DNA of 64,000 nucleotides from Bacillus sp. (in: firmicutes) (lineage in GTDB: Bacteria > Bacillota > Bacilli > Bacillales > Bacillaceae). Of the stretch, positions 1 through 64,000 are shown one piece after another (position 1 is the stretch's first letter; every line of letters starts with the position of its first letter). The notes under the pieces are model-generated. The model was not told the DNA's origin. It did no database searches and saw only the letters and a program-made list of their open reading frames with translations. A program made the translations under genes and the position numbers. The stretch lies in assembly GCA_031180805.1 (NCBI GenBank), contig JAPSLL010000017.1, positions 1 through 64,000 of the forward strand, written 5' to 3'.

Positions 1-75
1 TTCATCGTGCGGATTTTTGATCGAATTGGGGCAAAGCTTCGTAGCTTCATAGAACCGAATGGATCGCTAGATTAG
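1..75 (+). CDS. ABC transporter permease, C-terminal end only (partial)
   Basis: An open frame enters at base 1 and stops with TAG at 73-75, giving the last 24 residues of a protein whose start lies outside the window. The tail (RIFDRIGAKLRSFIEP) fits the cytoplasmic end of an OppC/NikC-type permease. The main argument is context: two matching ATPase genes follow 19 bases later, the usual gene order of peptide/nickel importers. The fragment is too short to name on its own sequence. Confidence 0.55.
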   Translation, partial: FIVRIFDRIGAKLRSFIEPNGSLD

Positions 76-94
76 AAGGGGAAGGAGTGAGCAT

Positions 95-1018
95 ATGGCT
101 ATTGTTGAAGTAGAAAATTTATCGATTACCTTTAAGCGATATACGTCTCGATTTAAACAGGTGAACCATCAGGTGATATCGAACTTGAATGTCTCCATTG
201 AGGCTGGAGAAATTGTTGCGGTTGTTGGGGCGAGCGGATCTGGAAAAAGCCTGCTAGCACATGCGCTATTAGGGATTCTCCCAAATCATGCGAATGTAAG
301 TGGCGCGATGACGTATAAAGGAGAACCGTTGACAGCAAAACGACAGGGAATGTTGCGGGGGAAGGAAATGTCTCTCGTTCCGCAATCAGTTCATTTTTTG
401 GATCCACTTATGAAAATCGGAAAACAAGTTCGGCAGTCGGCAAAACATCATAAGGCAGCGTTTTTACAGAAAAAGGTCTTTGAACGCTACCGTCTACCTG
501 AGAAAACCGAAAAGCTATATCCGTTTCAGCTTTCAGGAGGAATGGCGCGCCGAGCCCTTTTGGCGACAGCAGTTGTAAGTGAGGCAGAGCTTATCATTGC
601 CGATGAGCCTACACCAGGACTTGATTCGGCTGTCATCGAGGAGGCTTTAACAAATCTTCGCGAGCTTGCTGACAATGGATCTGCTATTTTGCTGATTACC
701 CATGATATTGAAGCTGCCTTAAAAATTGCCGATAAAATCGCGGTATTTTATGCAGGAACAACGGTTGAGGTAGCACCTGCTGCTGATTTTACAGGAAAAG
801 GGGAAAGGCTCCGCCACCCTTATAGTAAAGCGCTATGGAGGGCGTTACCGCAAAATGATTTCATCCCGATTCCAGGTGCTCAGCCACATCCAAGTGAGCT
901 TCCGCCTGGCTGTTTGTTTGCACCACGATGTAAATCTGCGACCTCTCAATGTAGACACGAGCAACCAACAAATCAAACAGTACGAAATGGAATGGTGAGG
1001 TGCTTTCATGCAACTTAA
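95..1018 (+). CDS. Peptide/nickel-type ABC transporter ATP-binding protein (NikD/OppD-like)
   Basis: A 307-residue ATPase that would power import of peptides, nickel or a metal chelate at the inner face of the membrane. Visible motifs are Walker A GASGSGKS (about residue 46), the signature LSGGM (about 147) and Walker B LIIADEPTPGLD. The C-terminal oligopeptide-transporter extension has the cysteine cluster CLFAPRCKSATSQC. The ATG follows GGGGAAGGAG at good spacing. The gene overlaps the next ATPase by 11 bases, so the two are translationally coupled. The substrate cannot be read from the ATPase alone; the Zur-controlled rpsN just downstream makes a metal-related substrate possible but does not prove it. 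Confidence 0.85.
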   Translation: MAIVEVENLSITFKRYTSRFKQVNHQVISNLNVSIEAGEIVAVVGASGSGKSLLAHALLGILPNHANVSGAMTYKGEPLTAKRQGMLRGKEMSLVPQSVHFLDPLMKIGKQVRQSAKHHKAAFLQKKVFERYRLPEKTEKLYPFQLSGGMARRALLATAVVSEAELIIADEPTPGLDSAVIEEALTNLRELADNGSAILLITHDIEAALKIADKIAVFYAGTTVEVAPAADFTGKGERLRHPYSKALWRALPQNDFIPIPGAQPHPSELPPGCLFAPRCKSATSQCRHEQPTNQTVRNGMVRCFHAT

Positions 1019-1607
1019 TGCAACGAACATTAGCTTTCGATATCGAGCAGGACCCTGGCTATTCAAAGCGATGAATCTCGTCATCAATCCTGGGGAAATC
1101 GTTGGTCTTACCGGCTCAAGTGGCTGTGGGAAAACGACGCTTTGTAAAATCATCGCGGGGTATGAGCAGGCAATCGAAGGTGAAATTTCCATCGACGATC
1201 AGCCTTTACCAAGGAGCGGCTACAATCCAGTTCAATTAGTTTTTCAGCATCCAGAAAAGACAGTTAATCCGCGTTGGACGATGAAAAAAATTGTTACGGA
1301 AGGATGGACACCAGATAAGGAGCTCCTCGATTTACTAGGAATCCAGCAGGAATGGTTAACTCGCCGCCCGAGTGAACTATCAGGGGGTGAGCTTCAACGA
1401 TTTTGTATCGCAAGAGCATTAGCACCGGGGACTCGGTATTTAATTGCAGATGAAATGACCGCAATGCTTGATGCGATCACCCAAGCACAAATCTGGCATG
1501 TTCTGCAAAAGATTGCCTGGGAAAGAAAAATGGGGATTCTCGTTGTTAGTCATGAACGGTCATTAATTCAAAGACTTTGTGATAGAGTTGTTGAAATGAA
1601 GGGGTAA
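1008..1607 (+). CDS. Peptide/nickel-type ABC transporter ATP-binding protein (NikE/OppF-like)
   Basis: Second ATPase of the importer, 199 residues. It has Walker A GSSGCGKT (about residue 36), signature LSGGE (about 125) and Walker B YLIADEMTAMLDAI. It is shorter than classical OppF/NikE (roughly 260 or more) because it lacks the C-terminal oligopeptide extension. Its Walker B ends in DEMTA rather than DEPTS, as in several NikE-type proteins. It starts inside the end of the upstream ATPase gene and is the last gene of the operon, followed by a hairpin terminator. Confidence 0.82.
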   Translation: MQLNATNISFRYRAGPWLFKAMNLVINPGEIVGLTGSSGCGKTTLCKIIAGYEQAIEGEISIDDQPLPRSGYNPVQLVFQHPEKTVNPRWTMKKIVTEGWTPDKELLDLLGIQQEWLTRRPSELSGGELQRFCIARALAPGTRYLIADEMTAMLDAITQAQIWHVLQKIAWERKMGILVVSHERSLIQRLCDRVVEMKG

Positions 1608-1629
1608 GGGAAAAATGAATAATCATAAC

Positions 1630-1665
1630 AAAGGTCAATGCTGTTAAAGGGTATTGACCTTTTTG
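1630..1665 (+). terminator. Rho-independent terminator of the ABC operon
   Basis: Stem AAGGTCAATG / TATTGACCTT around a short loop, followed by TTTTTG. It lies 23 bases after the stop of the second ATPase gene. Confidence 0.8.
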
Positions 1666-1753
1666 TTTGGTATTAACACTAAACTTAATGGGGGAGTGAG
1701 TAGGAAAATTGCAGTCAACTAGTTTTTGAGATTTATCAATCAGGAGGTAATAC

Positions 1754-1782
1754 TTGAGTTTTCCAAAAATAGATGATAAATT
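1754..1782 (+). promoter_or_regulatory. Candidate sigma-A promoter of rpsN
   Basis: TTGAGT (1754-1759), 17 bases, then TAAATT (1777-1782). The Zur box begins eight bases downstream and would cover the transcription start, as expected for repression. The -10 is imperfect. Confidence 0.5.
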
Positions 1783-1789
1783 AAGATTT

Positions 1790-1810
1790 AAATCGTAATT
1801 ATTACGATTT
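1790..1810 (+). promoter_or_regulatory. Zur box
   Basis: A perfect 10-1-10 palindrome, AAATCGTAAT-T-ATTACGATTT. Its core TCGTAATnATTACGA is the Bacillus Zur operator. It sits between the candidate promoter and rpsN, so rpsN should be derepressed when zinc is scarce. Confidence 0.92.
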
Positions 1811-1869
1811 ATAACAAGTAGTGATAGGGAGAGATTTCTTCTCCCAAATAGCTGAAAGGAAGGTTTTAA

Positions 1870-2139
1870 TTGGCCAAAAAATCAAAGGTTGCAAAGGCTA
1901 AGCAGCGTCAGGAAATAGTCGAAAAGTACGCGAGCTTACGAAAAGAGTTAAAGGCAAAGGGTGATTATGAAGCTCTTCGAAAATTACCGCGGGATTCCTC
2001 ACCAACGCGCTTACACAATCGCTGTGAATTAACAGGAAGACCAAGAGGGTATTTACGAAAATTTGGCATGTCGCGAATTGCCTTTCGTGAGCTTGCTCAT
2101 AAAGGTCAGATTCCAGGGGTGAAAAAATCTAGCTGGTAA
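1870..2139 (+). CDS. rpsN: 30S ribosomal protein S14, zinc-independent paralogue
   Basis: An 89-residue S14 of the small ribosomal subunit. It has the family core [23 protein letters not shown] and ends [12 protein letters not shown]. The long form with a single cysteine lacks the four-cysteine zinc ribbon of the 61-residue housekeeping S14, so this is the C-minus paralogue (YhzA in B. subtilis) that replaces the zinc form during zinc starvation. The start is TTG after GAAAGGAAGG. The Zur box upstream agrees with this role. It is transcribed alone, between two terminators. Confidence 0.93.
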
Positions 2140-2147
2140 GATGTAGG

Positions 2148-2182
2148 ACTGATGTTCAGTACATGTGGGCATCAGTTTTTTT
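2148..2182 (+). terminator. Terminator of rpsN
   Basis: Stem ACTGATG (2148-2154) and CATCAGT (2170-2176) followed by a run of T. Confidence 0.8.
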
Positions 2183-2354
2183 ATTTTTGTAAAAAATTTC
2201 AAATTTTGATTGTGCCATGTATCATCTGACTATACTAAACGTAAACTTTACTTTGGAGGCGATCTTGCAAAATACCAATGTGTTGTAAATAGGTAATGTT
2301 GCTGTTGGTGAAATGAATCCTCGACCCAAAAGATATGAAAGGTAGGTGAGAAAA

Positions 2355-2717
2355 ATGTATGCCAATCGGTTAAAGGAGTTAAGGCTAAAGCATGGTTATA
2401 CAATGGAAGAGGTCGGACGAAAAATCGGAATAAAAAAGTCTAGCTATGCATCGTATGAATCTCGATACCGCCAGCCACCTCTTGAAAAATTAAAAAGCCT
2501 TTCTAAATTATACGGTGTCTCAGTAGACTATATCCTCGGGCTATCGAATGAACGCAGTACAGTAGAGTTTATGCAAATGAGACTAAAAGAGGTTTGCCTG
2601 AAAAGAGGTCTTCAGTGGGATGGGCTTGAGGTTCCTGATGATGTCCTTGTATTGCTTGAAAGTGTATTAGATAGAGCGAGTCAGCAGCAGGTTGCAGGAG
2701 ATAATCAAATATCATAA
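2355..2717 (+). CDS. XRE-family helix-turn-helix regulator
   Basis: A 120-residue cytoplasmic DNA-binding protein. An N-terminal HTH_3/XRE domain (about residues 3-58) includes LKELRLKHGYTMEEVGRKIG and SYASYESRYRQPPLEKL, then the usual tail LYGVSVDYILGLS. The C-terminal 55 residues are unlike any domain I recognise. I chose ATG 2355, five bases after AGGTGAG, over the in-frame GTG at 2346, which lies inside that ribosome site. The gene stands alone between rpsN and the ger operon. Target unknown. Confidence 0.82.
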   Translation: MYANRLKELRLKHGYTMEEVGRKIGIKKSSYASYESRYRQPPLEKLKSLSKLYGVSVDYILGLSNERSTVEFMQMRLKEVCLKRGLQWDGLEVPDDVLVLLESVLDRASQQQVAGDNQIS

Positions 2718-2768
2718 ACAAGACGAAGGGATGCCTTAGGGGAATCCTTTTTTTTATGCAAATCTTTA

Positions 2769-2799
2769 TGAATGGTAATGTGAGAAACTGCCATACTAA
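2769..2799 (+). promoter_or_regulatory. Sigma-G-type promoter of the ger operon
   Basis: TGAATG (2769-2774), 17 bases, then CATACTAA (2792-2799). This matches the forespore sigma-G consensus TGAATA / CATACTA with one mismatch in the -35. It is 73 bases before the first ger gene, and germinant-receptor operons are known sigma-G targets. Read by eye only. Confidence 0.7.
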
Positions 2800-2871
2800 C
2801 AGCATAGTTCGCTTTAAGTGAACGATGACGAGGAGCTTCAAGGCGATTAGGGTATAAGGAGGGGACAGGTA

Positions 2872-4494
2872 TTGGCTCTTTTTAAGGGAATATTTAAAAA
2901 GAAGAAGCAGATCACCTCTCAGCTTCCAAAGCCTTCAAGTCAGGTAATGGATGATTTGAAACATCTGAGCACGAACGTACAAGAAGGAGATGCTCTCAAG
3001 AATATCGAGGATATCTTTGGTGAGGATCATGATTTTGTGAAACGAGAAATTATTGCGTTAGAACATATTCCCGCAACAATCCTTTATTTGAATAGCATTA
3101 CAGATAAGGATGCTATTAGTAAAGAGGTGATGAAGCCTCTTACAGAATCGAAGGCATGTCAACAAGGAAACGAAGCAGTAAAAGACTATGTATTGAAAAA
3201 AGTATTGTTTCATGCAGATGTGAAAACAGAAACAGAGCTAACGAAAATTGTTGAGGGGTTAATTCGTGGGAACACAGTGTTAATTATTAATGGGATTAAC
3301 GATGTCTTTTTAATTAATACATATAAGACAGATAAGCGGAGTATTTCTCAGCCAGATACTGAGCAGGTTATTCGTGGTTCTAGAGAAGGGTTTATTGAAA
3401 ATTTACAAAGTAATACAGCGCTTATTCGTGCGCGTATTCCGATCCCTGATTTAAGAGTGAAATCATTAAAAATTGGGACGATGACACAGACAAATGTTGT
3501 GATCTGTTACATTGATGGAGTTGCCAATCATGCTTTAGTAGCGGATGTTGAAAAAAGGCTAAATAATATTCATGTTGACCGGATTCTTGATGCTGGCTAT
3601 GTTGAGCAGTTTATCCAGGATAATCCTCGTTCACCATTTCCTCAAGTAAAGAGCACGGAGAGACCTGATGTGACGGTGGGAAATTTACTTGAGGGGAGAG
3701 TATGTATTTTAGTTGATGGCTCCCCATTTGTTTTGATTGTTCCTGCCACCTTTGCCCAGTTCTATCAAACAAGTGAGGATTATAATGAACGGTTCATTAT
3801 GGTTAGTGCGGTTCGAATCGTTCGCGTGGTTGCTTTATTATTTTCTCTTATTATGCCTTCACTATATGTGGCGATCCTTTCCTACCATCCCGAGCTGATC
3901 CCGACAGCGTTTGCGGTAGCCATTACAAGTGGAAGAGCAGGTGTCCCATTTCCAGCGGTTGTTGAGGTATTTCTTATGGAAGCAGCAATGGAAATTTTAC
4001 GTGAGGCAACGGTTCGGATGCCTAAGCAGGTAGGGGGAGCCTTGTCCATTGTCGGGGTGCTTGTTATTGGGCAGGCTGCGGTTGAGGCAGGCTTTGTAAG
4101 TCCAATTACAGTTGTTGTTATTGCGTTAACGACAATCGGCTCCTTTGCAACTCCGGCGTATAATATGGCGATTGGATTTCGGATGATGCGGTTTCCGCTT
4201 TTGATTATGACAGGATTATTAGGATTTTACGGTCTAGTGCTAGGACTATTATTAGTCAATAATCATGTTTTGTCATTAAAGTCGTTCGGTGTTCCGTATT
4301 TTAGTCCAATGGCACCGCTTAACTTCGGAGGACTAAAGGATACTGTTATTCGCGCGCCGTTAAATTGGCTATTGGATCGTCCTGAGGAATTACATCCTGT
4401 AAATAAAAGAAGAATTCGACCAAATGACCTTGGGCCAACGAATCCTTTGGCAGATGAACATGTCAATAGGGAAGGTGGGGACAAGAAAAAATGA
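2872..4494 (+). CDS. Spore germination protein, GerA family (receptor A subunit)
   Basis: A 540-residue subunit of a spore inner-membrane germinant receptor. The N-terminal hydrophilic half (about 1-300) contains the family signature PRSPFPQVKSTERPD near residue 250. The C-terminal half carries hydrophobic segments and the conserved stretch TSGRAGVPFPAVVEVFLMEAAMEILREA-like region near residues 350-375. The tail is basic. It starts with TTG after a strong TAAGGAGGGG. It overlaps the B-subunit gene by four bases (ATGA) and is the first of three genes in A-B-C order. The nutrient recognised cannot be predicted. Confidence 0.95.
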   Translation: MALFKGIFKKKKQITSQLPKPSSQVMDDLKHLSTNVQEGDALKNIEDIFGEDHDFVKREIIALEHIPATILYLNSITDKDAISKEVMKPLTESKACQQGNEAVKDYVLKKVLFHADVKTETELTKIVEGLIRGNTVLIINGINDVFLINTYKTDKRSISQPDTEQVIRGSREGFIENLQSNTALIRARIPIPDLRVKSLKIGTMTQTNVVICYIDGVANHALVADVEKRLNNIHVDRILDAGYVEQFIQDNPRSPFPQVKSTERPDVTVGNLLEGRVCILVDGSPFVLIVPATFAQFYQTSEDYNERFIMVSAVRIVRVVALLFSLIMPSLYVAILSYHPELIPTAFAVAITSGRAGVPFPAVVEVFLMEAAMEILREATVRMPKQVGGALSIVGVLVIGQAAVEAGFVSPITVVVIALTTIGSFATPAYNMAIGFRMMRFPLLIMTGLLGFYGLVLGLLLVNNHVLSLKSFGVPYFSPMAPLNFGGLKDTVIRAPLNWLLDRPEELHPVNKRRIRPNDLGPTNPLADEHVNREGGDKKK

Positions 4495-5624
4495 TGAATG
4501 AACCTAGACGAATTAGTGTTTTCCAGGCAGCGGCTATTATGGTTAACAGCTCAATAGGAGTGAGCCTGCTTGCCTTGCCACGGATTGCGAGTGAGAAGGC
4601 TGGTAGTGGTGCCTTATTTGTGACATTACTTGCCGTCATACTTTTTATCACTAGCGTCTGGATTTGTTCTACTTTAGCAAAGAGATTCCCGAAAGAATCG
4701 TTTCTAGCCTATAGTCAAGCGATAATTGGAAAACGATTAGGGAAGATTGCAGCTTTTATTATGATTTGTTTTTTTCTCTTTACCACATCGATTGTTTTAA
4801 GAGAGTTTGGAGAGGTATTGAGCACATCCTTGATGCAGGAGACTCCAATCTCTGTGACGATTTTATCGATGCTTGTATTAATTGCGATAACAACAAGAAA
4901 TAACATCACAACGATATCGTATTTTCATACCTATTACCTGCCGTTTATCGTTATCCCTATTATTGCTATTGTGATAATTGCCTTTAAAGATATTGATTGG
5001 CGCCACTTGAAGCCCTTTTTAGGGAATGAAACAACGCTTGCCGATTATGTAAGTGGTGGAATTTCGATTGCTGGTCTCCCGTTTATTCCAATTACGTTGT
5101 TTATTATATTTGTTATTGCCCCACATATGGTAGAACCGAAACGAATTGTGAAAGGGGTATTGTCAGGTGCCTTCGTTGCGGCTATTGTGTTTTTTCTTGC
5201 TACTGGGATTACTTTAGCCGTATTCGGTGCAGAGGAATTAAAAAAGTCGATGTGGCCAATGCTTGTGTTAACACGTATGTCAGAGCTTCCTAGCTCGATT
5301 TTAGAGAGACTCGATATTCTTTTTCTCATGGTTTGGATTATTTCGGCCTTTACGACTTTGTTATCAGGCTATTTGATTTGTATTGAATTTGCCAGTCAAT
5401 TATTTCGATTAAGAAGTCATCGTGTGCTATCGTATCTTGCTCTTCCGTTTCTCTATGCGCTCACATTTTATCCGAGAAATGCCCTTCATTTATCGCAAAT
5501 TATGAGTAAAGTCGGAGTTTGGAGTGTAGTGATAACAACAGGCTACCCACTTGTTCTTTTATTGATTGCCATCATGAGAGGAAAGGAGGGCAAAGCTTGT
5601 GAAAGGTCAAATACGACAAAGTAG
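4491..5624 (+). CDS. Spore germination permease-like protein, GerB family (receptor B subunit)
   Basis: A 377-residue polytopic membrane protein of the APC superfamily, the permease-like B subunit of the germinant receptor. About ten hydrophobic segments are visible. The N-terminal motif RISVFQAAAIMVNSSIGVSLLALPR is typical (residues 5-29; broken helix with small residues). Start ATG overlaps the A-subunit stop; the end overlaps the C-subunit start by 26 bases, so all three are coupled. The B subunit usually influences germinant specificity. Confidence 0.93.
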   Translation: MMNEPRRISVFQAAAIMVNSSIGVSLLALPRIASEKAGSGALFVTLLAVILFITSVWICSTLAKRFPKESFLAYSQAIIGKRLGKIAAFIMICFFLFTTSIVLREFGEVLSTSLMQETPISVTILSMLVLIAITTRNNITTISYFHTYYLPFIVIPIIAIVIIAFKDIDWRHLKPFLGNETTLADYVSGGISIAGLPFIPITLFIIFVIAPHMVEPKRIVKGVLSGAFVAAIVFFLATGITLAVFGAEELKKSMWPMLVLTRMSELPSSILERLDILFLMVWIISAFTTLLSGYLICIEFASQLFRLRSHRVLSYLALPFLYALTFYPRNALHLSQIMSKVGVWSVVITTGYPLVLLLIAIMRGKEGKACERSNTTK

Positions 5625-6819
5625 CAAATGGTTTCTAATCATTTCCGTTTTCGTCCTTTTAGCGGGGTGCTGGGATCGCAAGGAAATTGAAGAAAGGGCA
5701 ACAATTTTAGGACTTGCGATTGATTTAGCTAAGGAGGATGAAGAGTCTTCAGCCATTACACATCCGGATAATGAAGAGATGCCAACCTCCAATTTAGGGA
5801 AAATTAAAGTAACCGCTCAGCTTGCTGTACCAGGACAAATTCCTCTAGGACCGTCCCAAGGGGATAGTGGGAGCTCCTCACAGGATAAAGTATGGATAGT
5901 AGAAGGAATTGGCCATACGATCGATGATGCGATGCAGGCTCTTCAGCAGCAGCTGGCATTTCAAGTCTTCTTTGGCCAATTACAGGTTATTATTCTATCT
6001 GAGGATGTTGCGAAAAAAGGGGTTGAGCATATCAATGAATATTTACGAAGAAGACCAGAAATAAGACGAACGGCATGGATGGCTGTTAATGAAAAGAATG
6101 CAGCAAAAACGATGAAGGCGGCGCCAAAGCTTGAAAGAATTCCAGCCATTTATTTATCAACTGTTTTTGAAGAGGCTGTCAAAATGGGCAAGTTTCCAGA
6201 TGATGATTTAGGCGGATTTTGGGTTGACCTCTCGAATAAAGGTCAGGATGCCTTCCTGCCATTTATTACAGTTAAGGGTAAGGAAAATATCGAAATAAGT
6301 GGAATAGCGTACTTTAACGATACAAGGATGGTAGGAAAAACGAGGCCTTATCAAATTGCCTATTTTAATGGATTAACAGGAAAAAATCCAGGTGGTTCTG
6401 TTGCGATCGTTAAACTTGATGAAGAGAAATCGGTCATGTTCCAATCAACGAAGCGAAAGGCAGAATACAAGGCAAAGATTAAAAACGGGAAGCCAGAATT
6501 CAAGGTGAATGTAGAGGTTACAGGAATTATTCGCGAAAAGAATACAAATAAGATAAAATTGGATGATCATCAAACGATAAGGAAAATCGAAACAATCGCA
6601 GCGGAATTATTTAAAAAGGAATATGTCGCACTCATTAAAGAAACTCAGGAAAAAAAGTCTGATATATTTGGTTTTGGTGAATATGTACGTGGAGATTTAC
6701 CCACCTATTGGGATGAAAACGTAAAAACATCTGATAAGTGGAAGGAGATTTACAAGGATTTGAAGGTGGAGGTTACAGCAAAAGTGAAAATCGATCGTGT
6801 TGGGATGAAGGCTTCCTAA
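5599..6819 (+). CDS. Spore germination lipoprotein, GerC family (receptor C subunit)
   Basis: A 406-residue lipoprotein subunit of the germinant receptor. The N-terminal signal has lipobox LLAG-C and then WDRKEIEERA, the hallmark of Ger(x)C proteins. The middle region IVEGIGHTIDDAMQALQQQL and the following FFGQLQVIILSEDVAKKG are also typical. The GTG start follows AAAGGAGGGCAAAGCTT. Last gene of the ger operon, with a terminator right at its stop codon. Confidence 0.94.
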   Translation: MKGQIRQSSKWFLIISVFVLLAGCWDRKEIEERATILGLAIDLAKEDEESSAITHPDNEEMPTSNLGKIKVTAQLAVPGQIPLGPSQGDSGSSSQDKVWIVEGIGHTIDDAMQALQQQLAFQVFFGQLQVIILSEDVAKKGVEHINEYLRRRPEIRRTAWMAVNEKNAAKTMKAAPKLERIPAIYLSTVFEEAVKMGKFPDDDLGGFWVDLSNKGQDAFLPFITVKGKENIEISGIAYFNDTRMVGKTRPYQIAYFNGLTGKNPGGSVAIVKLDEEKSVMFQSTKRKAEYKAKIKNGKPEFKVNVEVTGIIREKNTNKIKLDDHQTIRKIETIAAELFKKEYVALIKETQEKKSDIFGFGEYVRGDLPTYWDENVKTSDKWKEIYKDLKVEVTAKVKIDRVGMKAS

Positions 6820-6837
6820 ATTGTAGGAAGTCTTTTT
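6808..6837 (+). terminator. Terminator of the ger operon
   Basis: Stem CTTCCTA (6812-6818) / TAGGAAG (6824-6830) followed by TCTTTTT. The 5' arm overlaps the stop codon of the GerC gene. Confidence 0.8.
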
Positions 6838-6913
6838 GAATAGGAGAATTTCCACGTAACGTGTTATTCTTAAAAAGAAGTAATGAAAGTACTAGAAGAA
6901 TATAGGTGAAAAC

Positions 6914-7561
6914 ATGGCGAAAAAGTGGAAAATAGAACAGCCAAGAATTCCAGAAAATTTAACAGAAATGAACTTTCAGGAAATTCATGAGAGAGAAGAA
7001 CCGTACTTAACGGATTGTCTTATTTCAAACTGTGTGATTGAAAGAGAGCGGATTGAAAGGGCGGAGCTATCGCAAATCGTTTTTAAAAATGTAACGTTTA
7101 GTGATGTTTCCTTACATCGCCTTGAATTACTTGATGTCGTCTTTGAGGATTGTGATTTATCAAATGCGGATTTAATCGGGGCGATCATCCATCGTGTTGA
7201 ATTCAAAAACACGAAATTACTAGGAACAAATTTTTCCGAGGCTAGTATGGAAAATGTCTTGTTTGAAAATTGTAATTTAAACTTAAGTTCACTTGGCTAT
7301 GCAAGCATGAAGCAAGTCAAATTTAATCATAGCCCACTCAGAACAGCGGATTTTTACGAATGTCGACTTGCAAAGGTTCTTTTTGAGCATTGTGACTTGA
7401 ATGAAGTGAATTTTGGCGAAACGTCTTTAAAGGGAATCGATATTAGCAGCTCTACATTTGAGCAATTAACCGTATCATTAGAGGATTTAAAGGGCTGTAC
7501 GGTCTCACAGGATCAGGCACTTGGCTTTGCTGCGATGCTAGGGTTGAAAATTAAGAGTTAA
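6914..7561 (+). CDS. Pentapeptide-repeat protein (Qnr-like fold)
   Basis: A 215-residue protein in which, from about residue 35 to 190, nearly every fifth residue is L, F or V and the preceding positions are A, C, N or S (for example CDLSNADLIGA). This predicts a right-handed quadrilateral beta helix. The C-terminal VSQDQALGFAAMLGLKIKS resembles the dimerisation tail of Qnr-type proteins, which mimic DNA and protect gyrase from quinolones. Whether this one acts on gyrase is inference. It stands alone with its own ribosome site (AGGTGA) and terminator. Confidence 0.85.
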   Translation: MAKKWKIEQPRIPENLTEMNFQEIHEREEPYLTDCLISNCVIERERIERAELSQIVFKNVTFSDVSLHRLELLDVVFEDCDLSNADLIGAIIHRVEFKNTKLLGTNFSEASMENVLFENCNLNLSSLGYASMKQVKFNHSPLRTADFYECRLAKVLFEHCDLNEVNFGETSLKGIDISSSTFEQLTVSLEDLKGCTVSQDQALGFAAMLGLKIKS

Positions 7562-7630
7562 TTGTGATAACAGGCAATGCTAATGATAATAAGTAACTAT
7601 ATTGAATAGATTGTTACTGTTTTTGCAGGT

Positions 7631-7690
7631 AAAACCTAAGATGACTTGAAGACTAAATTGTCGCGTCGTTTTAGGTTTTTTATTTTTTTG
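7631..7690 (+). terminator. Terminator after the pentapeptide-repeat gene
   Basis: Long stem-loop with arms AAAACCTAA (7631-7639) and TTTTAGGTTTT (7669-7680), followed by a T-rich tail. Confidence 0.7.
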
Positions 7691-7928
7691 TGACTTTTTT
7701 TATTAGCGTAGAAAGCGATCGTTTGTTAGGGGGATAACGATATTTTTAAATAAAGAGTTTAATAATATATTTAATTGTAAAAAAATTAATGAGCAATTAA
7801 AGTATAATAAAGGAAATGGTAATAATAGGTTTTTCTAGGAACAAATGATTAGATTTAAATATTGGAGAATCAAAACAAATCAATAAAATTATTTAAATAA
7901 ACAATAGCAGTTGAGAAGGAGAATAAAA
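7691..7928. other. AT-rich intergenic region, no gene seen
   Basis: The stretch between the terminator and the next start is strongly A+T rich with poly-A runs. I see no open frame with a ribosome site and no clear operator. Confidence 0.5.
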
Positions 7929-8363
7929 TTGGAAATGGAAATATTGAATAAAAATATATCTAAAATAGTAAATATAGTCCCCTTTTGTTTTTTAACTTTA
8001 GTAGTTTCTTCAATCTTTTTCTTTCTATTTTTAAGTATTCCAGAAGGGGAATACCTTTATTTTCTATTAATATCATTATTTACTGTTATTCCCTTATATT
8101 GTGTGATTACTTATTCAATTTTTACTATACCTCTTCAAATTTTTCTGAATAGAAATCCTAAAAAATTTAATTTAGTTTATCTTGTCTTTTATATTCTTTG
8201 TTCATTTGTAGCAATCTTTATCTTATTTACAGGATTTTTTAATGTATCATCAATAGATTTGCTAAAAATGGAAGGGTATTATAAATGTAGTTTCTCCTCA
8301 GCCCTTATTTTTGGTTTTGGGACTCTATCTTTTTGCAAAAAAACGAAAATATTCTCTAGATAA
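7929..8363 (+). CDS. Small hypothetical membrane protein
   Basis: A 144-residue protein with about four transmembrane helices, roughly residues 15-38, 43-65, 83-105 and 120-137, and short basic loops. I chose TTG 7929 because GAAGGAG lies seven bases upstream; a TTG 18 bases earlier would sit inside that site. The base composition is lower in GC than its neighbours, which may reflect transfer. I do not recognise the family. The tail KKTKIFSR is basic, suggesting a cytoplasmic C-terminus. Confidence 0.6.
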   Translation: MEMEILNKNISKIVNIVPFCFLTLVVSSIFFFLFLSIPEGEYLYFLLISLFTVIPLYCVITYSIFTIPLQIFLNRNPKKFNLVYLVFYILCSFVAIFILFTGFFNVSSIDLLKMEGYYKCSFSSALIFGFGTLSFCKKTKIFSR

Positions 8364-8507
8364 CATAAATCGCATAATCAGGAGTTGTTTTATTTCACAA
8401 TACTGTTGTTCTTCGCAGAAAAAAAGGATTATGTGAATCTTCCACGTGTATAGTTTAGCAAAAATTAGCCATTTTAAAATTGACTACTTAAAGAAATGGT
8501 GATAATT

Positions 8508-9098
8508 ATGAACTTTATTTGGCAATCATTTATTTTAATTTTAGCTGGTATCCTCCTATTAAGAATAGCTGGAAGAAAATCTATTTCACAAATGACGTTA
8601 GCGCAGACTGTTGTGATGATATCAATAGGTACAATTATTGTTCAACCTATTGTGGAAAAAAGTGTTATGAAGGCAATAGTAGGTGCCGCGATCTTTGTTA
8701 TTTCAAACCTCATCCTAGAATACTTCCAACTAAAGTCAAATAATTTCGAAAAATTCATCACAGGCAAATCCAAGATTGTAATCAATAAAGGTGTGATTCA
8801 TGTCCAAAACTTAAAAAAATTACGGTTGACAGTTGATCAGTTGGAGATGAGATTGCGTAATCATGGGATTTCCAACATAAAAGATGTCAAAACAGCAACT
8901 ATTGAGCCTAATGGTCAACTAGGTTATGAGCTGGAAGAAGATGCAAAGCCTCTAACAATAGGAGAATTTAAAAAACTGATGAATGCTTATTTTCCTGAAT
9001 TGTCATCTGACACAGCAATTAAACAGAAAATAAGCGAAAAACCAGATTTATTTCAAGAAATTGAAAGTAAACAACAAAATCCAAACTATCTTAAATGA
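8508..9098 (+). CDS. DUF421 family membrane protein (YetF/YrbG-like)
   Basis: About 196 residues. The N-terminal third has three hydrophobic helices with [13 protein letters not shown] and [15 protein letters not shown], typical of DUF421. The C-terminal cytoplasmic part has [48 protein letters not shown], which is the YetF-type domain (quoted here in pieces: [15 protein letters not shown] and [11 protein letters not shown]). Family members are linked to spores or envelope, but their biochemical role is unknown. I prefer the second ATG, behind GGTGAT, over an in-frame ATG four codons earlier. Confidence 0.88.
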
Positions 9099-9115
9099 AC
9101 AAGATAGTTTTTTTG
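9083..9115 (+). terminator. Terminator of the DUF421 gene
   Basis: Perfect stem AAACTATCTT / AAGATAGTTT with an eight-base loop and a T run. The 5' arm lies inside the last codons of the gene. Confidence 0.88.
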
Positions 9116-9393
9116 AAAAACCAGTTTATCCTCAAAGAACCAACTTGGTTACGAAAAAATGATAGCACATAACTTCTTCACTCGATCCGTAATCTTTCCC
9201 ATATTGTTTAAGTAAAACGAATTCTTTTTTAACCCCTCATTTTAATTTACTTTTCTCATAATGCTTCCCTAAAGAGATTTTTTTAGTTATTCACCTAAAA
9301 TCAGGCTCGTTTTCTGGGCATAAGTCCATTTATTTTCAATATTTATACATATAGTGTTGATGTAAAGTGAACTTATTAAAAGGAGAGATTTTA

Positions 9394-9630
9394 TTGAATT
9401 ACTATAACCAATCCCAAATGAATCCTAACGACCTACAACAACTTTATTACCTTGATTCATTAAATGGACAACAGCGTTTTGGGGAGCCTGCTGGACAGTC
9501 GTATGGTCAGCCGCCTTATTTTCCCCCTTATCCACCTCGACCACCACGCTGTCGTTGGGTTCGTGAATGTAGATGGGTACGCCGTTGTAGAGATGACTAC
9601 TATCCCTATGATAATAATTACGACTACTAA
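9394..9630 (+). CDS. Small Tyr/Pro/Arg-rich protein with CRWVR repeats
   Basis: 78 residues. The N-terminus is polar and rich in Q, N and Y (NYYNQSQMNPNDLQQLYYLD). A proline/tyrosine stretch PPYFPPYPPRPP follows, then CRWVRECRWVRRCRDD and a Tyr/Asn tail. The TTG start follows AAAGGAGAG at eight bases; the frame is open back to a GTG at 9367 that overlaps no ribosome site. The composition (Tyr, Cys, Arg, Pro) resembles small spore-coat or exosporium proteins, but I do not recognise a family, so that is inference. It stands alone with its own terminator. Confidence 0.6.
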   Translation: MNYYNQSQMNPNDLQQLYYLDSLNGQQRFGEPAGQSYGQPPYFPPYPPRPPRCRWVRECRWVRRCRDDYYPYDNNYDY

Positions 9631-9635
9631 TCTGG

Positions 9636-9668
9636 AAGAGTTGGAGATTTCTCTCTAACTCTTTAATT
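9636..9668 (+). terminator. Terminator of the small CRWVR protein gene
   Basis: Stem AAGAGTT (9636-9642) / AACTCTT (9657-9663) with partial pairing inside and an AT-rich tail. Confidence 0.6.
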
Positions 9669-9783
9669 GTTTAATGTTGATTTATCACTTAATGCGAACA
9701 CAGCCGCCCCCGATTAAGATGAGCAACTGTAGCTTAGACGAAGTGGCTGTCCTCCTTAGTAAAACGCAACAAAATGTTACTTT

Positions 9784-10581
9784 CTATAAAATAAAGATCC
9801 AGAACACAATCGCTAGTACAAAGCGATAAATTGCAAAAGGAATGAGCTTAATTTTATTAATTAGGCTAAGGAAGAATTTAATCGCGATTAAAGCGACAAT
9901 AAATGCTGTTACAAATCCTGTAATAAATAATGGTAAATCACTAGTGCTTAAATGACTCCAGCTTTCGAGTAAATCCTTTCCAGAGGCTGCAAACATAATC
10001 GGAATCGCCATAATAAACGTAAATTCTGAAGCAGTTCGATGATTCATGCCAACGAGAAGACCACCTGATAACGTTGCTCCTGATCTCGAGAAGCCAGGCA
10101 CTAAGGCTAAGCATTGAAAGAGCCCAACAGCAAATGCTTGCTTATAGGAAATTTGGTCAAGTGTATTTGCAACTGGTGATGGTTTAAATTTTTCAGCAAT
10201 AATCATAAGCACACCACCTGCTACTAATGTAATGACAACGGTTTGTGGTGAAAACAGCACATCCTTTATCGTGTCATAAAAAAGAACGCCACCGATTCCA
10301 AATGGAAGCATACCAATCCCAATATGGATCACGTTTAGCTTTCCCAAATTATCCTTCTCTTCACTTTTATGTAAGCCAAAAATCGTAAGAATTCTCTTCC
10401 AAAATAGGACAACTACCGCAAGAATTGATCCTAACTGAATGACAATTTCAAAGGTTGATGCACGTTCCCCATGAAAATTTAGAAGATGGCCAGTAAGGAT
10501 CAAGTGACCAGTTGAGGAGACTGGTGCAAATTCTGTTAAACCTTCGACGATCCCCATGATGATACCAATGATAATATCCAT
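9784..10581 (-). CDS. uppP: Undecaprenyl-diphosphatase (bacitracin resistance protein)
   Basis: A 265-residue membrane enzyme that removes one phosphate from undecaprenyl pyrophosphate so the lipid carrier for cell-wall synthesis can be reused. Both family motifs are visible: [17 protein letters not shown] near residue 13 and [13 protein letters not shown] near residue 160. About eight hydrophobic segments cover the rest. ATG follows AAAGGAGAAATGAA. It is a single gene. A notable neighbour is the mevalonate operon upstream, since mevalonate can feed the isoprenoids from which this carrier is made; this link is inference. Confidence 0.96.
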
Positions 10582-10949
10582 TTCATTTCTCCTTTTTTTA
10601 AAGCTATAGTCTCATAAGTCGATTTTAAATTTTAGTTAAGGTATTTTCCTGCTATTCTCCGAACAAATTGGAAAGAGAGATGACATTTTTGTCACTTTGA
10701 AGAGAATGTTGGTAGATATTTTTATCTTGAATGGACATATCTAAAAATGGTACTTTACTATCTTTTCGATTAATGTTTTAGTAAGTTCCGTATTATCCCT
10801 ATGGTTTTGTGTGCACAAGAGTAACTTCACTCTACTGAAATTCTCATGTTTTCTTCTGAAATGACTCATTACTAGGTGATTTTTTGGATGTTGAGGTTTT
10901 GTTTTACAGGATCGCCTTAAAAATAAAATCCTCAAATGTGGCAGGGCAC
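10582..10949. other. Intergenic region between uppP and the mvaA terminator
   Basis: Holds the uppP leader and promoter region on the minus strand (a TATAGC-like -10 about 30 bases upstream of the start). A 70-codon minus-strand frame at 10741-10953 has no ribosome site and no recognisable family, so I do not call it. Nothing else is supported. Confidence 0.4.
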
Positions 10950-10984
10950 ACAAAAAGAGCGAACACTTATTAAGTATTCGCTCT
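10950..10984 (-). terminator. Terminator of the mevalonate operon
   Basis: On the minus strand GAGCGAATACTT / AAGTGTTCGCTC with a three-base loop, followed by TTTTTGTG. It closes the thiolase-mvaS-mvaA operon about 90 bases after mvaA. Confidence 0.88.
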
Positions 10985-11073
10985 ACGTTACAACTTTTTC
11001 TAAAGCATTTGATGTTTCATTAATCTTCAAAAAGCTACCTGCTTTTTGTCTATTTAAACATATTAAAACATGT

Positions 11074-12366
11074 TTAAGAATTTCTTAGGTTCATTAATAA
11101 TTCTTTAGCAGTAGCTATATCAAGAGATTTGCTATGTTTTAACTTGTTTGTAACAGCCTCGATTTCTTCCCCTATAGCACCGGCTGTTATAGCAAGTGAT
11201 TTTGCATGAAGAGCCATGTGCCCTTTTTGAATACCCTCGGTAACAAGTGCTTTAATGGCTGAAAGGTTTTGTCCTAAACCTACGGAAACAATAATGGACT
11301 CTAGTTCTTTTGCATTTTGATAGCTTAGCAAGCGTTTAGTAAATTGAGCGCCTGGGTGAATATTAATTTGCCCGCCGACAGCTCCAATCGGAAGGGGAAT
11401 AGTGAGACTTCCTAACAGATCTCCATTATTGTCTTTACTCCAAGAGGAGAGGGAACGATACTGGCCAGAGCGGGCTGCATAAGCATGGGCACCTGCTTCA
11501 ATTGCTCGCCAGTCATTTCCAGATGCAATGACTATAGCATCAATGCCATTCATAATCCCTTTATTATGAGTAACAGCTCTATATGGATCTACCATTGCAA
11601 ATTGTGTGGCATCAATAATTCGGTCTCTGACTTCCTCTCCTGAATAATCCCCTTTTTGTAGAAGAGAAACAGGAATTCGGCAATTGGCTGTTGCTAGACA
11701 TTCAGTTGCATAGTTTGAGAGAATGCCCATTAAAGCAGTTCCTTTTGTTAATTGTTCTAAGTATGGTTTGATGGCCTCTACCATTGTGTCAATCATATTA
11801 GCACCCATTGCTTCCAATGTCTCTATATGTAAGTGGACAACCAGAAATGGAGGGGTATTCAGTGCCTCATCGGCCGGAATATTTCGAACTGCAATATCTT
11901 TTACCCCACCGCCCCGTTTTACTATAGATGGTTTGGATTCGTTGGCAATTTGCAGAATTTCTAGCTTGTGTTCGTCGATCATTCTTTTAGCATAATCCAT
12001 ATCGGGAACTTCCTTTAAAGCGACTTGTCCAATCATGATTCGATTTTGAATGTCAGTTTGAAAACCGCCAGCTTGGTTGATAATTTTGGCTGCTGAACTT
12101 GCTGCGGCGATAACAGAAGGTTCCTCGATTGCCATCGGAACGACATATTCTTTTCCATTAATTAGAAAGTTTAAGGCAGTACCAAGAGGAAGTTCGTATT
12201 TTGCAATTTGGTTTTCAATCATATGATTTGCTACATCATCAGGTAAACTTAACCCGCCTTCTAACAACAAGGAATCCTCTTCTTTAATTATTTCAGCAGA
12301 AACTAATGCATGAATCCGTTCAAGGCGATTTTTTTGGTAGAATTTATGTAAATATTCTTTCTTCAT
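11074..12366 (-). CDS. mvaA: Hydroxymethylglutaryl-CoA reductase, class II
   Basis: A 430-residue class II HMG-CoA reductase that interconverts HMG-CoA and mevalonate. Residues matching the catalytic set are visible: the Glu in MAIEEPSVIAAAS (81-82), the Lys in THNKGIMNGIDA, the Asp in IASGNDWRAIEAG and the His in GHMALHAKSLAITAG. Families of this class are often annotated degradative, but here mvaS and a thiolase are in the same operon, which points to the synthetic direction. The ATG follows AAAGGGAG. It is the last gene of the operon, separated from mvaS by 265 bases with a strong hairpin. Confidence 0.95.
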   Translation of the reverse strand: MKKEYLHKFYQKNRLERIHALVSAEIIKEEDSLLLEGGLSLPDDVANHMIENQIAKYELPLGTALNFLINGKEYVVPMAIEEPSVIAAASSAAKIINQAGGFQTDIQNRIMIGQVALKEVPDMDYAKRMIDEHKLEILQIANESKPSIVKRGGGVKDIAVRNIPADEALNTPPFLVVHLHIETLEAMGANMIDTMVEAIKPYLEQLTKGTALMGILSNYATECLATANCRIPVSLLQKGDYSGEEVRDRIIDATQFAMVDPYRAVTHNKGIMNGIDAIVIASGNDWRAIEAGAHAYAARSGQYRSLSSWSKDNNGDLLGSLTIPLPIGAVGGQINIHPGAQFTKRLLSYQNAKELESIIVSVGLGQNLSAIKALVTEGIQKGHMALHAKSLAITAGAIGEEIEAVTNKLKHSKSLDIATAKELLMNLRNS

Positions 12367-12589
12367 ATAGTCTCCCTTTCTATAGCTAGTAGAGAAAATT
12401 CACTAAACTATCTGTACTTGTAAAAGGACTAATTTCTCGTGTGAAATATCCGTTGTATGTGCCTACTAAATGACTATCGCTATGATAAATAGATTGATGT
12501 TATTATCGATTAGTTCTAAAAATTCAATCCTTCTTTTAAAATATCTAAAATGGGATGAAAATTTATTACACTTTTTCTTTCGTATGTAT

Positions 12590-12622
12590 CCTTCCTTTAT
12601 CCGCAAATCAGATAAAGGAAGG
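12590..12622 (-). promoter_or_regulatory. Perfect 12-bp hairpin between mvaS and mvaA
   Basis: CCTTCCTTTATC / GATAAAGGAAGG with a nine-base loop, just after the mvaS stop. On the minus (coding) strand no T run follows, so it is not a standard terminator there; it could stabilise or process the mRNA or attenuate mvaA. On the plus strand a T-rich tail follows, so it might stop antisense transcription. Confidence 0.6.
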
Positions 12623-12631
12623 TCTGTTTCT

Positions 12632-13810
12632 TTATCTATTTTTATTTATATATTGACGCATATGATTCTCAATTCCTGTTAAACAAATTGTAGCCGGATC
12701 GTTTTCAATCGAATAAGCGATACTTGAACCATCAGTTGGTAGAGATGATTGATAAATTTCTTCATACTCCTGTACACTTACTTTTTTACGTTCTGCTAAC
12801 AATTTTTCATGTTGCTGAGGAAGCAGGGTATCCCTGTAATTCGGTTGCAAAATCCCTGTAAAGAATTCCCCGACAGCACCAGAACCATAGCTGTATAGGC
12901 CAATTCTAGAGCCAGCCTCAAGACTTGTATTTAATTCCAGTAATGAAAGAAGGCTTAAATATAAAGAGCCCGTATATATATTGCCAACAACTTTATTATA
13001 CCCCTTGCTAGTTTCATAATGTGCCAATAGTCTTTCTTGGTCCATAATTGTACCTTCATCTAAAATAGTTTTTAGTGCCTTAAATCCCATTTTAGTGTAT
13101 GGCAAGTGGAAACAAATAGCATCTAAATCTTTCAATTCAAGTTCAGTCTTCTCTTTGTATTGTTCCCAAACATTTTGAAAGAAGCTAATGTATATCTCAT
13201 TTGAAAATTTCCCATCCACATATGCTGAATCAGAATAAATTGGGCGCCAGAAATCCATAATATCTTCCGTTTTATAGACATTTGGTGCTTCTAATGTCAT
13301 AATTTTAGGATTAGCACTAATGAGCATAGCAACTGCTCCCGCTCCTTGTGTTACTTCACCTGAAGTATTTATCCCATATCTTGAAATATCAGACCCGAGA
13401 ACCAATACCTTGCTATCTGGATGTAGTGCGATATGACCTTTTGCCATTTGAATTCCAGCAGTAGCTCCATAACAAGCCTCTTTTACCTCGATTGATCGGG
13501 CATTAGAATTTAAGCCAAGCAAGCGATGAACATAAATGGCGGCCGCTTTGGAATGGTCAATACCAGATTCTGTCGCAAATATTACGAAATCAATTTTTTC
13601 AATGTCATCTTCAGATAATATTTCCAAGGCTGCATTAGCTGCTAATGTAACAGGATCCTGTGTACGAGGAGAGACAGCCATTTTCTCTTGGCCAATTCCA
13701 ATAGTAAATTTATCTGGTTCAATATTTCTAGCATTTGCTAGTTCAATCATATCTACATATAAGTGGGGAGTATAAAATCCAATCTTATCAATACCGATTT
13801 GCAACTTCAT
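12632..13810 (-). CDS. mvaS: Hydroxymethylglutaryl-CoA synthase
   Basis: A 392-residue enzyme that condenses acetyl-CoA with acetoacetyl-CoA to HMG-CoA. The catalytic triad of the family is present: Glu81 in FATESGIDHSK, Cys113 in EVKEACYGATAG and His235 in ICFHLPYTKMG. It also has the family SYGSGAVGEFF near the C-terminal third. Length is normal for bacterial MvaS. Start ATG follows AAAGGTGTGA. It lies between the thiolase and mvaA on the same strand, making acetyl-CoA to mevalonate complete in this operon. PksG-type polyketide HMG synthases are relatives, but no polyketide genes are nearby. Confidence 0.95.
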   Translation of the reverse strand: MKLQIGIDKIGFYTPHLYVDMIELANARNIEPDKFTIGIGQEKMAVSPRTQDPVTLAANAALEILSEDDIEKIDFVIFATESGIDHSKAAAIYVHRLLGLNSNARSIEVKEACYGATAGIQMAKGHIALHPDSKVLVLGSDISRYGINTSGEVTQGAGAVAMLISANPKIMTLEAPNVYKTEDIMDFWRPIYSDSAYVDGKFSNEIYISFFQNVWEQYKEKTELELKDLDAICFHLPYTKMGFKALKTILDEGTIMDQERLLAHYETSKGYNKVVGNIYTGSLYLSLLSLLELNTSLEAGSRIGLYSYGSGAVGEFFTGILQPNYRDTLLPQQHEKLLAERKKVSVQEYEEIYQSSLPTDGSSIAYSIENDPATICLTGIENHMRQYINKNR

Positions 13811-13969
13811 TCACACCTTTATATCAATTTATTTGTATACCATTTTATAATTCATAAAATAAAAAAATTAGAGAAAAGATAAAAGATTCGGAAAAGTGAA
13901 AAAATATAACGGTTATAACATTACATTTCTGTGTTACACAGAATAAATATTTAACTGTCACCTTAATTA

Positions 13970-15166
13970 TCAACTATTTTTAACAGGTTGGTTTTCAATC
14001 AGCATAGAAATGCCAATTCCTCCTCCAACACATAAAGAAACCAGCCCTGTTTTAGAGCCTCTTTTGTTCATTTCATATAATAAACTTACAAGAATTCTAG
14101 CACCAGAAGCTCCGATAGGATGACCGAGTGCTATAGCACCGCCATTTACATTAACTTTATTAATATTTAAATCTAGCTCTCTAATAACTGCAATGCTTTG
14201 GGAAGCAAAGGCTTCATTTAATTCAAATAGGTCGATATCCTCTAAGGAGGAGCCTGTTTTGTTAAGCAGATTTTTAATAGAATAATATGGGGCATATCCC
14301 ATGATAGATGGATCAATACCTGCTTCTGCATATCCTTTAATTGTTCCCAAATAAGGAAGTTTTCTTTCCTCAGCTAATGATTTTTTCATAAGAACAAGTG
14401 CAGTAGCTCCATCATTGATGCCTGATGAATTTCCTGCTGTAACAGTGCCATCTTGTATAAAAGCTGGTTTCAGTTTTTGTAAGCTTTCTAGGGTTGTATC
14501 GTGACGAACATATTCATCCTCACTAAATATCATTTCTTTACCCTTAGGAAGACTCACTTTAACAGGAACAATCTCGTCTTTGAATCTACCATTATTTAGA
14601 GCCTTTGTAGCCTTAATTTGGGAATCTAGTGAAAATTGATCTTGTTCTTCACGAGAGATTCCAAATTGATTGGCAATATTTTCAGCTGTTATACCCATAT
14701 GAACTTTGTTAAAGGCATCTGTCAGCCCGTCATGTACCATACTGTCAATCATAGTGGCATTGCCCAGCTTATTTCCCCAGCGAAGATTTGGTGTCAAGTA
14801 TGGTGCCTGGGACATATTTTCTGTACCGCCAGCAACTACAATATCTGCATCGCCTAACATAATAGATTGCGCGCCGAGAATAACCGATTTCAGTCCTGAT
14901 CCACACACTTCGTTAATCGTCATTGCCGGCACTTCATATGGAATACCAGAGTTAATGGCAATTTGCCTTGCTGGATTCTGACCAAGGCCCGCTTGTAAAA
15001 CATTACCGAAAATAACATTATCCACATCTTTAGGTGTTATTTTAGCTCTTTTTAAAGCTTCATCCGTTGCTATTGTACCTAGTGTTACGGCAGTTATATT
15101 ACTTAAACTGCCACCGAATTTTCCAATGGGTGTACGGGTAGCGCTAATTATTACAACCTCTTCCAT
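13970..15166 (-). CDS. Acetyl-CoA C-acetyltransferase (thiolase)
   Basis: A 398-residue thiolase that forms acetoacetyl-CoA from two acetyl-CoA. The acyl-accepting Cys88 is in [11 protein letters not shown], the catalytic His in [15 protein letters not shown] and the second Cys (about 379) in [11 protein letters not shown] chose the ATG at 15166 behind GAAGGAGTAACAAA; a frame open 19 codons further upstream has no ribosome site. It is the first gene of the minus-strand mevalonate operon. More than 600 bases of leader with two riboswitches precede it. Confidence 0.93.
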
Positions 15167-15360
15167 TTTGTTACTCCTTCGCAAGTAATTTATAAAAGAA
15201 ATCAAAACAGTTTTTATTAACAATAAAAAACTTAATTATCGTGATCCACTAATAGAAGGATCTAGTTTTTATTGCATATTGTATTTTCTTATCTAAATGA
15301 TTTAGTATGTAATTCCGATTAACTAAAAATACAAAAAGAGCTAAAAAGTGATAAATTACA

Positions 15361-15385
15361 ACTATCCGGTATTTGCAGATAGTTC
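15361..15385 (-). promoter_or_regulatory. Leader hairpin between riboswitches and thiolase
   Basis: Inverted repeat AACTATC / GATAGTT with an 11-base loop in the untranslated leader. On the minus strand a T-rich stretch follows some 20 bases later. It could be a weak terminator or just a leader fold. Confidence 0.4.
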
Positions 15386-15431
15386 TCAGCAATTGACTAA
15401 CTTACTTTTCAATTCAAACCTGTTTTACGTC

Positions 15432-15464
15432 TCACCGAATGGTATATTTTAATGTGTTATCCAT
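15432..15464 (-). CDS. Possible 10-codon leader peptide (uORF)
   Basis: Minus strand ATG at 15464 opens a 10-residue frame (MDNTLKYTIR) ending in TGA. The start is preceded by GAGGAGGTGAG, one of the strongest ribosome sites in the window. It sits after the last riboswitch terminator and about 265 bases before the thiolase start. It may be a short upstream reading frame that affects leader folding or mRNA stability, or a chance start. No homologue is known to me. Confidence 0.4.
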   Translation of the reverse strand: MDNTLKYTIR

Positions 15465-15496
15465 CTCACCTCCTCAAAGATATGACCCAAAAAGAC

Positions 15497-15531
15497 ACAA
15501 AAAACCCGTCCATGATGAAATAGACGGGGAC
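15497..15531 (-). terminator. Riboswitch A expression-platform terminator
   Basis: Minus strand CCCGTC / GACGGG around an 11-12 base loop followed by TTTTTT. It begins four bases after the aptamer. A GACGG at the aptamer's 3' edge could pair with the 5' arm instead, giving a competing fold. Confidence 0.85.
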
Positions 15532-15534
15532 CCG

Positions 15535-15636
15535 TCGTATTCGGCAACTGGCTGGCATAGTGGTTTATGTTCCACCTTAGCCCCTGTAGCTTTGCGTCGC
15601 CACTTTTCAGTGGGTTTGCTATTATCGTACGATAAT
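15535..15636 (-). promoter_or_regulatory. GEMM-I (cyclic-di-GMP-I type) riboswitch aptamer, gene-proximal copy A
   Basis: Read on the minus strand the element shows the GEMM-I core in order: GCAAACC, a P2 helix CCACT-GAAA-AGTGG closed by a GNRA tetraloop, GACGCAAAGC, a P3 helix GGGGCTAAGGTGG / CCACTATGCCAGCC, then GTTGCCG. P1 can form from TCGTA (5') and TACGA (3'). The position aligned with Vc2 G20 (complement of base 15620) is A, while the C aligned with C92 is kept. A terminator follows directly. It lies in the thiolase-mvaS-mvaA leader, so it should switch that operon in response to a cyclic dinucleotide. Confidence 0.92.
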
Positions 15637-15679
15637 TATTATATTATTCTGAATTTTACAAAGACATAGTTACTAAAAA

Positions 15680-15716
15680 GACATAAAAACCCCGTCCATG
15701 ATGAAATAGACGGGGA
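15680..15716 (-). terminator. Riboswitch B expression-platform terminator
   Basis: Minus strand CCCCGTC (15709-15715) / GACGGGG (15690-15696) followed by TTTTTATG. Near-identical to the terminator of copy A. Confidence 0.87.
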
Positions 15717-15720
15717 TCCG

Positions 15721-15820
15721 TCGTATTCGGCAACTGGCTGGCATAGTGGTTTATTCCACCTTAGCCCCTGTAGCTTTGCGTCGCCACTTTTCAGTGGGTT
15801 TGCTATTATCGTACGATAAT
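15721..15820 (-). promoter_or_regulatory. GEMM-I (cyclic-di-GMP-I type) riboswitch aptamer, promoter-proximal copy B
   Basis: Almost the same sequence as copy A, shifted by 186 bases; the only change inside the aptamer core is a two-base shorter P3 loop. It has the same GCAAACC, GAAA tetraloop, GACGCAAAGC and GCCAGCC elements, the same A at the G20-equivalent position (complement of base 15804) and its own terminator. Both copies begin with the 16-base perfect palindrome ATTATCGTACGATAAT. The high identity suggests recent duplication. Two aptamer-terminator units in series normally give a tighter response than one. Confidence 0.92.
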
Positions 15821-16084
15821 TGTTATATCTTCCTTAATTTTCCTTGAATTTATTGTAACAAGCATAATGAGTGCCAACAATAGGTATTTTATACTATATT
15901 TTACAGCATTCGACTTTTACAGTTCTTCTAAAAATAGAACAAGGATGACAGAAAATATCTGGTTATTATTGGGATGCTTTATATATAAATCTATTTCTAA
16001 TCAAAGGAATTTATAAATCACTTAGAGTATTCGAAGGTTTTTATCATAATCTATTATTATTCGAAAAGTATAAGCTAAAATGAC

Positions 16085-16160
16085 ATAAAAACCGCGTCTA
16101 TGCTTTAATAGACGTGGAGATCCGTCATATGTTTAGCTGTTTTCGTCAATCGGACTATAT
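16085..16160 (-). repeat. Decayed third riboswitch unit (terminator kept, aptamer truncated)
   Basis: On the minus strand the hairpin CGTCTAT / ATAGACG is followed by CGGTTTTTATGTCA, as in the terminators of copies A and B, and is preceded by GACGGATCTCC like the aptamer-terminator junction of copy B. Upstream only fragments such as GACGAAAACAGCTAA remain; the P2 helix and GCAAACC are missing. I read it as the remnant of a third tandem copy. Confidence 0.5.
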
Positions 16161-16215
16161 TGCAATTAGATTTTATGGACTGTTGGATTTTAAAAAAGGA
16201 AAGTGAGGTTCGTAT

Positions 16216-16578
16216 ATGAAGAATGTTAGCCAAGAAATAAAAGATTTGTCTATTAAATCCTTGGAGTCTACTTTTAATAAACTGTCAAATGCATATAAAA
16301 GTATGACAGAAACTGGTTCAAACACAACCCTTGTCCAAAAGAGACTAAACGCAGTGAAAATTGGTTTAGAAAGCCTAAAAGGTACGTGGAATGGGGAAGA
16401 GTTTAGATATGATGAAGAAATCATATTGACCTCTAAAGAAGTTTTACAAGGTATCATTCCATCTATTGAAAAACAGATAGCAAAGTCAAAAGAAGGCAGT
16501 TCTCAAAGAACATTAAATGATCGTCGCTTAACTGCACTTAAACTGGTAATTGAATCCTTCGAGAATCGTCTTATATAA
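16216..16578 (+). CDS. Hypothetical protein with an internal duplication
   Basis: A 120-residue, all-helical, charged cytoplasmic protein without signal or membrane segment. The two halves are related: QKRLNAVKIGLESL (about residues 41-54) matches DRRLTALKLVIESF (about 101-114), each preceded by a helix and a polar GS/T-rich turn. The ATG follows a GTGAGG-type site. I do not recognise the family. It is oriented away from the mevalonate leader and has a separate terminator 210 bases downstream. Confidence 0.6.
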   Translation: MKNVSQEIKDLSIKSLESTFNKLSNAYKSMTETGSNTTLVQKRLNAVKIGLESLKGTWNGEEFRYDEEIILTSKEVLQGIIPSIEKQIAKSKEGSSQRTLNDRRLTALKLVIESFENRLI

Positions 16579-16788
16579 GAAGGTTTATCAATTGTTCCAG
16601 AAACCAGAGTTAGGTGCGTTACTTGAACAATTGAAGGAAATGCTATTTATTATGGCTTCTTTTATTTTTAAGCAATTATCAATATTAAAATTTAACTGGA
16701 CCTAATATAAAGTTTTTCCTATTTTAGAGTTTGTAAAGTATTTCACATGAACTAATGAGTGCGTTAGTTTAATAAGAGTTATTTTCTT

Positions 16789-16818
16789 GAGCATGTTTTT
16801 TCAGAACATGCTTTTATA
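16789..16818 (+). terminator. Terminator-like hairpin
   Basis: Stem AGCATGTT (16790-16797) / AACATGCT (16805-16812) followed by TTTATATT. Probably ends transcription from the 120-residue protein gene. Confidence 0.65.
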
Positions 16819-17213
16819 TTGGAAAATGCTTAGAAATTAATGGTGAATTGACACCTTATTTTATAGTATGGAATATGTTTAGTCTTTATGAAACATATGG
16901 ACAAACTATTATCTGTTTAGAGTAAATGTGTCCCTTTCCAAACAATGAGAAAGTTTACCCGGAAAAATCATAAATCGTACAAATATTGTGCTATATGATG
17001 TAATGATTGGTATTGCAGCAATTCTATATAGTACACGTACGACAAAGAGTAGAATAGTTATCTACTATTATTAAAAGATCCTAATTAGGATTTTTTTAAA
17101 ATTTATACAAACGTGAATGGAGAGCCATTAGAAAAAATAATAAATAACTGTTTGACATGGAACGCGTTTCATCAATTAGACTTAAGCCAAATAATAGGAA
17201 GTGAGGAGAGTAT
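16819..17213. other. Intergenic region with little visible content
   Basis: AT-rich. It contains one short loopless palindrome AATCCTAATTAGGATT with a T run near 17080-17095 that may be a weak terminator. No frame with a good ribosome site is seen until 17214. Confidence 0.4.
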
Positions 17214-17333
17214 ATGATTTCAATAATAATACTTTGCTTTGTTATTTATTTGGCGTCATACTTCTGTTTAAAGGCATCAGGTCAATCAATGGACGTTAAG
17301 TCAATGAAGGACTTTGACGATTATTTTATATAA
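17214..17333 (+). CDS. Small membrane protein, 39 residues
   Basis: ATG 17214, seven bases after GTGAGGAG, opens a 39-codon frame: MISIIILCFVIYLASYFCLK is a single transmembrane helix, and the tail SMDVKSMKDFDDYFI is acidic. The helix-plus-acidic-tail plan and the strong ribosome site support a real small protein. Family unknown to me. Confidence 0.5.
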   Translation: MISIIILCFVIYLASYFCLKASGQSMDVKSMKDFDDYFI

Positions 17334-17517
17334 GCGTAAATGCTTCGTTTAGGTTTTTAGATGTTAGCATTGTTTTGCACTTCTCTCCTTTATGAAATGG
17401 TATGATGAACGGGGAAAAGCTTTTATCCTTCGGGTATGGTGCATATAGATTGAAACCTATCAGGCTTTACTGCAGGTTAAACGTGATAATATGACATGTT
17501 TGAAAAAAGGTGAGCAT

Positions 17518-18477
17518 ATGACAAATATTAAAGATTTAGCGAAGTTGGCTGGTGTTTCTGTGACGACCGTATCTCGTGTATTAAATGATCATCCATATGT
17601 AAGCAAGGAAAAAAGGGATGCGGTTTTAAAAGCGATCGAGGCAACGAATTATTATAAAAATATTAATGCTGTACATTTAAGTAAAGGGAAAACAAATATG
17701 ATGGGGGTTGTCGTTCCCTTTATCGATCATACGTATTTTGCTTTATTAATAAAGGGAATTGCCAAACAAGCACTGAAAAATAACTACAAATTAGTGCTGT
17801 TTCAAACGGAATACCAGAAGGAGCGGGAACTTGAAGCATTAGAAATGTTAAAGCTTAAGCAAATTGATTCGTTAATTTTTTGCTCGAGAGCCTGTGATTT
17901 TAACATTATTGAAGAGCATATGTCATTTGGAACTATAGTACTTTGTGAGCATATTGTGGGCAAACGAATTTCATCAAGCTATGTGAATCATTATAACGTT
18001 TTCTTTGAAGCATTGGATTATTTGTATCAAAAAGGTCATCGGGAAATTGGTTATTGCATTGCGAGACGGACGGGATCGAATAGTATTGAAAGGGAGCGGG
18101 CATATCGAGACTTTCTAAAGAAATATAAGCTCCCTTTTCGTGAAAACTATATTATCGATGGATGTCTATATTTTGAGGATAGCGAAGAGGTTATAAGGCA
18201 ATTAAAACAACTGACAGTACTTCCAACTGCTTTGCTAGTTACAAGTGATCAATTAGCAGCAGGGATTGTTACCTATTGTCAAGCTAATGGGATAGCGATT
18301 CCAGAGGAGCTTTCGATTATCGGCTTTGATAACCAGCCGATTGCGAAAATGATGAATATCACGACGATTGATATTCCGCTCTTTGAAATGGGTGAAAATC
18401 TTTTTCTGCAAGCAGTTGCCAAGGAGATTTCAAATAAGGAAATGTCCGTGAAACTCATTGAAAGAGGTACGGCTTAA
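17518..18477 (+). CDS. LacI-family transcriptional regulator
   Basis: A 319-residue repressor. Residues 2-21 form the HTH, NIKDLAKLAGVSVTTVSRVL, followed by the hinge. A periplasmic-binding-type sensor domain covers about 60-319, with MMGVVVPFIDHTYFALLIKG and SIIGFDNQPIA as landmarks. I chose ATG 17518, which follows AAAGGTGAGCAT, over a frame-open ATG nine codons upstream. The gene has no catabolic partner next to it, so its operator and sugar are unknown; the phosphatase gene downstream or the sugar importer at 25 kb are possible targets. Confidence 0.9.
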   Translation: MTNIKDLAKLAGVSVTTVSRVLNDHPYVSKEKRDAVLKAIEATNYYKNINAVHLSKGKTNMMGVVVPFIDHTYFALLIKGIAKQALKNNYKLVLFQTEYQKERELEALEMLKLKQIDSLIFCSRACDFNIIEEHMSFGTIVLCEHIVGKRISSSYVNHYNVFFEALDYLYQKGHREIGYCIARRTGSNSIERERAYRDFLKKYKLPFRENYIIDGCLYFEDSEEVIRQLKQLTVLPTALLVTSDQLAAGIVTYCQANGIAIPEELSIIGFDNQPIAKMMNITTIDIPLFEMGENLFLQAVAKEISNKEMSVKLIERGTA

Positions 18478-18568
18478 AGCTGTTTTCTGATAGAATATTT
18501 ATATAGAGAAATAATAGAATGAACACATTCTTTGTATGGGGACAAAACACTAACTAAAGAAAGTTGGA

Positions 18569-19354
18569 ATGAACATGACAAATCAGAGCGTGATCTTTTT
18601 TGATATTGATGGGACGTTATTGACTCATGAGAAGAACTTACCAGCATCGACAAAGGAAGCGATTTTCAAGCTAAAAGAGCTAGGTCATGAGGTAGCCATT
18701 GCGACAGGGCGAGCTCCGTTTATGTTTGAAGATATACGTGAGGAATTAGATATTCGCACATTTGTTAGCTATAACGGCCAATATGTCGTTTTAAATGGTG
18801 AGGTCATTTATGCAAATCGATTAAATATTCCAGCTCTTGAACGATTAACAGAAAAGGCATTATTAAATCGACATCCGGTTGTGTTTATGGACCATGAGGA
18901 TATGAAGGCGAATGTTCCAGAGCATGCTTATATTAGAGAAAGCATCGAAACCTTAAAAATTAACCATTTCCCAACACATGACCCTAATTATTATAAAGGC
19001 CGAGACCTCTATCAATCATTGCTTTTCTGTCCAGAAGGCGAAGAAACGCAATATGAGCAGGAATTTGCTGAATTTGATTTTATCAGATGGCATCCTGTAT
19101 CTGTTGATATTTTGCCAAAGGGTGGTTCAAAAGCTATCGGAATTGAAAAAATTGTGGAAAGATTAGGATTCCCGAAAGAAAGACAATACGCCTTTGGAGA
19201 TGGGCTAAATGATTTGGAAATGCTGTCTGCCATTGAAAATAGTGTTGCGATGGGGAATGCAGAGGATAAGGTAAAAAAAGCTGCCAAGCATGTAACGAAA
19301 TCTGTTGAAGACAATGGAATTCTCCATGGCCTTCAAATGGTTGGTCTTCTGTAA
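18569..19354 (+). CDS. Cof-type HAD-family phosphatase
   Basis: A 261-residue cytoplasmic hydrolase of the HAD superfamily, type IIB. Motif I is FFDIDGTLLTH near residue 10 (nucleophile and acid/base Asp), motif II is AIATGRAP, and motif III/IV is KAIGIEKI plus FGDGLNDLEMLSAI near the C-terminus. Such enzymes dephosphorylate sugar phosphates, flavin or nucleotide substrates; which one cannot be told from sequence. A second ATG two codons in is also possible. HisA follows after 36 bases and is probably in the same transcript. Confidence 0.9.
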   Translation: MNMTNQSVIFFDIDGTLLTHEKNLPASTKEAIFKLKELGHEVAIATGRAPFMFEDIREELDIRTFVSYNGQYVVLNGEVIYANRLNIPALERLTEKALLNRHPVVFMDHEDMKANVPEHAYIRESIETLKINHFPTHDPNYYKGRDLYQSLLFCPEGEETQYEQEFAEFDFIRWHPVSVDILPKGGSKAIGIEKIVERLGFPKERQYAFGDGLNDLEMLSAIENSVAMGNAEDKVKKAAKHVTKSVEDNGILHGLQMVGLL

Positions 19355-19390
19355 GTAGGAGAAAAAGAAACAGAGAGGTTCGTGAATTAG

Positions 19391-20149
19391 ATGAAGTTTA
19401 GACCATGTATCGATATCCATCAAGGTAAGGTGAAGCAAATTGTCGGGGATACACTTACTTTGGATAATCGTAAGGTTGTAGAAAATTTTGTATCAGAGCA
19501 TGATTCTGATTATTACGCAGCGATGTTTAAGGAAGACAATTTAACAGGTGGACATGTCATCATGCTCGGAGATGGGAATCATGATACAGCTATCCGTGCA
19601 TTAAAGGAATATCCAAACGGGCTGCAAATTGGTGGTGGGATCACAGCTGAAAATGCAGGTGAATATTTGGAAAATGGTGCTTCACATGTGATTGTTACCT
19701 CCTACATATTTAATAACGGGGAGCTCAATAAGGAGCGGTTAGAGGCGCTTGTGAAGGAAGTTGGCAAGGAACGCCTCGTTATCGATTTAAGCTGTAAAGA
19801 AAAGGATGGGAAATGGTTTGTCGTAACGAATAAATGGACGACATTTACCAATTTTGAAATCAATGCAGCGTCAATTAAGGAAATTGAAGGCTACTGTGAT
19901 GAATTGCTTATCCATGCTGTTGATGTTGAAGGAAAGCGGACGGGAATTCAAGAAACACTTGCTAAGCAATTAGCTAGCTGGGTCTCAATTCCGACAACCT
20001 ATGCAGGTGGCGTGCGATCAATCTCTGATTTAGACGCATTTCGTCAGTTAACAGATGGCAAGCTTGATATTACAATTGGCAGTGCATTAGATATATTTGG
20101 CGGGAATCTTCCTTACAAGCAAGTAGTTGAATATTGCCGTAAGCTTTAA
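19391..20149 (+). CDS. hisA: HisA, eukaryotic-type ProFAR isomerase (orphan)
   Basis: A 252-residue TIM-barrel isomerase of histidine biosynthesis (ProFAR to PRFAR). It resembles yeast HIS6 more than bacterial HisA: FRPCIDIHQGKVKQIVGDTL at the start, FVSEHDSDYYAAMF, LQIGGGIT, LVIDLSCKEKDGKWFV with NKWTTFT, LLIHAVDVEGKRTGI, TYAGGVRS and SALDIFGGNL at the end. Ordinary bacterial HisA has a different order of loops. There are no other his genes in the window. The gene sits behind the HAD phosphatase. Confidence 0.88.
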   Translation: MKFRPCIDIHQGKVKQIVGDTLTLDNRKVVENFVSEHDSDYYAAMFKEDNLTGGHVIMLGDGNHDTAIRALKEYPNGLQIGGGITAENAGEYLENGASHVIVTSYIFNNGELNKERLEALVKEVGKERLVIDLSCKEKDGKWFVVTNKWTTFTNFEINAASIKEIEGYCDELLIHAVDVEGKRTGIQETLAKQLASWVSIPTTYAGGVRSISDLDAFRQLTDGKLDITIGSALDIFGGNLPYKQVVEYCRKL

Positions 20150-20169
20150 TGAGAATTTTACATCATAGA

Positions 20170-20238
20170 GGGTGACTCAAAAGGGTATGACCCCTTCAAT
20201 TGTTTGAAGGGTTCTGAACCATTCTTTTTGAGCCATCC
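20170..20238 (+). repeat. Imperfect inverted repeat, terminator or MITE-like
   Basis: 69 bases. The left arm GGGTGACTCAAAAGGG is partly complementary to the right arm CTTTTTGAGCCATCC, and inside lies the hairpin CCCCTTCAA / TTTGAAGGG. It is located just after hisA, so it may end that transcript. The nested form and outward arms also fit a small mobile repeat. Confidence 0.55.
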
Positions 20239-20273
20239 TTATTTTTATTTATTTTCAAAGGGGGCTGTTAAAG

Positions 20274-20798
20274 GTGAATTTTCGCTTAGATGAGGCAATT
20301 GAAGTTTTGGGGCGTACGCCAGTATTATTAAAAAGCTTTTTGTTTGGATTATCAAATGGATGGCTGCAAGGCAATGAAGGTGAGGGAACGTGGAATGCTG
20401 CGGAAGTAGTTGACCACCTTATCGAAGCTGAAAAAACAAATTGGCTACCAAGATTACACTTTATTCTTAACGAGGGAACAACAAAGCCATTTCCTGCATT
20501 TGATCGGAACGCACATTTACTTCCAGCACCTGAGCAATCGATTGAAGAAAAGCTAGATGAGTTTGCGAGGATTCGTAATGAAAATGTGATGAAGCTAAAC
20601 GAGCTTATAACAAATGAAGAGCAGCTGGAGCTATCGGGCATCCATCCTGAGTTTGGCGAGGTAAAGATAAGAGAATTGATTTCAACGTGGGCAGTTCATG
20701 ATTTCACACATATTGCGCAAATCGTACGCGTCATGGCGAAAAGATACAGTACAGATGTTGGACCGTGGAAGGAATATTTAGGGATATTGAGGAAGTAG
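20274..20798 (+). CDS. DinB-family protein
   Basis: A 174-residue four-helix-bundle protein of the DinB/YfiT superfamily, often metal-dependent thiol transferases. Candidate metal ligands are the His in [10 protein letters not shown] (about 48) and the two His in [12 protein letters not shown] (about 142 and 146), the usual three-His arrangement. The start is GTG behind GGGGG. No partner gene; substrate unknown. Confidence 0.85.
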
Positions 20799-20833
20799 GT
20801 TTGGTTTTGTGTAGAAAACATAGACTCATTGTG

Positions 20834-20867
20834 GCGTTGATTCCTTAAGGAGTGAACGTTTTTTTAT
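20834..20867 (+). terminator. Terminator of the DinB gene
   Basis: Palindromic stem CGTTGATTCCTT / AAGGAGTGAACG with mismatches, followed by TTTTTTT. Confidence 0.6.
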
Positions 20868-20888
20868 TTAAAGAGGGGAGTTTATAGC

Positions 20889-20917
20889 TGTACAATTAGA
20901 AACAACTAGTGTATAGT
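20889..20917 (+). promoter_or_regulatory. Sigma-A promoter of the marR operon
   Basis: TGTACA (20889-20894), 17 bases, TATAGT (20912-20917). The -10 overlaps the adjacent operator. Confidence 0.65.
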
Positions 20918-20936
20918 TAGTAAGGGATACTAACTA
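20914..20936 (+). promoter_or_regulatory. MarR operator (perfect inverted repeat)
   Basis: TAGTTAGTA-aggga-TACTAACTA, nine-base arms without mismatch and a five-base spacer, overlapping the -10 box and 24 bases before the marR start. This is the size and place of a MarR autorepressor site. Confidence 0.75.
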
Positions 20937-20960
20937 ATTTCAATAAAAAAGGGGGCTTCT

Positions 20961-21377
20961 ATGGATCTGTTTACAATGATTTACAGGTTTAATAAATTGT
21001 ATGTTTTACGGCTTCAGGAAATTTGTTCGGCCTATGGAGTGACAGCTGTTCAATGGCTTGTTCTGCACCATGTCTACGATCATGAAGGATGTACGAGCAT
21101 CGATATTGTAAAGGAATGGTCAGTTGAAAAGCCAACAGTATCTTCTTTAGTACGTAAGCTGAATGAGCAGGGCTTATTGCAGTTTAAAAGTGGTCAAGAT
21201 AAACGGCAAAAGAATTTGTCTTTGACAGATGAAGGGAAAGCCCTTTGCGAAAAGATAACAAAGCAAGTGATCGAACTCCAATTATATGTCGCAGATCCGC
21301 TATCAGAGGATAAAGTGAAGCAATGGACTGAAGAGCTAAAACTATTGGAGGAACGTATGAAGGATTATGAAAGATAA
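20961..21377 (+). CDS. MarR-family regulator (YwoH-like)
   Basis: A 138-residue winged-helix repressor. The recognition helix region is SIDIVKEWSVEKPTVSSLVRKLNEQGLL (about 53-80), then the wing with SGQDKRQKNLSLTDEGKAL. It overlaps the following MFS gene by 11 bases. The pair resembles B. subtilis ywoH-ywoG, a MarR regulator with its transporter. The inverted repeat over its own promoter suggests autoregulation, relieved by a small molecule that the transporter may export. Confidence 0.9.
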   Translation: MDLFTMIYRFNKLYVLRLQEICSAYGVTAVQWLVLHHVYDHEGCTSIDIVKEWSVEKPTVSSLVRKLNEQGLLQFKSGQDKRQKNLSLTDEGKALCEKITKQVIELQLYVADPLSEDKVKQWTEELKLLEERMKDYER

Positions 21378-22545
21378 AATCTGGTCAAAAAATTTTATAG
21401 TGATTTCTTTAATAAATTTTCTATCAATTTTAATGTTTTACTTGTTAATTGTGACGATTGCAAGCTATGCGATTGAAACGTACAAAGTATCAACGAGTAT
21501 TGCTGGCTTAGTTTCAAGTATTTATGTAATCGGTGCGTTGATTGGGAGACTTTTAACTGGCCGATTAATCGGGAAACTGGGTCCATCTAAAATATTGCGA
21601 ATAGGTGTTATTTTATTTTTTATTAGCGCGTGTTTTTATTTTATTGAAGTTCATATCGGCTTTCTATTAGTGAATCGTTTTATTCAAGGCGTATTTGTTG
21701 GAATTATTGGAACAGCTGCTGGTACGATTGTCGCCCATATTCTCCCTGCTACCCGTAAAGGGGAAGGGATTGGCTATTATAGCTTAAGCGTAATTCTTGC
21801 AACAGCAATTGGGCCGTTTATTGGAATTTTCTTAATGAAGTTTGAAAATGGCAATGACTATATTTTTGGATTAAATGTCTTGCTTTCTCTTATCATGATC
21901 GGTGCTTTAGCTTTTATTCGTTTAGATAGAGAGCAATTTCATTCAAATCAGCAGGAACAAAAGGAAGAGTCGTTTCTTGCAAAGTTTATGGAGCCTAAAT
22001 CGATCCCGATTTCGTTTATTGCGTTATTAATGGGGTTTGCTTATTCAGGTGTCATGTCGTTTTTATCCTTTTATGCCAAAGAGGTCAACTTAGTTGAAGC
22101 AGCAAGTGTGTTTTTCATCGTTTATGCACTTGCAACGATTTTTACCCGGCCATTTTGTGGTCGATTGATGGATGCGAAGGGACCGAATTTAATCGTATAC
22201 CCTTGTTTAGTCATCTTTGCAGCTGGGATGTATTTATTTAGTCAGGCAAGCAGCGGCTGGATGTTATTACTTTCAGCAGCTTTGATCGGGCTTGGCTTTG
22301 GGAATTTTAATTCGATTGCCCAAACGATTGCTGTCAAGGTTACAGAGCCACATCGTTTTGGTTTTGCGACATCGACGTATTATATTTTTTATGATCTTGG
22401 ACTTGGCTTTGGACCGTACTTATTAGGGCTATTTATCCCATTTGCAGGATATCGTTCAATCTTTTTATGGATGGTTCCAATCATTATCATAAGTATTCCG
22501 CTTTATTCCGTTTTACATGGACGAAAAGCGAAATTATATATTTGA
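21367..22545 (+). CDS. MFS transporter (YwoG-like)
   Basis: A 392-residue major facilitator with 12 predicted helices. The loop 2-3 motif is GRLLTGRLIGKLGPSKILRIG (about 58-78), a form of the MFS motif A; the equivalent in the second half is RPFCGRLMDAKGPNL. It is expected to export a small compound. It is coupled to marR upstream, and an acyl-CoA dehydrogenase gene follows 13 bases after its stop. Confidence 0.9.
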   Translation: MKDKIWSKNFIVISLINFLSILMFYLLIVTIASYAIETYKVSTSIAGLVSSIYVIGALIGRLLTGRLIGKLGPSKILRIGVILFFISACFYFIEVHIGFLLVNRFIQGVFVGIIGTAAGTIVAHILPATRKGEGIGYYSLSVILATAIGPFIGIFLMKFENGNDYIFGLNVLLSLIMIGALAFIRLDREQFHSNQQEQKEESFLAKFMEPKSIPISFIALLMGFAYSGVMSFLSFYAKEVNLVEAASVFFIVYALATIFTRPFCGRLMDAKGPNLIVYPCLVIFAAGMYLFSQASSGWMLLLSAALIGLGFGNFNSIAQTIAVKVTEPHRFGFATSTYYIFYDLGLGFGPYLLGLFIPFAGYRSIFLWMVPIIIISIPLYSVLHGRKAKLYI

Positions 22546-22558
22546 GGAGGAAGAAATC

Positions 22559-23467
22559 ATGAATTTTAAACATATTACAATTGCCGGAAGCGGAGTATTA
22601 GGAAGCCAAATTGCCTTTCAAACAGCATTTAAAGGATTTAACGTAACGATTTATGATATTAATGATGCAGTGATCGAAAAGGCGAAAGAACGTATCGCAA
22701 ATTTAGAAGCTACATATGCTGATTATTTTAAAGAGGAGCAAGAAGCAGTTAAAACAGCGCAATCTCGGATTCAATATGCAACAAATTTAGCAGAAGCTGT
22801 TGCAGAAGCAGATCTTGTAATTGAAGCCATTCCTGAAAAAAAGGAAATAAAGGAAAGCTTTTATACAGAGCTTGGAAAGGTAGCGCCAGCTCATACGATT
22901 TTTGCATCAAATTCTTCTACATTGCTACCAAGTCAATTTGCTGAATTTACAGGTCGTCCTGAGAAATTTTTAGCTCTCCATTTTGCGAATCGCATTTGGA
23001 TGAATAATACAGGAGAAGTGATGGAGCATCCGGGAACAAATCAAGAGGTTGTAAAGGATGTATTACAATTTGCAGCTGCGATTGGAATGGTTCCACTTCA
23101 TATTAAAAAGGAACAACCAGGGTATATTGTAAATAGTTTATTAGTTCCATTACTTGATGCAGCACAGCTTTTATGGGGAAATGAGGTTGCTGATCCATAT
23201 ACAATCGATAAAACATGGATGATTGCAACAGGTGCTCCAATGGGTCCGTTCGCGATTATGGACGTCGTTGGGCTAGAAACAGTATACAATATCGTCAGCA
23301 CAAAGGCTGCGAAACATCCAAACCCTGAACAAAATGAATTCAAGCAAATTGCTGATCTCCTAAAAAATGAATATATTGATAAAGGGAAAATGGGGACGCA
23401 ATCAGGTGAGGGATTCTATCAATATCCTAACCCAGCTTATAATGAGAAGGAATTTTTACAGCCTTAA
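22559..23467 (+). CDS. 3-hydroxyacyl-CoA (3-hydroxybutyryl-CoA type) dehydrogenase
   Basis: 302 residues. The Rossmann motif GSGVLGSQIAF is at the start, followed by VTIYDIND, the FASNSSTLLPSQFA segment, the catalytic His in ALHFANRIW, and the C-terminal domain with MGPFAIMDVVGLETVYNI. It should oxidise or reduce 3-hydroxyacyl-CoA with NAD(H). The region ANRIWMNNTGEVM departs from the usual HFFNPVP, so the chain or substrate may differ. I chose ATG 22559, behind TTGAGGAGGAAGAAATC. Third gene of the marR operon, so its substrate may relate to the compound sensed by MarR. Confidence 0.85.
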   Translation: MNFKHITIAGSGVLGSQIAFQTAFKGFNVTIYDINDAVIEKAKERIANLEATYADYFKEEQEAVKTAQSRIQYATNLAEAVAEADLVIEAIPEKKEIKESFYTELGKVAPAHTIFASNSSTLLPSQFAEFTGRPEKFLALHFANRIWMNNTGEVMEHPGTNQEVVKDVLQFAAAIGMVPLHIKKEQPGYIVNSLLVPLLDAAQLLWGNEVADPYTIDKTWMIATGAPMGPFAIMDVVGLETVYNIVSTKAAKHPNPEQNEFKQIADLLKNEYIDKGKMGTQSGEGFYQYPNPAYNEKEFLQP

Positions 23468-23500
23468 GCTTTATGTAAGGAAACTAGTGAAGTCAATCGT

Positions 23501-23538
23501 GAGAGCCTTTCATTTATTTGGAAGGCTCTTTGTTTTGT
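23501..23538 (+). terminator. Terminator of the marR-MFS-dehydrogenase operon
   Basis: Stem GAGAGCCTTTC / GAAGGCTCTTTG with one mismatch and a T-rich tail. Confidence 0.8.
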
Positions 23539-23560
23539 TCCTTTAATACATTAACGTGTT

Positions 23561-23574
23561 GGGGGACTGTCCCC
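23561..23574. repeat. GGGGACTGTCCCC repeat, single arm
   Basis: GGGGGACTGTCCCC matches the arms of the two larger hairpins at 26822 and 27042. Here only one arm is present. Confidence 0.6.
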
Positions 23575-23669
23575 ATAAAAATATATTGACGGAACATCTA
23601 TTCCATAATAGAATAAAGGAAATTTTAACAAAATTTACCTTCGTGAAACTGTTTGTTTGCCTCTTAGAT

Positions 23670-23712
23670 TATTGCCTATTGTCTCAACGTGACAATAGGC
23701 ATTTATTTTCTT
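23670..23712 (+). terminator. Strong hairpin with T-rich tail
   Basis: Perfect stem GCCTATTGTC (23674-23683) / GACAATAGGC (23691-23700) followed by ATTTATTTTC. It lies between the dehydrogenase operon and the next gene, either a second terminator or a leader element. Confidence 0.6.
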
Positions 23713-23736
23713 AACTATTTGTAAGGGGGAAGGGTT

Positions 23737-24306
23737 ATGGGAAAGGTTTTTACGTCTATCCAAGCAAATCATGAGGAGTTTATTCGTAAGCAGCGGATTT
23801 TTTTCGTTGGGTCTGCACCGTTATTAGAGGAGGGGCATGTTAATATTTCGCCTAAAGGTCATGATGTTCTTAGGATTTTTTCGGCGAATGAGGTTGCTTA
23901 TTTAGATTTAACAGGGAGCGGCAATGAAACAAGTGCACATCTCATCGATAATGGGAGAATTACCTTTATGTTTCTTGCGTTTGAGGGACCACCATTGATT
24001 TTACGCTTATATGGAAAAGGGGAGGTTATCCTACCAGATACACCTAGGTGGGAGGAGCTTATCCCTCATTTCAATCTTCTTCCTGGGGCACGGCAAATTA
24101 TTTATGCAAAAATCGACACAGTCAAAACGTCCTGCGGATTTAGCGTCCCATTTTATACATACAATGGTGAACGTGACACGCTGCAGCAATGGGCTTTAAA
24201 TAAAAGCGACGAACAATTAGAAGAGTATCATAAAAAGAAAAATTCAATAAGCATGGATGGAATTGTCACACCTATTGGGGAACGGTTTGTGAACGAAAAA
24301 GGTTAA
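23737..24306 (+). CDS. Pyridoxamine 5'-phosphate oxidase-like flavin protein
   Basis: A 189-residue split-barrel protein that probably binds FMN. The start KVFTSIQANHEEFIRKQRIFFVGSA is typical of this subgroup (first 25 residues), followed by HVNISPKGHDVLRI, the strand EVAYLDLTGSGNETSAH and ARQIIYAKIDTVKTSCGFSVP. ATG follows AAGGGGGAAGGG. Substrate unknown; it probably reduces or binds a cofactor, not true PNP oxidase. Confidence 0.85.
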   Translation: MGKVFTSIQANHEEFIRKQRIFFVGSAPLLEEGHVNISPKGHDVLRIFSANEVAYLDLTGSGNETSAHLIDNGRITFMFLAFEGPPLILRLYGKGEVILPDTPRWEELIPHFNLLPGARQIIYAKIDTVKTSCGFSVPFYTYNGERDTLQQWALNKSDEQLEEYHKKKNSISMDGIVTPIGERFVNEKG

Positions 24307-24339
24307 AAACACTATATTAATAGATAAGGAAGTATACCT

Positions 24340-24744
24340 ATGAAACTACAATTACTTACTAGCATTCGAACGAATAATTTTACTGATGATGAAATGATGG
24401 AAAAAATCAAAACGGTGTGGGAGGATGCTTCTAGCAAACTAGAAAACAATGAAGAGTGTGTTTATGGAGTTTATTATGATTATGAAAATAATTATAAAGG
24501 AGATTACTCATTAAGTGTTGCCATTGAAAGGGAAGGCAATAATGGAGTAGCCTTCATTGAAATACCGAATAACAAGAAATATGAGGTCTTTAAAGTCGAT
24601 ATGAATGATGAACAAGGCATCTTTAAGGCATGGAGTACCATCTGGAAGCAAGAAGAGACGGGGGTATTAAAGAGAGATTACTCTTATGACTTTGAAAAGT
24701 ACTATCCTAATGGAGAAATTGAAATTTATATTGCAGTAAAGTGA
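24340..24744 (+). CDS. GyrI-like effector-binding domain protein
   Basis: A 134-residue protein made only of a GyrI/Cass2-like small-molecule-binding domain. Evidence is the starting strand LQLLTSIRTNNF, the middle IEIPNNKKYEVFKV and the end DFEKYYPNGEIEIYIAVK, which fits this fold (an acidic residue in the last strand). There is no DNA-binding domain. It may bind a cationic drug or metabolite. It follows the flavin protein gene after 33 bases and is probably cotranscribed. Confidence 0.7.
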   Translation: MKLQLLTSIRTNNFTDDEMMEKIKTVWEDASSKLENNEECVYGVYYDYENNYKGDYSLSVAIEREGNNGVAFIEIPNNKKYEVFKVDMNDEQGIFKAWSTIWKQEETGVLKRDYSYDFEKYYPNGEIEIYIAVK

Positions 24745-24790
24745 GGAAAAATTAGCTGCATTTAAAAAATGTTAAAAAAACAGAAAATAA

Positions 24791-24822
24791 TAAGACCAGC
24801 TCTTTTAGGGGTGGTTTTATTT
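24791..24822 (+). terminator. Terminator after the GyrI-like gene
   Basis: Stem AAGACCA / TGGTTTT with loop and tail TATTTG. Confidence 0.65.
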
Positions 24823-24927
24823 GTGTTTGACAAAGAAAAGTAAACAACTCTTAAACCTGATAAGTCACAAAAAGCTCCCACTAGTTGAAGTCCGTTTTCG
24901 TCATCCTGAAAAAAGGAGGTCAACATT

Positions 24928-24969
24928 GTGCACCTTTTTAGTCAATATCGTTTATCGTCTTGGAGCTAG
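24928..24969 (+). CDS. Possible 13-codon leader frame
   Basis: GTG 24928 behind AAAAAAGGAGG opens a short frame (VHLFSQYRLSSWS) that ends in TAG. It lies 60 bases before the sugar transporter genes. The ribosome site is strong; coding function is unproven. Confidence 0.3.
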   Translation: MHLFSQYRLSSWS

Positions 24970-24991
24970 ATGCCCTTTATAATTGAATTTA

Positions 24992-25005
24992 AGTAAGCGT
25001 TTCCA
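24992..25005 (+). promoter_or_regulatory. cre-like or LacI-type operator
   Basis: AGTAAGCGTTTCCA resembles the CcpA catabolite-responsive element (WTGNAARCGNWWWCA class) with a mismatch at the first TG. It sits 28 bases before the start of a sugar ABC operon, a usual place. A LacI-family regulator in this window could also use such a site. Confidence 0.5.
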
Positions 25006-25032
25006 AAATAATCGTCAGGTGGTGGGAATAAG

Positions 25033-25980
25033 GTGAATACAAGGATAAATTCGAACCAACTGGAAACAAGCTCAGATGTAAATCTTAAATTGAAAACAAA
25101 ACGTAAGCTATCGATGAAAAAGTTTCTATCGTATATGGCCTTTGTTGGTCCAGCACTACTATTTTTTATCTTGATTCAAATTATTCCTTTCTTTATGGGA
25201 ATCTACTATTCCTTTACATCATGGAATGGGGTAAGCTCAACGATCGAATGGGTTGGCTTGGACAATTACGTGAAAATATTTACGGGAGACGAGAAATTTT
25301 TCAATTCCTTTTTATTTACAACAAAGTTTATGTTTGCGGCTGTCATAATAAGTAATTTAATTGGTTTTACATTAGCACTGCTATTAAACGCCGCATTAAA
25401 AACGAAAAATATTTTAAGAACTGTCTTTTTTATTCCAAATGTTATTGGTGGACTATTACTAGGGTTTATATGGCAGTTTATCTTTGTTAAAGGCTTTGCA
25501 TCAATTGGTAACTTGACGGATATCACTTTCTTCAAGCTTCCGTGGCTTGGTGATGAAGCAACTGCATTTTGGGGAATTGTTATCGTCTTTGCATGGCAAA
25601 TTAGTGGATATATGATGGTCATTTATATTGCTGCCTTACAAGGGGTGGATACGTCTTTACTAGAAGCAGCAAAAATTGATGGAGCTTCTAACTGGTCAGT
25701 TTTAACGAAAATCATCGTACCGCTTATTATACCTGCATTTACTATTTGCTTTTTCTTAACGATTTCAATGGCATTTAAAATTTTCGATTTGAATCTTTCA
25801 CTGACAGGTGGCGGACCGTTTAATTCAACGGAATCGGTTGCGATTAATATTTACCAAGAGGCGTTTATGAATAATCGATATGGCTTAGGTACGGCAAAGT
25901 CGATTTTATTCTTTTTAATCGTCGCAGTCTTTACGACCTTCCAAGTGTTGTATACGAAGAAAAAGGAGGTTGAGGCATAA
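25033..25980 (+). CDS. Sugar ABC transporter permease (MalF-like)
   Basis: A 315-residue integral membrane subunit of a CUT1-type sugar importer. After a hydrophilic 35-residue tail it has six helices and the EAA loop EAAKIDGASNWSVLTKIIVPLI near residue 215. The GTG start is preceded by AGGTGGTGGG; a later in-frame ATG at the start of MKKFLSYMAFVG cannot be excluded. It overlaps the next permease by one base. No ATPase is in the operon, so it probably uses a shared MsmX-type ATPase elsewhere. Confidence 0.93.
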   Translation: MNTRINSNQLETSSDVNLKLKTKRKLSMKKFLSYMAFVGPALLFFILIQIIPFFMGIYYSFTSWNGVSSTIEWVGLDNYVKIFTGDEKFFNSFLFTTKFMFAAVIISNLIGFTLALLLNAALKTKNILRTVFFIPNVIGGLLLGFIWQFIFVKGFASIGNLTDITFFKLPWLGDEATAFWGIVIVFAWQISGYMMVIYIAALQGVDTSLLEAAKIDGASNWSVLTKIIVPLIIPAFTICFFLTISMAFKIFDLNLSLTGGGPFNSTESVAINIYQEAFMNNRYGLGTAKSILFFLIVAVFTTFQVLYTKKKEVEA

Positions 25981-26807
25981 TGCTAAGAAGGTATACATTT
26001 CAAACATTTATATTAGAGATTGTTGCCATTATCCTCGCTCTTATTTTTCTCGTCCCATTTTATTTTGTCTTTATTAATTCAGTAAAAAGCTTTTCAGAGA
26101 TCTTATTAGATGCAGCTGCGTGGCCAAAGGAAATCTTATTTAGCAATTACGCGAAGGTATGGGAAATTATTAGCTTTGAGCATGCTTTCTTTAATTCACT
26201 TATTATTACGGTAATAAGTATTGCCGGAATTGTCGTCATTAGCTCAATGGCTGCGTGGAAAATGGTACGAACACCAGGAAAGGTTAGTAAATTTCTCTTT
26301 GTATTCTTTGTTTCTGCGATGGTCATTCCCTTTCAAACAGTGATGATCCCTCTAATGAAGCTTGGGGGGATGATGGGAATTATGAATAGCATTCCGGGAA
26401 TTGTCATTATGTATTTTGGCTTTGGTGTTTCGTTATCGCTTTTCCTGTTTCACGGTTTTGTTAAAACAATTCCACAGGAAATTGAAGAATCTGCTAGAGT
26501 AGATGGGTGTAGCCAATTCGGGGTTTTTTGGAGAATTGTCTTCCCGCTATTAAAGCCGATTACCGTAACGGTTATCATTTTAAATACGTTGTGGATATGG
26601 AATGATTACCTGCTTCCACTACTCGTGCTCCAGGATGCCGAACTGCGCACGATCCCATTAGCGACAAGCTCGTTCTTCGCACAATATACGAAGCAATGGG
26701 ATATGGGTCTAGCAGCATTAGTACTTGGGATTGCACCAATTATCGTTTTCTTTCTATTCTTGCAAAAGCATATTATTAAAGGTATTGCTGCTGGTTCGAT
26801 TAAGTAA
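25980..26807 (+). CDS. Sugar ABC transporter permease (MalG-like)
   Basis: A 275-residue partner permease with six helices. It has the EAA loop EESARVDGCSQFGVFWRIVFPLL around residue 170 and the typical C-terminal KHIIKGIAAGSIK. The start overlaps the stop of the first permease gene. Substrate not readable from the permease. Confidence 0.93.
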   Translation: MLRRYTFQTFILEIVAIILALIFLVPFYFVFINSVKSFSEILLDAAAWPKEILFSNYAKVWEIISFEHAFFNSLIITVISIAGIVVISSMAAWKMVRTPGKVSKFLFVFFVSAMVIPFQTVMIPLMKLGGMMGIMNSIPGIVIMYFGFGVSLSLFLFHGFVKTIPQEIEESARVDGCSQFGVFWRIVFPLLKPITVTVIILNTLWIWNDYLLPLLVLQDAELRTIPLATSSFFAQYTKQWDMGLAALVLGIAPIIVFFLFLQKHIIKGIAAGSIK

Positions 26808-26821
26808 GAGGGAAGAGGGAG

Positions 26822-26858
26822 GGGGACAGTCCCCACATTTGTTGTGGGGACTGTCCCC
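26822..26858. repeat. GGGGACAGTCCCC hairpin, copy 1
   Basis: Arms GGGGACAGTCCCCAC and GTGGGGACTGTCCCC with a seven-base loop, followed by A-rich sequence. A second copy lies 220 bases on and an isolated arm at 23561. Each arm is itself palindromic. It probably belongs to a repeat family and may act as a processing or termination site between permease and binding protein genes. Confidence 0.75.
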
Positions 26859-27041
26859 AAAAAGACGAATTTCTGGGCGCAACAAACTCGTTTTTCGCTT
26901 GAAAATAGGATGCAATTTGGCAGTTTAATACTAGTAAAAGCACGATTTATCGTTGGTTACTCCTCTAGCAGCGTATGAAAGGGGATCAGCCTGTTTAAAT
27001 GAAGTCATGGCCGTATGTAAAGTGGCTGTTTTAATTAATGA

Positions 27042-27077
27042 GGGACAGTCCCCACTACCATCGTGGGGACTGTCCCC
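27042..27077. repeat. GGGACAGTCCCC hairpin, copy 2
   Basis: Arms GGGACAGTCCCCAC and GTGGGGACTGTCCC with a short loop, followed by nine A. Same family as copy 1. The 180 bases between the copies contain no gene I can support. Confidence 0.75.
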
Positions 27078-27137
27078 CAAAAAAAAAGGGTCACTTTTAT
27101 ATAAAAGATAGATAACATTACAAGGAGGTCAATGGGG

Positions 27138-28442
27138 ATGAAAAAGCTCTTGCTCGTATGTTTATCGATGTTATTTTTGGTAGGGATGATTGTTGGGTGT
27201 AGCTCAGGTGGAAAGCTGGAAACAGGTGGACAGTCCAATTCTAATTCTGATACGAATACCGATTCTGGTGATAATGGGGATGTTGTAACTCTTAATTTAT
27301 TTCAATTTAAAGTAGAGATTGCTGACCAACTACAAGAAATGATTAATGAGTTTGAAAAGGAGCATCCGAATATAAAGGTAAAGCTTGAAAGTGTTGGTGG
27401 TGGTGCAGATTACGGTGCAGCGTTAAAGGCGAAATTTGCATCAGGTGAAGAGCCAGATATCTTTAACAATGGTGGCTTTAAAGAGCTTGAATTGTGGAAG
27501 GAGCATTTAGCTGATTTATCAAATGAGCCATGGGTTGAGCATGTTCTTCCAATTGGGAAGGTTCCGATGACAGGTGAGGATGGAAAGCTATACGGGATGC
27601 CTGTAAACCTTGAAGGATATGGCTTCGCTTATAACAAGGACTTATTTAAAAAGGCAGGAATTACAGAAACTCCGAAAACACTTAGTGAATTAAAGGAGGC
27701 AGCTCAAAAGCTAGAGGATGCAGGAATAAAAGCATTTTCAGCAGGATATGGTGAATGGTGGGTCATTGGACAGCACTTATTAAACATTCCATTTGCCCAA
27801 CAGGAAGACCCTTCAGCATTTATTGATGGATTATATGATGGTTCAATGAAATTTGCGGATAATGAGAAGTTTAGGCAATTCAAGGAAGTCATTGATACGG
27901 AAATAAAATATGCAACAGGAAATCCACTTACGACTGATTATAATACACAGGTAACACTGTTTGCTTCAGGTGAAACAGCAATGCTTCAACAAGGTAACTG
28001 GACAGAAAATATGATTTATGAAGTGAATCCTGAGATGAATATGGGCTTTATTCCGATCCCGCTTAACGATGATGCAAATCAAGATGTCTTACCAGTCGGC
28101 GTACCGAACAACTGGGTATTAAATAAAAACTCAGAGCATTTAGAGGAAGCGAAAACATTCCTAAACTGGATGGTATCCTCTGAAACAGGAAAACGTTATA
28201 TTACCGAGGAGTTTGCCTTTATTCCAGCGTTTGATAATATTGAAGCATCTGGCTTAGGTGACTTAGGTAAAGAGGTATTAGAATATTCAAAAGCTGAAAA
28301 GACGATTCCATGGACTTGGTTTACATGGCCAGATGGAGCAAACAAAGAATTTGCCGCTGCGATTCAGGAATATGCAGCAGGAAAAATCGATTATGATACA
28401 TTGCTAGAAAAATTCCAAGCGACTTGGGACAATTTAAAGTAA
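27138..28442 (+). CDS. Sugar-binding lipoprotein of the ABC importer
   Basis: 434 residues. Lipoprotein signal KKLLLVCLSMLFLVGMIVGC with Cys as anchor, then a polar Ser/Asn/Gly linker and a family-1 extracellular solute-binding domain with IFNNGGFKELELWKEH, EGYGFAYNKDLFKKAGI, GETAMLQQGNW and WFTWPDGANKEF. It captures the sugar outside and passes it to the two permeases. I chose the second ATG (27138), nine bases after AAGGAGG; the first ATG would leave three bases. It is separated from the permeases by 330 bases with two hairpins, so it may be expressed at another level. Confidence 0.93.
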   Translation: MKKLLLVCLSMLFLVGMIVGCSSGGKLETGGQSNSNSDTNTDSGDNGDVVTLNLFQFKVEIADQLQEMINEFEKEHPNIKVKLESVGGGADYGAALKAKFASGEEPDIFNNGGFKELELWKEHLADLSNEPWVEHVLPIGKVPMTGEDGKLYGMPVNLEGYGFAYNKDLFKKAGITETPKTLSELKEAAQKLEDAGIKAFSAGYGEWWVIGQHLLNIPFAQQEDPSAFIDGLYDGSMKFADNEKFRQFKEVIDTEIKYATGNPLTTDYNTQVTLFASGETAMLQQGNWTENMIYEVNPEMNMGFIPIPLNDDANQDVLPVGVPNNWVLNKNSEHLEEAKTFLNWMVSSETGKRYITEEFAFIPAFDNIEASGLGDLGKEVLEYSKAEKTIPWTWFTWPDGANKEFAAAIQEYAAGKIDYDTLLEKFQATWDNLK

Positions 28443-28449
28443 AATAGAG

Positions 28450-28484
28450 AAAAAAGCATGCCATGACAGTCGGCATGCTTTTTA
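28450..28484 (+). terminator. Terminator after the binding-protein gene
   Basis: Perfect stem AAAAGCATGCC / GGCATGCTTTT with a nine-base loop and TTTTT. Partial read-through could reduce expression of the two-component genes behind it. Confidence 0.85.
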
Positions 28485-28552
28485 CCTATACGAATGTTTT
28501 AGAGACAGCATGAATAATCATTAAAAATGTCGGTAAGGAGGTTCTTTTAGGA

Positions 28553-30370
28553 ATGTTCCGAACGAGTATACGAAATAAACTAATTGTCTTACTGCTCCTT
28601 ATCACGATCGTTCCATTTGGGACCTCGATAGTCACAACCTATTTATATACGAAAGAGTCTTTAAAGGATAAATTTGTTGATGAAAACGTAAACCTGTTAT
28701 ATCAAGGGAAATTGAATGTTGAAGGGTATATTGATGAGTTGAAAAATCTATCGCTATCCTTTTATACAAATATCGATTTTATGGCCTATTTACGAAATCC
28801 TGAGCTTGATGATGATTATCTTGCAAAGGAAACAGTGAAAAATGTCATTTTAACGATTCTTCACGCTGAGGAAAATATAAATCGAGTCAATATTGTATTT
28901 ATAAAAGATGATCTAAATGTTTCCGTATCAAAACGCTCAAGTGTCGTATTTTCTCCATTCATTCAAGAGCTTGAAGCGAAAAACTACGAAAAGGCATTAA
29001 AAAATAAGTACTATGTGTACCTTGAGCCGATGCACGTTGTTCAAGGTGAAAAAGCAGCAAATGATAAACGAAACAAACGGGATATCTTTACGCTACACAG
29101 GGTGTTGCTTGATATTCCTTCAAACGATTTATTAGGATATATTTCGTTAGATATTGCCCCGTCTCAAATTATTAACATAAGTGAGAAGCTTTATGTGAAG
29201 GACAAGGAAGAGTTTTATATTATTAGCTCAGAAGGAGAAATGATTTTTCAATCAAATAATGATGTTTCTGAGGATGAGGCTTGGATTAAGAAATTAACAG
29301 CTTCGAAAAAACAAAGTGGGACGATGGAGCTTGAAACAGATTCCTTTCAAGGGTTAATGATTTATGACAGGACGTCTGAAGCTTCTGGGGGCTGGATATT
29401 AGCTAAGCGTATACCGTATACATCTGTATTTGAGAGTGCCTTAAGCGTTGCGAAAATCAATATTCTTTTTGGGATTATTGGCTTATGTCTTGTTATTTTA
29501 GGTTCCTTTTTTGTTTCGTTTAAAATCACTTCCCCAATTAGAATATTGCTTCAGCATATTAACAAGGTTGAAAAAGGGGATATGAATGTCGAATTCGTTC
29601 CATTAGGAAAGGATGAAATCGGTGTATTAGGTAATCGTTTTCAGGAAATGATCGGAAAAATTAATCAATTAATTAATCGTGAATACAAGCTTGAGCTTGA
29701 AAATAAAACGAATCAATTAAAGGTTTTGCAATCACAATTAAATCCCCATTTTTTATATAATGCTTTGCAATCAATTGGAACAGTTGCCCTTAAAAATAAA
29801 GTGCCACAAATTTATACGCTTGTGACCCATCTTTCGAAAATTATGAGGTATGGCATGAATATTGATGAGGATTTAGTTCCATTGGCAAAGGAGATTGATT
29901 ACACAAAGGCCTATTTATTATTGCAAAGAGAACGATTTGGTGAGCAATTTACGTATTCATTAGATTTTGAGGAAACGGATTTATCGATAACCGTTCCGAA
30001 AATGATTCTTCAGCCAATTATTGAAAACTATTTTAAGCATGGCTTTGATAGTCGAGCTGATTCGATTGGACAGCTGGCAGTTGAAGGGAAACGACAGGAT
30101 GATATGTTCGTCATCACCATTCGGGATAATGGAATTGGCATGAGTGAAGGTCGACTCGATCAATTAAGACAAACACTAACTGACACACAGCAAGTAAGAC
30201 CAACAAAAGGAACGAATATTGGATTGAAAAACGTCTATCTTCGGTTAAAGCTCTATTATGGTCATAAAGGGACGCTTCATATTGACAATCAAAAAGATGG
30301 TGGAATTTACGTCTTAATTACATTTCCAATCGAAGCAAGGGGGACTTTGGATGAAGGCAATCATTATTGA
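28553..30370 (+). CDS. Sensor histidine kinase, YesM/LytS-type
   Basis: A 605-residue membrane kinase. Topology: helix at about 9-31, an extracellular sensor of 260 residues, helix at 303-325, HAMP at 326-378, then His-kinase domain with phospho-acceptor His399 in QLNPHFLYNALQSIG and ATPase motifs QPIIENYFKHGF and DNGIGMS. This plan is typical of kinases next to sugar ABC importers. It overlaps the response-regulator gene by 20 bases. It probably senses the imported sugar or its polymer, perhaps through the binding protein. Confidence 0.93.
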   Translation: MFRTSIRNKLIVLLLLITIVPFGTSIVTTYLYTKESLKDKFVDENVNLLYQGKLNVEGYIDELKNLSLSFYTNIDFMAYLRNPELDDDYLAKETVKNVILTILHAEENINRVNIVFIKDDLNVSVSKRSSVVFSPFIQELEAKNYEKALKNKYYVYLEPMHVVQGEKAANDKRNKRDIFTLHRVLLDIPSNDLLGYISLDIAPSQIINISEKLYVKDKEEFYIISSEGEMIFQSNNDVSEDEAWIKKLTASKKQSGTMELETDSFQGLMIYDRTSEASGGWILAKRIPYTSVFESALSVAKINILFGIIGLCLVILGSFFVSFKITSPIRILLQHINKVEKGDMNVEFVPLGKDEIGVLGNRFQEMIGKINQLINREYKLELENKTNQLKVLQSQLNPHFLYNALQSIGTVALKNKVPQIYTLVTHLSKIMRYGMNIDEDLVPLAKEIDYTKAYLLLQRERFGEQFTYSLDFEETDLSITVPKMILQPIIENYFKHGFDSRADSIGQLAVEGKRQDDMFVITIRDNGIGMSEGRLDQLRQTLTDTQQVRPTKGTNIGLKNVYLRLKLYYGHKGTLHIDNQKDGGIYVLITFPIEARGTLDEGNHY

Positions 30371-31925
30371 TGATGAACAGCATGTGAGAGAGGGATTGCA
30401 CTTATTAGCGGATTGGGAACAATTTGGCATTACCGATGTTTATGAGGCAAAGGATGGTGCAGAAGCGAAGGAGCAAATTACAAAGCATCGACCTGAAATT
30501 ATTTTTACAGATATGAATATGCCGAAAGTAGACGGAATTGATTTATTAAAATGGCTGTATGAAAAGAAACTGCAAAGCAAAATTATCGTTGTCAGCGGGT
30601 ATGATGATTATCACTATATGCGAAATGCCCTTTGCTATGGAAGCTTTGACTATATTTTAAAACCGATTGATCCGGTTATTTTAAACGATACGTTAGCACG
30701 TGCAACAAGTGAATGGAAAAAACAACAGGTCGCACGTGCTTCAACCTTAGAGGCGACAAGAGTCATAAATGAAGTAAAGCCGTTATATTGGGATCATCTT
30801 TTGACAAATTTACTTACTCATTCCGTCATTTCTCAAGAAACGGTCAACAAAATCCAAGCAGAATTTGCGATCAATATAAAGCAGGTGCAATGCACGGTTG
30901 CTGTTTTAACACTTGTTCCGATCATTCAAAAGGCATTTGGTGAGGATAAAAATTTAGCTTTTTTTACACTTTTAAATATTTGCAACGAAATCATTCAAGG
31001 GAAAAACAAACATGGGATTTGTTTTCGCAATGAGACAAAGGACAACGAAATAGTTATGTTTATGTGGGAAAAAAGCGACTATTTAATCTCGCAAATTCAT
31101 GAATGTATATATAAATGCTATCAAATGAAGCTACCAATTGCCGTTGGAAAGGAATCACATTCATTGCAAGAATCATATCAATCTGCGCTTCTAGCATTGA
31201 AAAAGCATAACCTATTAGGAAAAAGCAATAATATCGCCTATTATCATGATATGGCAAAAAGCTCTCTCCTCCATTTATTTGATTATTCGCAGGAGCTTAT
31301 GTGGGCATTGCGCAGCGGAAGCATGGAAAAGGTAGATGAGATTTTACAACGGTTATTTCACCGCTTGCAAATGAATAATGAGCTTTCGATGGAGCAAATC
31401 CAAGCTTGGGAAACACAATTTGAACAAATGCGTACAAACTGGCTAAAAGAATATAGCATAGATGAAGCAACCGTCTTATACAATGGAGTGAACTATTGGG
31501 AGGAGGATGGATTGTTTTCCTTTCAAAAATTCAAAGAGGAGAAACGAAAGGAATTTCATCAATTGCTAGAGTTATTATCAAAGGTAAAATACCAAAAGGA
31601 AAAAAATAGTATCCAAGAAATTGCAGCGTATATTCGAAATCATTATGATAAGGAAATTACTTTACAAGAGATTGCGGATCGCTTTTATTTAAGCCGAGAA
31701 TATATCTCACGGAGATTTAGGCAGGAATATGCTGATACCATTACAAATTACTTAACAAATATTCGGGTGATGAAAGCGAAGGAATTACTAGAAAACCCGC
31801 ATCTGAAAATCTACGAGATTGCGTTTATGGTAGGCTATCAAAACGAAAAATATTTTAGTAAGGTGTTTAAAAAATCAACAGGATTCACACCAAATGAATA
31901 CCGTGCTCAGGTCGTTTCGAAATAG
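30351..31925 (+). CDS. Response regulator, AraC type (YesN-like)
   Basis: 524 residues. Receiver domain at 1-120 with acidic D8-D9 pair, phosphorylation site Asp54 in IIFTDMNMPKVDGID and Lys in ILKPID. A 290-residue linker of unknown fold follows. The C-terminal AraC domain (about 423-521) has two HTHs: EITLQEIADRFYLSREYISRRF and IYEIAFMVGYQNEKYFSKVFKK (in shorter pieces: LQEIADRFYLSREYISR; IYEIAFMVGYQNEKYF). Coupled to the kinase; probably activates the sugar operon. Confidence 0.93.
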   Translation: MKAIIIDDEQHVREGLHLLADWEQFGITDVYEAKDGAEAKEQITKHRPEIIFTDMNMPKVDGIDLLKWLYEKKLQSKIIVVSGYDDYHYMRNALCYGSFDYILKPIDPVILNDTLARATSEWKKQQVARASTLEATRVINEVKPLYWDHLLTNLLTHSVISQETVNKIQAEFAINIKQVQCTVAVLTLVPIIQKAFGEDKNLAFFTLLNICNEIIQGKNKHGICFRNETKDNEIVMFMWEKSDYLISQIHECIYKCYQMKLPIAVGKESHSLQESYQSALLALKKHNLLGKSNNIAYYHDMAKSSLLHLFDYSQELMWALRSGSMEKVDEILQRLFHRLQMNNELSMEQIQAWETQFEQMRTNWLKEYSIDEATVLYNGVNYWEEDGLFSFQKFKEEKRKEFHQLLELLSKVKYQKEKNSIQEIAAYIRNHYDKEITLQEIADRFYLSREYISRRFRQEYADTITNYLTNIRVMKAKELLENPHLKIYEIAFMVGYQNEKYFSKVFKKSTGFTPNEYRAQVVSK

Positions 31926-32011
31926 AATGAACACACATTTAAGAGAAAAGCCAACATCTTTCTTTAAAATATGAATAATATATAGAAACCTTATTTGCGA
32001 GGAGGGATCAT

Positions 32012-32284
32012 GTGAGGGATGTTGAGGTGCAAATAAAGGAGCTTGAATTAAAAATAAAAGACCTAGAACATCAAATAGACCGCCTTGAGGATGGATATTC
32101 TAGCCAGCTTGATGAAAATGATATACGTGCTGTCATTGACAAAGTGCTATCAGAAAAAGAATTTGCAACACCAAAGCAAGTAGAATCCTCAGTGAATGAA
32201 AGTCATCTTCAGTTAGTGAAATGGATTATCGGAACAGGCATTAGTGTAGCAGCAGTTATTGTTAGTATTTTTCAATTCATATAA
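32012..32284 (+). CDS. Small coiled-coil protein with C-terminal membrane helix
   Basis: 90 residues. Residues 4-30 form an amphipathic coiled coil (heptads of L and I in IKELELKIKDLEHQIDRLED), the middle is charged and residues 68-89 are a single membrane helix, KWIIGTGISVAAVIVSIFQF. The plan resembles XhlA-like holin-associated or spacer proteins, but I cannot assign it. GTG start behind GAGGAGGG. Alone, convergent with manA. Confidence 0.6.
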   Translation: MRDVEVQIKELELKIKDLEHQIDRLEDGYSSQLDENDIRAVIDKVLSEKEFATPKQVESSVNESHLQLVKWIIGTGISVAAVIVSIFQFI

Positions 32285-32290
32285 GGGAAA

Positions 32291-32336
32291 GAAGAGGCTG
32301 TCAATATGGTAAGACCATAATGAGCAGCCTCTTTCA
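32291..32336. terminator. Bidirectional terminator between convergent genes
   Basis: AAGAGGCTG / CAGCCTCTTT with inner stem TATGGT / ACCATA. T-rich tails on both sides serve the coiled-coil gene (plus) and manA (minus). Confidence 0.82.
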
Positions 32337-32341
32337 ATTCA

Positions 32342-33289
32342 TTATAGATAAGAAGCGATTAAATCTGCATTTCCATTAAGTGTATATTGACCAAACTCAT
32401 ATGGAAGCAAGAAGTGATCACCTTTTCTAAAGCTGTAGGTTGTCCCATTATGTGTAAGCTCACCATTACCATCTATTACACTAACTAATGTGAACGGTTT
32501 TTCCTGTGTTAATGTTGTCGTGCCTGAAAGCGTCCATTTTTGTACAGTAAAATATGGACACTCTACATATGTTGTAATTTCAGCACCATCGATTTGTTCT
32601 GTTGCTGGTGTTACTTCTGTATGAGAAGACGGTGTTTCTGTTACTTCAATGCTTTTTTCGATATGTAGTTCACGTAAATTTCCTTCTGCATCCTTGCGGT
32701 TAAAGTCAAATACACGGTAAGTTGTATCAGAATTTTGCTGTGTTTCAAGAATGATTGTCCCAGCACCAATTGCATGAATCGTACCACTTGGAACAAAGAA
32801 GAAATCGCCAGGCTTAATTTTTACTCTGCGTAATAATTTGTCCCATTCCCCATTTTCAATCATGCTCACTAATTCTTCCTTCGTTTTTGCATGATGGCCA
32901 TAGATGATTTCAGCGCCCTCTTCACAATCAATGATATACCAGCATTCGGTTTTTCCTAGTTCACCGTTTTCGTGCTCGTTTGCATATTCATCATTAGGAT
33001 GAACCTGAACAGATAAATCTTGATTTGCATCAAGAATTTTCGTTAATAATGGGAAGCGGTCACCTTCGATATGACCAAATAACCCACGATGCTTTTCCCA
33101 TAGCTCACCAAGGGTTACACCTTCATACTCACCATTTTTTACAACGCTTTGACCATTTGGATGCGCGGAAAATGCCCAGCACTCACCTGTTGTCTCAGTA
33201 GGGATCGTATAATGGAAGGATGTTAATTTCGTTCCACCCCAGATTCTATCTTTAAATATTGGATTAAAAAATAATGGCTCTTTACTCAT
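32342..33289 (-). CDS. manA: Mannose-6-phosphate isomerase, class I
   Basis: A 315-residue zinc cupin enzyme that interconverts mannose 6-phosphate and fructose 6-phosphate. Motifs: KDRIWGG near the start, DANQDLSVQVHPND (metal His), GKTECWYIIDC (metal Glu) and PGDFFFVPSGTIHAIGAG (metal His). ATG follows AAAGGAGGTATTGGAGA. It is a single gene. Its product may feed sugars from the importer upstream into glycolysis or, in the other direction, supply mannose precursors. Confidence 0.95.
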   Translation of the reverse strand: MSKEPLFFNPIFKDRIWGGTKLTSFHYTIPTETTGECWAFSAHPNGQSVVKNGEYEGVTLGELWEKHRGLFGHIEGDRFPLLTKILDANQDLSVQVHPNDEYANEHENGELGKTECWYIIDCEEGAEIIYGHHAKTKEELVSMIENGEWDKLLRRVKIKPGDFFFVPSGTIHAIGAGTIILETQQNSDTTYRVFDFNRKDAEGNLRELHIEKSIEVTETPSSHTEVTPATEQIDGAEITTYVECPYFTVQKWTLSGTTTLTQEKPFTLVSVIDGNGELTHNGTTYSFRKGDHFLLPYEFGQYTLNGNADLIASYL

Positions 33290-33523
33290 TCTCCAATACC
33301 TCCTTTATCATTTTACTTTATCTATTAGTTTATTTGTTACTTTATCTATTTTAGTAAATAATGTGGAATTGGACAATTTATTTTCTAAGCATAAGGATCA
33401 TTTTAAACGAATTTTAAGATGTTCGCAAAAAAACCTTGCGAGACAGCAATTCTAGTTATATACTATTAAAGTATCTTTTTTGACTATTATCGACAAAAAC
33501 CATTGGGATTTTTAAAAAATATG

Positions 33524-33552
33524 TTGATTCTAGTAAAGATAACTGCTATAAT
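33524..33552 (+). promoter_or_regulatory. Promoter of tRNA-Gly
   Basis: TTGATT (33524-33529), exactly 17 bases, TATAAT (33547-33552), 21 bases before the tRNA. Confidence 0.85.
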
Positions 33553-33573
33553 ATTATACATGTCACAACACAT

Positions 33574-33647
33574 GCGGGTGTAGTTTAGTGGTAAAACCTC
33601 AGCCTTCCAAGCTGATGATGAGGGTTCGATTCCCTTCACCCGCTCCA
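33574..33647 (+). tRNA. tRNA-Gly (anticodon TCC)
   Basis: 74 bases including an encoded CCA. Acceptor stem GCGGGTG / CACCCGC, D arm with TTTAGTGGTAAAA, anticodon stem-loop CAGC-CTTCCAA-GCTG giving anticodon TCC, T arm GAGGGTTCGATTCCCTTC, discriminator T. It reads GGA/GGG codons. It has its own promoter and terminator. Confidence 0.97.
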
Positions 33648-33663
33648 TACATAATACTGGTTG

Positions 33664-33710
33664 CAACGCAGTGTTTCGTTTCTTAGATAAACGAGGCATT
33701 GCGTTTTTTA
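33664..33710 (+). terminator. Terminator after tRNA-Gly
   Basis: Arms AACGCA-TG-TTCGTTT and ATAAACGA-GCA-TTGCGTT, followed by TTTTT. Confidence 0.8.
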
Positions 33711-33753
33711 ATGTAAAAAAGAGGTGAAGGCTTAATACCATTCACCTTAAAGC

Positions 33754-34416
33754 TTAATAAATATCGAATGTAGCCTCGCCGCCATGTATTTGGGTAAACA
33801 TTTTGGCCAATGCTTGTAACAATTGAGCAGCATCCTCTTTTGCTTGCGAAGGCTGTAAATAGACGAGATGTAACGCATCGGTCGTGCTTGTTGAGACGGC
33901 TGTTCGCTTTGAATCAACATAAGGGCTGCCAAATGGTCCGTCTTCATCAACAGATACAAGCTTTTTTGCCATTGAAACGTCACGACCATTGATGGCAAGA
34001 TATGTAGCTTGATCTGTTCCGATTTCAATGCTAACATTACCTTTTATTTGGTTAACATCATATATTCCAAGAGGAATTTGATATTGAAGTGATAGAAAAT
34101 TATTTAAATCAACTGCAGAGTTCACATAGTCTAAATATTGCTGCTTTTGGACACGGCGATACAACGCTTCACTTGATGGACGGTATCTAGACGGATCTGT
34201 TCCGAGCGTTTTAAATAATTTTCGCCATTCATTAATTGCAGGTATTTCAGTGATCTTTTTGTCAGCATAATCAAAGTATAATGATTCTTGAAATAAACGT
34301 AATCGTCCCTTTAGCATTTGCGGTGATTCGGAGACTTGAATATTTTGATAATGAACGACGCCTAGCTGAAAATCATTGACTAGCTGTTTAATATTTTGGC
34401 TAATTTGAATTTCCAT
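33754..34416 (-). CDS. B3/4 domain protein (phenylalanyl-tRNA synthetase editing-domain-like)
   Basis: A 220-residue protein built from the B3/4 domain seen in the PheRS beta chain. Landmarks are NEWRKLFKTLGTDPSRYRPSSEAL (about 63-86; typical for this family), VNSAVDLNNFLSLQYQIPLGIYD and the end DGPFGSPYVDSKRTAVSTSTTDALHLVYLQPS, in parts. It may clear mischarged tRNA or bind amino acids; the free-standing family is poorly studied. Start ATG follows GGAGGTAATAATAA. Confidence 0.88.
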   Translation of the reverse strand: MEIQISQNIKQLVNDFQLGVVHYQNIQVSESPQMLKGRLRLFQESLYFDYADKKITEIPAINEWRKLFKTLGTDPSRYRPSSEALYRRVQKQQYLDYVNSAVDLNNFLSLQYQIPLGIYDVNQIKGNVSIEIGTDQATYLAINGRDVSMAKKLVSVDEDGPFGSPYVDSKRTAVSTSTTDALHLVYLQPSQAKEDAAQLLQALAKMFTQIHGGEATFDIY

Positions 34417-34496
34417 TTATTATTACCTCCACAATGTTCGTACATTTATTTTATCATAGATGAAGCAAAGTCTTTAAAAGGAAGGGGGGAGAAGTG

Positions 34497-35633
34497 ATGA
34501 ATATTGAGCAGTTTAAAGAAGAGGTCATTGCCTATAGTAAGGAGATTGGCATTGATAAAATTGGATTTACAAGTGCCAATACATTTGAAGAGCTCAGACA
34601 GCGCTTGATAAAACAGCAGGAATTAGGCTATCAATCAGGCTTTGAAGAACCTGATATTGAAAAGCGAGTCACACCTGTTGCATTACTGCCGAAAGCGAGC
34701 TCAATCATTTCAATTGCTCTTGCCTATCCTTCGAAAATGAAAAACGCACCTAGAAGTACAAAGGAAGAACGACGTGGAATCTTCTGCCGTGCTTCATGGG
34801 GACAAGACTACCATACGATCTTACGTGATCGCTTAGGGAAGCTAGAGAAGTTTTTAAAGGAAAAGGTGCCAGACATTCAAGTGAAGTCGATGGTTGATAC
34901 AGGTGAGCTTTCCGACCGGGCAGTTGCTGAGCGTGCAGGCATTGGCTGGAGCGGAAAAAACTGTGCGATTATTACACCTGAATTTGGCTCCTACGTATAT
35001 TTAGGTGAAATGATTACGAATTTCCCGTTTCCTCCTGATACGCCCATGGAGGACCAATGTGGCAGCTGTACAAAATGCTTGGATGTTTGTCCGACAGGAG
35101 CACTCGTCCAGGGAGGGCAGCTTGATTCAACAAAATGTATTGCCTTTTTAACGCAAACAAAGGGATTTTTACCTGATGAATATCGAACAAAAATTGGCAA
35201 TCGGATCTATGGCTGTGATACATGTCAAACGATATGTCCAGTAAATAAAGGGAAGGATTTTCATTTTCATGAAGAGATGGAGCCAGACCCGGAAATTGCA
35301 AAGCCAAAGCTAAAGCCTCTGCTTACGATAAGCAATAAAGAGTTTAAAGAAAAGTATGGCCATATTTCAGGCTCTTGGAGAGGGAAAAAACCGATCCAGC
35401 GGAACGCCATTTTAGCACTTGCTCATTTTAAGGATACAACCGCACTTCCTGATTTAATCCAGTTGATGCATAAGGACCCAAGACCAGTTATCCGCGGAAC
35501 AGCCGCATGGGCAATCGGGAAAATTGGCGGCGAGAACATTGCTGAAGAGCTTCATAAAGCATACGAAAAAGAAAGCGATGAAGAAGTAAAAGCAGAAATA
35601 AAAAAAGGATTGGCCTTTTTAGAAAAAAATTAG
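34497..35633 (+). CDS. queG: Epoxyqueuosine reductase
   Basis: A 378-residue cobalamin and iron-sulfur enzyme that reduces epoxyqueuosine to queuosine in tRNA. Domains: N-terminal cobalamin-binding region with SMVDTGELSDRAVAERAGIGW-GKN, two ferredoxin-type clusters CGSCTKCLDVCPTGAL and CDTCQTICPVN (about 190-245), and a HEAT-repeat-like C-terminus with RNAILALAHFKD and IRGTAAWAIGKIGG. I prefer ATG 34497 to the adjacent GTG 34494; the site GGAAGGGGGG lies upstream. Confidence 0.95.
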   Translation: MNIEQFKEEVIAYSKEIGIDKIGFTSANTFEELRQRLIKQQELGYQSGFEEPDIEKRVTPVALLPKASSIISIALAYPSKMKNAPRSTKEERRGIFCRASWGQDYHTILRDRLGKLEKFLKEKVPDIQVKSMVDTGELSDRAVAERAGIGWSGKNCAIITPEFGSYVYLGEMITNFPFPPDTPMEDQCGSCTKCLDVCPTGALVQGGQLDSTKCIAFLTQTKGFLPDEYRTKIGNRIYGCDTCQTICPVNKGKDFHFHEEMEPDPEIAKPKLKPLLTISNKEFKEKYGHISGSWRGKKPIQRNAILALAHFKDTTALPDLIQLMHKDPRPVIRGTAAWAIGKIGGENIAEELHKAYEKESDEEVKAEIKKGLAFLEKN

Positions 35634-35634
35634 G

Positions 35635-35676
35635 TGGTTGCTTACAAAATATCATGTAAGCAGCCACTTTTTTTGT
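35635..35676 (+). terminator. Terminator of queG
   Basis: GTGGTTGCTTAC / GTAAGCAGCCAC with one mismatch, then TTTTTTTG. Confidence 0.88.
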
Positions 35677-35700
35677 TCATTTTAAGAAGCTCGACAGGAA

Positions 35701-35800
35701 ATCAACCAACTTTAACGGAAATTCTGTCAACTTTGGCGAAAAATTAGTCAACTTTCCGAAGAAATCAACCAACTTTCCGAAAAAATCTGTCATTCGACAA
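35701..35800. repeat. Degenerate tandem repeat, about four 22-base units
   Basis: Successive copies of a motif close to TCAACTTTCCGAAAAAATC are spaced about 21-23 bases apart. The CAACTTT core recurs four times (near 35707, 35728, 35749 and 35771), followed each time by nCGAA and an A-rich spacer. No reading frame with a ribosome site runs through it. Function unknown. Confidence 0.65.
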
Positions 35801-35889
35801 AAAACGTCATAGCTTCCCGCCTGATAAAAGACATTTCTTCCTAACTATGACCATACCTTTTAATATAATACAGGTGGTGGTGAGGAGAA

Positions 35890-36783
35890 ATGAAGCAGCT
35901 GCTATTAGATTTCAATAAAAAGAAGCTCGACATGCTTATAAATAAAAAGCCATTCACGCAATTTCGCGATGATGACCTTGAGTTTCAAGCATTGGAACGG
36001 AGAGTCCGCTTATGTGAACAGCGTGGAATTGAAATCATTAAAGGGATAACGGAAATTCAAATAACAAATGTTGAGGAACGGTCGCAAAAAATAAATGATG
36101 TTCAGTATACATGTCATCATAAATGGTTAACGAAACAAGTTGACTCAATGTATTTAGAGGAACGATTTGAGATGCGAAGTGCAAGAATTTTTCAGGATGA
36201 GCTTGTTGAGGATGTGCTTATCGAAAAGCACGAGCCGGCAGTTGATGAGCATGTAAGCAATGTAGAGCAGCTAACAAGAGAGCAATTTATTTATGATCGC
36301 CTTGCAGCTGTACAGTATGCAGAGCTGTGGTGGAATAGTACAAATCCAGCTTACAAAAATTTTGAGGTCAATTGTACGAATTTTATTTCGCAATGCTTGC
36401 ATGCAGGTGGTGCAAAAATGAGGGGCTACCCAAATCGCTCAAGCGGTTGGTGGATGCAAAACAATAATTGGAGCTATAGTTGGTCTGTAGCCAATTCAAT
36501 GCGAATATTTTTAGCGAATTCCAAAGCTGGCTTAAGAGCTAAAATCGTTGATGAGCCTGAACAATTAATGCCAGGGGATGTCATTTGCTATGATTTTCAA
36601 GGTGATGGCAGATATGATCATACGACATTTGTTGTGGCGAAGGATAAAAAGAATATGCCGCTAGTGAATGCGCAAACTTATAATAGTCGGATGCGCTATT
36701 GGTCATATGAAGATTCTACAGCCTATACACCTAACATTAAATATACATTTTTTCGCATTATCGATGATACGAGTTCAAAGTAA
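35890..36783 (+). CDS. Amidase-domain protein (putative Cys-His amidase)
   Basis: 297 residues without signal peptide. The first 130 residues are charged and helical. The amidase domain spans about 138-295: YDRLAAVQYAELWWNSTNPAY, the catalytic Cys in NCTNFISQCLHAGGA, SSGWWMQN and the His in DHTTFVVAKD. Length and arrangement fit the amidase_6 family found in spore-formers. Without a signal it may act in the mother cell or spore; that is inference. ATG follows GGTGGTGAGGAG. Confidence 0.88.
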   Translation: MKQLLLDFNKKKLDMLINKKPFTQFRDDDLEFQALERRVRLCEQRGIEIIKGITEIQITNVEERSQKINDVQYTCHHKWLTKQVDSMYLEERFEMRSARIFQDELVEDVLIEKHEPAVDEHVSNVEQLTREQFIYDRLAAVQYAELWWNSTNPAYKNFEVNCTNFISQCLHAGGAKMRGYPNRSSGWWMQNNNWSYSWSVANSMRIFLANSKAGLRAKIVDEPEQLMPGDVICYDFQGDGRYDHTTFVVAKDKKNMPLVNAQTYNSRMRYWSYEDSTAYTPNIKYTFFRIIDDTSSK

Positions 36784-36787
36784 AAAG

Positions 36788-36796
36788 TGGTATAAT
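36788..36796 (+). promoter_or_regulatory. Extended -10 promoter of trmL
   Basis: TGGTATAAT, an extended -10 with perfect TATAAT, 76 bases before the trmL start. No clear -35. Confidence 0.5.
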
Positions 36797-36871
36797 GTCC
36801 TTTTGAAGGGTAAAGAGGGGCTCGAATGTCTAAAGGCTATCCTTCTTTAGTAAATAGTTGGGGTGGAAACA

Positions 36872-37345
36872 ATGGCATTACACGTCGTATTATATCAACC
36901 AGAAATTCCTGCAAATACAGGGAATATTGCCCGTTCATGTGCGGCTACGAATACAACGCTACATTTAATTCGTCCACTTGGATTTTCGACAGATGATAAA
37001 ATGTTAAAACGTGCAGGACTTGATTATTGGGAATTTGTGAATGTTGCTTTTCATGATTCATTAGATAAGCTTTTGGAAAAATACCCAGATGGTGAATTCT
37101 TTTATTTAACAAAATTCGGTGAGCAGCCGCATACGGCATTTGATTACAGTGACGCTGAAAAGGATTATTTCTTTATTTTTGGCCGTGAAACAACAGGCTT
37201 ACCAAAGGATGTCATTAAGGCAAACATGGACCGCTGCTTACGAATTCCAATGACAGATGATGTACGTTCATTAAATTTAGCAAATACTGCAGCCATTCTC
37301 ATTTATGAAGTATTAAGACAACAAAATTATCCGAGCTTAGGCTAG
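36872..37345 (+). CDS. trmL: tRNA (cytidine(34)-2'-O)-methyltransferase
   Basis: A 157-residue SPOUT methyltransferase for the wobble base of leucine tRNAs. Motif 1 is LYQPEIPANTGNIARSC at the start, motif 2 FIFGRETTGLPKDVI and motif 3 RIPMTDDVRSLNLANTAAI near the end. I chose ATG 36872, five bases after GGGGTGG; an in-frame GTG three codons earlier lies in that site. Confidence 0.96.
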   Translation: MALHVVLYQPEIPANTGNIARSCAATNTTLHLIRPLGFSTDDKMLKRAGLDYWEFVNVAFHDSLDKLLEKYPDGEFFYLTKFGEQPHTAFDYSDAEKDYFFIFGRETTGLPKDVIKANMDRCLRIPMTDDVRSLNLANTAAILIYEVLRQQNYPSLG

Positions 37346-37365
37346 GTAAATCCTTGCTAAGACGA

Positions 37366-37403
37366 GAAAATGACTGATTCGATAAAGAATCAGTCATTTT
37401 TCA
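37366..37403. terminator. Terminator of trmL, probably bidirectional
   Basis: Perfect AAAATGACTGATTC / GAATCAGTCATTTT with a six-base loop. The A-rich 5' side would also serve the small gene on the minus strand. Confidence 0.88.
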
Positions 37404-37410
37404 TGTACCC

Positions 37411-37503
37411 TTATTTTTTTACGCCTGGCTTGCTATCATATCCAGCAGTAAAGATAGCTGTTAGAAATGCTAAGCTAACACCAAGTATTAATAAAAATCC
37501 CAT
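37411..37503 (-). CDS. Small membrane protein, 30 residues
   Basis: Minus-strand ATG at 37503, behind GGGAGGTACAAACACG, opens a 30-codon frame: GFLLILGVSLAFLTAIFTAG is a membrane helix, then YDSKPGVKK. Good ribosome site, compact hydrophobic design and shared terminator support a real gene. Function unknown to me. Confidence 0.55.
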   Translation of the reverse strand: MGFLLILGVSLAFLTAIFTAGYDSKPGVKK

Positions 37504-37819
37504 CGTGTTTGTACCTCCCAAAATTCTTTACGAAATTAGAGCAAATCCACAGGGTATGTAATTAAGCATACTTTGAATCTTCCATTAAATCAACATGTAC
37601 TAAAACGAAAAGATAACGATTACATCTTTTCCTATTAGATTCCCCATGTATCGCGTGTTTTAACCATTTATTAGTGAGCAAATTCCCGTTTCCCGAAAAT
37701 TTGGACACCTGCAGGTAAACCCCTAAGTCTTTCCTAATTATAACGTAATCAGCACTTGATGTGAATGTAAAAGAAGATTTTTACAATAAAATTTATCAGA
37801 ATTAATCAAAAGCTTTTTA
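37504..37819. other. Intergenic region upstream of prkA
   Basis: Divergent region between the 30-residue protein gene and prkA. AT-rich, without a supported gene. Confidence 0.4.
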
Positions 37820-37848
37820 GAATGTTAAAGGACATCCTCGCATAAAGT
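37820..37848 (+). promoter_or_regulatory. Candidate sigma-E promoter of prkA
   Basis: GAATGTT (37820-37826), 14 bases, CATAAAGT (37841-37848). This matches the mother-cell sigma-E consensus (kmATATT and CATACAnT) at most positions and fits prkA being a known sporulation gene. Read by eye. Confidence 0.55.
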
Positions 37849-37902
37849 GTATTAATCCGCACAAGGTTTTTACATCTACGACCAATGATGAAGGAGGTCC
37901 TT

Positions 37903-39798
37903 ATGGATATCTTAAAAAAAATTGAAAAGTACAGAGAAGATGAGCAGCGTTTAAAATGGGAAGGAACCTTCGTAGAGTATTTGGATATTGTCAAGAAAAA
38001 ACCGTGGGTTGCTCAATCGGCTCATTCGCGAGTATACAATATGATTAAAGATGCAGGTATTGAAGAGGTAGATGGAAAACGGAGATATAAGTTTTTTGAC
38101 CACCAGCTATATGGATTAGAGGATGCGCTGGAACGCCTTGTCGAAGAGTATTTCCATCCTGCCGCAAAACGTTTAGATGTCCGAAAGCGGATTTTGCTTT
38201 TAATGGGACCAGTAAGTGGTGGGAAATCGACACTTGTCACAATGCTTAAACGTGGATTAGAGGCGTATTCTTTAACTGATCGCGGTGCAGTTTATGCGAT
38301 AAAGGGCTGCCCGATGCATGAGGATCCTTTACATTTAATTCCGCATCATCTTCGTGATGATTTTTATCAGGAGTATGGCATTCGTATCGAAGGAAATTTA
38401 TCACCGCTTAATGTAATGAGATTAGAGGAAGAATATGGTGGACGCATTGAGGATGTAAGAGTAGAAAGAGTATTTTTATCTGAGGATAAGCGGACAGGGA
38501 TTGGAACGTTTAGTCCATCGGATCCGAAATCACAGGATATTGCCGATTTAACGGGAAGCATTGACTTTTCAACGATTGCTGAATATGGCTCAGAGTCAGA
38601 CCCGCGTGCATACCGCTTTGATGGTGAATTAAACAAAGCAAACCGTGGGATGATGGAGTTCCAGGAAATGCTTAAATGTGATGAAAAATTTCTCTGGCAT
38701 TTGCTCTCATTAACACAGGAAGGAAACTTCAAGGCAGGTCGCTTTGCCTTAATTTCTGCGGATGAATTAATTGTTGCACATACAAATGAAACAGAGTATC
38801 GTTCGTTTATTTCAAACAAAAAGAACGAAGCGCTCCATTCGCGGATTATCGTCATGCCAGTTCCTTACAATTTAAAGGTGAGTGAAGAGGAAAGAATTTA
38901 TGAAAAAATGATTCAAGAAAGTGATGTCTCAGATGTTCATATTGCTCCACATACATTAAAGGTAGCGGCGATGTTTACAATTCTTACGCGTTTAAAGGAA
39001 CCAAAGCGCGGTGACATTGACTTAGTGAAGAAAATGAGATTGTATGATGGTGAAAGTGTTGAAGGCTTTAATTCAGTTGACCTTGCAGAGCTGCAAAAGG
39101 AATACAATGATGAGGGAATGTCAGGGATTGACCCGCGTTATGTGATCAATCGAATTTCTTCAACGATTATTCGCAAGGATGTTCCATCAATTAATGCATT
39201 AGATGTGTTACGAGCGCTTAAGGAAGGTCTTGACCAGCATGCATCGATTTCAAATGAGGACAGAGAAAAATATTTGAACTTCATTTCTGTTGCTCGCAAG
39301 CTCTATGACGACATGGCGAAGAAAGAAGTACAAAAGGCGTTTGTTTACTCGTATGAAGAGTCTGCGAAAACATTAATGGATAATTATTTAGATAATGTTG
39401 AGGCATATTGTAATAAAAATAAACTGCGCGACCCGTTAACTGGTGAAGAAATGAATCCAGATGAAAAGCTCATGCGTTCGATTGAAGAACAAATTGGCAT
39501 TTCTGAAAATGCGAAAAAAGCCTTCCGTGAAGAAATTTTAATTAGAATTTCAGCATATGCTCGCAAAGGGAAACGCTTTGATTACAATTCACACGAACGG
39601 TTACGTGAAGCGATTCAAAAGAAGCTTTTTGCAGACTTGAAGGATGTTGTGAAGATTACGACATCGTCGAAAACACCTGATGAGCAGCAGCTTAAGAAAA
39701 TTAATGAGGTTGTCGCACGTCTCATTGATGAGCATGGCTACAACTCAACATCGGCAAACGAATTGCTCCGTTATGTAGGAAGCTTATTAAATAGATAA
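37903..39798 (+). CDS. prkA: Serine protein kinase PrkA
   Basis: 631 residues, the usual size of PrkA. N-terminal AAA+ domain with P-loop GPVSGGKST at 102-110 and a C-terminal kinase-like region. In spore-formers it acts in the mother cell and affects sporulation through sigma-K-dependent events; protease activity has also been proposed for it. I chose the ATG at 37903 behind AAGGAGGTCCTT; a frame-open ATG six codons earlier would overlap that site. yhbH follows 295 bases downstream, the usual neighbour in Bacillus. Confidence 0.96.
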   Translation: MDILKKIEKYREDEQRLKWEGTFVEYLDIVKKKPWVAQSAHSRVYNMIKDAGIEEVDGKRRYKFFDHQLYGLEDALERLVEEYFHPAAKRLDVRKRILLLMGPVSGGKSTLVTMLKRGLEAYSLTDRGAVYAIKGCPMHEDPLHLIPHHLRDDFYQEYGIRIEGNLSPLNVMRLEEEYGGRIEDVRVERVFLSEDKRTGIGTFSPSDPKSQDIADLTGSIDFSTIAEYGSESDPRAYRFDGELNKANRGMMEFQEMLKCDEKFLWHLLSLTQEGNFKAGRFALISADELIVAHTNETEYRSFISNKKNEALHSRIIVMPVPYNLKVSEEERIYEKMIQESDVSDVHIAPHTLKVAAMFTILTRLKEPKRGDIDLVKKMRLYDGESVEGFNSVDLAELQKEYNDEGMSGIDPRYVINRISSTIIRKDVPSINALDVLRALKEGLDQHASISNEDREKYLNFISVARKLYDDMAKKEVQKAFVYSYEESAKTLMDNYLDNVEAYCNKNKLRDPLTGEEMNPDEKLMRSIEEQIGISENAKKAFREEILIRISAYARKGKRFDYNSHERLREAIQKKLFADLKDVVKITTSSKTPDEQQLKKINEVVARLIDEHGYNSTSANELLRYVGSLLNR

Positions 39799-39810
39799 AA
39801 AATAATGAGG

Positions 39811-39852
39811 AAAAGACTGACGAATAGTAGCATCATGTCAGTCTTTTTTTAT
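39811..39852 (+). terminator. Terminator of prkA
   Basis: AAAAGACTGAC / GTCAGTCTTTT with a long loop, then T run. Confidence 0.87.
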
Positions 39853-40093
39853 CTACTTATAAACGTTAATGCTTGTCCGATTTGTAACTGGTGACTTGTC
39901 TCATTTTAAATGAAACTCTGTTCGTTTTCGAAATTATTTGTCAATAAATCAAATCTTGCGCATAGGATAGAGTAATCCAATGAAAAAACAAACTGGCAAT
40001 AGGTAAATAAATTTATTCATCCACGTTAGTGTATGCATGTTAAGTGAAAAATGTGACTCTTTTATTTAAAAAAATTTTGGAGGGGGAATTATT

Positions 40094-41263
40094 ATGTCAG
40101 GACAGGACCATAATTTTGTTATTTCACAAGAAGATTGGACCCTCCATCGTAAAGGCCACGATGATCAAACTCGCCATCAAGAAAAAGTTCAAGAAGCGAT
40201 TCGCAACAATCTCCCAGACTTAATAACTGAAGAAAGCATCATCATGTCAAATGGGAAGGATGTTGTGAAAATCCCAATTCGTTCTCTGGACGAATACAAA
40301 ATCCGCTATAACTATGACAAAAATAAGCATGTAGGCCAAGGAGATGGAGAGAGTCAGGTAGGAGATGTCGTTGCCCGTGATGGTTCTCAGGCAGATGCAA
40401 AAGGCCCAGGCAAAGGTCAAGGAGCAGGAGATCAAGCAGGTGAGGATTACTATGAAGCAGAAGTATCGATAATTGAGCTTGAGGCAGCATTATTTAAAGA
40501 GCTGGAGCTGCCGAATTTAAAGCAAAAGGAACGGGACAATATTGTTGTAGAGGATATTGAATTCAACGATATTCGCCGAACAGGTTTAATGGGAAATATC
40601 GATAAAAAACGGACGATGCTAGCTGCCTATAAACGGAATGCAATGGCAGGAAAATCAAACTTCCATCCAATATTTCCGGAAGACTTGAAATACAAAACCT
40701 GGAATGAAGTCGTCAAGCCAGAATCGAAGGCAGTCGTTATCGCGATGATGGATACAAGTGGGTCAATGGGACTTTGGGAAAAATATATGGCAAGAAGCTT
40801 TTTCTTTTGGATGACAAGATTTTTACGAACTAAATATGAGAAGGTTGATATTGAATTTATCGCCCATCATACAGAGGCAAAGGTCGTCACAGAGGAAGAC
40901 TTCTTCTCAAAAGGTGAAAGCGGTGGAACGATCTGTTCATCCGCATACCGTAAAGCACTTGAAATTATCGAAGAAAAATATAACCCTTCACGCTACAATA
41001 TTTATCCTTTTCATTTTTCAGATGGTGATAATTTAACGTCAGATAATGCAAGATGTGTCAAACTTGTAGGAGAATTAATGAAGGTTTCCAATATTTTCGG
41101 CTATGGTGAAGTAAATCAGTACAATCGTCACTCAACATTAATGTCCGCATATAAAAATATCAATGATGAGAAATTCCGCTATTTTATCCTCAAGCAAAAG
41201 GCAGATGTTTTCCAGGCAATGAAAAGCTTTTTTCGGAAAGATGACAATCAACTATATGCATAG
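40094..41263 (+). CDS. yhbH: Sporulation protein YhbH
   Basis: 389 residues of the DUF444 family. Evidence: [26 protein letters not shown] in the first 35 residues (in pieces [15 protein letters not shown] and [14 protein letters not shown]), [20 protein letters not shown], then a von Willebrand-like region with MMDTSGSMG near residue 220. In Bacillus it is a sigma-E-dependent sporulation gene coexpressed with prkA. ATG follows TTGGAGGGGG. The upstream CATAGGAT at 39961 could be part of a sigma-E promoter, but I am not sure of its -35. Confidence 0.95.
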
Positions 41264-41266
41264 TAA

Positions 41267-41302
41267 AAGAGCCCTTACTCATATGAGTAGGGGTTTTTAC
41301 TT
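41267..41302 (+). terminator. Terminator of yhbH
   Basis: GCCCTTACTC / GAGTAGGGG around ATAT, followed by TTTTTAC. Confidence 0.85.
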
Positions 41303-41748
41303 TTCGTTACCTTTAGAGAATGATCTCCTTAGAAGGGGAACAGAAGTCCTATGATATGTAAGCTATTACAAAAAATAATGATAAAGTTTTAATTTTTCAT
41401 CGCTTCATAGGTGAGTTAAGACTAGATAAGGATGAAATGACTATGTAAAAGTGTGATTTAAGGGCGTAAAAGAGCAAAATATGACATATTTCACCGAAAT
41501 CAAAGACGTAACACGTTAAACGATGAATCTTAGGTATTACAATTTATCTGTAAGAGTTTTGTAAGAGGGTGTAAATATAATGAACTTTAGTCTAAAAATA
41601 CCAATTCGTTTATTGTGTACACATTCGAATGAGAGTGATGAAAAAAAGATTAGAAAATAATTCTTATTGTATTAGTAATAAAGTAATATATACTGATTTT
41701 AATGATATACAGAATATAGTACTTTTTGAATGGCTCTTGTTAAACGTT
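41303..41748. other. Long AT-rich region upstream of the pel locus
   Basis: About 450 bases without a supported gene. The pel promoter is probably here or in the repeat that follows, but I found no convincing -35/-10 pair and no riboswitch. Confidence 0.4.
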
Positions 41749-41882
41749 GTTGTTGATTTCAGCACGAGGCATTCGCTTTCCGCAGGCAGAGGTCCGGGAG
41801 CATTCACTTAAAAATCGCTCCTGTTGGTTCTCTGCTACGCTTCTCTATGTAGGAGTCCCATGTACCTGCTCAAATCAGCAAA
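41749..41882. repeat. Bacillus-type intergenic inverted-repeat element upstream of pelD
   Basis: 134 bases, starting TTGTTGATTTCAGCA and ending TGCTCAAATCAGCAA, which are imperfect inverted repeats. Interior pieces such as GGCATTCGCTTTCCGC and TAGGAGTCCCATGTACCTG resemble a repeat common between genes in Bacillus genomes. It is more GC-rich than its surroundings. An open frame running through it into pelD is accidental. Confidence 0.7.
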
Positions 41883-41950
41883 GTGCGGAAAAATCAGCAA
41901 TTATCTTTAACATCGCCTTTTCTAATAAAAATGTAACCGGGGAGATCAAT

Positions 41951-44128
41951 GTGAATATTTTAATTACTGGTGGATATGGATTTATCGGATCCTTTATTGC
42001 CGAGAGATTTTATAAAGAGAATCACTCTATTTATATTATTGATAATCTCTCAACTGGAAAAAAAGAGAATGTTAAATTTAAGCATAAGTTTTTAATTGCA
42101 GATATTGAAGATGAGCGTTGTGAGGCATTTTTCAAATCACATAATATTGATGTCGTTATCCATTGTGCTGCGCAAACTTATGTGAAGAGGTCTATTGAAG
42201 AGCCGATAAAGGATACATCCTCAAACATTATGGGGCTTGTAAATATTTTGCACTTGTCTAATCAATATAATGTGAAAAAATTTGTGTTCTGCTCTTCAGC
42301 GGCTATTTATGGAGATAATCAATCCTTACCATTAACAGAGGACCTACAAGGAGATCCGATTTCTCCATACGGTATAAATAAGTGGACAGGGGAGCTTTAC
42401 TGTAATAAATGGGACGAGCTTTACGGTGTTTCCACACTTATTTTTCGTTTTTCTAACGTATATGGCCCAAGGCAGCATGTTAGTGAAGAAAGCAGTGTGA
42501 TTACGTATTTTACGAAGCAAATCCTTGCAGGACAACCAATTACCGTTCATGGTGATGGGGAACAAACAAGAGATTTTATTTACGTAGGAGATGTTGCTGA
42601 GGCAATTTATCGTGGAGTAATTAGCGAATTATCTGGTGTATATAATTTGTCTACTGGATCAGAGGTTACGATCAATCAATTAATAGAAGAATTTAGTAAA
42701 CATAGTGAGATTAAGGGGATTGAACATATTGATGCTCGTCCAGGTGATATTAGAAGATCCACGCTTGATAATTCCAAACTAAAAAAAGACCTCGATTGGG
42801 TTCCGAAGTATTTTCTGGCAGAGGGACTAGGAAAAGTAATTGATTTTTATCAAGCTCAACCTACTCAATCTACAAAAGCTACAAAAGTAAAAGAGACAAA
42901 GAATGCAAATAATAAAATTCCTTTTCTATCATTTATAGAAAATATTATTTTGTTTGCGATTTTCTGTCTTGCTTCCTACTTTATTACACCTTATGTCGAT
43001 ACGGTTGATTTATGGTTAATTTATATTTTGCTATCCGCAATTCTTTTTGAAAAAACACAAATCATTTTTTCCGTCGTTTTTGCTATCGCGGTACACGTTT
43101 ATTTGATGGCTTCTCAAGGTAAAATTTGGACTTCCATTTTTGTTGATAATTCTCTTCTTGCAACATTTACGATCTACTTATTAGTTGGCTTAATTGTTAG
43201 CTACAAGCTTGAAAGAGGCAGAATTGAATTCGAATTTACAAAAGATGAATTAGCTTCAACACAAAATAAGTATGAATTTTTATCGACGATTCATAAGGAT
43301 ACTCTTCAAGTAAAGGAAGAGCTAAAGGAACAAATTTTAAGAACCGAAGACAGTATCGGGACGATATTTCAAGCGATTAAGGAGCTTGATAAATTAGAGC
43401 CTGAGGCATTATTTAATGGGGCTATTCACGTATTAGAGAACACACTTAAATCGAAGCGATTTGCGATTTATTTTGTCAATTCAAATGGTTATATGAGGCT
43501 AGCGGTAAAATCTTCTGATCCGTCCTTTCAACCGAGTGCTTCATTAAAAAGAGATGAAAACGGCTTGATTGATAAGGCTATTCTTAATCAAGAAATTTAT
43601 TATAATCGAAGCCTTGAAATCGATGAGCCTCTATTTGTTTCACCAATTGTTCAAAACGACCAAACGATTGCTGTCATCATTTGTTATGAACTAGAGTTTC
43701 AACGATTAAATCTCTCCTATCAAAATTTAGTTGAGGTCGTTAGTCGTCTTATAACTTCATCATTAGCGCGGGCAAATGAATATGTTGACGAAATTAATAA
43801 TGAACGTTATATGGAAGGGACAAATGCGCTTAAGCCTGTTTATTTCCAAAGAATTCTTGAAAATAAGTATGAAACGATGGATGAGCTTGGAATACCATTC
43901 GTTATGCTAGAGGTTCAAACGATCGATTATTCAGCAGAAAATCTTCAAAAGATAAGCGCATTGCTTCGCATCAATGATCATTTAGGATTTAGTGAGCAAG
44001 ATAAACTATTTATTTTACTTTCAAATACAGATGTAGAGGATGCGAAATTTGTTATTGAGAGATTTAAATTGCAAGGAATAAAAGTGATCGTCCATGATAA
44101 GGAGGAACAAATCCTCCATGTTAACTAA
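41951..44128 (+). CDS. pelD: NAD-dependent sugar epimerase fused to PelD (c-di-GMP receptor)
   Basis: 725 residues in two parts. Residues 1-300 are an extended short-chain epimerase: GGYGFIGSF, active-site Y140-x3-K144 in SPYGINKW, and RFSNVYGPRQ; it could make UDP-GalNAc or UDP-Gal. Residues 328-420 hold about four membrane helices, then a GAF domain and a degenerate GGDEF domain. The latter keeps the I-site RIND (R673-D676) and has HLGFSEQ in place of GGDEF, the PelD design for binding but not making c-di-GMP. GTG start behind GGGGAGA. Next genes are pelE, A, F, G. Confidence 0.88.
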   Translation: MNILITGGYGFIGSFIAERFYKENHSIYIIDNLSTGKKENVKFKHKFLIADIEDERCEAFFKSHNIDVVIHCAAQTYVKRSIEEPIKDTSSNIMGLVNILHLSNQYNVKKFVFCSSAAIYGDNQSLPLTEDLQGDPISPYGINKWTGELYCNKWDELYGVSTLIFRFSNVYGPRQHVSEESSVITYFTKQILAGQPITVHGDGEQTRDFIYVGDVAEAIYRGVISELSGVYNLSTGSEVTINQLIEEFSKHSEIKGIEHIDARPGDIRRSTLDNSKLKKDLDWVPKYFLAEGLGKVIDFYQAQPTQSTKATKVKETKNANNKIPFLSFIENIILFAIFCLASYFITPYVDTVDLWLIYILLSAILFEKTQIIFSVVFAIAVHVYLMASQGKIWTSIFVDNSLLATFTIYLLVGLIVSYKLERGRIEFEFTKDELASTQNKYEFLSTIHKDTLQVKEELKEQILRTEDSIGTIFQAIKELDKLEPEALFNGAIHVLENTLKSKRFAIYFVNSNGYMRLAVKSSDPSFQPSASLKRDENGLIDKAILNQEIYYNRSLEIDEPLFVSPIVQNDQTIAVIICYELEFQRLNLSYQNLVEVVSRLITSSLARANEYVDEINNERYMEGTNALKPVYFQRILENKYETMDELGIPFVMLEVQTIDYSAENLQKISALLRINDHLGFSEQDKLFILLSNTDVEDAKFVIERFKLQGIKVIVHDKEEQILHVN

Positions 44129-45008
44129 CGCTTTACTTATTTATTATTTGTTATCAATTATCTATATTTGTTTGCTCGTTATTTTTAAAAGAGAAAATTT
44201 CCTTATTCAAGCATTTATTCTACTTTCTTGCCCTTTTATTAGTCTATTATTCATTTATGCTATGTCAAAAAAGAAGTATTCAAAAAATCTCCTTCCTGAT
44301 TGGCTTTTGAGCCGTGAGCAATATGACGACCTTGTGTTTAAGTCTCCGAATATTGAAGCGGAAACGAATATTATTCCATTTAATGATGCTCTTGTTTTAA
44401 ATGATAATAAAACAAAGCGGAGAATGTTAATTGACTTATTAAAAGGGGAATTTTCAACAAATATTGACGCCCTTGAGCTTGCACTGAAAAGCGATGATTC
44501 TGAAACGTCTCATTATGCCGCAACAGCTGTGCAGCAGGCAAAAAGTGATTTGATGAAAACGATGAGAAAATTAGAAGAGGAAATCGACAATGCCGAGACA
44601 GATAGTAGATTGCTAGAGGATTATCGAGATATCTTAAAGCAGTACATTCGGATTGAATTTTTAGATAAGCAAACGCGTAAAAGATACATGTATACGTATC
44701 TTGCGACCTTAAGTAAATTAATTAAACTCTCACCGGATAGTAGTAAGCTAAATTATATGGAGAAAATAGACGTAGCCATTTCCCTTCATGAATATCGAGA
44801 AGCATTAGAAGCAGTGAATCAATTTTTGGCCGTATTCCCAGACCAAGAAGAATCTTATTTTGCAGCTATGAATATTCACTATGTCATGAAAAATAGAGAG
44901 GGATTTAACGAAATTGTTGGTAGACTACGAGCATCCGAAATTAGGCTTTCACCGGATAAGTTGAATCAATTAAGATTCTGGATACAAGGTGATGGAAATG
45001 AACAATAG
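44118..45008 (+). CDS. pelE: PelE-like membrane protein
   Basis: About 296 residues: two N-terminal helices (about 2-25 and 30-52), then a cytoplasmic helical part with TPR-like pairs, among them YMEKIDVAISLHEYREALEAVNQFL. This plan and place between pelD and pelA identify PelE, a scaffold of the inner-membrane Pel complex. The start is debatable: I chose the ATG at 44118, 12 bases after GGAGG; an ATG at 44094 adds eight residues. GGAGGA pairs with TCCTCC in front of the chosen start, so ribosomes finishing pelD may have to open it. Confidence 0.78.
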   Translation: MLTNALLIYYLLSIIYICLLVIFKRENFLIQAFILLSCPFISLLFIYAMSKKKYSKNLLPDWLLSREQYDDLVFKSPNIEAETNIIPFNDALVLNDNKTKRRMLIDLLKGEFSTNIDALELALKSDDSETSHYAATAVQQAKSDLMKTMRKLEEEIDNAETDSRLLEDYRDILKQYIRIEFLDKQTRKRYMYTYLATLSKLIKLSPDSSKLNYMEKIDVAISLHEYREALEAVNQFLAVFPDQEESYFAAMNIHYVMKNREGFNEIVGRLRASEIRLSPDKLNQLRFWIQGDGNEQ

Positions 45009-46710
45009 CTTTAAAATTGAAAAAAGTCTGTACATGATGATCGCATTAGTAGCAATAATTGGCTTTCTTTTCATCATTATCCGTTCTGATTTGATATTAA
45101 GCTACGGGTATATGAAAGAGGAGAAGAATCTGAGCGCACCTATCGAAAATAAGGAGGATTTGAGTAGTTATAAGCGCTCGTCCTTCTTACTTCTTGAAGG
45201 TGATGATCAGCCTGAGCTTGCGAAAACGTTAAAAAACAACTTAGAAAATATCGGTAAGAATGTAACACAGCAGCAAATTGGTGAAGGCTCAATCGTAACC
45301 GATCAAATCGATGGAATTATTATTGCATCTGAGAAGATTGATGAGCTAAAAGACATTCAAGCTTTATTGGACTATGTAAAATCAGGAGGTAGTCTGTTCT
45401 TTGCCATTAGGCCATCTCCAGGCACTGCTCTATCGGCTTTATATCAGCAGGTAGGTATTGTAGAAGTTGGTGGCTTTATTGAGACGACAGGGATCGAATT
45501 GACAGAACCAATGATAGGTAAGGCGAATTCTATGTCGTTTGAATCAGAGGATATACGTAATTCATCATTAGCACTTAGAGTTGGGAAACAAGCAACTGTT
45601 TATGCGAAATCAACAGATGATTTACCGCTTTTATGGTCAACAAATTATGGAGAGGGAATGTTTGTTTTCTTTAATGGAACGATGTTCACCGATCCATCCC
45701 AAGGTGGTCTATTTATAAAGGGAATTCAGCTAATGGTACCTGAGTTTATCTATCCTGTTATTAATGCAAAAGTAACCGCTTTGGAAGGGTTCCCGTTTCC
45801 AGTTCCAAATGGTAAACATGAAGGTATGACAAATGAGGAAATGCTGCGAAATATCATTTGGGCGGATTTACAACGGGTAGAGGCTAAATATGATCTGAAT
45901 TATACAGCATCCTATGTTTCGGCGTTCGATAAGTTAACGAAGAAAACTGGACGAGATGAATTAGCAAAAATGCAAGAAAATACCGTTCTCTATGGTAGAG
46001 AGCTACTGCGAATGGGCGGAGAAATGGGTGTTCAAGGATATAATAATGATCCGTTAAACAATGTGAGTAAGTCTGATGCTAGAGAGCAAATGGAGACAAC
46101 GGCAGAACAACTCGAAGGAGCACTACCTGGTTATCATGTAAGCACGTATATACCAGTTGACCAAAATGAACCATTAACACATTTATCATTCATTCATGAA
46201 GTGTTTCCTGAGTTAAAAGCTGTTCTAGCAAATGTGGAGCAGCCATCTATGAACGATGGTGTTGCTGTCCTACCAAAGCAGCTTAAAGGCTTTGTTGATG
46301 ATCCGTCGTTAAAATGGGAGGCATTTAATGGATTGCTTATGTCTGGTTTTATATCTGAATCCTTACATTTACAATCCCTTCTTCTAGAGGATAAGGATAT
46401 AGATAGCTCGCTATTACAATTTGAAACTCAGCAAAAAGAGTTAAAAAATGATTTTCCGTGGTTACGAAATCAAACAATTTCTGACGTAGCAAAGGACGTC
46501 GAAAACCATGTGAATACAGTTGTATATGAGGAACATACAAAGAATGGAATCACATTCCATTTAAATCAAATTCAGGAGCCTGCTTACTTCTACTTTTCAT
46601 CTAATAGAAAAGTAGAATCAACAGAGAATTGTGTCGTAACAACCATTGGACCTAATCTATATTTGGTTGAAACGAATCACTTAACTTTTAATATAAGATT
46701 GGGTGAATAA
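44998..46710 (+). CDS. pelA: PelA deacetylase-domain protein (DUF2194), probably inactive
   Basis: 570 residues: one N-terminal anchor helix (about 12-30), a ThuA-like domain (about 50-250) and a NodB-like deacetylase domain (from about 258). In active PelA the metal is held by Asp and by two His in HGYNH. Here the matching region reads GEMGVQGYNNDPL, so the His are Gln346 and Asn350, and the expected Asp motif reads LEGFPFP (Glu263-Gly264). I chose ATG 44998 behind AAGGTGA. Gram-positive pel loci carry this domain without the hydrolase half, which here lies at 52918. Confidence 0.82.
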   Translation: MNNSFKIEKSLYMMIALVAIIGFLFIIIRSDLILSYGYMKEEKNLSAPIENKEDLSSYKRSSFLLLEGDDQPELAKTLKNNLENIGKNVTQQQIGEGSIVTDQIDGIIIASEKIDELKDIQALLDYVKSGGSLFFAIRPSPGTALSALYQQVGIVEVGGFIETTGIELTEPMIGKANSMSFESEDIRNSSLALRVGKQATVYAKSTDDLPLLWSTNYGEGMFVFFNGTMFTDPSQGGLFIKGIQLMVPEFIYPVINAKVTALEGFPFPVPNGKHEGMTNEEMLRNIIWADLQRVEAKYDLNYTASYVSAFDKLTKKTGRDELAKMQENTVLYGRELLRMGGEMGVQGYNNDPLNNVSKSDAREQMETTAEQLEGALPGYHVSTYIPVDQNEPLTHLSFIHEVFPELKAVLANVEQPSMNDGVAVLPKQLKGFVDDPSLKWEAFNGLLMSGFISESLHLQSLLLEDKDIDSSLLQFETQQKELKNDFPWLRNQTISDVAKDVENHVNTVVYEEHTKNGITFHLNQIQEPAYFYFSSNRKVESTENCVVTTIGPNLYLVETNHLTFNIRLGE

Positions 46711-46711
46711 A

Positions 46712-48130
46712 ATGAAGATTTGTTTACTAACCGAAGGATCCTATCCTTATGTAACAGGAGGGGTTTCGAGTTGGATACAATCAATGATGACAAATATGCC
46801 GCAACACGAATTTATTATCGTATCGATTTCGGCAAAAAAGGAGCAAGAGATGGTATCTCGATATGAAGCTCCGAATAACTTACTTAAAATTTATGATATC
46901 TATCTTGATTCATTTCTTGAAGAAGATATTGAATCCGGAAAACGTTATGACATTTTAGACGAAGAAAAGGAGGCATTCCGTTCTTTAATCGGAGGAAAGG
47001 AAATCAATTGGCCTGTTTTGTTTAATTTGCTTGTAAGTGACCGGATCGATTCCATTTTAAATTTTTTAGCTAGCAAGGACTTTTTTGACATTGTGTATGA
47101 CCTATGCAAAAAGGAATTTGTTCATGTGCCTTTTACAGATATGTTTTGGGCACTTCGCTCAATGGTTCTGCCGTTATTTATTTGCATCCAACAAAAAATA
47201 CCTGAGGCAGATTTATATCACAGTGTTTCGACTGGCTACGCGGGTGTGCTAGGGGCGTTAGCGAAGCATCAATATGATAAGCCATTTCTATTAACAGAGC
47301 ATGGGATCTATACCCGTGAAAGAGAAGAGGAAATTATAAAGGCTGAATGGATTAAAGGGTACTTTAAAGATATTTGGATTAATTATTTTTATAATTTATC
47401 AAACTGTGCCTATGAATATGCAAATGAAGTAACATCATTGTTTGAAAAAAACCGGGAAATTCAAATAGAGCTTGGCTGTCCGCGGGAAAAAACAAGGGTG
47501 ATTCCAAATGGTATTGATGTCACTCGCTACAATGTGAAGAATCGCGAGAAAAAGGATGGAATTCATATCGGTGCCGTTATCCGTGTAGTTCCGATTAAGG
47601 ATATTAAAACAATGCTGCAAAGCTTTTCGCTCGTTCAACAAGAGCTGCCAAACGCAACCTTTTATATCATTGGGCCAACTGATGAAGATCTAGAATACTA
47701 TCATGAGTGTCTCGATTTAGCTGAACGATTAGAGCTGAAAAACGTTATTTTTACTGGTGAAGCAAATGTGAGTGACTATTTAAAATTCCTAGATATCCTT
47801 GTATTGTCCAGTATAAGTGAAGGACAGCCTCTTGTTATTCTTGAAGGATTTGCGATGGGCATCCCATATGTAACAACAGATGTTGGCGGATGTTCAGAGT
47901 TGATTTTAGGGACAAATGACGCTTTTGGCCGTGCAGGTACCGTTGTTCCTGTTATGCACTTTCATTTAATGGCAGAGGAAATCATTGAAATCGTAAGCGA
48001 TCAGGAAAAGCGAAAAGAATATGGAAAAAATGGATTAAATAGAGTGCGAGAATTGTATACAATCGAACAAATGATTAGTAGGTATGATTCATGTTATGAA
48101 AGGTGGAACAATACGACATGGCAGGAATAG
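46712..48130 (+). CDS. pelF: PelF-like glycosyltransferase
   Basis: A 472-residue family-4 glycosyltransferase expected to polymerise Pel from UDP-sugars in the cytoplasm. N-terminal MKICLLTEGSYPYVTGGVSSW is the PelF signature; the nucleotide-binding half has VIPNGIDVTRY, IGAVIRVVPIKDIKTMLQSF and the E-x7-E motif EGQPLVILEGFAMGIPYVTTDVGG (in parts, about 373-396). I chose the ATG at 46712, five bases after GGGTGA. It overlaps pelG by a few codons. Confidence 0.93.
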   Translation: MKICLLTEGSYPYVTGGVSSWIQSMMTNMPQHEFIIVSISAKKEQEMVSRYEAPNNLLKIYDIYLDSFLEEDIESGKRYDILDEEKEAFRSLIGGKEINWPVLFNLLVSDRIDSILNFLASKDFFDIVYDLCKKEFVHVPFTDMFWALRSMVLPLFICIQQKIPEADLYHSVSTGYAGVLGALAKHQYDKPFLLTEHGIYTREREEEIIKAEWIKGYFKDIWINYFYNLSNCAYEYANEVTSLFEKNREIQIELGCPREKTRVIPNGIDVTRYNVKNREKKDGIHIGAVIRVVPIKDIKTMLQSFSLVQQELPNATFYIIGPTDEDLEYYHECLDLAERLELKNVIFTGEANVSDYLKFLDILVLSSISEGQPLVILEGFAMGIPYVTTDVGGCSELILGTNDAFGRAGTVVPVMHFHLMAEEIIEIVSDQEKRKEYGKNGLNRVRELYTIEQMISRYDSCYERWNNTTWQE

Positions 48131-49539
48131 GATTTCAACTTAAAGCTTTATATGAACAATCCTCTTTTATAGGAAAGCTTCGAGCTTATGGGTATTCAAC
48201 TATTACTGCCGTCGGGCCGATGCTCCTTTCGATCATCCTTATCACTTGCTCAAGAGAATGGCTCATGCATTTGCATGTACCTTCGGGGGATGTGAATTTG
48301 TTTATGGCTGCTATCCAATATGCGTTTGTCTTTTCACAGCTTTTGACAGGGGGATTTGTTTTCATCATATCTCGATATGTGGCCGATCAAACATTTATAA
48401 AAAAAGAGGAAAATGTGCTTTCTTCCATGTATGGCACAATAGGAATTGTTGTATTTTTAGGGTTGATTGTTTCAGTCTTATTTTATTGGACATCCCCCCT
48501 CCCATTGCTATTTAAGCTCCTTTCCTATCTCTTTTTTACTGAGCTAAGTATCATTTGGATCCTTTCAATGTATGTTTCAGCCTTAAAGGATTATAAAAAA
48601 ATTGTAAAGAGCTATTTGATTGGAGTTATTATAGCTGGGATTAGTATTTGGGTTATGACAGATGTTTTTCATTATACGAATGTAAATGCAATTCTATTTT
48701 GTCTTGTTTTAGGGTTTTTTTGCATTATGATGCTGTTAATGCATGATATTGCAAAGTATTTTCAAGTGAACAATAGACGTTATTTTCAATTTCTCATCTA
48801 TCTTGAAAAGCATCCAGCTTTGTTTTTAATCGGTGTATTTTATTACTTCGGGCTGTATGGTCATAATTTAGCGGTATGGCTTGGAGAAAGAAAAATTATT
48901 GTAGGAGATACATTTGTCATGGCGCCATCCTATGATACGCCAGTGTTCTATGCATATTTAAGTATCATGCCTGCACTAATCCTGTTTATGGTAACTGTTG
49001 AAACAACTTTTTATGACTCATATAAAAAATATTATGGCCGTATCTTAAATGGCTACCCTCTAGAAGATATAGAAAATGCTAAGCATGAAATGTTTCGTGT
49101 GTTAAAGCATGAGATTTTATTTTTGTCACAAGTACAACTGTTAGTTACATTTATCTTTTTATTTATTGGTGTCCGCTTTCTTCCTTTCTTAGGTATGACA
49201 CAGGAACAAATTGATATTTTTATGATTGTCGTACTAGGCAGTTGGTTCTTAAGTTTAGTCATTACTCTTTTCTTAATTCTTCTATATTTTGATGAAAAAA
49301 GGGCGGCATGTTGGCTAGTGGGCACATATGCAATTTTAAGCTTTGTGCTGACGTTTATTTCGATGAAAATCTTTCATCATTATGGAGCAGGTATGTTCGC
49401 TGCTTCCTTGGTAGCGTTGATTATCGGCTGCCGGATTTTCATGAATCGATTAAATGAAATTGATTATACAACATTTTGCTCACAGCCTATTGTTTATCGT
49501 GAATCTGTAACCAAAATGGAGAAGTTTTTTAAAGTTTAA
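48118..49539 (+). CDS. pelG: PelG-like polysaccharide membrane transporter
   Basis: A 473-residue protein with about 12 membrane helices of the MOP/flippase type. It starts MAGIGFQLKALYEQSSFIGK, the typical PelG start, and ends in a cytoplasmic helix. It is thought to carry the growing Pel chain across the membrane with PelD and PelE. The ATG at 48118 lies inside the end of pelF, 11 bases after AAAGGTGG. Last of the core pel genes before a repeat. Confidence 0.92.
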   Translation: MAGIGFQLKALYEQSSFIGKLRAYGYSTITAVGPMLLSIILITCSREWLMHLHVPSGDVNLFMAAIQYAFVFSQLLTGGFVFIISRYVADQTFIKKEENVLSSMYGTIGIVVFLGLIVSVLFYWTSPLPLLFKLLSYLFFTELSIIWILSMYVSALKDYKKIVKSYLIGVIIAGISIWVMTDVFHYTNVNAILFCLVLGFFCIMMLLMHDIAKYFQVNNRRYFQFLIYLEKHPALFLIGVFYYFGLYGHNLAVWLGERKIIVGDTFVMAPSYDTPVFYAYLSIMPALILFMVTVETTFYDSYKKYYGRILNGYPLEDIENAKHEMFRVLKHEILFLSQVQLLVTFIFLFIGVRFLPFLGMTQEQIDIFMIVVLGSWFLSLVITLFLILLYFDEKRAACWLVGTYAILSFVLTFISMKIFHHYGAGMFAASLVALIIGCRIFMNRLNEIDYTTFCSQPIVYRESVTKMEKFFKV

Positions 49540-49570
49540 GAAAGTATTGATTTTTTGACTTAGTTTTTAT

Positions 49571-49687
49571 GTCCAGCTCCAGCGCCTAGCTCCTCGAGGT
49601 CACAAGTCAAATCAGAATAGAAGGTTAAATAACACCTTCCATTCTGATTCGCCTTGTTTGATCGGAGCTGTTCGAGGCGCTTGCGCA
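49571..49687. repeat. Bacillus-type intergenic repeat between pelG and the CotH gene
   Basis: Starts GTCCAGCTCCAGCGCCTAGC and ends TTCGAGGCGCTTGCGC; the ends pair (GCGCCT / AGGCGC) and inside lies the hairpin AATCAGAAT / ATTCTGATT with AAGGT / ACCTT. The opening motif is a widespread Bacillus repeat. It may end or process the pel transcript before the CotH gene. Confidence 0.75.
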
Positions 49688-49729
49688 TTTCTAAAGAGTC
49701 GGCGGCATGTAGGAAAAGGAGAGAGGTAT

Positions 49730-51457
49730 GTGAAGAAAATACCATACTTGAAAACATCTATAATTTTCATTGTCATTTTTATTATGCTCTTGATGATAAA
49801 AACCTTTGCTTCTGAACAAGGTGAGGTCGTTCAAGAAAAAACAGCATCAGTTGACAAGGTTGAAAAAATGGATGAAACGCTTGTGGAAGATAAGCGTGTA
49901 TATGAAGGACATAATGGAAATGAATTAAAGCATGTTTATATAACAATTTTTGATCAAGAAGCAGTACCAGAAAATGATATTACCTTCTATGAATTAAATG
50001 AATCATATAAACAATATAGCAACCTCGTTGATGGTCCAAAGCTGGATATTTTATTTCAAACTGGTACGTCTGAGGGACCGGAAAAGAGTGGGTTTATCGA
50101 GTCAGGAAAAAGTGCACCAAATGCTACCATTGAGCTGCGGGGAAGGTCGAGTAGACTTGAGGCACAAAAGTCATATAAAATTCGCTTAGGTGATAATGGT
50201 GGCTTATGGTACGGACAATCTGTGCTGAATTTGAATAAGCATGCCGATGATAAAACACGTGTGCGAAATAAACTGGCTTTTGATTATTTTAAGGAAATTC
50301 CAGATTTAATTAGTTTAAGAACAGATTTTGTTCAACTTCATGTAAAGGATTTAACGAATCCTAATTCAACGGGTAGTTTTGAGGACTATGGTTTATATAC
50401 ACATATAGAACAGCTAAACGAAGATGCTCTTGCGGCTAGAGGTCTTAACCCAGATGGTCATTTATATAAGGCGGAAAACTTTGAATTTTATCGATACTCG
50501 GATAAGCTGAAGCTTTCAACAGATCCGGAATATGATAAAAAGGTATTCGAATCTGTTTTAAAAATAAGCGGTAATGAGCAGCATGATGAATTACTTAAAA
50601 TGCTTGATGATGTGAATGATCTTTCGAAGCCTTTTGATGAAGTATTTGCTAAATACTTCAATGAAGATAACTATTTAACATGGTTAGCTGTCAATATTTT
50701 ATTCGGTAACTATGACACGATGTCAACAAACTATTATTTGTACAGCCCTCTTAATTCTGATAAGTGGTATTTTATTCCTTGGGATTTTGATAAAGCTTTA
50801 GGGCGAGATGCAGAAAGAACGGATAATTTTCCTGACTGGCAAATGGGGATCCAACGTTATTGGGGTACAGTGATTCATAAGCGATACCTTAGTGATCCAG
50901 AAAATGTGGAAAAACTAACGGCAAAAATAACTGAGCTTTCTTCAATCATTAATGAAGAGTCAACAAAAAGCAAAATTGATTCCTATTATCCAACGATAAA
51001 ACCATTCGTTGTGAAAAACCCTGATTTGAAATATTTAAACATTGAAGCATCTGAATTTGACAGTCATTATAATGAGCTTAAAGGTGTTACAACTCGTTAC
51101 GAAAAATTATATAAAGAATCATTGGAGCATCCAATGCCGATTTTCTTAAATTATCAAAGAGTAAACAATAAGGACCGTTTTACATGGGAGCATTCACATG
51201 ATTTACAAGGTGATTTGCTAACATATGAATTTCAATTAAGCAAAGATCCAACATTTCAGTCGACCATCGTTGATATAAAGGATGCGAAAAACTTTACTTA
51301 TGAAATGGAACCTCTATCTCCAGGACGTTACTATTGGCGTGTCCTAATTAAAGACGAAAAGGGAAATACGCAAATCCCATTTGATTACTTTAAGGATAAT
51401 TCAAGGGTTGTTCATTGGGGTGTTCAAGAAATTATCGTGAAAAAGGGAGAAAGTTAA
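49730..51457 (+). CDS. CotH-like protein kinase, membrane-anchored
   Basis: 575 residues: one N-terminal helix (about 8-25), then a CotH kinase-like domain. Kinase-type motifs: GHLYKAENFEF, LAVNILFGNYDTMSTNYYLY and WYFIPWDFDKALGRD. The C-terminal 80 residues look like a fibronectin-type sandwich with LSPGRYYWRVLIKDEKG. CotH of spore coats phosphorylates proteins; here the anchor and outward-facing domain suggest an envelope or polysaccharide role. GTG start behind AAAAGGAGAGAGG. First of a CotH, VTC, DUF4956 trio. Confidence 0.88.
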   Translation: MKKIPYLKTSIIFIVIFIMLLMIKTFASEQGEVVQEKTASVDKVEKMDETLVEDKRVYEGHNGNELKHVYITIFDQEAVPENDITFYELNESYKQYSNLVDGPKLDILFQTGTSEGPEKSGFIESGKSAPNATIELRGRSSRLEAQKSYKIRLGDNGGLWYGQSVLNLNKHADDKTRVRNKLAFDYFKEIPDLISLRTDFVQLHVKDLTNPNSTGSFEDYGLYTHIEQLNEDALAARGLNPDGHLYKAENFEFYRYSDKLKLSTDPEYDKKVFESVLKISGNEQHDELLKMLDDVNDLSKPFDEVFAKYFNEDNYLTWLAVNILFGNYDTMSTNYYLYSPLNSDKWYFIPWDFDKALGRDAERTDNFPDWQMGIQRYWGTVIHKRYLSDPENVEKLTAKITELSSIINEESTKSKIDSYYPTIKPFVVKNPDLKYLNIEASEFDSHYNELKGVTTRYEKLYKESLEHPMPIFLNYQRVNNKDRFTWEHSHDLQGDLLTYEFQLSKDPTFQSTIVDIKDAKNFTYEMEPLSPGRYYWRVLIKDEKGNTQIPFDYFKDNSRVVHWGVQEIIVKKGES

Positions 51458-52156
51458 GTGAAGAAATTTCGTCATGAGTTAAAATACTATATCAATGAAC
51501 ATGATTACTTAACACTTCGTCGTAAAATTGGAGTTGTTCTCAAGCAGGATAACAATTCAATTAATCAGCAAGGATATTTAATAAGAAGTCTTTATTTTGA
51601 TAATATCCATGATCATGATTTATTTCATAAAAATAATGGAATTCTACGTCGGAAAAAATTTAGAATTCGTATTTATAATCATTCTGATAAAGTGATTAAG
51701 CTAGAAAAAAAGAGTCGACAAGGTGAATATATTTTAAAAACATCTGCTGAAATTACAAAGGATGAGTACTTTAAAATTCTTGATTGGGACTATGAATTTC
51801 TGAAAGAAAAGGAACAGCCGATTTATAAGGAGTTTTATCATTATCTTAATAGTGAGTATATGCGTCCTCGGGTCATTGTTGATTATGTTCGCGAGGCATA
51901 TATCGGTCATATAAGTAATGTTCGAATTACCTTTGACAAGGAATTAAGTGTTGTAACAGATTCGCTTGATATTTTTAATCCAAATCATACAACACAAGAA
52001 GTGTTAGTCCATCCACAAATGATCTTAGAAGTGAAATATGATGAATTTTTACCAGATTATATTCGTAAGCTCCTTCAGCTTGATGCACATAACCGATCTG
52101 CTATTTCAAAGTATGTGTTATGCCGCATGAAATCAATCGAATATCACGGTAGTTAA
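51458..52156 (+). CDS. VTC-domain protein (polyphosphate polymerase-like)
   Basis: A 232-residue protein with the VTC tunnel fold. Conserved charged residues are RHELKYYI at the start, RSLYFDN, RIRIYN, IKLEKKSRQG, RPRVIVDYVREAY and ILEVKYDEFLPDYI, matching the basic tunnel and metal site of polyphosphate polymerases. Bacterial VTC genes often sit next to DUF4956 and CotH genes as here. Whether it makes polyphosphate is not known for this group. GTG start follows the CotH stop directly. Confidence 0.9.
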   Translation: MKKFRHELKYYINEHDYLTLRRKIGVVLKQDNNSINQQGYLIRSLYFDNIHDHDLFHKNNGILRRKKFRIRIYNHSDKVIKLEKKSRQGEYILKTSAEITKDEYFKILDWDYEFLKEKEQPIYKEFYHYLNSEYMRPRVIVDYVREAYIGHISNVRITFDKELSVVTDSLDIFNPNHTTQEVLVHPQMILEVKYDEFLPDYIRKLLQLDAHNRSAISKYVLCRMKSIEYHGS

Positions 52157-52170
52157 AGAGAGGAAAAACT

Positions 52171-52854
52171 ATGGGGAATGAAGTTACGAATTTCAATGAT
52201 ATTTTAAAAAATAGCTTTTTAAATGAGAGTATGTTTGGAAATTTATCTGCAATAGACATCTTGCTAGGTCTATTAACGGCTTTTATGACAGGTGCGTTTA
52301 TTTACTTTATCTATAAGATTACGTACAAGGGTGTTTTATATAGCCCTAGCTTTAATCTGACTCTCCTTATTATGACGATGATTACTGCTCTAGTTATTAT
52401 GACGATCAGTACAAATGTTGTGCTATCACTCGGTATGGTTGGTGCACTGAGTATTGTTCGTTTTAGAACAGCAATTAAGGATCCGCTTGATGTTGTCTTT
52501 ATGTTTTGGGCAATTGCAGCTGGTATATCAAGTGGGGCAGGGCTCTATCTCCTTACGTTTATAGGAGCCATTGTTATAGGGATTGTTATCTTTGTATTAT
52601 CACGGAAAAAGCATACAGATATTGTCTATCTTTTAGTCATTCATTATACAGAGGAAGCGAATGATGAAGTGAAGCGGGAGCTACAAAAGTTAAACTACAC
52701 ATTAAAATCTAAAGTTGTCCGTAAGAAGCATATTGAATTAACAGCCGAGATCGGCTTGAAAATTGACAATACATCCTTTATGGACAAATTAGGAGAGCTT
52801 AATGGTGTACAAGATGTCTCCTTAGTGCAATATAATGGGGATTATGCGGTATAA
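52171..52854 (+). CDS. DUF4956 membrane protein
   Basis: A 227-residue protein with four helices (about 26-50, 62-85, 88-118 and 125-143) and a cytoplasmic tail that resembles an ACT-like fold. The DUF4956 signature is VVLSLGMVGALSIVRFRTAIKDPLDVVFMFWAIAAG, seen in three parts around residues 88-122. It is the standard partner of bacterial VTC proteins. Last gene of the plus-strand pel locus. Confidence 0.92.
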   Translation: MGNEVTNFNDILKNSFLNESMFGNLSAIDILLGLLTAFMTGAFIYFIYKITYKGVLYSPSFNLTLLIMTMITALVIMTISTNVVLSLGMVGALSIVRFRTAIKDPLDVVFMFWAIAAGISSGAGLYLLTFIGAIVIGIVIFVLSRKKHTDIVYLLVIHYTEEANDEVKRELQKLNYTLKSKVVRKKHIELTAEIGLKIDNTSFMDKLGELNGVQDVSLVQYNGDYAV

Positions 52855-52867
52855 TTTGCGCAGTAAG

Positions 52868-52908
52868 AAAAACAACCTTGGGAAAGTCTCCAAGGTTGTT
52901 TTATTATT
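52868..52908. terminator. Bidirectional terminator of the pel locus
   Basis: AACAACCTTGG / CCAAGGTTGTT with a nine-base loop; T runs on both strands. Separates the plus-strand locus from the convergent glycoside hydrolase gene. Confidence 0.88.
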
Positions 52909-52917
52909 CTAAACGTA

Positions 52918-53742
52918 TTATTGATAGGTATCATCCTTACGAAGAAATGCAGGGAATTTATGTTTCTTGCTAGCCTTTAAACTGTCTTCATCCGTAACGA
53001 CGGTTAGGACTCGAACATTTCCAGCGCGCTGCTCCTTTTTTAAATAGGCTAACCATTTTTTAGCCCATTCACTTTCCTTGAAGTCATTCGCTTTAAAGCT
53101 CTCCCATAATATCCCCTCTACATATGAATGTGAAGTGGATTCATAGGTTTCAAAGCCACGATTTTGAATGATGTCAAGTTCTGGGTATTGTTTTTCAATC
53201 TCTTTAAGCAAAGCAGCATAGCCAGCTTTCATGTCACGATATACCTTGTCATCCTCATGAAAATAGTATGCAAGATCATCGACTGTATCGAAAAAAATGC
53301 CGTCTAATTGATTATCTGCAATATAGGTTTTTATTTTCCAAAGCAAAACCTCGCGAAAATGAGCTTGGCGTAAATCCATCACATACGTATCCCATTCTTT
53401 TACATAGATTCTTTCTCCATCTAAACGGGCATAATCAGTAGGTAAAAGCCGTTCTTTTAGCTCCTGATTCCAATTTTCCAGCTGCATAAGACTGACATAA
53501 CCGAATAACTTGACATCAGATTCCTTTAAATGCTTGATATCTTTCTTGGAAAAAGCTGTTGGTTCAAATATTAAAGCATCCTGAGCTTGTAGTTCCTTTA
53601 ATTTTTGTTTATCAGGCTCTCCATAATAAATAGAGAAGCTATGAATATCCCGTAATGGCCCAGACCAAAACATATCAATAAACCCTTTCGTAAGTAAAAA
53701 AATGATTAAACTTAAGAAAAACCATATAAAGTACCTCTTCAT
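52918..53742 (-). CDS. Endo-alpha-1,4-polygalactosaminidase-like glycoside hydrolase (PelA hydrolase domain, GH114)
   Basis: 274 residues with an N-terminal anchor/signal helix (about 4-21) and a TIM-barrel GH114 domain. Landmarks are FSIYYGEPDKQKLKELQAQD, LFGYVSLMQLENW, DGIFFDTVDD (catalytic Asp) and IIQNRGFE with the following EGILWESFKA. This is the hydrolase half of PelA, here as a separate protein convergent with the locus. It could trim Pel chains. I chose the ATG at 53742 behind GGTGGGAAA. Confidence 0.88.
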   Translation of the reverse strand: MKRYFIWFFLSLIIFLLTKGFIDMFWSGPLRDIHSFSIYYGEPDKQKLKELQAQDALIFEPTAFSKKDIKHLKESDVKLFGYVSLMQLENWNQELKERLLPTDYARLDGERIYVKEWDTYVMDLRQAHFREVLLWKIKTYIADNQLDGIFFDTVDDLAYYFHEDDKVYRDMKAGYAALLKEIEKQYPELDIIQNRGFETYESTSHSYVEGILWESFKANDFKESEWAKKWLAYLKKEQRAGNVRVLTVVTDEDSLKASKKHKFPAFLRKDDTYQ

Positions 53743-53805
53743 TTTCCCACCATTTTCAATATGATTATTTTCCTGCAAATTGTATATGAATAATTTTATA
53801 AATAA

Positions 53806-54939
53806 TTACTTGGATATCTCGGAGCTTTGAAATGATAGGGAATAATACATTTCAGTAATTGATTTGTCAGGCTTAATACCTAAATCCTGTTGAAGAACTC
53901 TTTTATACTCATTAAATAGTTTAATTGCTTCAGGCTTATTGCCTTGCTTTATATATAGATTAATTGATTTTTGAATGTTCTCATCTAAGTATGGGTTAAT
54001 TTTTCTTTGAACCTCTAAATAGTAGAGAGCTTTATTTGTATCTAAATCCTCATAATATTCGATAACTCTGTTCAGCAGAAGCATAACCTTTCGATGGTAC
54101 TCCTGTGATTTGTCATATGTCCATTCATATGCATTTAATTCCATATAAGCTCCAGTATATAATTGGAGGATTTTTTCTGTATGATGAATGTTTAATCTAT
54201 TAATCACATTTAAGCTTTGGTAGACATGATCAAATTCAAATACATCACAGCTTACAGGCTCCAAAGAAAGGCAATAGGATTGATTCGAGAAAGTAAGGCA
54301 TTTTGAATATCCTATGCCTTCTAGTGTTTTTCGAATAAAAGAAAGGTTTGTATGAAGATTAATTTTTGCCTTTTTATAATCAGTTCCAGGCCATATTTTT
54401 TCAATTAAAAGATCCCGGTTGATATAAGTATCCATATGTGAAAAAAGGTAGGCAAATAATTCCTTCCCTTTGGCAGTCCTAAAATTTATTAATTGACCTT
54501 TATGTAACACTTGAAATTCATTGAAAAATTTAACAGTTAAAGGCTCCTTTGCTTCTGGAGTTTCAATATTAGTTGAAATGCTTTCAGTCAGCCTTTTTAT
54601 CGTGATTTCGAGTCTTTCTGAAGTAACAGGCTTAAGCAAATAATCAACGGAATTCAGTTCAAATGCTCTAACAGCATATTCAGAATGAGCTGTGACGAAT
54701 ACGATATGGATTGATGGTTGAAGCGAAAGGATTTCTTCTGCCAAATCAATGCCATTAATGCCGGGCATTTCAATGTCTAAGAAAACGACATCTGCTTTTT
54801 CCTTGCGTAAGTCAGCTAAAATGTGTTCTTCATTCATGTATGTTTTCTTTATACATATATTTGGATAGTTCTGTAACATATGTTTTAAATAAATAGAAGA
54901 AAGTTCTTCATCATCAATAATGATTGCTTGAATCAACAT
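53806..54939 (-). CDS. Response regulator with SARP-like output domain
   Basis: 377 residues: receiver (1-120) with D9-D10 and phospho-Asp55 in VVFLDIEMPGING, Lys in LLKPVT; a winged helix at about 135-225 with GKELFAYLFSHMDTYINRDLLIEKIWP; and a BTAD helical domain with LYTGAYMELNAYEWT. The cognate kinase is not nearby. It lies 64 bases upstream of the glycoside hydrolase on the same strand, so the pair are probably one operon. It may regulate the pel locus. ATG behind GGAGGAAAT. Confidence 0.9.
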   Translation of the reverse strand: MLIQAIIIDDEELSSIYLKHMLQNYPNICIKKTYMNEEHILADLRKEKADVVFLDIEMPGINGIDLAEEILSLQPSIHIVFVTAHSEYAVRAFELNSVDYLLKPVTSERLEITIKRLTESISTNIETPEAKEPLTVKFFNEFQVLHKGQLINFRTAKGKELFAYLFSHMDTYINRDLLIEKIWPGTDYKKAKINLHTNLSFIRKTLEGIGYSKCLTFSNQSYCLSLEPVSCDVFEFDHVYQSLNVINRLNIHHTEKILQLYTGAYMELNAYEWTYDKSQEYHRKVMLLLNRVIEYYEDLDTNKALYYLEVQRKINPYLDENIQKSINLYIKQGNKPEAIKLFNEYKRVLQQDLGIKPDKSITEMYYSLSFQSSEISK

Positions 54940-55149
54940 ATTTCCTCCTTACTCAAGTTTCTTCTCCGCACGAACGTATCTACATCATTATATCAAATAA
55001 ATTTTGCCAAAAAAGGATTGTTAATCTATGTATAATAGAAAATTCACTAAAAAAGTGAGAAATAATTAGGTGAAAATGTGAAAATTGGGAATGATAACGA
55101 TATTAATTTTAATGAAATTAGAGCATACACCTGCTCGGAGGTCGGTATC

Positions 55150-56481
55150 ATGTTAACTGAACTTATTATATTAGCGATTCTTATTTTATGTAATGCCTTT
55201 TTTGCAGCTTCTGAAATCGCGTTAATTTCTTTAAATGATGTAAAAGTGAAGCAAACAGCTGAAAGCGGAGATAAAAGGGCAAAAAAGCTGTTCCAATTAC
55301 TATCAGAGCCGAGTCGCTTTCTTGCGACAATTCAAATAGGGATTACACTTGCAGGCTTTCTAGCGAGTGCCTTTGCGGCTGAAAGCTTTGCAGGGCATTT
55401 AGCTCAAGGATTAATTGATCTAGGGGTACCTCTTTCAAAAGAATTATTAGGGACCATATCTGTTATTGTCATTACGCTTGTCTTGTCTTATTTTACGTTA
55501 GTCGTTGGGGAGCTTGTTCCAAAGCGATTAGCTTTACAAAAGGCAGACGAAATAGCAAATATAGCTGTAACCCCGTTAACTTTTCTATCAAAGGTAACAT
55601 CACCGTTCGTAAAACTACTGACAATGTCAACGAACTTTCTTGTTCGCCTGTTTGGAGTTGACCCAGATGCAGAAGATGAAAATGTGACTGAAGAGGAAAT
55701 TCGTATGATGATTGACGTAGGGAAGGAAAGGGGAACGATTCAGGAAAACGAAAAAATGATGATTCATAATATATTTGAGCTAGATAATAAATCCGTTTCG
55801 GAAATTATGACCCATCGTACGGACATCGTTGCCATTCCATTGGAGTATTCATTGCTAGAAACAGTCAGGCTTGTGAATGTTGAAAAATATACGAGATTTC
55901 CCGTATATGAGGAAGGGATTGACCGAATAGTTGGCATTCTTCATGTGAAGGATTTAATTCAATTTATTGAAACCTGTGATGATAATCAATTTAACCTTAA
56001 GGAATTGCTGAGAGACCCATATTTTGTTCTTGAGTCAAAGCCGATTGATGAATTATTTAAAGAGATGCAAATGCATAATATTCATATGGCAATTGCTATC
56101 GATGAATATGGTGGAACAGATGGAGTGGTAACGATTGAGGATGTGATTGAAGAAATCGTAGGAAATATATTTGATGAATATGATGATCGCGAATTAGATG
56201 ACGAGGAGATTATGAAAGTCGATGAACAAACATACCTCATACCAGGGAAAACAAATCTCTATGTTGTTGAAGAGCTATTTAATATTCAATTTCCTACAGA
56301 TGACTATGATACAATAAGTGGATTTGTTATTGGCAGATTAGGTTATATCCCTAGTGAGGATGAAAAGCCTGAAGTGAAATTTGAAAATGTTTTATTTACT
56401 GTAGAGGAAATGGATGAAAAACGAATCATGTTAATAAAGGCCTCTATGCGGGAAAATTCAGCAGATTATATGGATGAGTAG
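55150..56481 (+). CDS. CNNM/CorC-family transporter (hemolysin family)
   Basis: 443 residues: CNNM (DUF21) membrane domain at 1-190 with FFAASEIALISLNDVKVKQ near the start, then two CBS domains (about 205-325) with EIMTHRTDIVAIP, and a CorC/HlyC C-terminal domain with SGFVIGRLGYIPSEDE. It is thought to move or sense magnesium. I chose the ATG at 55150, eight bases after CGGAGG, over a frame-open GTG at 55078. Confidence 0.93.
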   Translation: MLTELIILAILILCNAFFAASEIALISLNDVKVKQTAESGDKRAKKLFQLLSEPSRFLATIQIGITLAGFLASAFAAESFAGHLAQGLIDLGVPLSKELLGTISVIVITLVLSYFTLVVGELVPKRLALQKADEIANIAVTPLTFLSKVTSPFVKLLTMSTNFLVRLFGVDPDAEDENVTEEEIRMMIDVGKERGTIQENEKMMIHNIFELDNKSVSEIMTHRTDIVAIPLEYSLLETVRLVNVEKYTRFPVYEEGIDRIVGILHVKDLIQFIETCDDNQFNLKELLRDPYFVLESKPIDELFKEMQMHNIHMAIAIDEYGGTDGVVTIEDVIEEIVGNIFDEYDDRELDDEEIMKVDEQTYLIPGKTNLYVVEELFNIQFPTDDYDTISGFVIGRLGYIPSEDEKPEVKFENVLFTVEEMDEKRIMLIKASMRENSADYMDE

Positions 56482-56581
56482 ACTAATGATTAAATTAGTT
56501 AATATTATGAGCTAGATATTAGTCAAATGAATGGGAGGTAAGGTAGAATGAGGAGGACGTGAAAAATGAAAGGGGATACAT

Positions 56582-57574
56582 ATGAGTTATATGGCAAGCA
56601 GTGAGAGATATGGAGAAATGAAATATAATCGAGTTGGCAATTCGGGGTTATTATTACCTGCAATTTCATTAGGCTTATGGCATAACTTTGGTGGAGTGGA
56701 TACATATGAAAACGGTCGGGCAATGCTTCGTCGTGCCTTTGACTTAGGAATTACTCATTTTGATTTAGCGAATAACTACGGTCCACCACCAGGCAGTGCT
56801 GAGGAAATGTTTGGTAAAATGCTAAAAACCGATTTTTTGCCATATCGGGATGAGATGGTTATTTCAACAAAGGCTGGATACAGAATGTGGGATGGTCCTT
56901 ACGGGGAATGGGGTTCAAGAAAGTATTTAATTTCTAGCCTTGACCAAAGCTTAAAACGGATGGGATTAGATTATGTTGATATTTTTTATTCTCACCGTCC
57001 AGATCCTCATACACCTTTAGAAGAAACGATGGGTGCATTAGATCAAATCGTCCGCCAAGGTAAAGCGTTATATGTCGGTATTTCAAGCTATGATGCAGAA
57101 CAAACGGCAAAAGCAGTAGAGATATTAAACGATCTTGGAACACCATTGTTAATTCATCAGCCAAGCTATTCGATGTTTAATCGTTGGGTTGAGGATGGCT
57201 TACTGGATGTGTTAACAAATAACGGAGTAGGTTCAATTGCATTTTGTCCATTAGAGCAAGGGCTGTTAACGAATAAATATATCTCAGGTATTCCTTCAGA
57301 TTCTAGAGCTGCTAAAGAAAATACGTACTTGGGTGAAGAAAGAATAACGGAAGATGTCATCCGTCGTGTTAAACAATTAAATGAACTAGCAGTTGAAAGA
57401 GGACAAAATCTTGCACAAATGGCTCTAGCATGGGTTCTTCGTGAAGGCCGAATTACATCTGCTCTGATTGGTGCGAGCAAGGTAAGTCAAATTGAAGACA
57501 ACGTAGCAGCATTAAATAATCTTGACTTTACCTCAGAAGAATTAGCAAAAATTGAACAAATTCTAAAAAAATAA
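56582..57574 (+). CDS. Aldo/keto reductase (L-glyceraldehyde 3-phosphate reductase, YghZ-like)
   Basis: A 330-residue NADPH-dependent TIM-barrel reductase. The catalytic set is seen: FDLANNYGPPPGSAEEMFGK (Asp, Tyr), STKAGYRMWDGPYGEWGSRKY (Lys), and YSHRPDPHTPLEETMGALD (His), quoted in parts. The C-terminal QMALAWVLREGRITSALIGASKVSQI is the cofactor region. The YghZ group has the GPYGEWGSRK loop. ATG follows AAAGGGGATACAT. Confidence 0.93.
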   Translation: MSYMASSERYGEMKYNRVGNSGLLLPAISLGLWHNFGGVDTYENGRAMLRRAFDLGITHFDLANNYGPPPGSAEEMFGKMLKTDFLPYRDEMVISTKAGYRMWDGPYGEWGSRKYLISSLDQSLKRMGLDYVDIFYSHRPDPHTPLEETMGALDQIVRQGKALYVGISSYDAEQTAKAVEILNDLGTPLLIHQPSYSMFNRWVEDGLLDVLTNNGVGSIAFCPLEQGLLTNKYISGIPSDSRAAKENTYLGEERITEDVIRRVKQLNELAVERGQNLAQMALAWVLREGRITSALIGASKVSQIEDNVAALNNLDFTSEELAKIEQILKK

Positions 57575-57583
57575 ATTGAATAG

Positions 57584-57645
57584 AAAAGGCTGATTAAACT
57601 AATCACTCTACTTAGCTGTAGATCTTAGTTTTTTCCGCCTTTTTA
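57584..57645 (+). terminator. Terminator-like structure after the aldo/keto reductase
   Basis: AAAAGGC at the start and GCCTTTTT at the end enclose a 45-base interior with a smaller hairpin GATTA / TAATC. Weaker than others in the window. Confidence 0.5.
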
Positions 57646-57732
57646 TGTTGAGTTTCTACAAAAAAAGATTTACTATTTTTGTATATTAATGGAAATAGAC
57701 TTTTCCCTAATAAGTGGGTCAGGAGAGAGGAA

Positions 57733-58122
57733 ATGAAGGAATTAACGTTTACATCATATGAGCAATATTTGCAATATATGGAGCATAAAGCGATGGAAAA
57801 AGCAGTTATGAAAGGGCTTCATGATGAGGAGTTAGCTACGTATAAAAAGGAATTTAAAGAAAATGTGATTAAGGTATGGAATGATTATGATTGTGATTAT
57901 TGGCTGGAAAAGCACGGCTATGTCGTAATCTCGGTTTGGAAGGATGGAGTAGGTGGAAGAAAGCTAATGAGGGGACGTCCTAAAAAGCTGGATTCGGAAA
58001 AATTTAAGCACACGCTCCATGTCAGGCTTGATAATGAAACATACAATAAATTTTGCAACTATTGCCAGGAAAACAATCTGGAAAAGTCTGAAGCGATAAG
58101 AGAAATGATTAAAAGACTTTAA
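57733..58122 (+). CDS. Hypothetical protein with C-terminal ribbon-helix-helix-like region
   Basis: 129 residues. The N-terminal 85 residues are charged and Tyr/Trp-rich, without recognised domain. The C-terminal part, LHVRLDNETYNKFCNYC with NLEKSEAIREMIKRL, has the strand-helix-helix pattern of ribbon-helix-helix DNA-binding proteins, preceded by a basic GRPKKL patch. I chose the ATG at 57733 behind AGGAGAGAGG. May be a small regulator; neighbours give no clear target. Confidence 0.6.
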   Translation: MKELTFTSYEQYLQYMEHKAMEKAVMKGLHDEELATYKKEFKENVIKVWNDYDCDYWLEKHGYVVISVWKDGVGGRKLMRGRPKKLDSEKFKHTLHVRLDNETYNKFCNYCQENNLEKSEAIREMIKRL

Positions 58123-58263
58123 GAATGTATAAGAGAAGGACTAGAAATTTAGGGATGAGTACATGAAATAGCTCAGGTACACATTCAATGTTATTTGTGA
58201 GAAAGAATTTTATATTGGTTGTGAAAATTCTGTGAATATACTTTATATAATAAAATATTTAAT

Positions 58264-58291
58264 AAATAGTGCTTTTCACTATTTATTTTTT
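58264..58291 (+). terminator. Terminator after the RHH-like gene
   Basis: AAATAGTG / CACTATTT with a five-base loop and ATTTTTTG tail. Confidence 0.7.
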
Positions 58292-58313
58292 GTGATACAT
58301 TAAATACTATAGT

Positions 58314-58328
58314 TGATAATCACTCTCA
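58314..58328 (+). promoter_or_regulatory. Weak Fur-like box
   Basis: TGATAATCACTCTCA: left half perfect, right half five of seven. Farthest from the siderophore operon. Confidence 0.4.
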
Positions 58329-58378
58329 TTAAAATAGAGGTAAGAAAAAGTAGAGTTTACATGCTATTTAACTGCTTA

Positions 58379-58393
58379 TGATAATGATTATCA
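58379..58393 (+). promoter_or_regulatory. Fur box, perfect
   Basis: TGATAATGATTATCA, the exact 7-1-7 Fur consensus, 180 bases before the first siderophore permease. Confidence 0.93.
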
Positions 58394-58516
58394 TATCTGA
58401 AATACATTCATCGGAAGGTCTTTTTAAACGTTGATTGTAGTGTTACATAAGCATGAGAGAAATCTTTGATTATTTTTCTAGCATTTTAGTTTTATACTTT
58501 TCGTTGTAGCTTTTCA

Positions 58517-58531
58517 TGATAATGATTTTCA
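58517..58531 (+). promoter_or_regulatory. Fur box, one mismatch
   Basis: TGATAATGATTTTCA, 14 of 15. It lies close to the start of the permease gene and rules out a start at 58516, because the operator must be upstream of the coding region. Confidence 0.8.
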
Positions 58532-58572
58532 ATTGTCATGGTAAAAATAAACATGTTATGAGGTTTTTTTCA

Positions 58573-59526
58573 ATGAGATTATGGATGTTAGGAATTGTAG
58601 CTATCGTCCTGTCTTTTATATCGCTATTTATCGGAGCAATTGATATCACACCGAGTGACTTGCTAAATTGGAAATCAGACGAGACACAAATTTTCCTAAT
58701 TAGCCGCCTCCCACGGTTAATTGCGATTATATTAGCGGGGGCAGGAATGAGTATTGCCGGCTTAATTATGCAGTCTTTAAGCCGAAATAAGTTTGTTTCA
58801 CCAACAACTGCTGGAACATTAGATGCAGCAAAGCTAGGTATTTTAATATCAATGCTATTTTTTACGAATGTAACATATACGCAGCAGGTAATATTCAGTT
58901 TTGCGTTTGCATTAGCGGGTACATTCGTTTTTATGCAAATATTAGATCGGATAAAATTTAAAGATGCCATTTTCGTCCCATTAATCGGTATTATGTATGG
59001 GAATATTTTGTCGTCTATTACGACTTTCTTAGGATATGAAGCTGATTTGCTACAAAATATCTCTTCATGGCTTATGGGGAGCTTCACATTGGTCATTGCT
59101 GGCCGTTATGAGCTTTTATATGTTAGTATTCCAGCTCTTATATTAGCGTATCTTTATGCGAATAAATTTACAGTAGCAGGGATGGGAGAAGATTTTGCGA
59201 GAAATCTTGGCTTAAGCTATAAGGTAGTTCTAAATATTGGGCTTGTTCTTGTTGCGATTATTTCGACAACAGTTGTCCTAACTGTTGGGGTTATTCCCTT
59301 TTTAGGGCTTATTGTGCCAAATATTGTCTCTCTTTATTTAGGTGATAACTTACGTAAAACGATTCCACATACAGCGATGTTAGGTGTTGTTTTCCTATTA
59401 ATATGTGACATTCTAGGACGGATCATTATTCATCCTTATGAGATTCCGGTGAATGTAACCGTGGCAGTGATAGGCAGTGCGATCTTCTTAACGATGCTAC
59501 TTAGGGGGAGAGCATATGCGAAATAG
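58573..59526 (+). CDS. yclN: Siderophore ABC transporter permease (YclN-like)
   Basis: A 317-residue FecCD permease with about nine or ten helices. Landmarks: RLPRLIAIILAGAGMSIAGLIMQSLSRNKFVSP (about 38-70, in parts) and VIPFLGLIVPNIVSLYLG with LGRIIIHPYEIPVNVTVAVIG. The gene order permease, permease, ATPase, binding protein equals B. subtilis yclNOPQ (petrobactin-type catecholate siderophores). I chose the ATG at 58573, nine bases after GAGG. Other in-frame ATGs upstream overlap the Fur box. Iron-repressed by the boxes above. Confidence 0.92.
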   Translation: MRLWMLGIVAIVLSFISLFIGAIDITPSDLLNWKSDETQIFLISRLPRLIAIILAGAGMSIAGLIMQSLSRNKFVSPTTAGTLDAAKLGILISMLFFTNVTYTQQVIFSFAFALAGTFVFMQILDRIKFKDAIFVPLIGIMYGNILSSITTFLGYEADLLQNISSWLMGSFTLVIAGRYELLYVSIPALILAYLYANKFTVAGMGEDFARNLGLSYKVVLNIGLVLVAIISTTVVLTVGVIPFLGLIVPNIVSLYLGDNLRKTIPHTAMLGVVFLLICDILGRIIIHPYEIPVNVTVAVIGSAIFLTMLLRGRAYAK

Positions 59527-60469
59527 TACAAAACTGATTATATTAGGTGCAATTGCGCTTGCATGTATATTGCTTTATGGTTTTTATGATATAAAAGGCG
59601 GCTTTGATTATGCCTTTCCAAAGCGGATGATCCGGGTAACAGCAATGGTTGTAACAGGAGTCGCGATCGCTTATTCGACTGTTGTGTTCCAAACCATTAC
59701 ACATAATCGAATTTTAACACCTTCCGTTATGGGGCTTGATTCTATGTATCAAGTCGTTCAAACATTAATCTACTTTTTTGCTGGCTCCATGTCAGTTTGG
59801 GTGTTAAATAAATATTTAAACTTTGGTACGGCAATTGCGGCAATGGTCATATTTGCAATGCTGTTATATCGATTTTTGTTTAGAGCAGATAAGCACCCGA
59901 TTTATTTTCTGTTATTAATCGGGATGATTATTGGAACACTTCTAGGAAGCTTAGTCACATTCCTGCAAGTATTGATCGATCCTGTTGAATATTTAAGTCT
60001 TCAAAGTAGACTGTTTGCGACCTTTACAAACGTAAAAGCGGAATTATTATTTATTTCAATTGGTATCTTATTTTTGGCATTTCTTTATGGCTTCCTTATC
60101 ATGGATAAGCTTGATGTTATGTCACTTGGTCGTGAAAATGCGATGAATCTTGGGATTAACTATGATGGTATGGTAATGAGAATTTTAATATTATCATCAG
60201 TTTTAATTGCGACATCAACAGCGCTCGTTGGGCCAATTACATTTTTTGGGTTGATTGTGGCGAATCTTTCCTATCAGTATTTGGTGACATATAAACACTC
60301 TATCCACATATTAGGAGCAAGCTTAATCAGTATCATTGCGTTGGTCGGCGGGAATTTCCTTGTTGAGCATATCTTTGAATTACGGACAACATTAAGTGTT
60401 ATTATTAACTTTATCGGTGGTATTTACTTTATTTATCTATTACTAAAAGAAAGTAGGGCAGCAGGATGA
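59516..60469 (+). CDS. yclO: Siderophore ABC transporter permease (YclO-like)
   Basis: A 317-residue partner FecCD permease. Landmarks: MIRVTAMVVTGVAIAYSTVVFQTITHNRILTPSVMG (about 38-73, in parts), IGPITFFGLIVANLSYQYL in the second half and VNFIGGIYFIYLLL at the end. It overlaps the first permease gene by 11 bases and the ATPase gene by four. Confidence 0.92.
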   Translation: MRNSTKLIILGAIALACILLYGFYDIKGGFDYAFPKRMIRVTAMVVTGVAIAYSTVVFQTITHNRILTPSVMGLDSMYQVVQTLIYFFAGSMSVWVLNKYLNFGTAIAAMVIFAMLLYRFLFRADKHPIYFLLLIGMIIGTLLGSLVTFLQVLIDPVEYLSLQSRLFATFTNVKAELLFISIGILFLAFLYGFLIMDKLDVMSLGRENAMNLGINYDGMVMRILILSSVLIATSTALVGPITFFGLIVANLSYQYLVTYKHSIHILGASLISIIALVGGNFLVEHIFELRTTLSVIINFIGGIYFIYLLLKESRAAG

Positions 60470-61233
60470 TTGAAATTAAAGGATTAACAAAGCAATTTGG
60501 GAAAAAGCCTGTTGTAGAGGATGTTACAGTTACGATCGAGCCGGGGACCATTACATCGTTTATCGGGCCGAATGGTGCTGGAAAGTCAACACTTCTTTCT
60601 ATGGTGAGCCGTTTATTAGAAGCAGATACAGGTGAAGTATTGCTTGATAATAATAACGTGAAAAAATGGAAGTCTTCTGAATTTGCGAAGCGAGTATCGA
60701 TTTTGAAGCAAGCAAACTATCTAAATGTACGTTTAACGGTCCGTGAGCTTGTGGCATTCGGTCGCTATCCGTATTCACGGGGACGTTTAACTGCTGAAGA
60801 CAAAACGTTTATTGATCAAGCCCTTGAATATATGAATTTAACGGAGATGCAAGATAAGTTCCTAGATGAGCTATCAGGTGGTCAAAAACAGCGGGCATTT
60901 ATTGCGATGGTCATCGCTCAGGATACCGATTATGTCCTATTGGATGAGCCTTTAAATAATCTCGATATGAAGCACTCTGTTCAAATTATGAAAATTTTAC
61001 GTAAACTAGTCGATGAGCTTGGAAAAACGGTTGTTATTGTATTGCATGATATTAACTTTGCCTCTGTTTATTCAGATCGAATCGTTGCATTGAAAAATGG
61101 TAAGCTTATGAAAAACGGGCCAACCCATGAAATTATAAACTCTGATGCATTACGTGAAATTTATGATATGGATATTCCAATTCAGGAGCAAAATGGATGC
61201 AGAATTTGTGTCTATTTCAATTCACATACGTAA
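60466..61233 (+). CDS. yclP: Siderophore ABC transporter ATP-binding protein (YclP-like)
   Basis: A 255-residue FepC-type ATPase. Walker A GPNGAGKS (about 36-43), signature ELSGGQKQRAFIA, Walker B DYVLLDEPLNNLDMKHS and the switch His in VIVLHDINFA. Coupled by ATGA to the second permease gene. Confidence 0.95.
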   Translation: MIEIKGLTKQFGKKPVVEDVTVTIEPGTITSFIGPNGAGKSTLLSMVSRLLEADTGEVLLDNNNVKKWKSSEFAKRVSILKQANYLNVRLTVRELVAFGRYPYSRGRLTAEDKTFIDQALEYMNLTEMQDKFLDELSGGQKQRAFIAMVIAQDTDYVLLDEPLNNLDMKHSVQIMKILRKLVDELGKTVVIVLHDINFASVYSDRIVALKNGKLMKNGPTHEIINSDALREIYDMDIPIQEQNGCRICVYFNSHT

Positions 61234-61246
61234 GTTGGTTAAGTCA

Positions 61247-61288
61247 GCCTAGAGAAATCTACTAATTTCATCATGGTTTTCTCTAGGC
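61247..61288 (+). promoter_or_regulatory. Hairpin between the ATPase and binding-protein genes
   Basis: Perfect GCCTAGAGAAA / TTTCTCTAGGC with a 20-base loop, 14 bases after the ATPase stop. There is no clean T run, so it may be a partial terminator or mRNA stabiliser. Confidence 0.55.
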
Positions 61289-61384
61289 ATAATTCCTTAA
61301 ATAGTGTCAGTTTTTTGATATTTTAGAAGAAACGCAAAAAAATATAAAAAAAGCAATTGACTTAAAATGTTTAATAGAGCATAA

Positions 61385-61399
61385 TGATAATCGGTATCA
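61385..61399 (+). promoter_or_regulatory. Fur-like box, weaker
   Basis: TGATAATCGGTATCA: left half matches fully, right half five of seven. Confidence 0.55.
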
Positions 61400-61400
61400 A

Positions 61401-61415
61401 TGATAATGATTATCA
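61401..61415 (+). promoter_or_regulatory. Fur box, perfect
   Basis: TGATAATGATTATCA, 40 bases before the start of the binding protein. It gives the binding-protein gene its own iron-controlled promoter. Confidence 0.93.
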
Positions 61416-61455
61416 TTAACAATAAAATAAATAAAAAAGAGGGAGAGGAAGACAA

Positions 61456-62487
61456 ATGAAAAAAACGAACTTATTTATTGCATTATTAGCAGCTATGGTT
61501 TTAATGCTTGCTGCATGTGGTTCTAAGGAAGAAGTTACAAAAAAGGAATCAACTGAAACAGCTGCGGCTGAAGATAAGAGTGCAGGTGCAAAAGAGGAAG
61601 GCTCAGCTTATCCAATGACTGTATCACCGACTGTTGCTTCAACTGAAAGTGAAGAAGGCGGTTCAATTACTTTCGAAGATGAAAAATTCGAGAAAATGCC
61701 AGAAAAAATTGCCGTATTTGATTATGGCTTCCTTGATACATTAGATGCTCTTGGTGTTGAAGGAATTGTTGGGGTAGCTAAAGATTCAACTCTACCGGCT
61801 CATCTTGAAAAATATGCTTCAGATGAATATAAAAGTGTTGGTGGTTTAAAGGAACCATTACTTGAAGATATCGCTGAGATGGATCCAGATGTAATCTTCA
61901 TTTCAGGTCGTCAGTCAGCATACTATGAAGAATTAAAAGAAATCGCTCCTGTCGTATTTGTTGGTACTTCTCAGGATGATTACTGGGGCTCATTCGAAGC
62001 TTCAGTAGATTTAGCAGCAAAAATGTTTGATAAAGAAGCAGAAGCAAAAGAATATCTTACAAAATTTGATTCAGCTTTAGAGGATATCAAAGCTTTAGCT
62101 GGAAACTATGAAACATCTTTAGTAACAATGTACAATGAAGGTAAGCTATCAGGTTTCTCAACAAACTCTCGTTACGGATATATTTATGACATTTATGGTT
62201 TCAAACCAGTAACAGAGGATATTGAATCTTCTTCACACGGTTCTAATTTCGGCTTTGAAGCTGTTTTAGAATTCAACCCAGAGGTATTATTCGTTATTGA
62301 CCGTACAGCAGCTACTGGAGGCGACTCTAATATTGAAGCTGATATGGAAAATGAAATCATTAAGAAAACAAATGCTTATAAAAACGGAAAAATCATTTAC
62401 TTAGATGGTCCACTATGGTACTTAAGTGGTGGCGGTTTACAATCTGAGCTTGCAAAAATCGATGAAATTTTAGCTGAATTAAAATAA
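61456..62487 (+). CDS. yclQ: Siderophore-binding lipoprotein (YclQ-like)
   Basis: A 343-residue lipoprotein with signal and lipobox LMLAAC-G, a Glu/Ala/Lys-rich linker and a two-lobed periplasmic-binding domain. Landmarks: IAVFDYGFLDTLDALGVEGIVGV (about 90-112, in parts), MDPDVIFISGRQSAYYEEL, SSHGSNFGFEAVLEFNPEVLFVIDRTAA (in parts) and IIYLDGPLWYLSGGGLQS. These fit the YclQ/FpuA group that binds petrobactin and related catecholates. ATG after GAGGGAGAGGAAGA. Confidence 0.93.
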   Translation: MKKTNLFIALLAAMVLMLAACGSKEEVTKKESTETAAAEDKSAGAKEEGSAYPMTVSPTVASTESEEGGSITFEDEKFEKMPEKIAVFDYGFLDTLDALGVEGIVGVAKDSTLPAHLEKYASDEYKSVGGLKEPLLEDIAEMDPDVIFISGRQSAYYEELKEIAPVVFVGTSQDDYWGSFEASVDLAAKMFDKEAEAKEYLTKFDSALEDIKALAGNYETSLVTMYNEGKLSGFSTNSRYGYIYDIYGFKPVTEDIESSSHGSNFGFEAVLEFNPEVLFVIDRTAATGGDSNIEADMENEIIKKTNAYKNGKIIYLDGPLWYLSGGGLQSELAKIDEILAELK

Positions 62488-62490
62488 TTG

Positions 62491-62550
62491 TGAAAGAGGC
62501 TGTTAGAGGGTCAGTGAAGACTGATTTTCCCTGGCAGGCTCTTTTTTTTG
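62491..62550 (+). terminator. Terminator of the siderophore operon
   Basis: AGAGGCTG and CAGGCTCT arms with inner GGG / CCC pairing, followed by TTTTTTTTGG. Confidence 0.8.
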
Positions 62551-62756
62551 GGCTTTTCCCCTCAGATGATGAACACTATCCCTCATATTTGCAGAATGGA
62601 GAGATTGGGGGAGCAAAAGTTATCATATAGGAATGTACAAGACTACCTTTACAAAAATTTAACAAAATATAGCCTCTGTTTTCTTTGCCTAGTTCAGTCT
62701 ACTGGTTGGTTCTGTGATATAATGAAACTATCAATAAAAGAAAGAGTGAAACGTTG

Positions 62757-63335
62757 ATGAAGAAGCTATCCTATTTATTGATTGTTGTTGGTCTTTGTAT
62801 TGTTGGTTATGCAGTCTGGGAAATTATTGATACAAAGATGCAAACCTCGCAGTCTTTAAATGAAGCTAAAGCAATGGTCGAAGCTCCACCAAATAAAGAG
62901 GTATATAAAGAAGAGGATGGAACGTTTAAACCACCGATGGGTGAGGCAGTTGGTATATTGCAAATCCCTAAATTAAAGGCGGATTTACCGATTGTCGAAG
63001 GAACGGATCCTGATGACCTTGAAAAGGGTGTGGGTCACTACAAAGGTAGTTATTATCCAAATGAAAATGGGCAAATTGTTTTATCAGGTCATCGAGATAC
63101 AGTATTTCGTAAGGCTGGAGAGCTTGAAATTGGCGATACGTTAAAAGTAGCCCTTCCATACGGCAACTTTGAATATGAAATTACGGATACGAAAATTGTG
63201 GAAGCTGATGATCTAAGTATCATTACTCTCCAAAATGAAACGGAAGAGCTTCTTCTTACAACATGTTATCCATTTAGCTATGTTGGAAATGCTCCACAAC
63301 GTTATATCATTTATGCAAAAAAGAAGGTAGTTTAA
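62757..63335 (+). CDS. Class D sortase
   Basis: A 192-residue membrane transpeptidase that anchors surface proteins to peptidoglycan. N-terminal helix (about 5-24), then the sortase barrel with catalytic His112 in VLSGHRDTVF, Cys170 in LLTTCYPFSYVG and Arg182 in NAPQRYII. Like YhcS of B. subtilis. I chose the ATG at 62757 next to a TTG at 62754. Its LPXTG-type substrate is not in the window. yhcT-like pseudouridine synthase follows, as in B. subtilis. Confidence 0.93.
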   Translation: MKKLSYLLIVVGLCIVGYAVWEIIDTKMQTSQSLNEAKAMVEAPPNKEVYKEEDGTFKPPMGEAVGILQIPKLKADLPIVEGTDPDDLEKGVGHYKGSYYPNENGQIVLSGHRDTVFRKAGELEIGDTLKVALPYGNFEYEITDTKIVEADDLSIITLQNETEELLLTTCYPFSYVGNAPQRYIIYAKKKVV

Positions 63336-63375
63336 TAAGAAATGAGTCTGAGCGAACACAGACTCATTTCTTATT
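63336..63375. terminator. Bidirectional terminator between sortase and pseudouridine synthase
   Basis: AAGAAATGAGTCTG / CAGACTCATTTCTT with an eight-base loop. Confidence 0.85.
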
Positions 63376-63381
63376 TTCATT

Positions 63382-64000
63382 TTAGATAGTCGTTGCCATG
63401 CTATCTGTAATAAATGGCAGCATGTCTGTTGGGAATTGTGCACGAACTTCAATTTTCTCTCCTGTTATCGGATGAAAGAGTGAAAGCTTTGCTGCGTGAA
63501 GAGCTTGTCTGCTAATGATCCCCTTTTTCCCTCCATATAATACATCACCTATAATCGGATGGCCGATGGAGCTTAAATGAACACGAATTTGATGGGTTCT
63601 TCCGGTATCGAGCTGAAGCGAAACAATTGCTAAATTTTCCGATGGCAAATATTGTTTTACCACATAATGAGTTACAGCTTTCTGACCTTTAGGAGAAACC
63701 CTTCTTCTTGTCGCATGATGTCTATCTCTACCAATAGGTTTATCTATTTTCCCTTTTGAATGAGGCAATCGCCCTTCAACAATGGCGATATAAGTTCGCT
63801 TAACTTTTCTCTGTTCAAGAGCTTGATCAAGCAGTGACTGTGCCAAATCATTTTTCGCAAAAATAATTGCACCAGATGTATCTTTATCAAGTCTGTGAAT
63901 ATGTCTAACTTTTATTTGGAGTCCATTCATTTGGTAATAGAAGGCAACTCTATTTGCTAAAGTTCCTTTCTGCTCCGGATTATTTGGATGTGTATCAATA
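63382..64000 (-). CDS. RluA-family pseudouridine synthase (5' end outside the window)
   Basis: The 3' part of a 23S-rRNA-type pseudouridine synthase. The catalytic motif HRLDKDTSG is near residue 12 of the visible Met start, but the frame stays open to the edge of the window (HPNNPEQKGTLANRV), so the true start lies beyond 64000. Other landmarks: TGRTHQIRVHLSSIGHPIIGD and ISRQALHAAKLSL. Next to a YhcS-like sortase, as B. subtilis yhcT. Partial. Confidence 0.9.
   Translation of the reverse strand, partial: IDTHPNNPEQKGTLANRVAFYYQMNGLQIKVRHIHRLDKDTSGAIIFAKNDLAQSLLDQALEQRKVKRTYIAIVEGRLPHSKGKIDKPIGRDRHHATRRRVSPKGQKAVTHYVVKQYLPSENLAIVSLQLDTGRTHQIRVHLSSIGHPIIGDVLYGGKKGIISRQALHAAKLSLFHPITGEKIEVRAQFPTDMLPFITDSMATTI

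Follow-up and report, generated by a model that had tools for sequence, protein, structure and literature searches.

Riboswitches of the c-di-GMP-I (GEMM-I) class have repeatedly been recorded in tandem: the sections of PMC9481103 cited here count 347 doublets and 12 triplets, and in them same-ligand tandems are also reviewed as sharpening the response. In Bacillus thuringiensis, a Bacillus relative, Bc3-5 comprise several complete aptamer-plus-terminator units before one operon (PMC4759541, in the part cited), an arrangement also found here. An earlier sequence-only reading of the present DNA had stated that tandem c-di-GMP riboswitches as such are already known in Bacillus, and these records bear it out. 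Sensing of c-AMP-GMP by riboswitches has been described for several Gram-negative bacteria (PMC9262584, in the passages cited). The Geobacter GEMM-Ib / c-AMP-GMP riboswitches have an A at the ligand-selecting position and likewise include tandem pairs (excerpts of PMC8835794 and PMC6456294). No report linking GEMM-I with mevalonate, mvaS, hydroxymethylglutaryl or isoprenoids was found in the open literature, judged by titles and the starts of abstracts, and on that basis the earlier claim that a mevalonate target is undescribed also holds.

The locus described here lies in a Bacillus sp. genome of 4.58 Mb, assembled in 119 contigs with a stated completeness of 100. The window, i.e. the whole stretch of 64,000 nt that was analysed, was searched in full against Rfam with cmscan, for which the c-di-GMP-I (RF01051) gathering cut-off is 35 bits. 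Exactly two c-di-GMP-I matches were found in the window, both on the same strand and both covering model positions 1-87 of 87 (Table 1). The core elements GCAAACC, a GAAA-capped hairpin, GACGCAAAGC and GCCAGCC are present in the sequence, and each aptamer is followed after around 10 bases by its own intrinsic terminator. The sequence-only reading had proposed just such a tandem pair of complete minus-strand units, each with a terminator, and had named this covariance model as a check; both scores lie well over the threshold and the proposal stands, although the spacing it gave as 186 bases is 184 when measured from start to start. A relic terminator further upstream of unit 1 (16095-16114, minus) aligns with the terminator of unit 1 of a second tandem pair, on contig C92 of the same genome, and is probably what is left of a third unit that has lost its aptamer. 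A search with filters off gave at most 2.8 bits on the minus strand at this site. The plus-strand match of 8.8 bits (E 0.042) was taken as chance and rejected as a third aptamer.

Table 1. Features of the tandem GEMM-I units and the mevalonate operon, in window coordinates.
Feature	Position	Strand	Evidence
Candidate cassette promoter	15852..15880	minus	TTGTTG, 17 nt, TACAAT, TG before it (extended -10); score 9.5
Palindrome TTATCGTACGATAA 5′ of aptamer 1	15806..15819	minus	self-folding or UCGUA given to P1
GEMM-I aptamer 1	15726..15814	minus	cmscan RF01051 79.3 bits, E 6.1e-14
Antiterminator 1 (predicted)	15704..15728	minus	10 pairs in truncated-transcript fold; -9.2 kcal/mol, 4/200 shuffles as stable
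Intrinsic terminator 1	15690..15715	minus	-16.5 kcal/mol; 0/200 shuffles as stable
Palindrome 5′ of aptamer 2	15622..15635	minus	genome motif search
GEMM-I aptamer 2	15540..15630	minus	cmscan RF01051 76.9 bits, E 2.3e-13
Antiterminator 2 (predicted)	15518..15542	minus	10 pairs in truncated-transcript fold; -9.2 kcal/mol, 4/200 shuffles as stable
Intrinsic terminator 2	15505..15528	minus	-13.5 kcal/mol; 1/200 shuffles as stable
Acetyl-CoA acetyltransferase (thiolase)	13970..15166	minus	NCBIfam TIGR01930 494 bits, cut-off 240.55
mvaS, HMG-CoA synthase	12632..13810	minus	TIGR01835 549.1 bits, cut-off 360.35
mvaA, class II HMG-CoA reductase	11074..12366	minus	TIGR00532 338.3 bits, cut-off 259.95
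Operon-closing intrinsic terminator	10956..10984	minus	13-pair stem, then T run

The next genes on the minus strand had been named as thiolase, mvaS and mvaA, and their NCBIfam scores, all over the cut-offs, agree, the thiolase assignment being to a broad acyltransferase family. Residues 3-388 of 392 in mvaS align to the solved HMG-CoA synthase 3v4n, and residues 8-428 of 430 in mvaA to the solved HMG-CoA reductase 3qae. No terminator-like site was found in either intergenic gap and a 13-pair terminator follows mvaA, so that the three genes look like one unit. Two weak terminator-like sites lie within the thiolase gene (14059-14043 and 14302-14287). The gene uppP (10581-9784) was rejected as a member of the operon because the strong closing terminator intervenes.

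Our main reading, to which we assign a probability of roughly 0.55 on sequence evidence from one genome, is that two GEMM-I units of one expanded genome family would act as independent transcriptional OFF switches in series on thiolase-mvaS-mvaA, with mevalonate as the end product. The switches, their terminators and their place at the head of the operon had been recognised in the sequence-only reading; the orphan pathway, the A-type aptamers and the predicted OFF sign had all been missed. The finding is therefore more curious than that reading held, given an operon product without a recognised use and aptamers of the A type.

The identity of the ligand turns on position 11 of the RF01051 model, where the consensus is G and both window aptamers carry A. 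Hence the G usual at the ligand-reading position in the c-di-GMP subclass is absent from both, and the A typical of c-AMP-GMP riboswitches is present. Position 11 precedes the first A of the core by 27 bases, which we take to be the same spacing as from A14 to A41 in Gs1761 and from G20 to A47 in Vc2, and the window A stands in what we take to be the same AAUA context as in Gs1761. Checked against Vc2, the numbering was ambiguous: one offset fits all three contact letters but puts G20 one base later, and the other puts G20 at model position 11 but misses contact C92. At its contact bases the Gs1761 string matches the list given in PMC7288161 (11/11), in the part cited. Position 11 was equated with these bases on the strength of its 27-base distance to the core A and of this contact list. 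Within the genome, 6/9 GEMM-I copies have A at position 11. Elsewhere in the Bacillota it was found at 3/40 sampled sites in other species of the genus and at 4/40 in mvaS-bearing relatives, i.e. 7/80 sites taken from longer site lists. Since RF01051 also admits these A-type RNAs, family membership is unaffected by the A; on the covariance-model scores both aptamers belong to RF01051, and only the ligand subclass is in question.

With A at the selectivity position, the ligand could also be c-AMP-GMP, or either of the two. The alternative that c-AMP-GMP is sensed in place of c-di-GMP, which would be compatible with an ON or an OFF switch, we regard as possible but on the doubtful side. In its favour, the base matching Gs1761 A14 / Vc2 G20 is an A in both aptamers and, genome-wide, in 6/9 GEMM-I copies. 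Moreover, in the sections of PMC9481103 cited here an A-type aptamer from elsewhere bound c-AMP-GMP markedly better and c-di-GMP perhaps slightly weaker. Against this, replacing the corresponding base in Cd1 of Clostridioides difficile is without large effect (PMC9262584, in the part cited), and A occurs also at 7/80 sampled sites of other genomes. With 13 GGDEF matches in the genome, production of c-di-GMP can be presumed. The GGDEF position that we take to be Ser in cGAMP-making Hypr enzymes is Asp throughout the 12 assessable domains, and no Hypr-type GGDEF was found among these 12; the 13th is truncated at the end of a contig, and the search for synthases covered GGDEF domains. We take c-di-GMP as the most likely ligand, favoured though not certain.

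A different doubt concerns the connection between the switches and the genes. Nine GEMM-I copies were found in the genome, seven of which have matching platforms and constitute one family: two here, two on C92, two on C67 and one on C21. By this sequence comparison the window units belong to a promoter-plus-switch cassette present in several copies in the genome. The upstream regions of 4 cassette copies align with 66% mean column identity and share a promoter-like pattern, TTGnTn, 16-17 nt, TTAnAWN, with a preceding TG in 3/4. The candidate promoter in the window is the best-scoring site in a relaxed scan of 15815-16100; a standard promoter scan omits it (8 of 12), and the region has 9 promoter-like sites vs 11.7 expected. 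A further promoter-like site between units 1 and 2 scores 9, vs 9.5 for the cassette promoter, so that unit 2 may have its own start; both units are nevertheless probably carried on one shared transcript, as we model it.

The palindrome TTATCGTACGATAA lies just 5′ of 6/7 family aptamers. Genome-wide there are 4 exact and 2 one-mismatch sites, 6/6 beside GEMM-I, and a role as a genome-wide protein-binding site was rejected because at up to one mismatch the palindrome occurs in the genome solely beside GEMM-I. At up to two mismatches there are 16 and 19 sites in the genome vs 8 and 11 for the control, and 187 forward sites in total in the other 20 genomes of the genus vs 219 for the control. Other members of the family precede varied genes. 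The C92 pair (L012, 4507-5503) precedes 247-aa and 90-aa proteins without a Pfam or NCBIfam match. The C67 pair (L013, 3491-6141) precedes FAD-NAD(P)-binding and haem aldoxime dehydratase-like proteins, another unusual neighbour for GEMM-I, with a MetA-like protein further on. The remaining genes behind GEMM-I copies in the genome encode a protein without a family on C21, a GGDEF-EAL protein on C60 and, on C89, a short frame followed by an HTH protein with a SinI domain. The cassette copies thus illustrate a promoter-plus-riboswitch module that has spread within one genome to unrelated operons.

The distance from terminator 2 to the thiolase start is 338 nt. Homology with the C92 cassette reaches around 90 nt beyond terminator 2 and is then followed by around 230 nt of unrelated sequence up to thiolase, as might be expected if a duplicated cassette lay upstream by chance and the mva operon relied chiefly on a promoter of its own within the gap (15490-15170). 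We find this account conceivable if doubtful: that the arrangement was not found elsewhere among 47 mvaS loci speaks for it, but the best promoter-like site in the gap scores 8 vs 9.5 upstream (neither score being proof), and the three genes have come together on one strand behind the cassette. Several further elements were observed near the cassette. Terminator 2 is followed (15432-15475, minus) by a long Shine-Dalgarno sequence, GAGGAGGTGAG, and a frame of 10 codons; the sequence may be an mRNA-stabilising SD, and similar ones follow the terminators of C92 unit 2 and of both C67 units, where the 10-codon frame is not kept. A hairpin, AACTATC...GATAGTT (15360-15384, minus), lies between terminator 2 and thiolase, and a 120-aa protein without a Pfam match is encoded divergently from the cassette (16216-16578, plus).

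The distribution of mvaS was surveyed in 80 genomes of the family, only one of which, the genome itself, contains mvaS over the cut-off. Among the other 79 genomes, 13 have matches of 236-246 bits (cut-off 360), which we read as PksG type. The nearest mvaS sequences found are 72-76% identical and come from Salinibacillus, Heyndrickxia, Oceanobacillus, Aquibacillus, Neobacillus, Sporolactobacillus and Lentibacillus. A total of 47 mvaS loci, reaching up to 10 kb either side and including thiolase in 11/47, were searched with a GEMM-I model built from 33 copies. No GEMM-I was found at E up to 0.01 in 47/47 loci, the best being 20.2 bits (E 0.34, L077). The same arrangement upstream of mvaS/mvaA in other Bacillaceae, which had been suggested as worth looking for, was thus found in none of these loci or of the other family genomes, and with a single genome on one side and 47/47 loci on the other, conservation gives the link no support. 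GEMM-I is present in 12/18 relatives' genomes searched, so that the family is available there, yet it is unlinked to mvaS within the loci. In Heyndrickxia coagulans 36D1 and DSM 1 a GEMM-I lies around 11 kb upstream of the decarboxylase; a link to the lower mevalonate genes was rejected, as the gene after it in 36D1 encodes a GGDEF protein (140.4 bits, cut-off 37.4). In 6/6 relative loci holding all three genes, mvaS is on the opposite strand to thiolase and mvaA, vs one strand here; in Facklamia (L102, without thiolase) mvaA and mvaS share a strand. We infer from these comparisons that the upper pathway seems to have been horizontally acquired and rearranged onto one strand behind the switches.

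With regard to how the switches would work, folding predicts a transcription switch of the OFF type. The predicted antiterminator (GAAUA-C-GACGG / CCGUC-UAUUU) shares bases with the 3′ strand of P1 and with the 5′ arm of the terminator, and all ten of its pairs form in 7/7 homologous units when the RNA ends before the terminator 3′ arm. The P1 stem is our own predicted element and is absent from the Rfam RF01051 structure. Ensemble calculations show that enforcing P1 (CGUA/UACG) on a transcript lacking the terminator 3′ arm costs 4.2-7.2 kcal/mol, that the cost drops to 0.9-4.0 kcal/mol once most of this arm is present, and a remnant of 4-5 antiterminator pairs persists when P1 is enforced. 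Single-base shuffles of the A strand gave as stable a hairpin in 35/5000 and 116/5000 cases. Terminator 1 (15715-15690) and P1 occupy separate bases and can form together, while the antiterminator opposes both; since the terminator is compatible with P1 and the antiterminator competes, the predicted folding corresponds to an OFF layout. When there is little ligand, the strand GAAUACGACGG would pair with CCGUCUAUUU, sequestering the terminator 5′ arm, and polymerase would read on. When a cyclic dinucleotide is bound, P1 (UCGUA/UACGA) would take part of GAAUACGACGG and leave the antiterminator with four or five of its ten pairs, and the weakened antiterminator would allow the terminator to fold and transcription to stop. 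Two independent switches in series would multiply the block and sharpen the response, and at low messenger levels the operon would produce mevalonate from acetyl-CoA.

The terminators are more stable than the antiterminators (-16.5 and -13.5 vs -9.2 kcal/mol), and ligand-free full-length folds have the terminator in 5/7 units, both window units included, and the antiterminator in 2 (C67). Switching would therefore have to be kinetic. In the 7-unit alignment there is no covariation support for the antiterminator, 8/10 pairs being invariant and the other 2 differing by one unpaired cell, nor does the covariation of the terminator helix exceed shuffles, 171/500 of which score as high; the seven units, as close paralogs, are too alike for covariation to appear. 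Those same full-length minimum-energy folds would suit an ON switch, in which the ligand prevents the terminator and mevalonate is made at high c-di-GMP, as would precedent: tandem Bc3-Bc5 of Bacillus thuringiensis are ON switches (PMC4759541) and the Bc1 dual terminator unfolds with c-di-GMP (PMC11218506), both as given in the parts cited. However, the Bc4 terminator requires the P1 strand itself, whereas here P1 and terminator are separate and can coexist, and the full-length fold retains the antiterminator in both C67 units, which makes an ON switch unlikely. As a separate observation, the aptamer 2 core GACGCAAAG (15590-15598, minus) is complementary to the post-terminator tail UUUUGUGUC (15494-15502), and this pairing appears in 3/7 full-length folds.

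Of the mevalonate pathway to isoprenoids, the upper enzymes HMG-CoA synthase and HMG-CoA reductase are present in full length; the lower-pathway kinases and decarboxylase were not detected in the genome. Diphosphomevalonate decarboxylase was not found, the best TIGR01240 score in the genome being 20.5 bits, at ThrB, against a cut-off of 171.35. The GHMP kinases (PF00288) detected in the genome number three: the homoserine kinase ThrB (286.4 bits), beside threonine synthase, IspE (369.2 bits) and the galactokinase GalK (612.1 bits). All three pass the cut-offs of their respective families but none passes a mevalonate kinase cut-off, and no mevalonate kinase was found. Conversely, TIGR01240 is over the cut-off in 17/18 mvaS-bearing relatives chosen from the 47 mvaS loci, Listeria marthii having pieces below the cut-off. 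Dxr (1-deoxyxylulose-5-phosphate reductoisomerase) is present (551.6 bits, cut-off 315.7). With this gene content mevalonate has no known onward route, and the lack of a detected mevalonate kinase suggests that mevalonate would be an end product rather than an isoprenoid precursor. It is very unlikely that the operon serves breakdown, with HMG-CoA reductase running backwards on mevalonate taken up from outside: mvaA matches a family named degradative and the lower pathway was not found in the genome, but class II reductases of biosynthetic routes also score in that family, mvaS and thiolase are signs of synthesis, and the stretch from the switches to the closing terminator holds no uptake gene. 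Judging from the gene content, mevalonate is probably exported or built into a product not yet known, and it may be an end product made in one lifestyle only; a mevalonate-using enzyme of unrecognised type is also possible.

If the double OFF switch with mevalonate as end product is correct, a second-messenger riboswitch would be tied to acetyl-CoA metabolism and to mevalonate that has no recognised role in isoprenoid synthesis, and one would then have to ask what purpose this mevalonate serves. A bolder version, which we consider rather improbable, is that a Gram-positive A-type GEMM-I pair, perhaps sensing c-AMP-GMP, would form a double OFF switch on an orphan mevalonate operon, with mevalonate as an exported product or signal at low messenger. 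The six A-type aptamers of this genome, together with those at the sampled sites in other Bacillota, make c-AMP-GMP sensing beyond Gram-negatives directly testable.

Taken together, the kind of riboswitch is known and its tandems are common; the target, the orphan pathway and an A-type aptamer in such a setting are unreported in the literature searched. The nearest gene sets are in Heyndrickxia, Salinibacillus, Aquibacillus and Sporolactobacillus (6 loci), where thiolase, mvaS and mvaA are 68-77% identical to those of the window; these loci differ in having mvaS on the opposite strand, a TIGR01240 decarboxylase and no GEMM-I within the locus. The Geobacter switches belong to Gram-negative bacteria with Hypr GGDEF synthases and have cytochrome, pilus and polysaccharide targets (as far as the excerpts of PMC8835794 and PMC6456294 go), unlike the present genome, in which none of the 12 assessable GGDEFs is Hypr-like. 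Bc3-5 differ in sign, in a terminator that uses the P1 strand and in the downstream operon, named cspABCED (PMC4759541, in the part cited). The predicted layout is also unlike that of the ON switch pilM and is instead that of the OFF switch Cd1, likewise GEMM-I, in which the terminator (T-H) coexists with the closed aptamer and the antiterminator (A-T) competes; here too A-T is predicted to be set against P-A plus T-H (PMC9262584, in the sections cited). Cd1 has G at the matching base, whereas the window has A, a tandem pair of units and mevalonate genes downstream.
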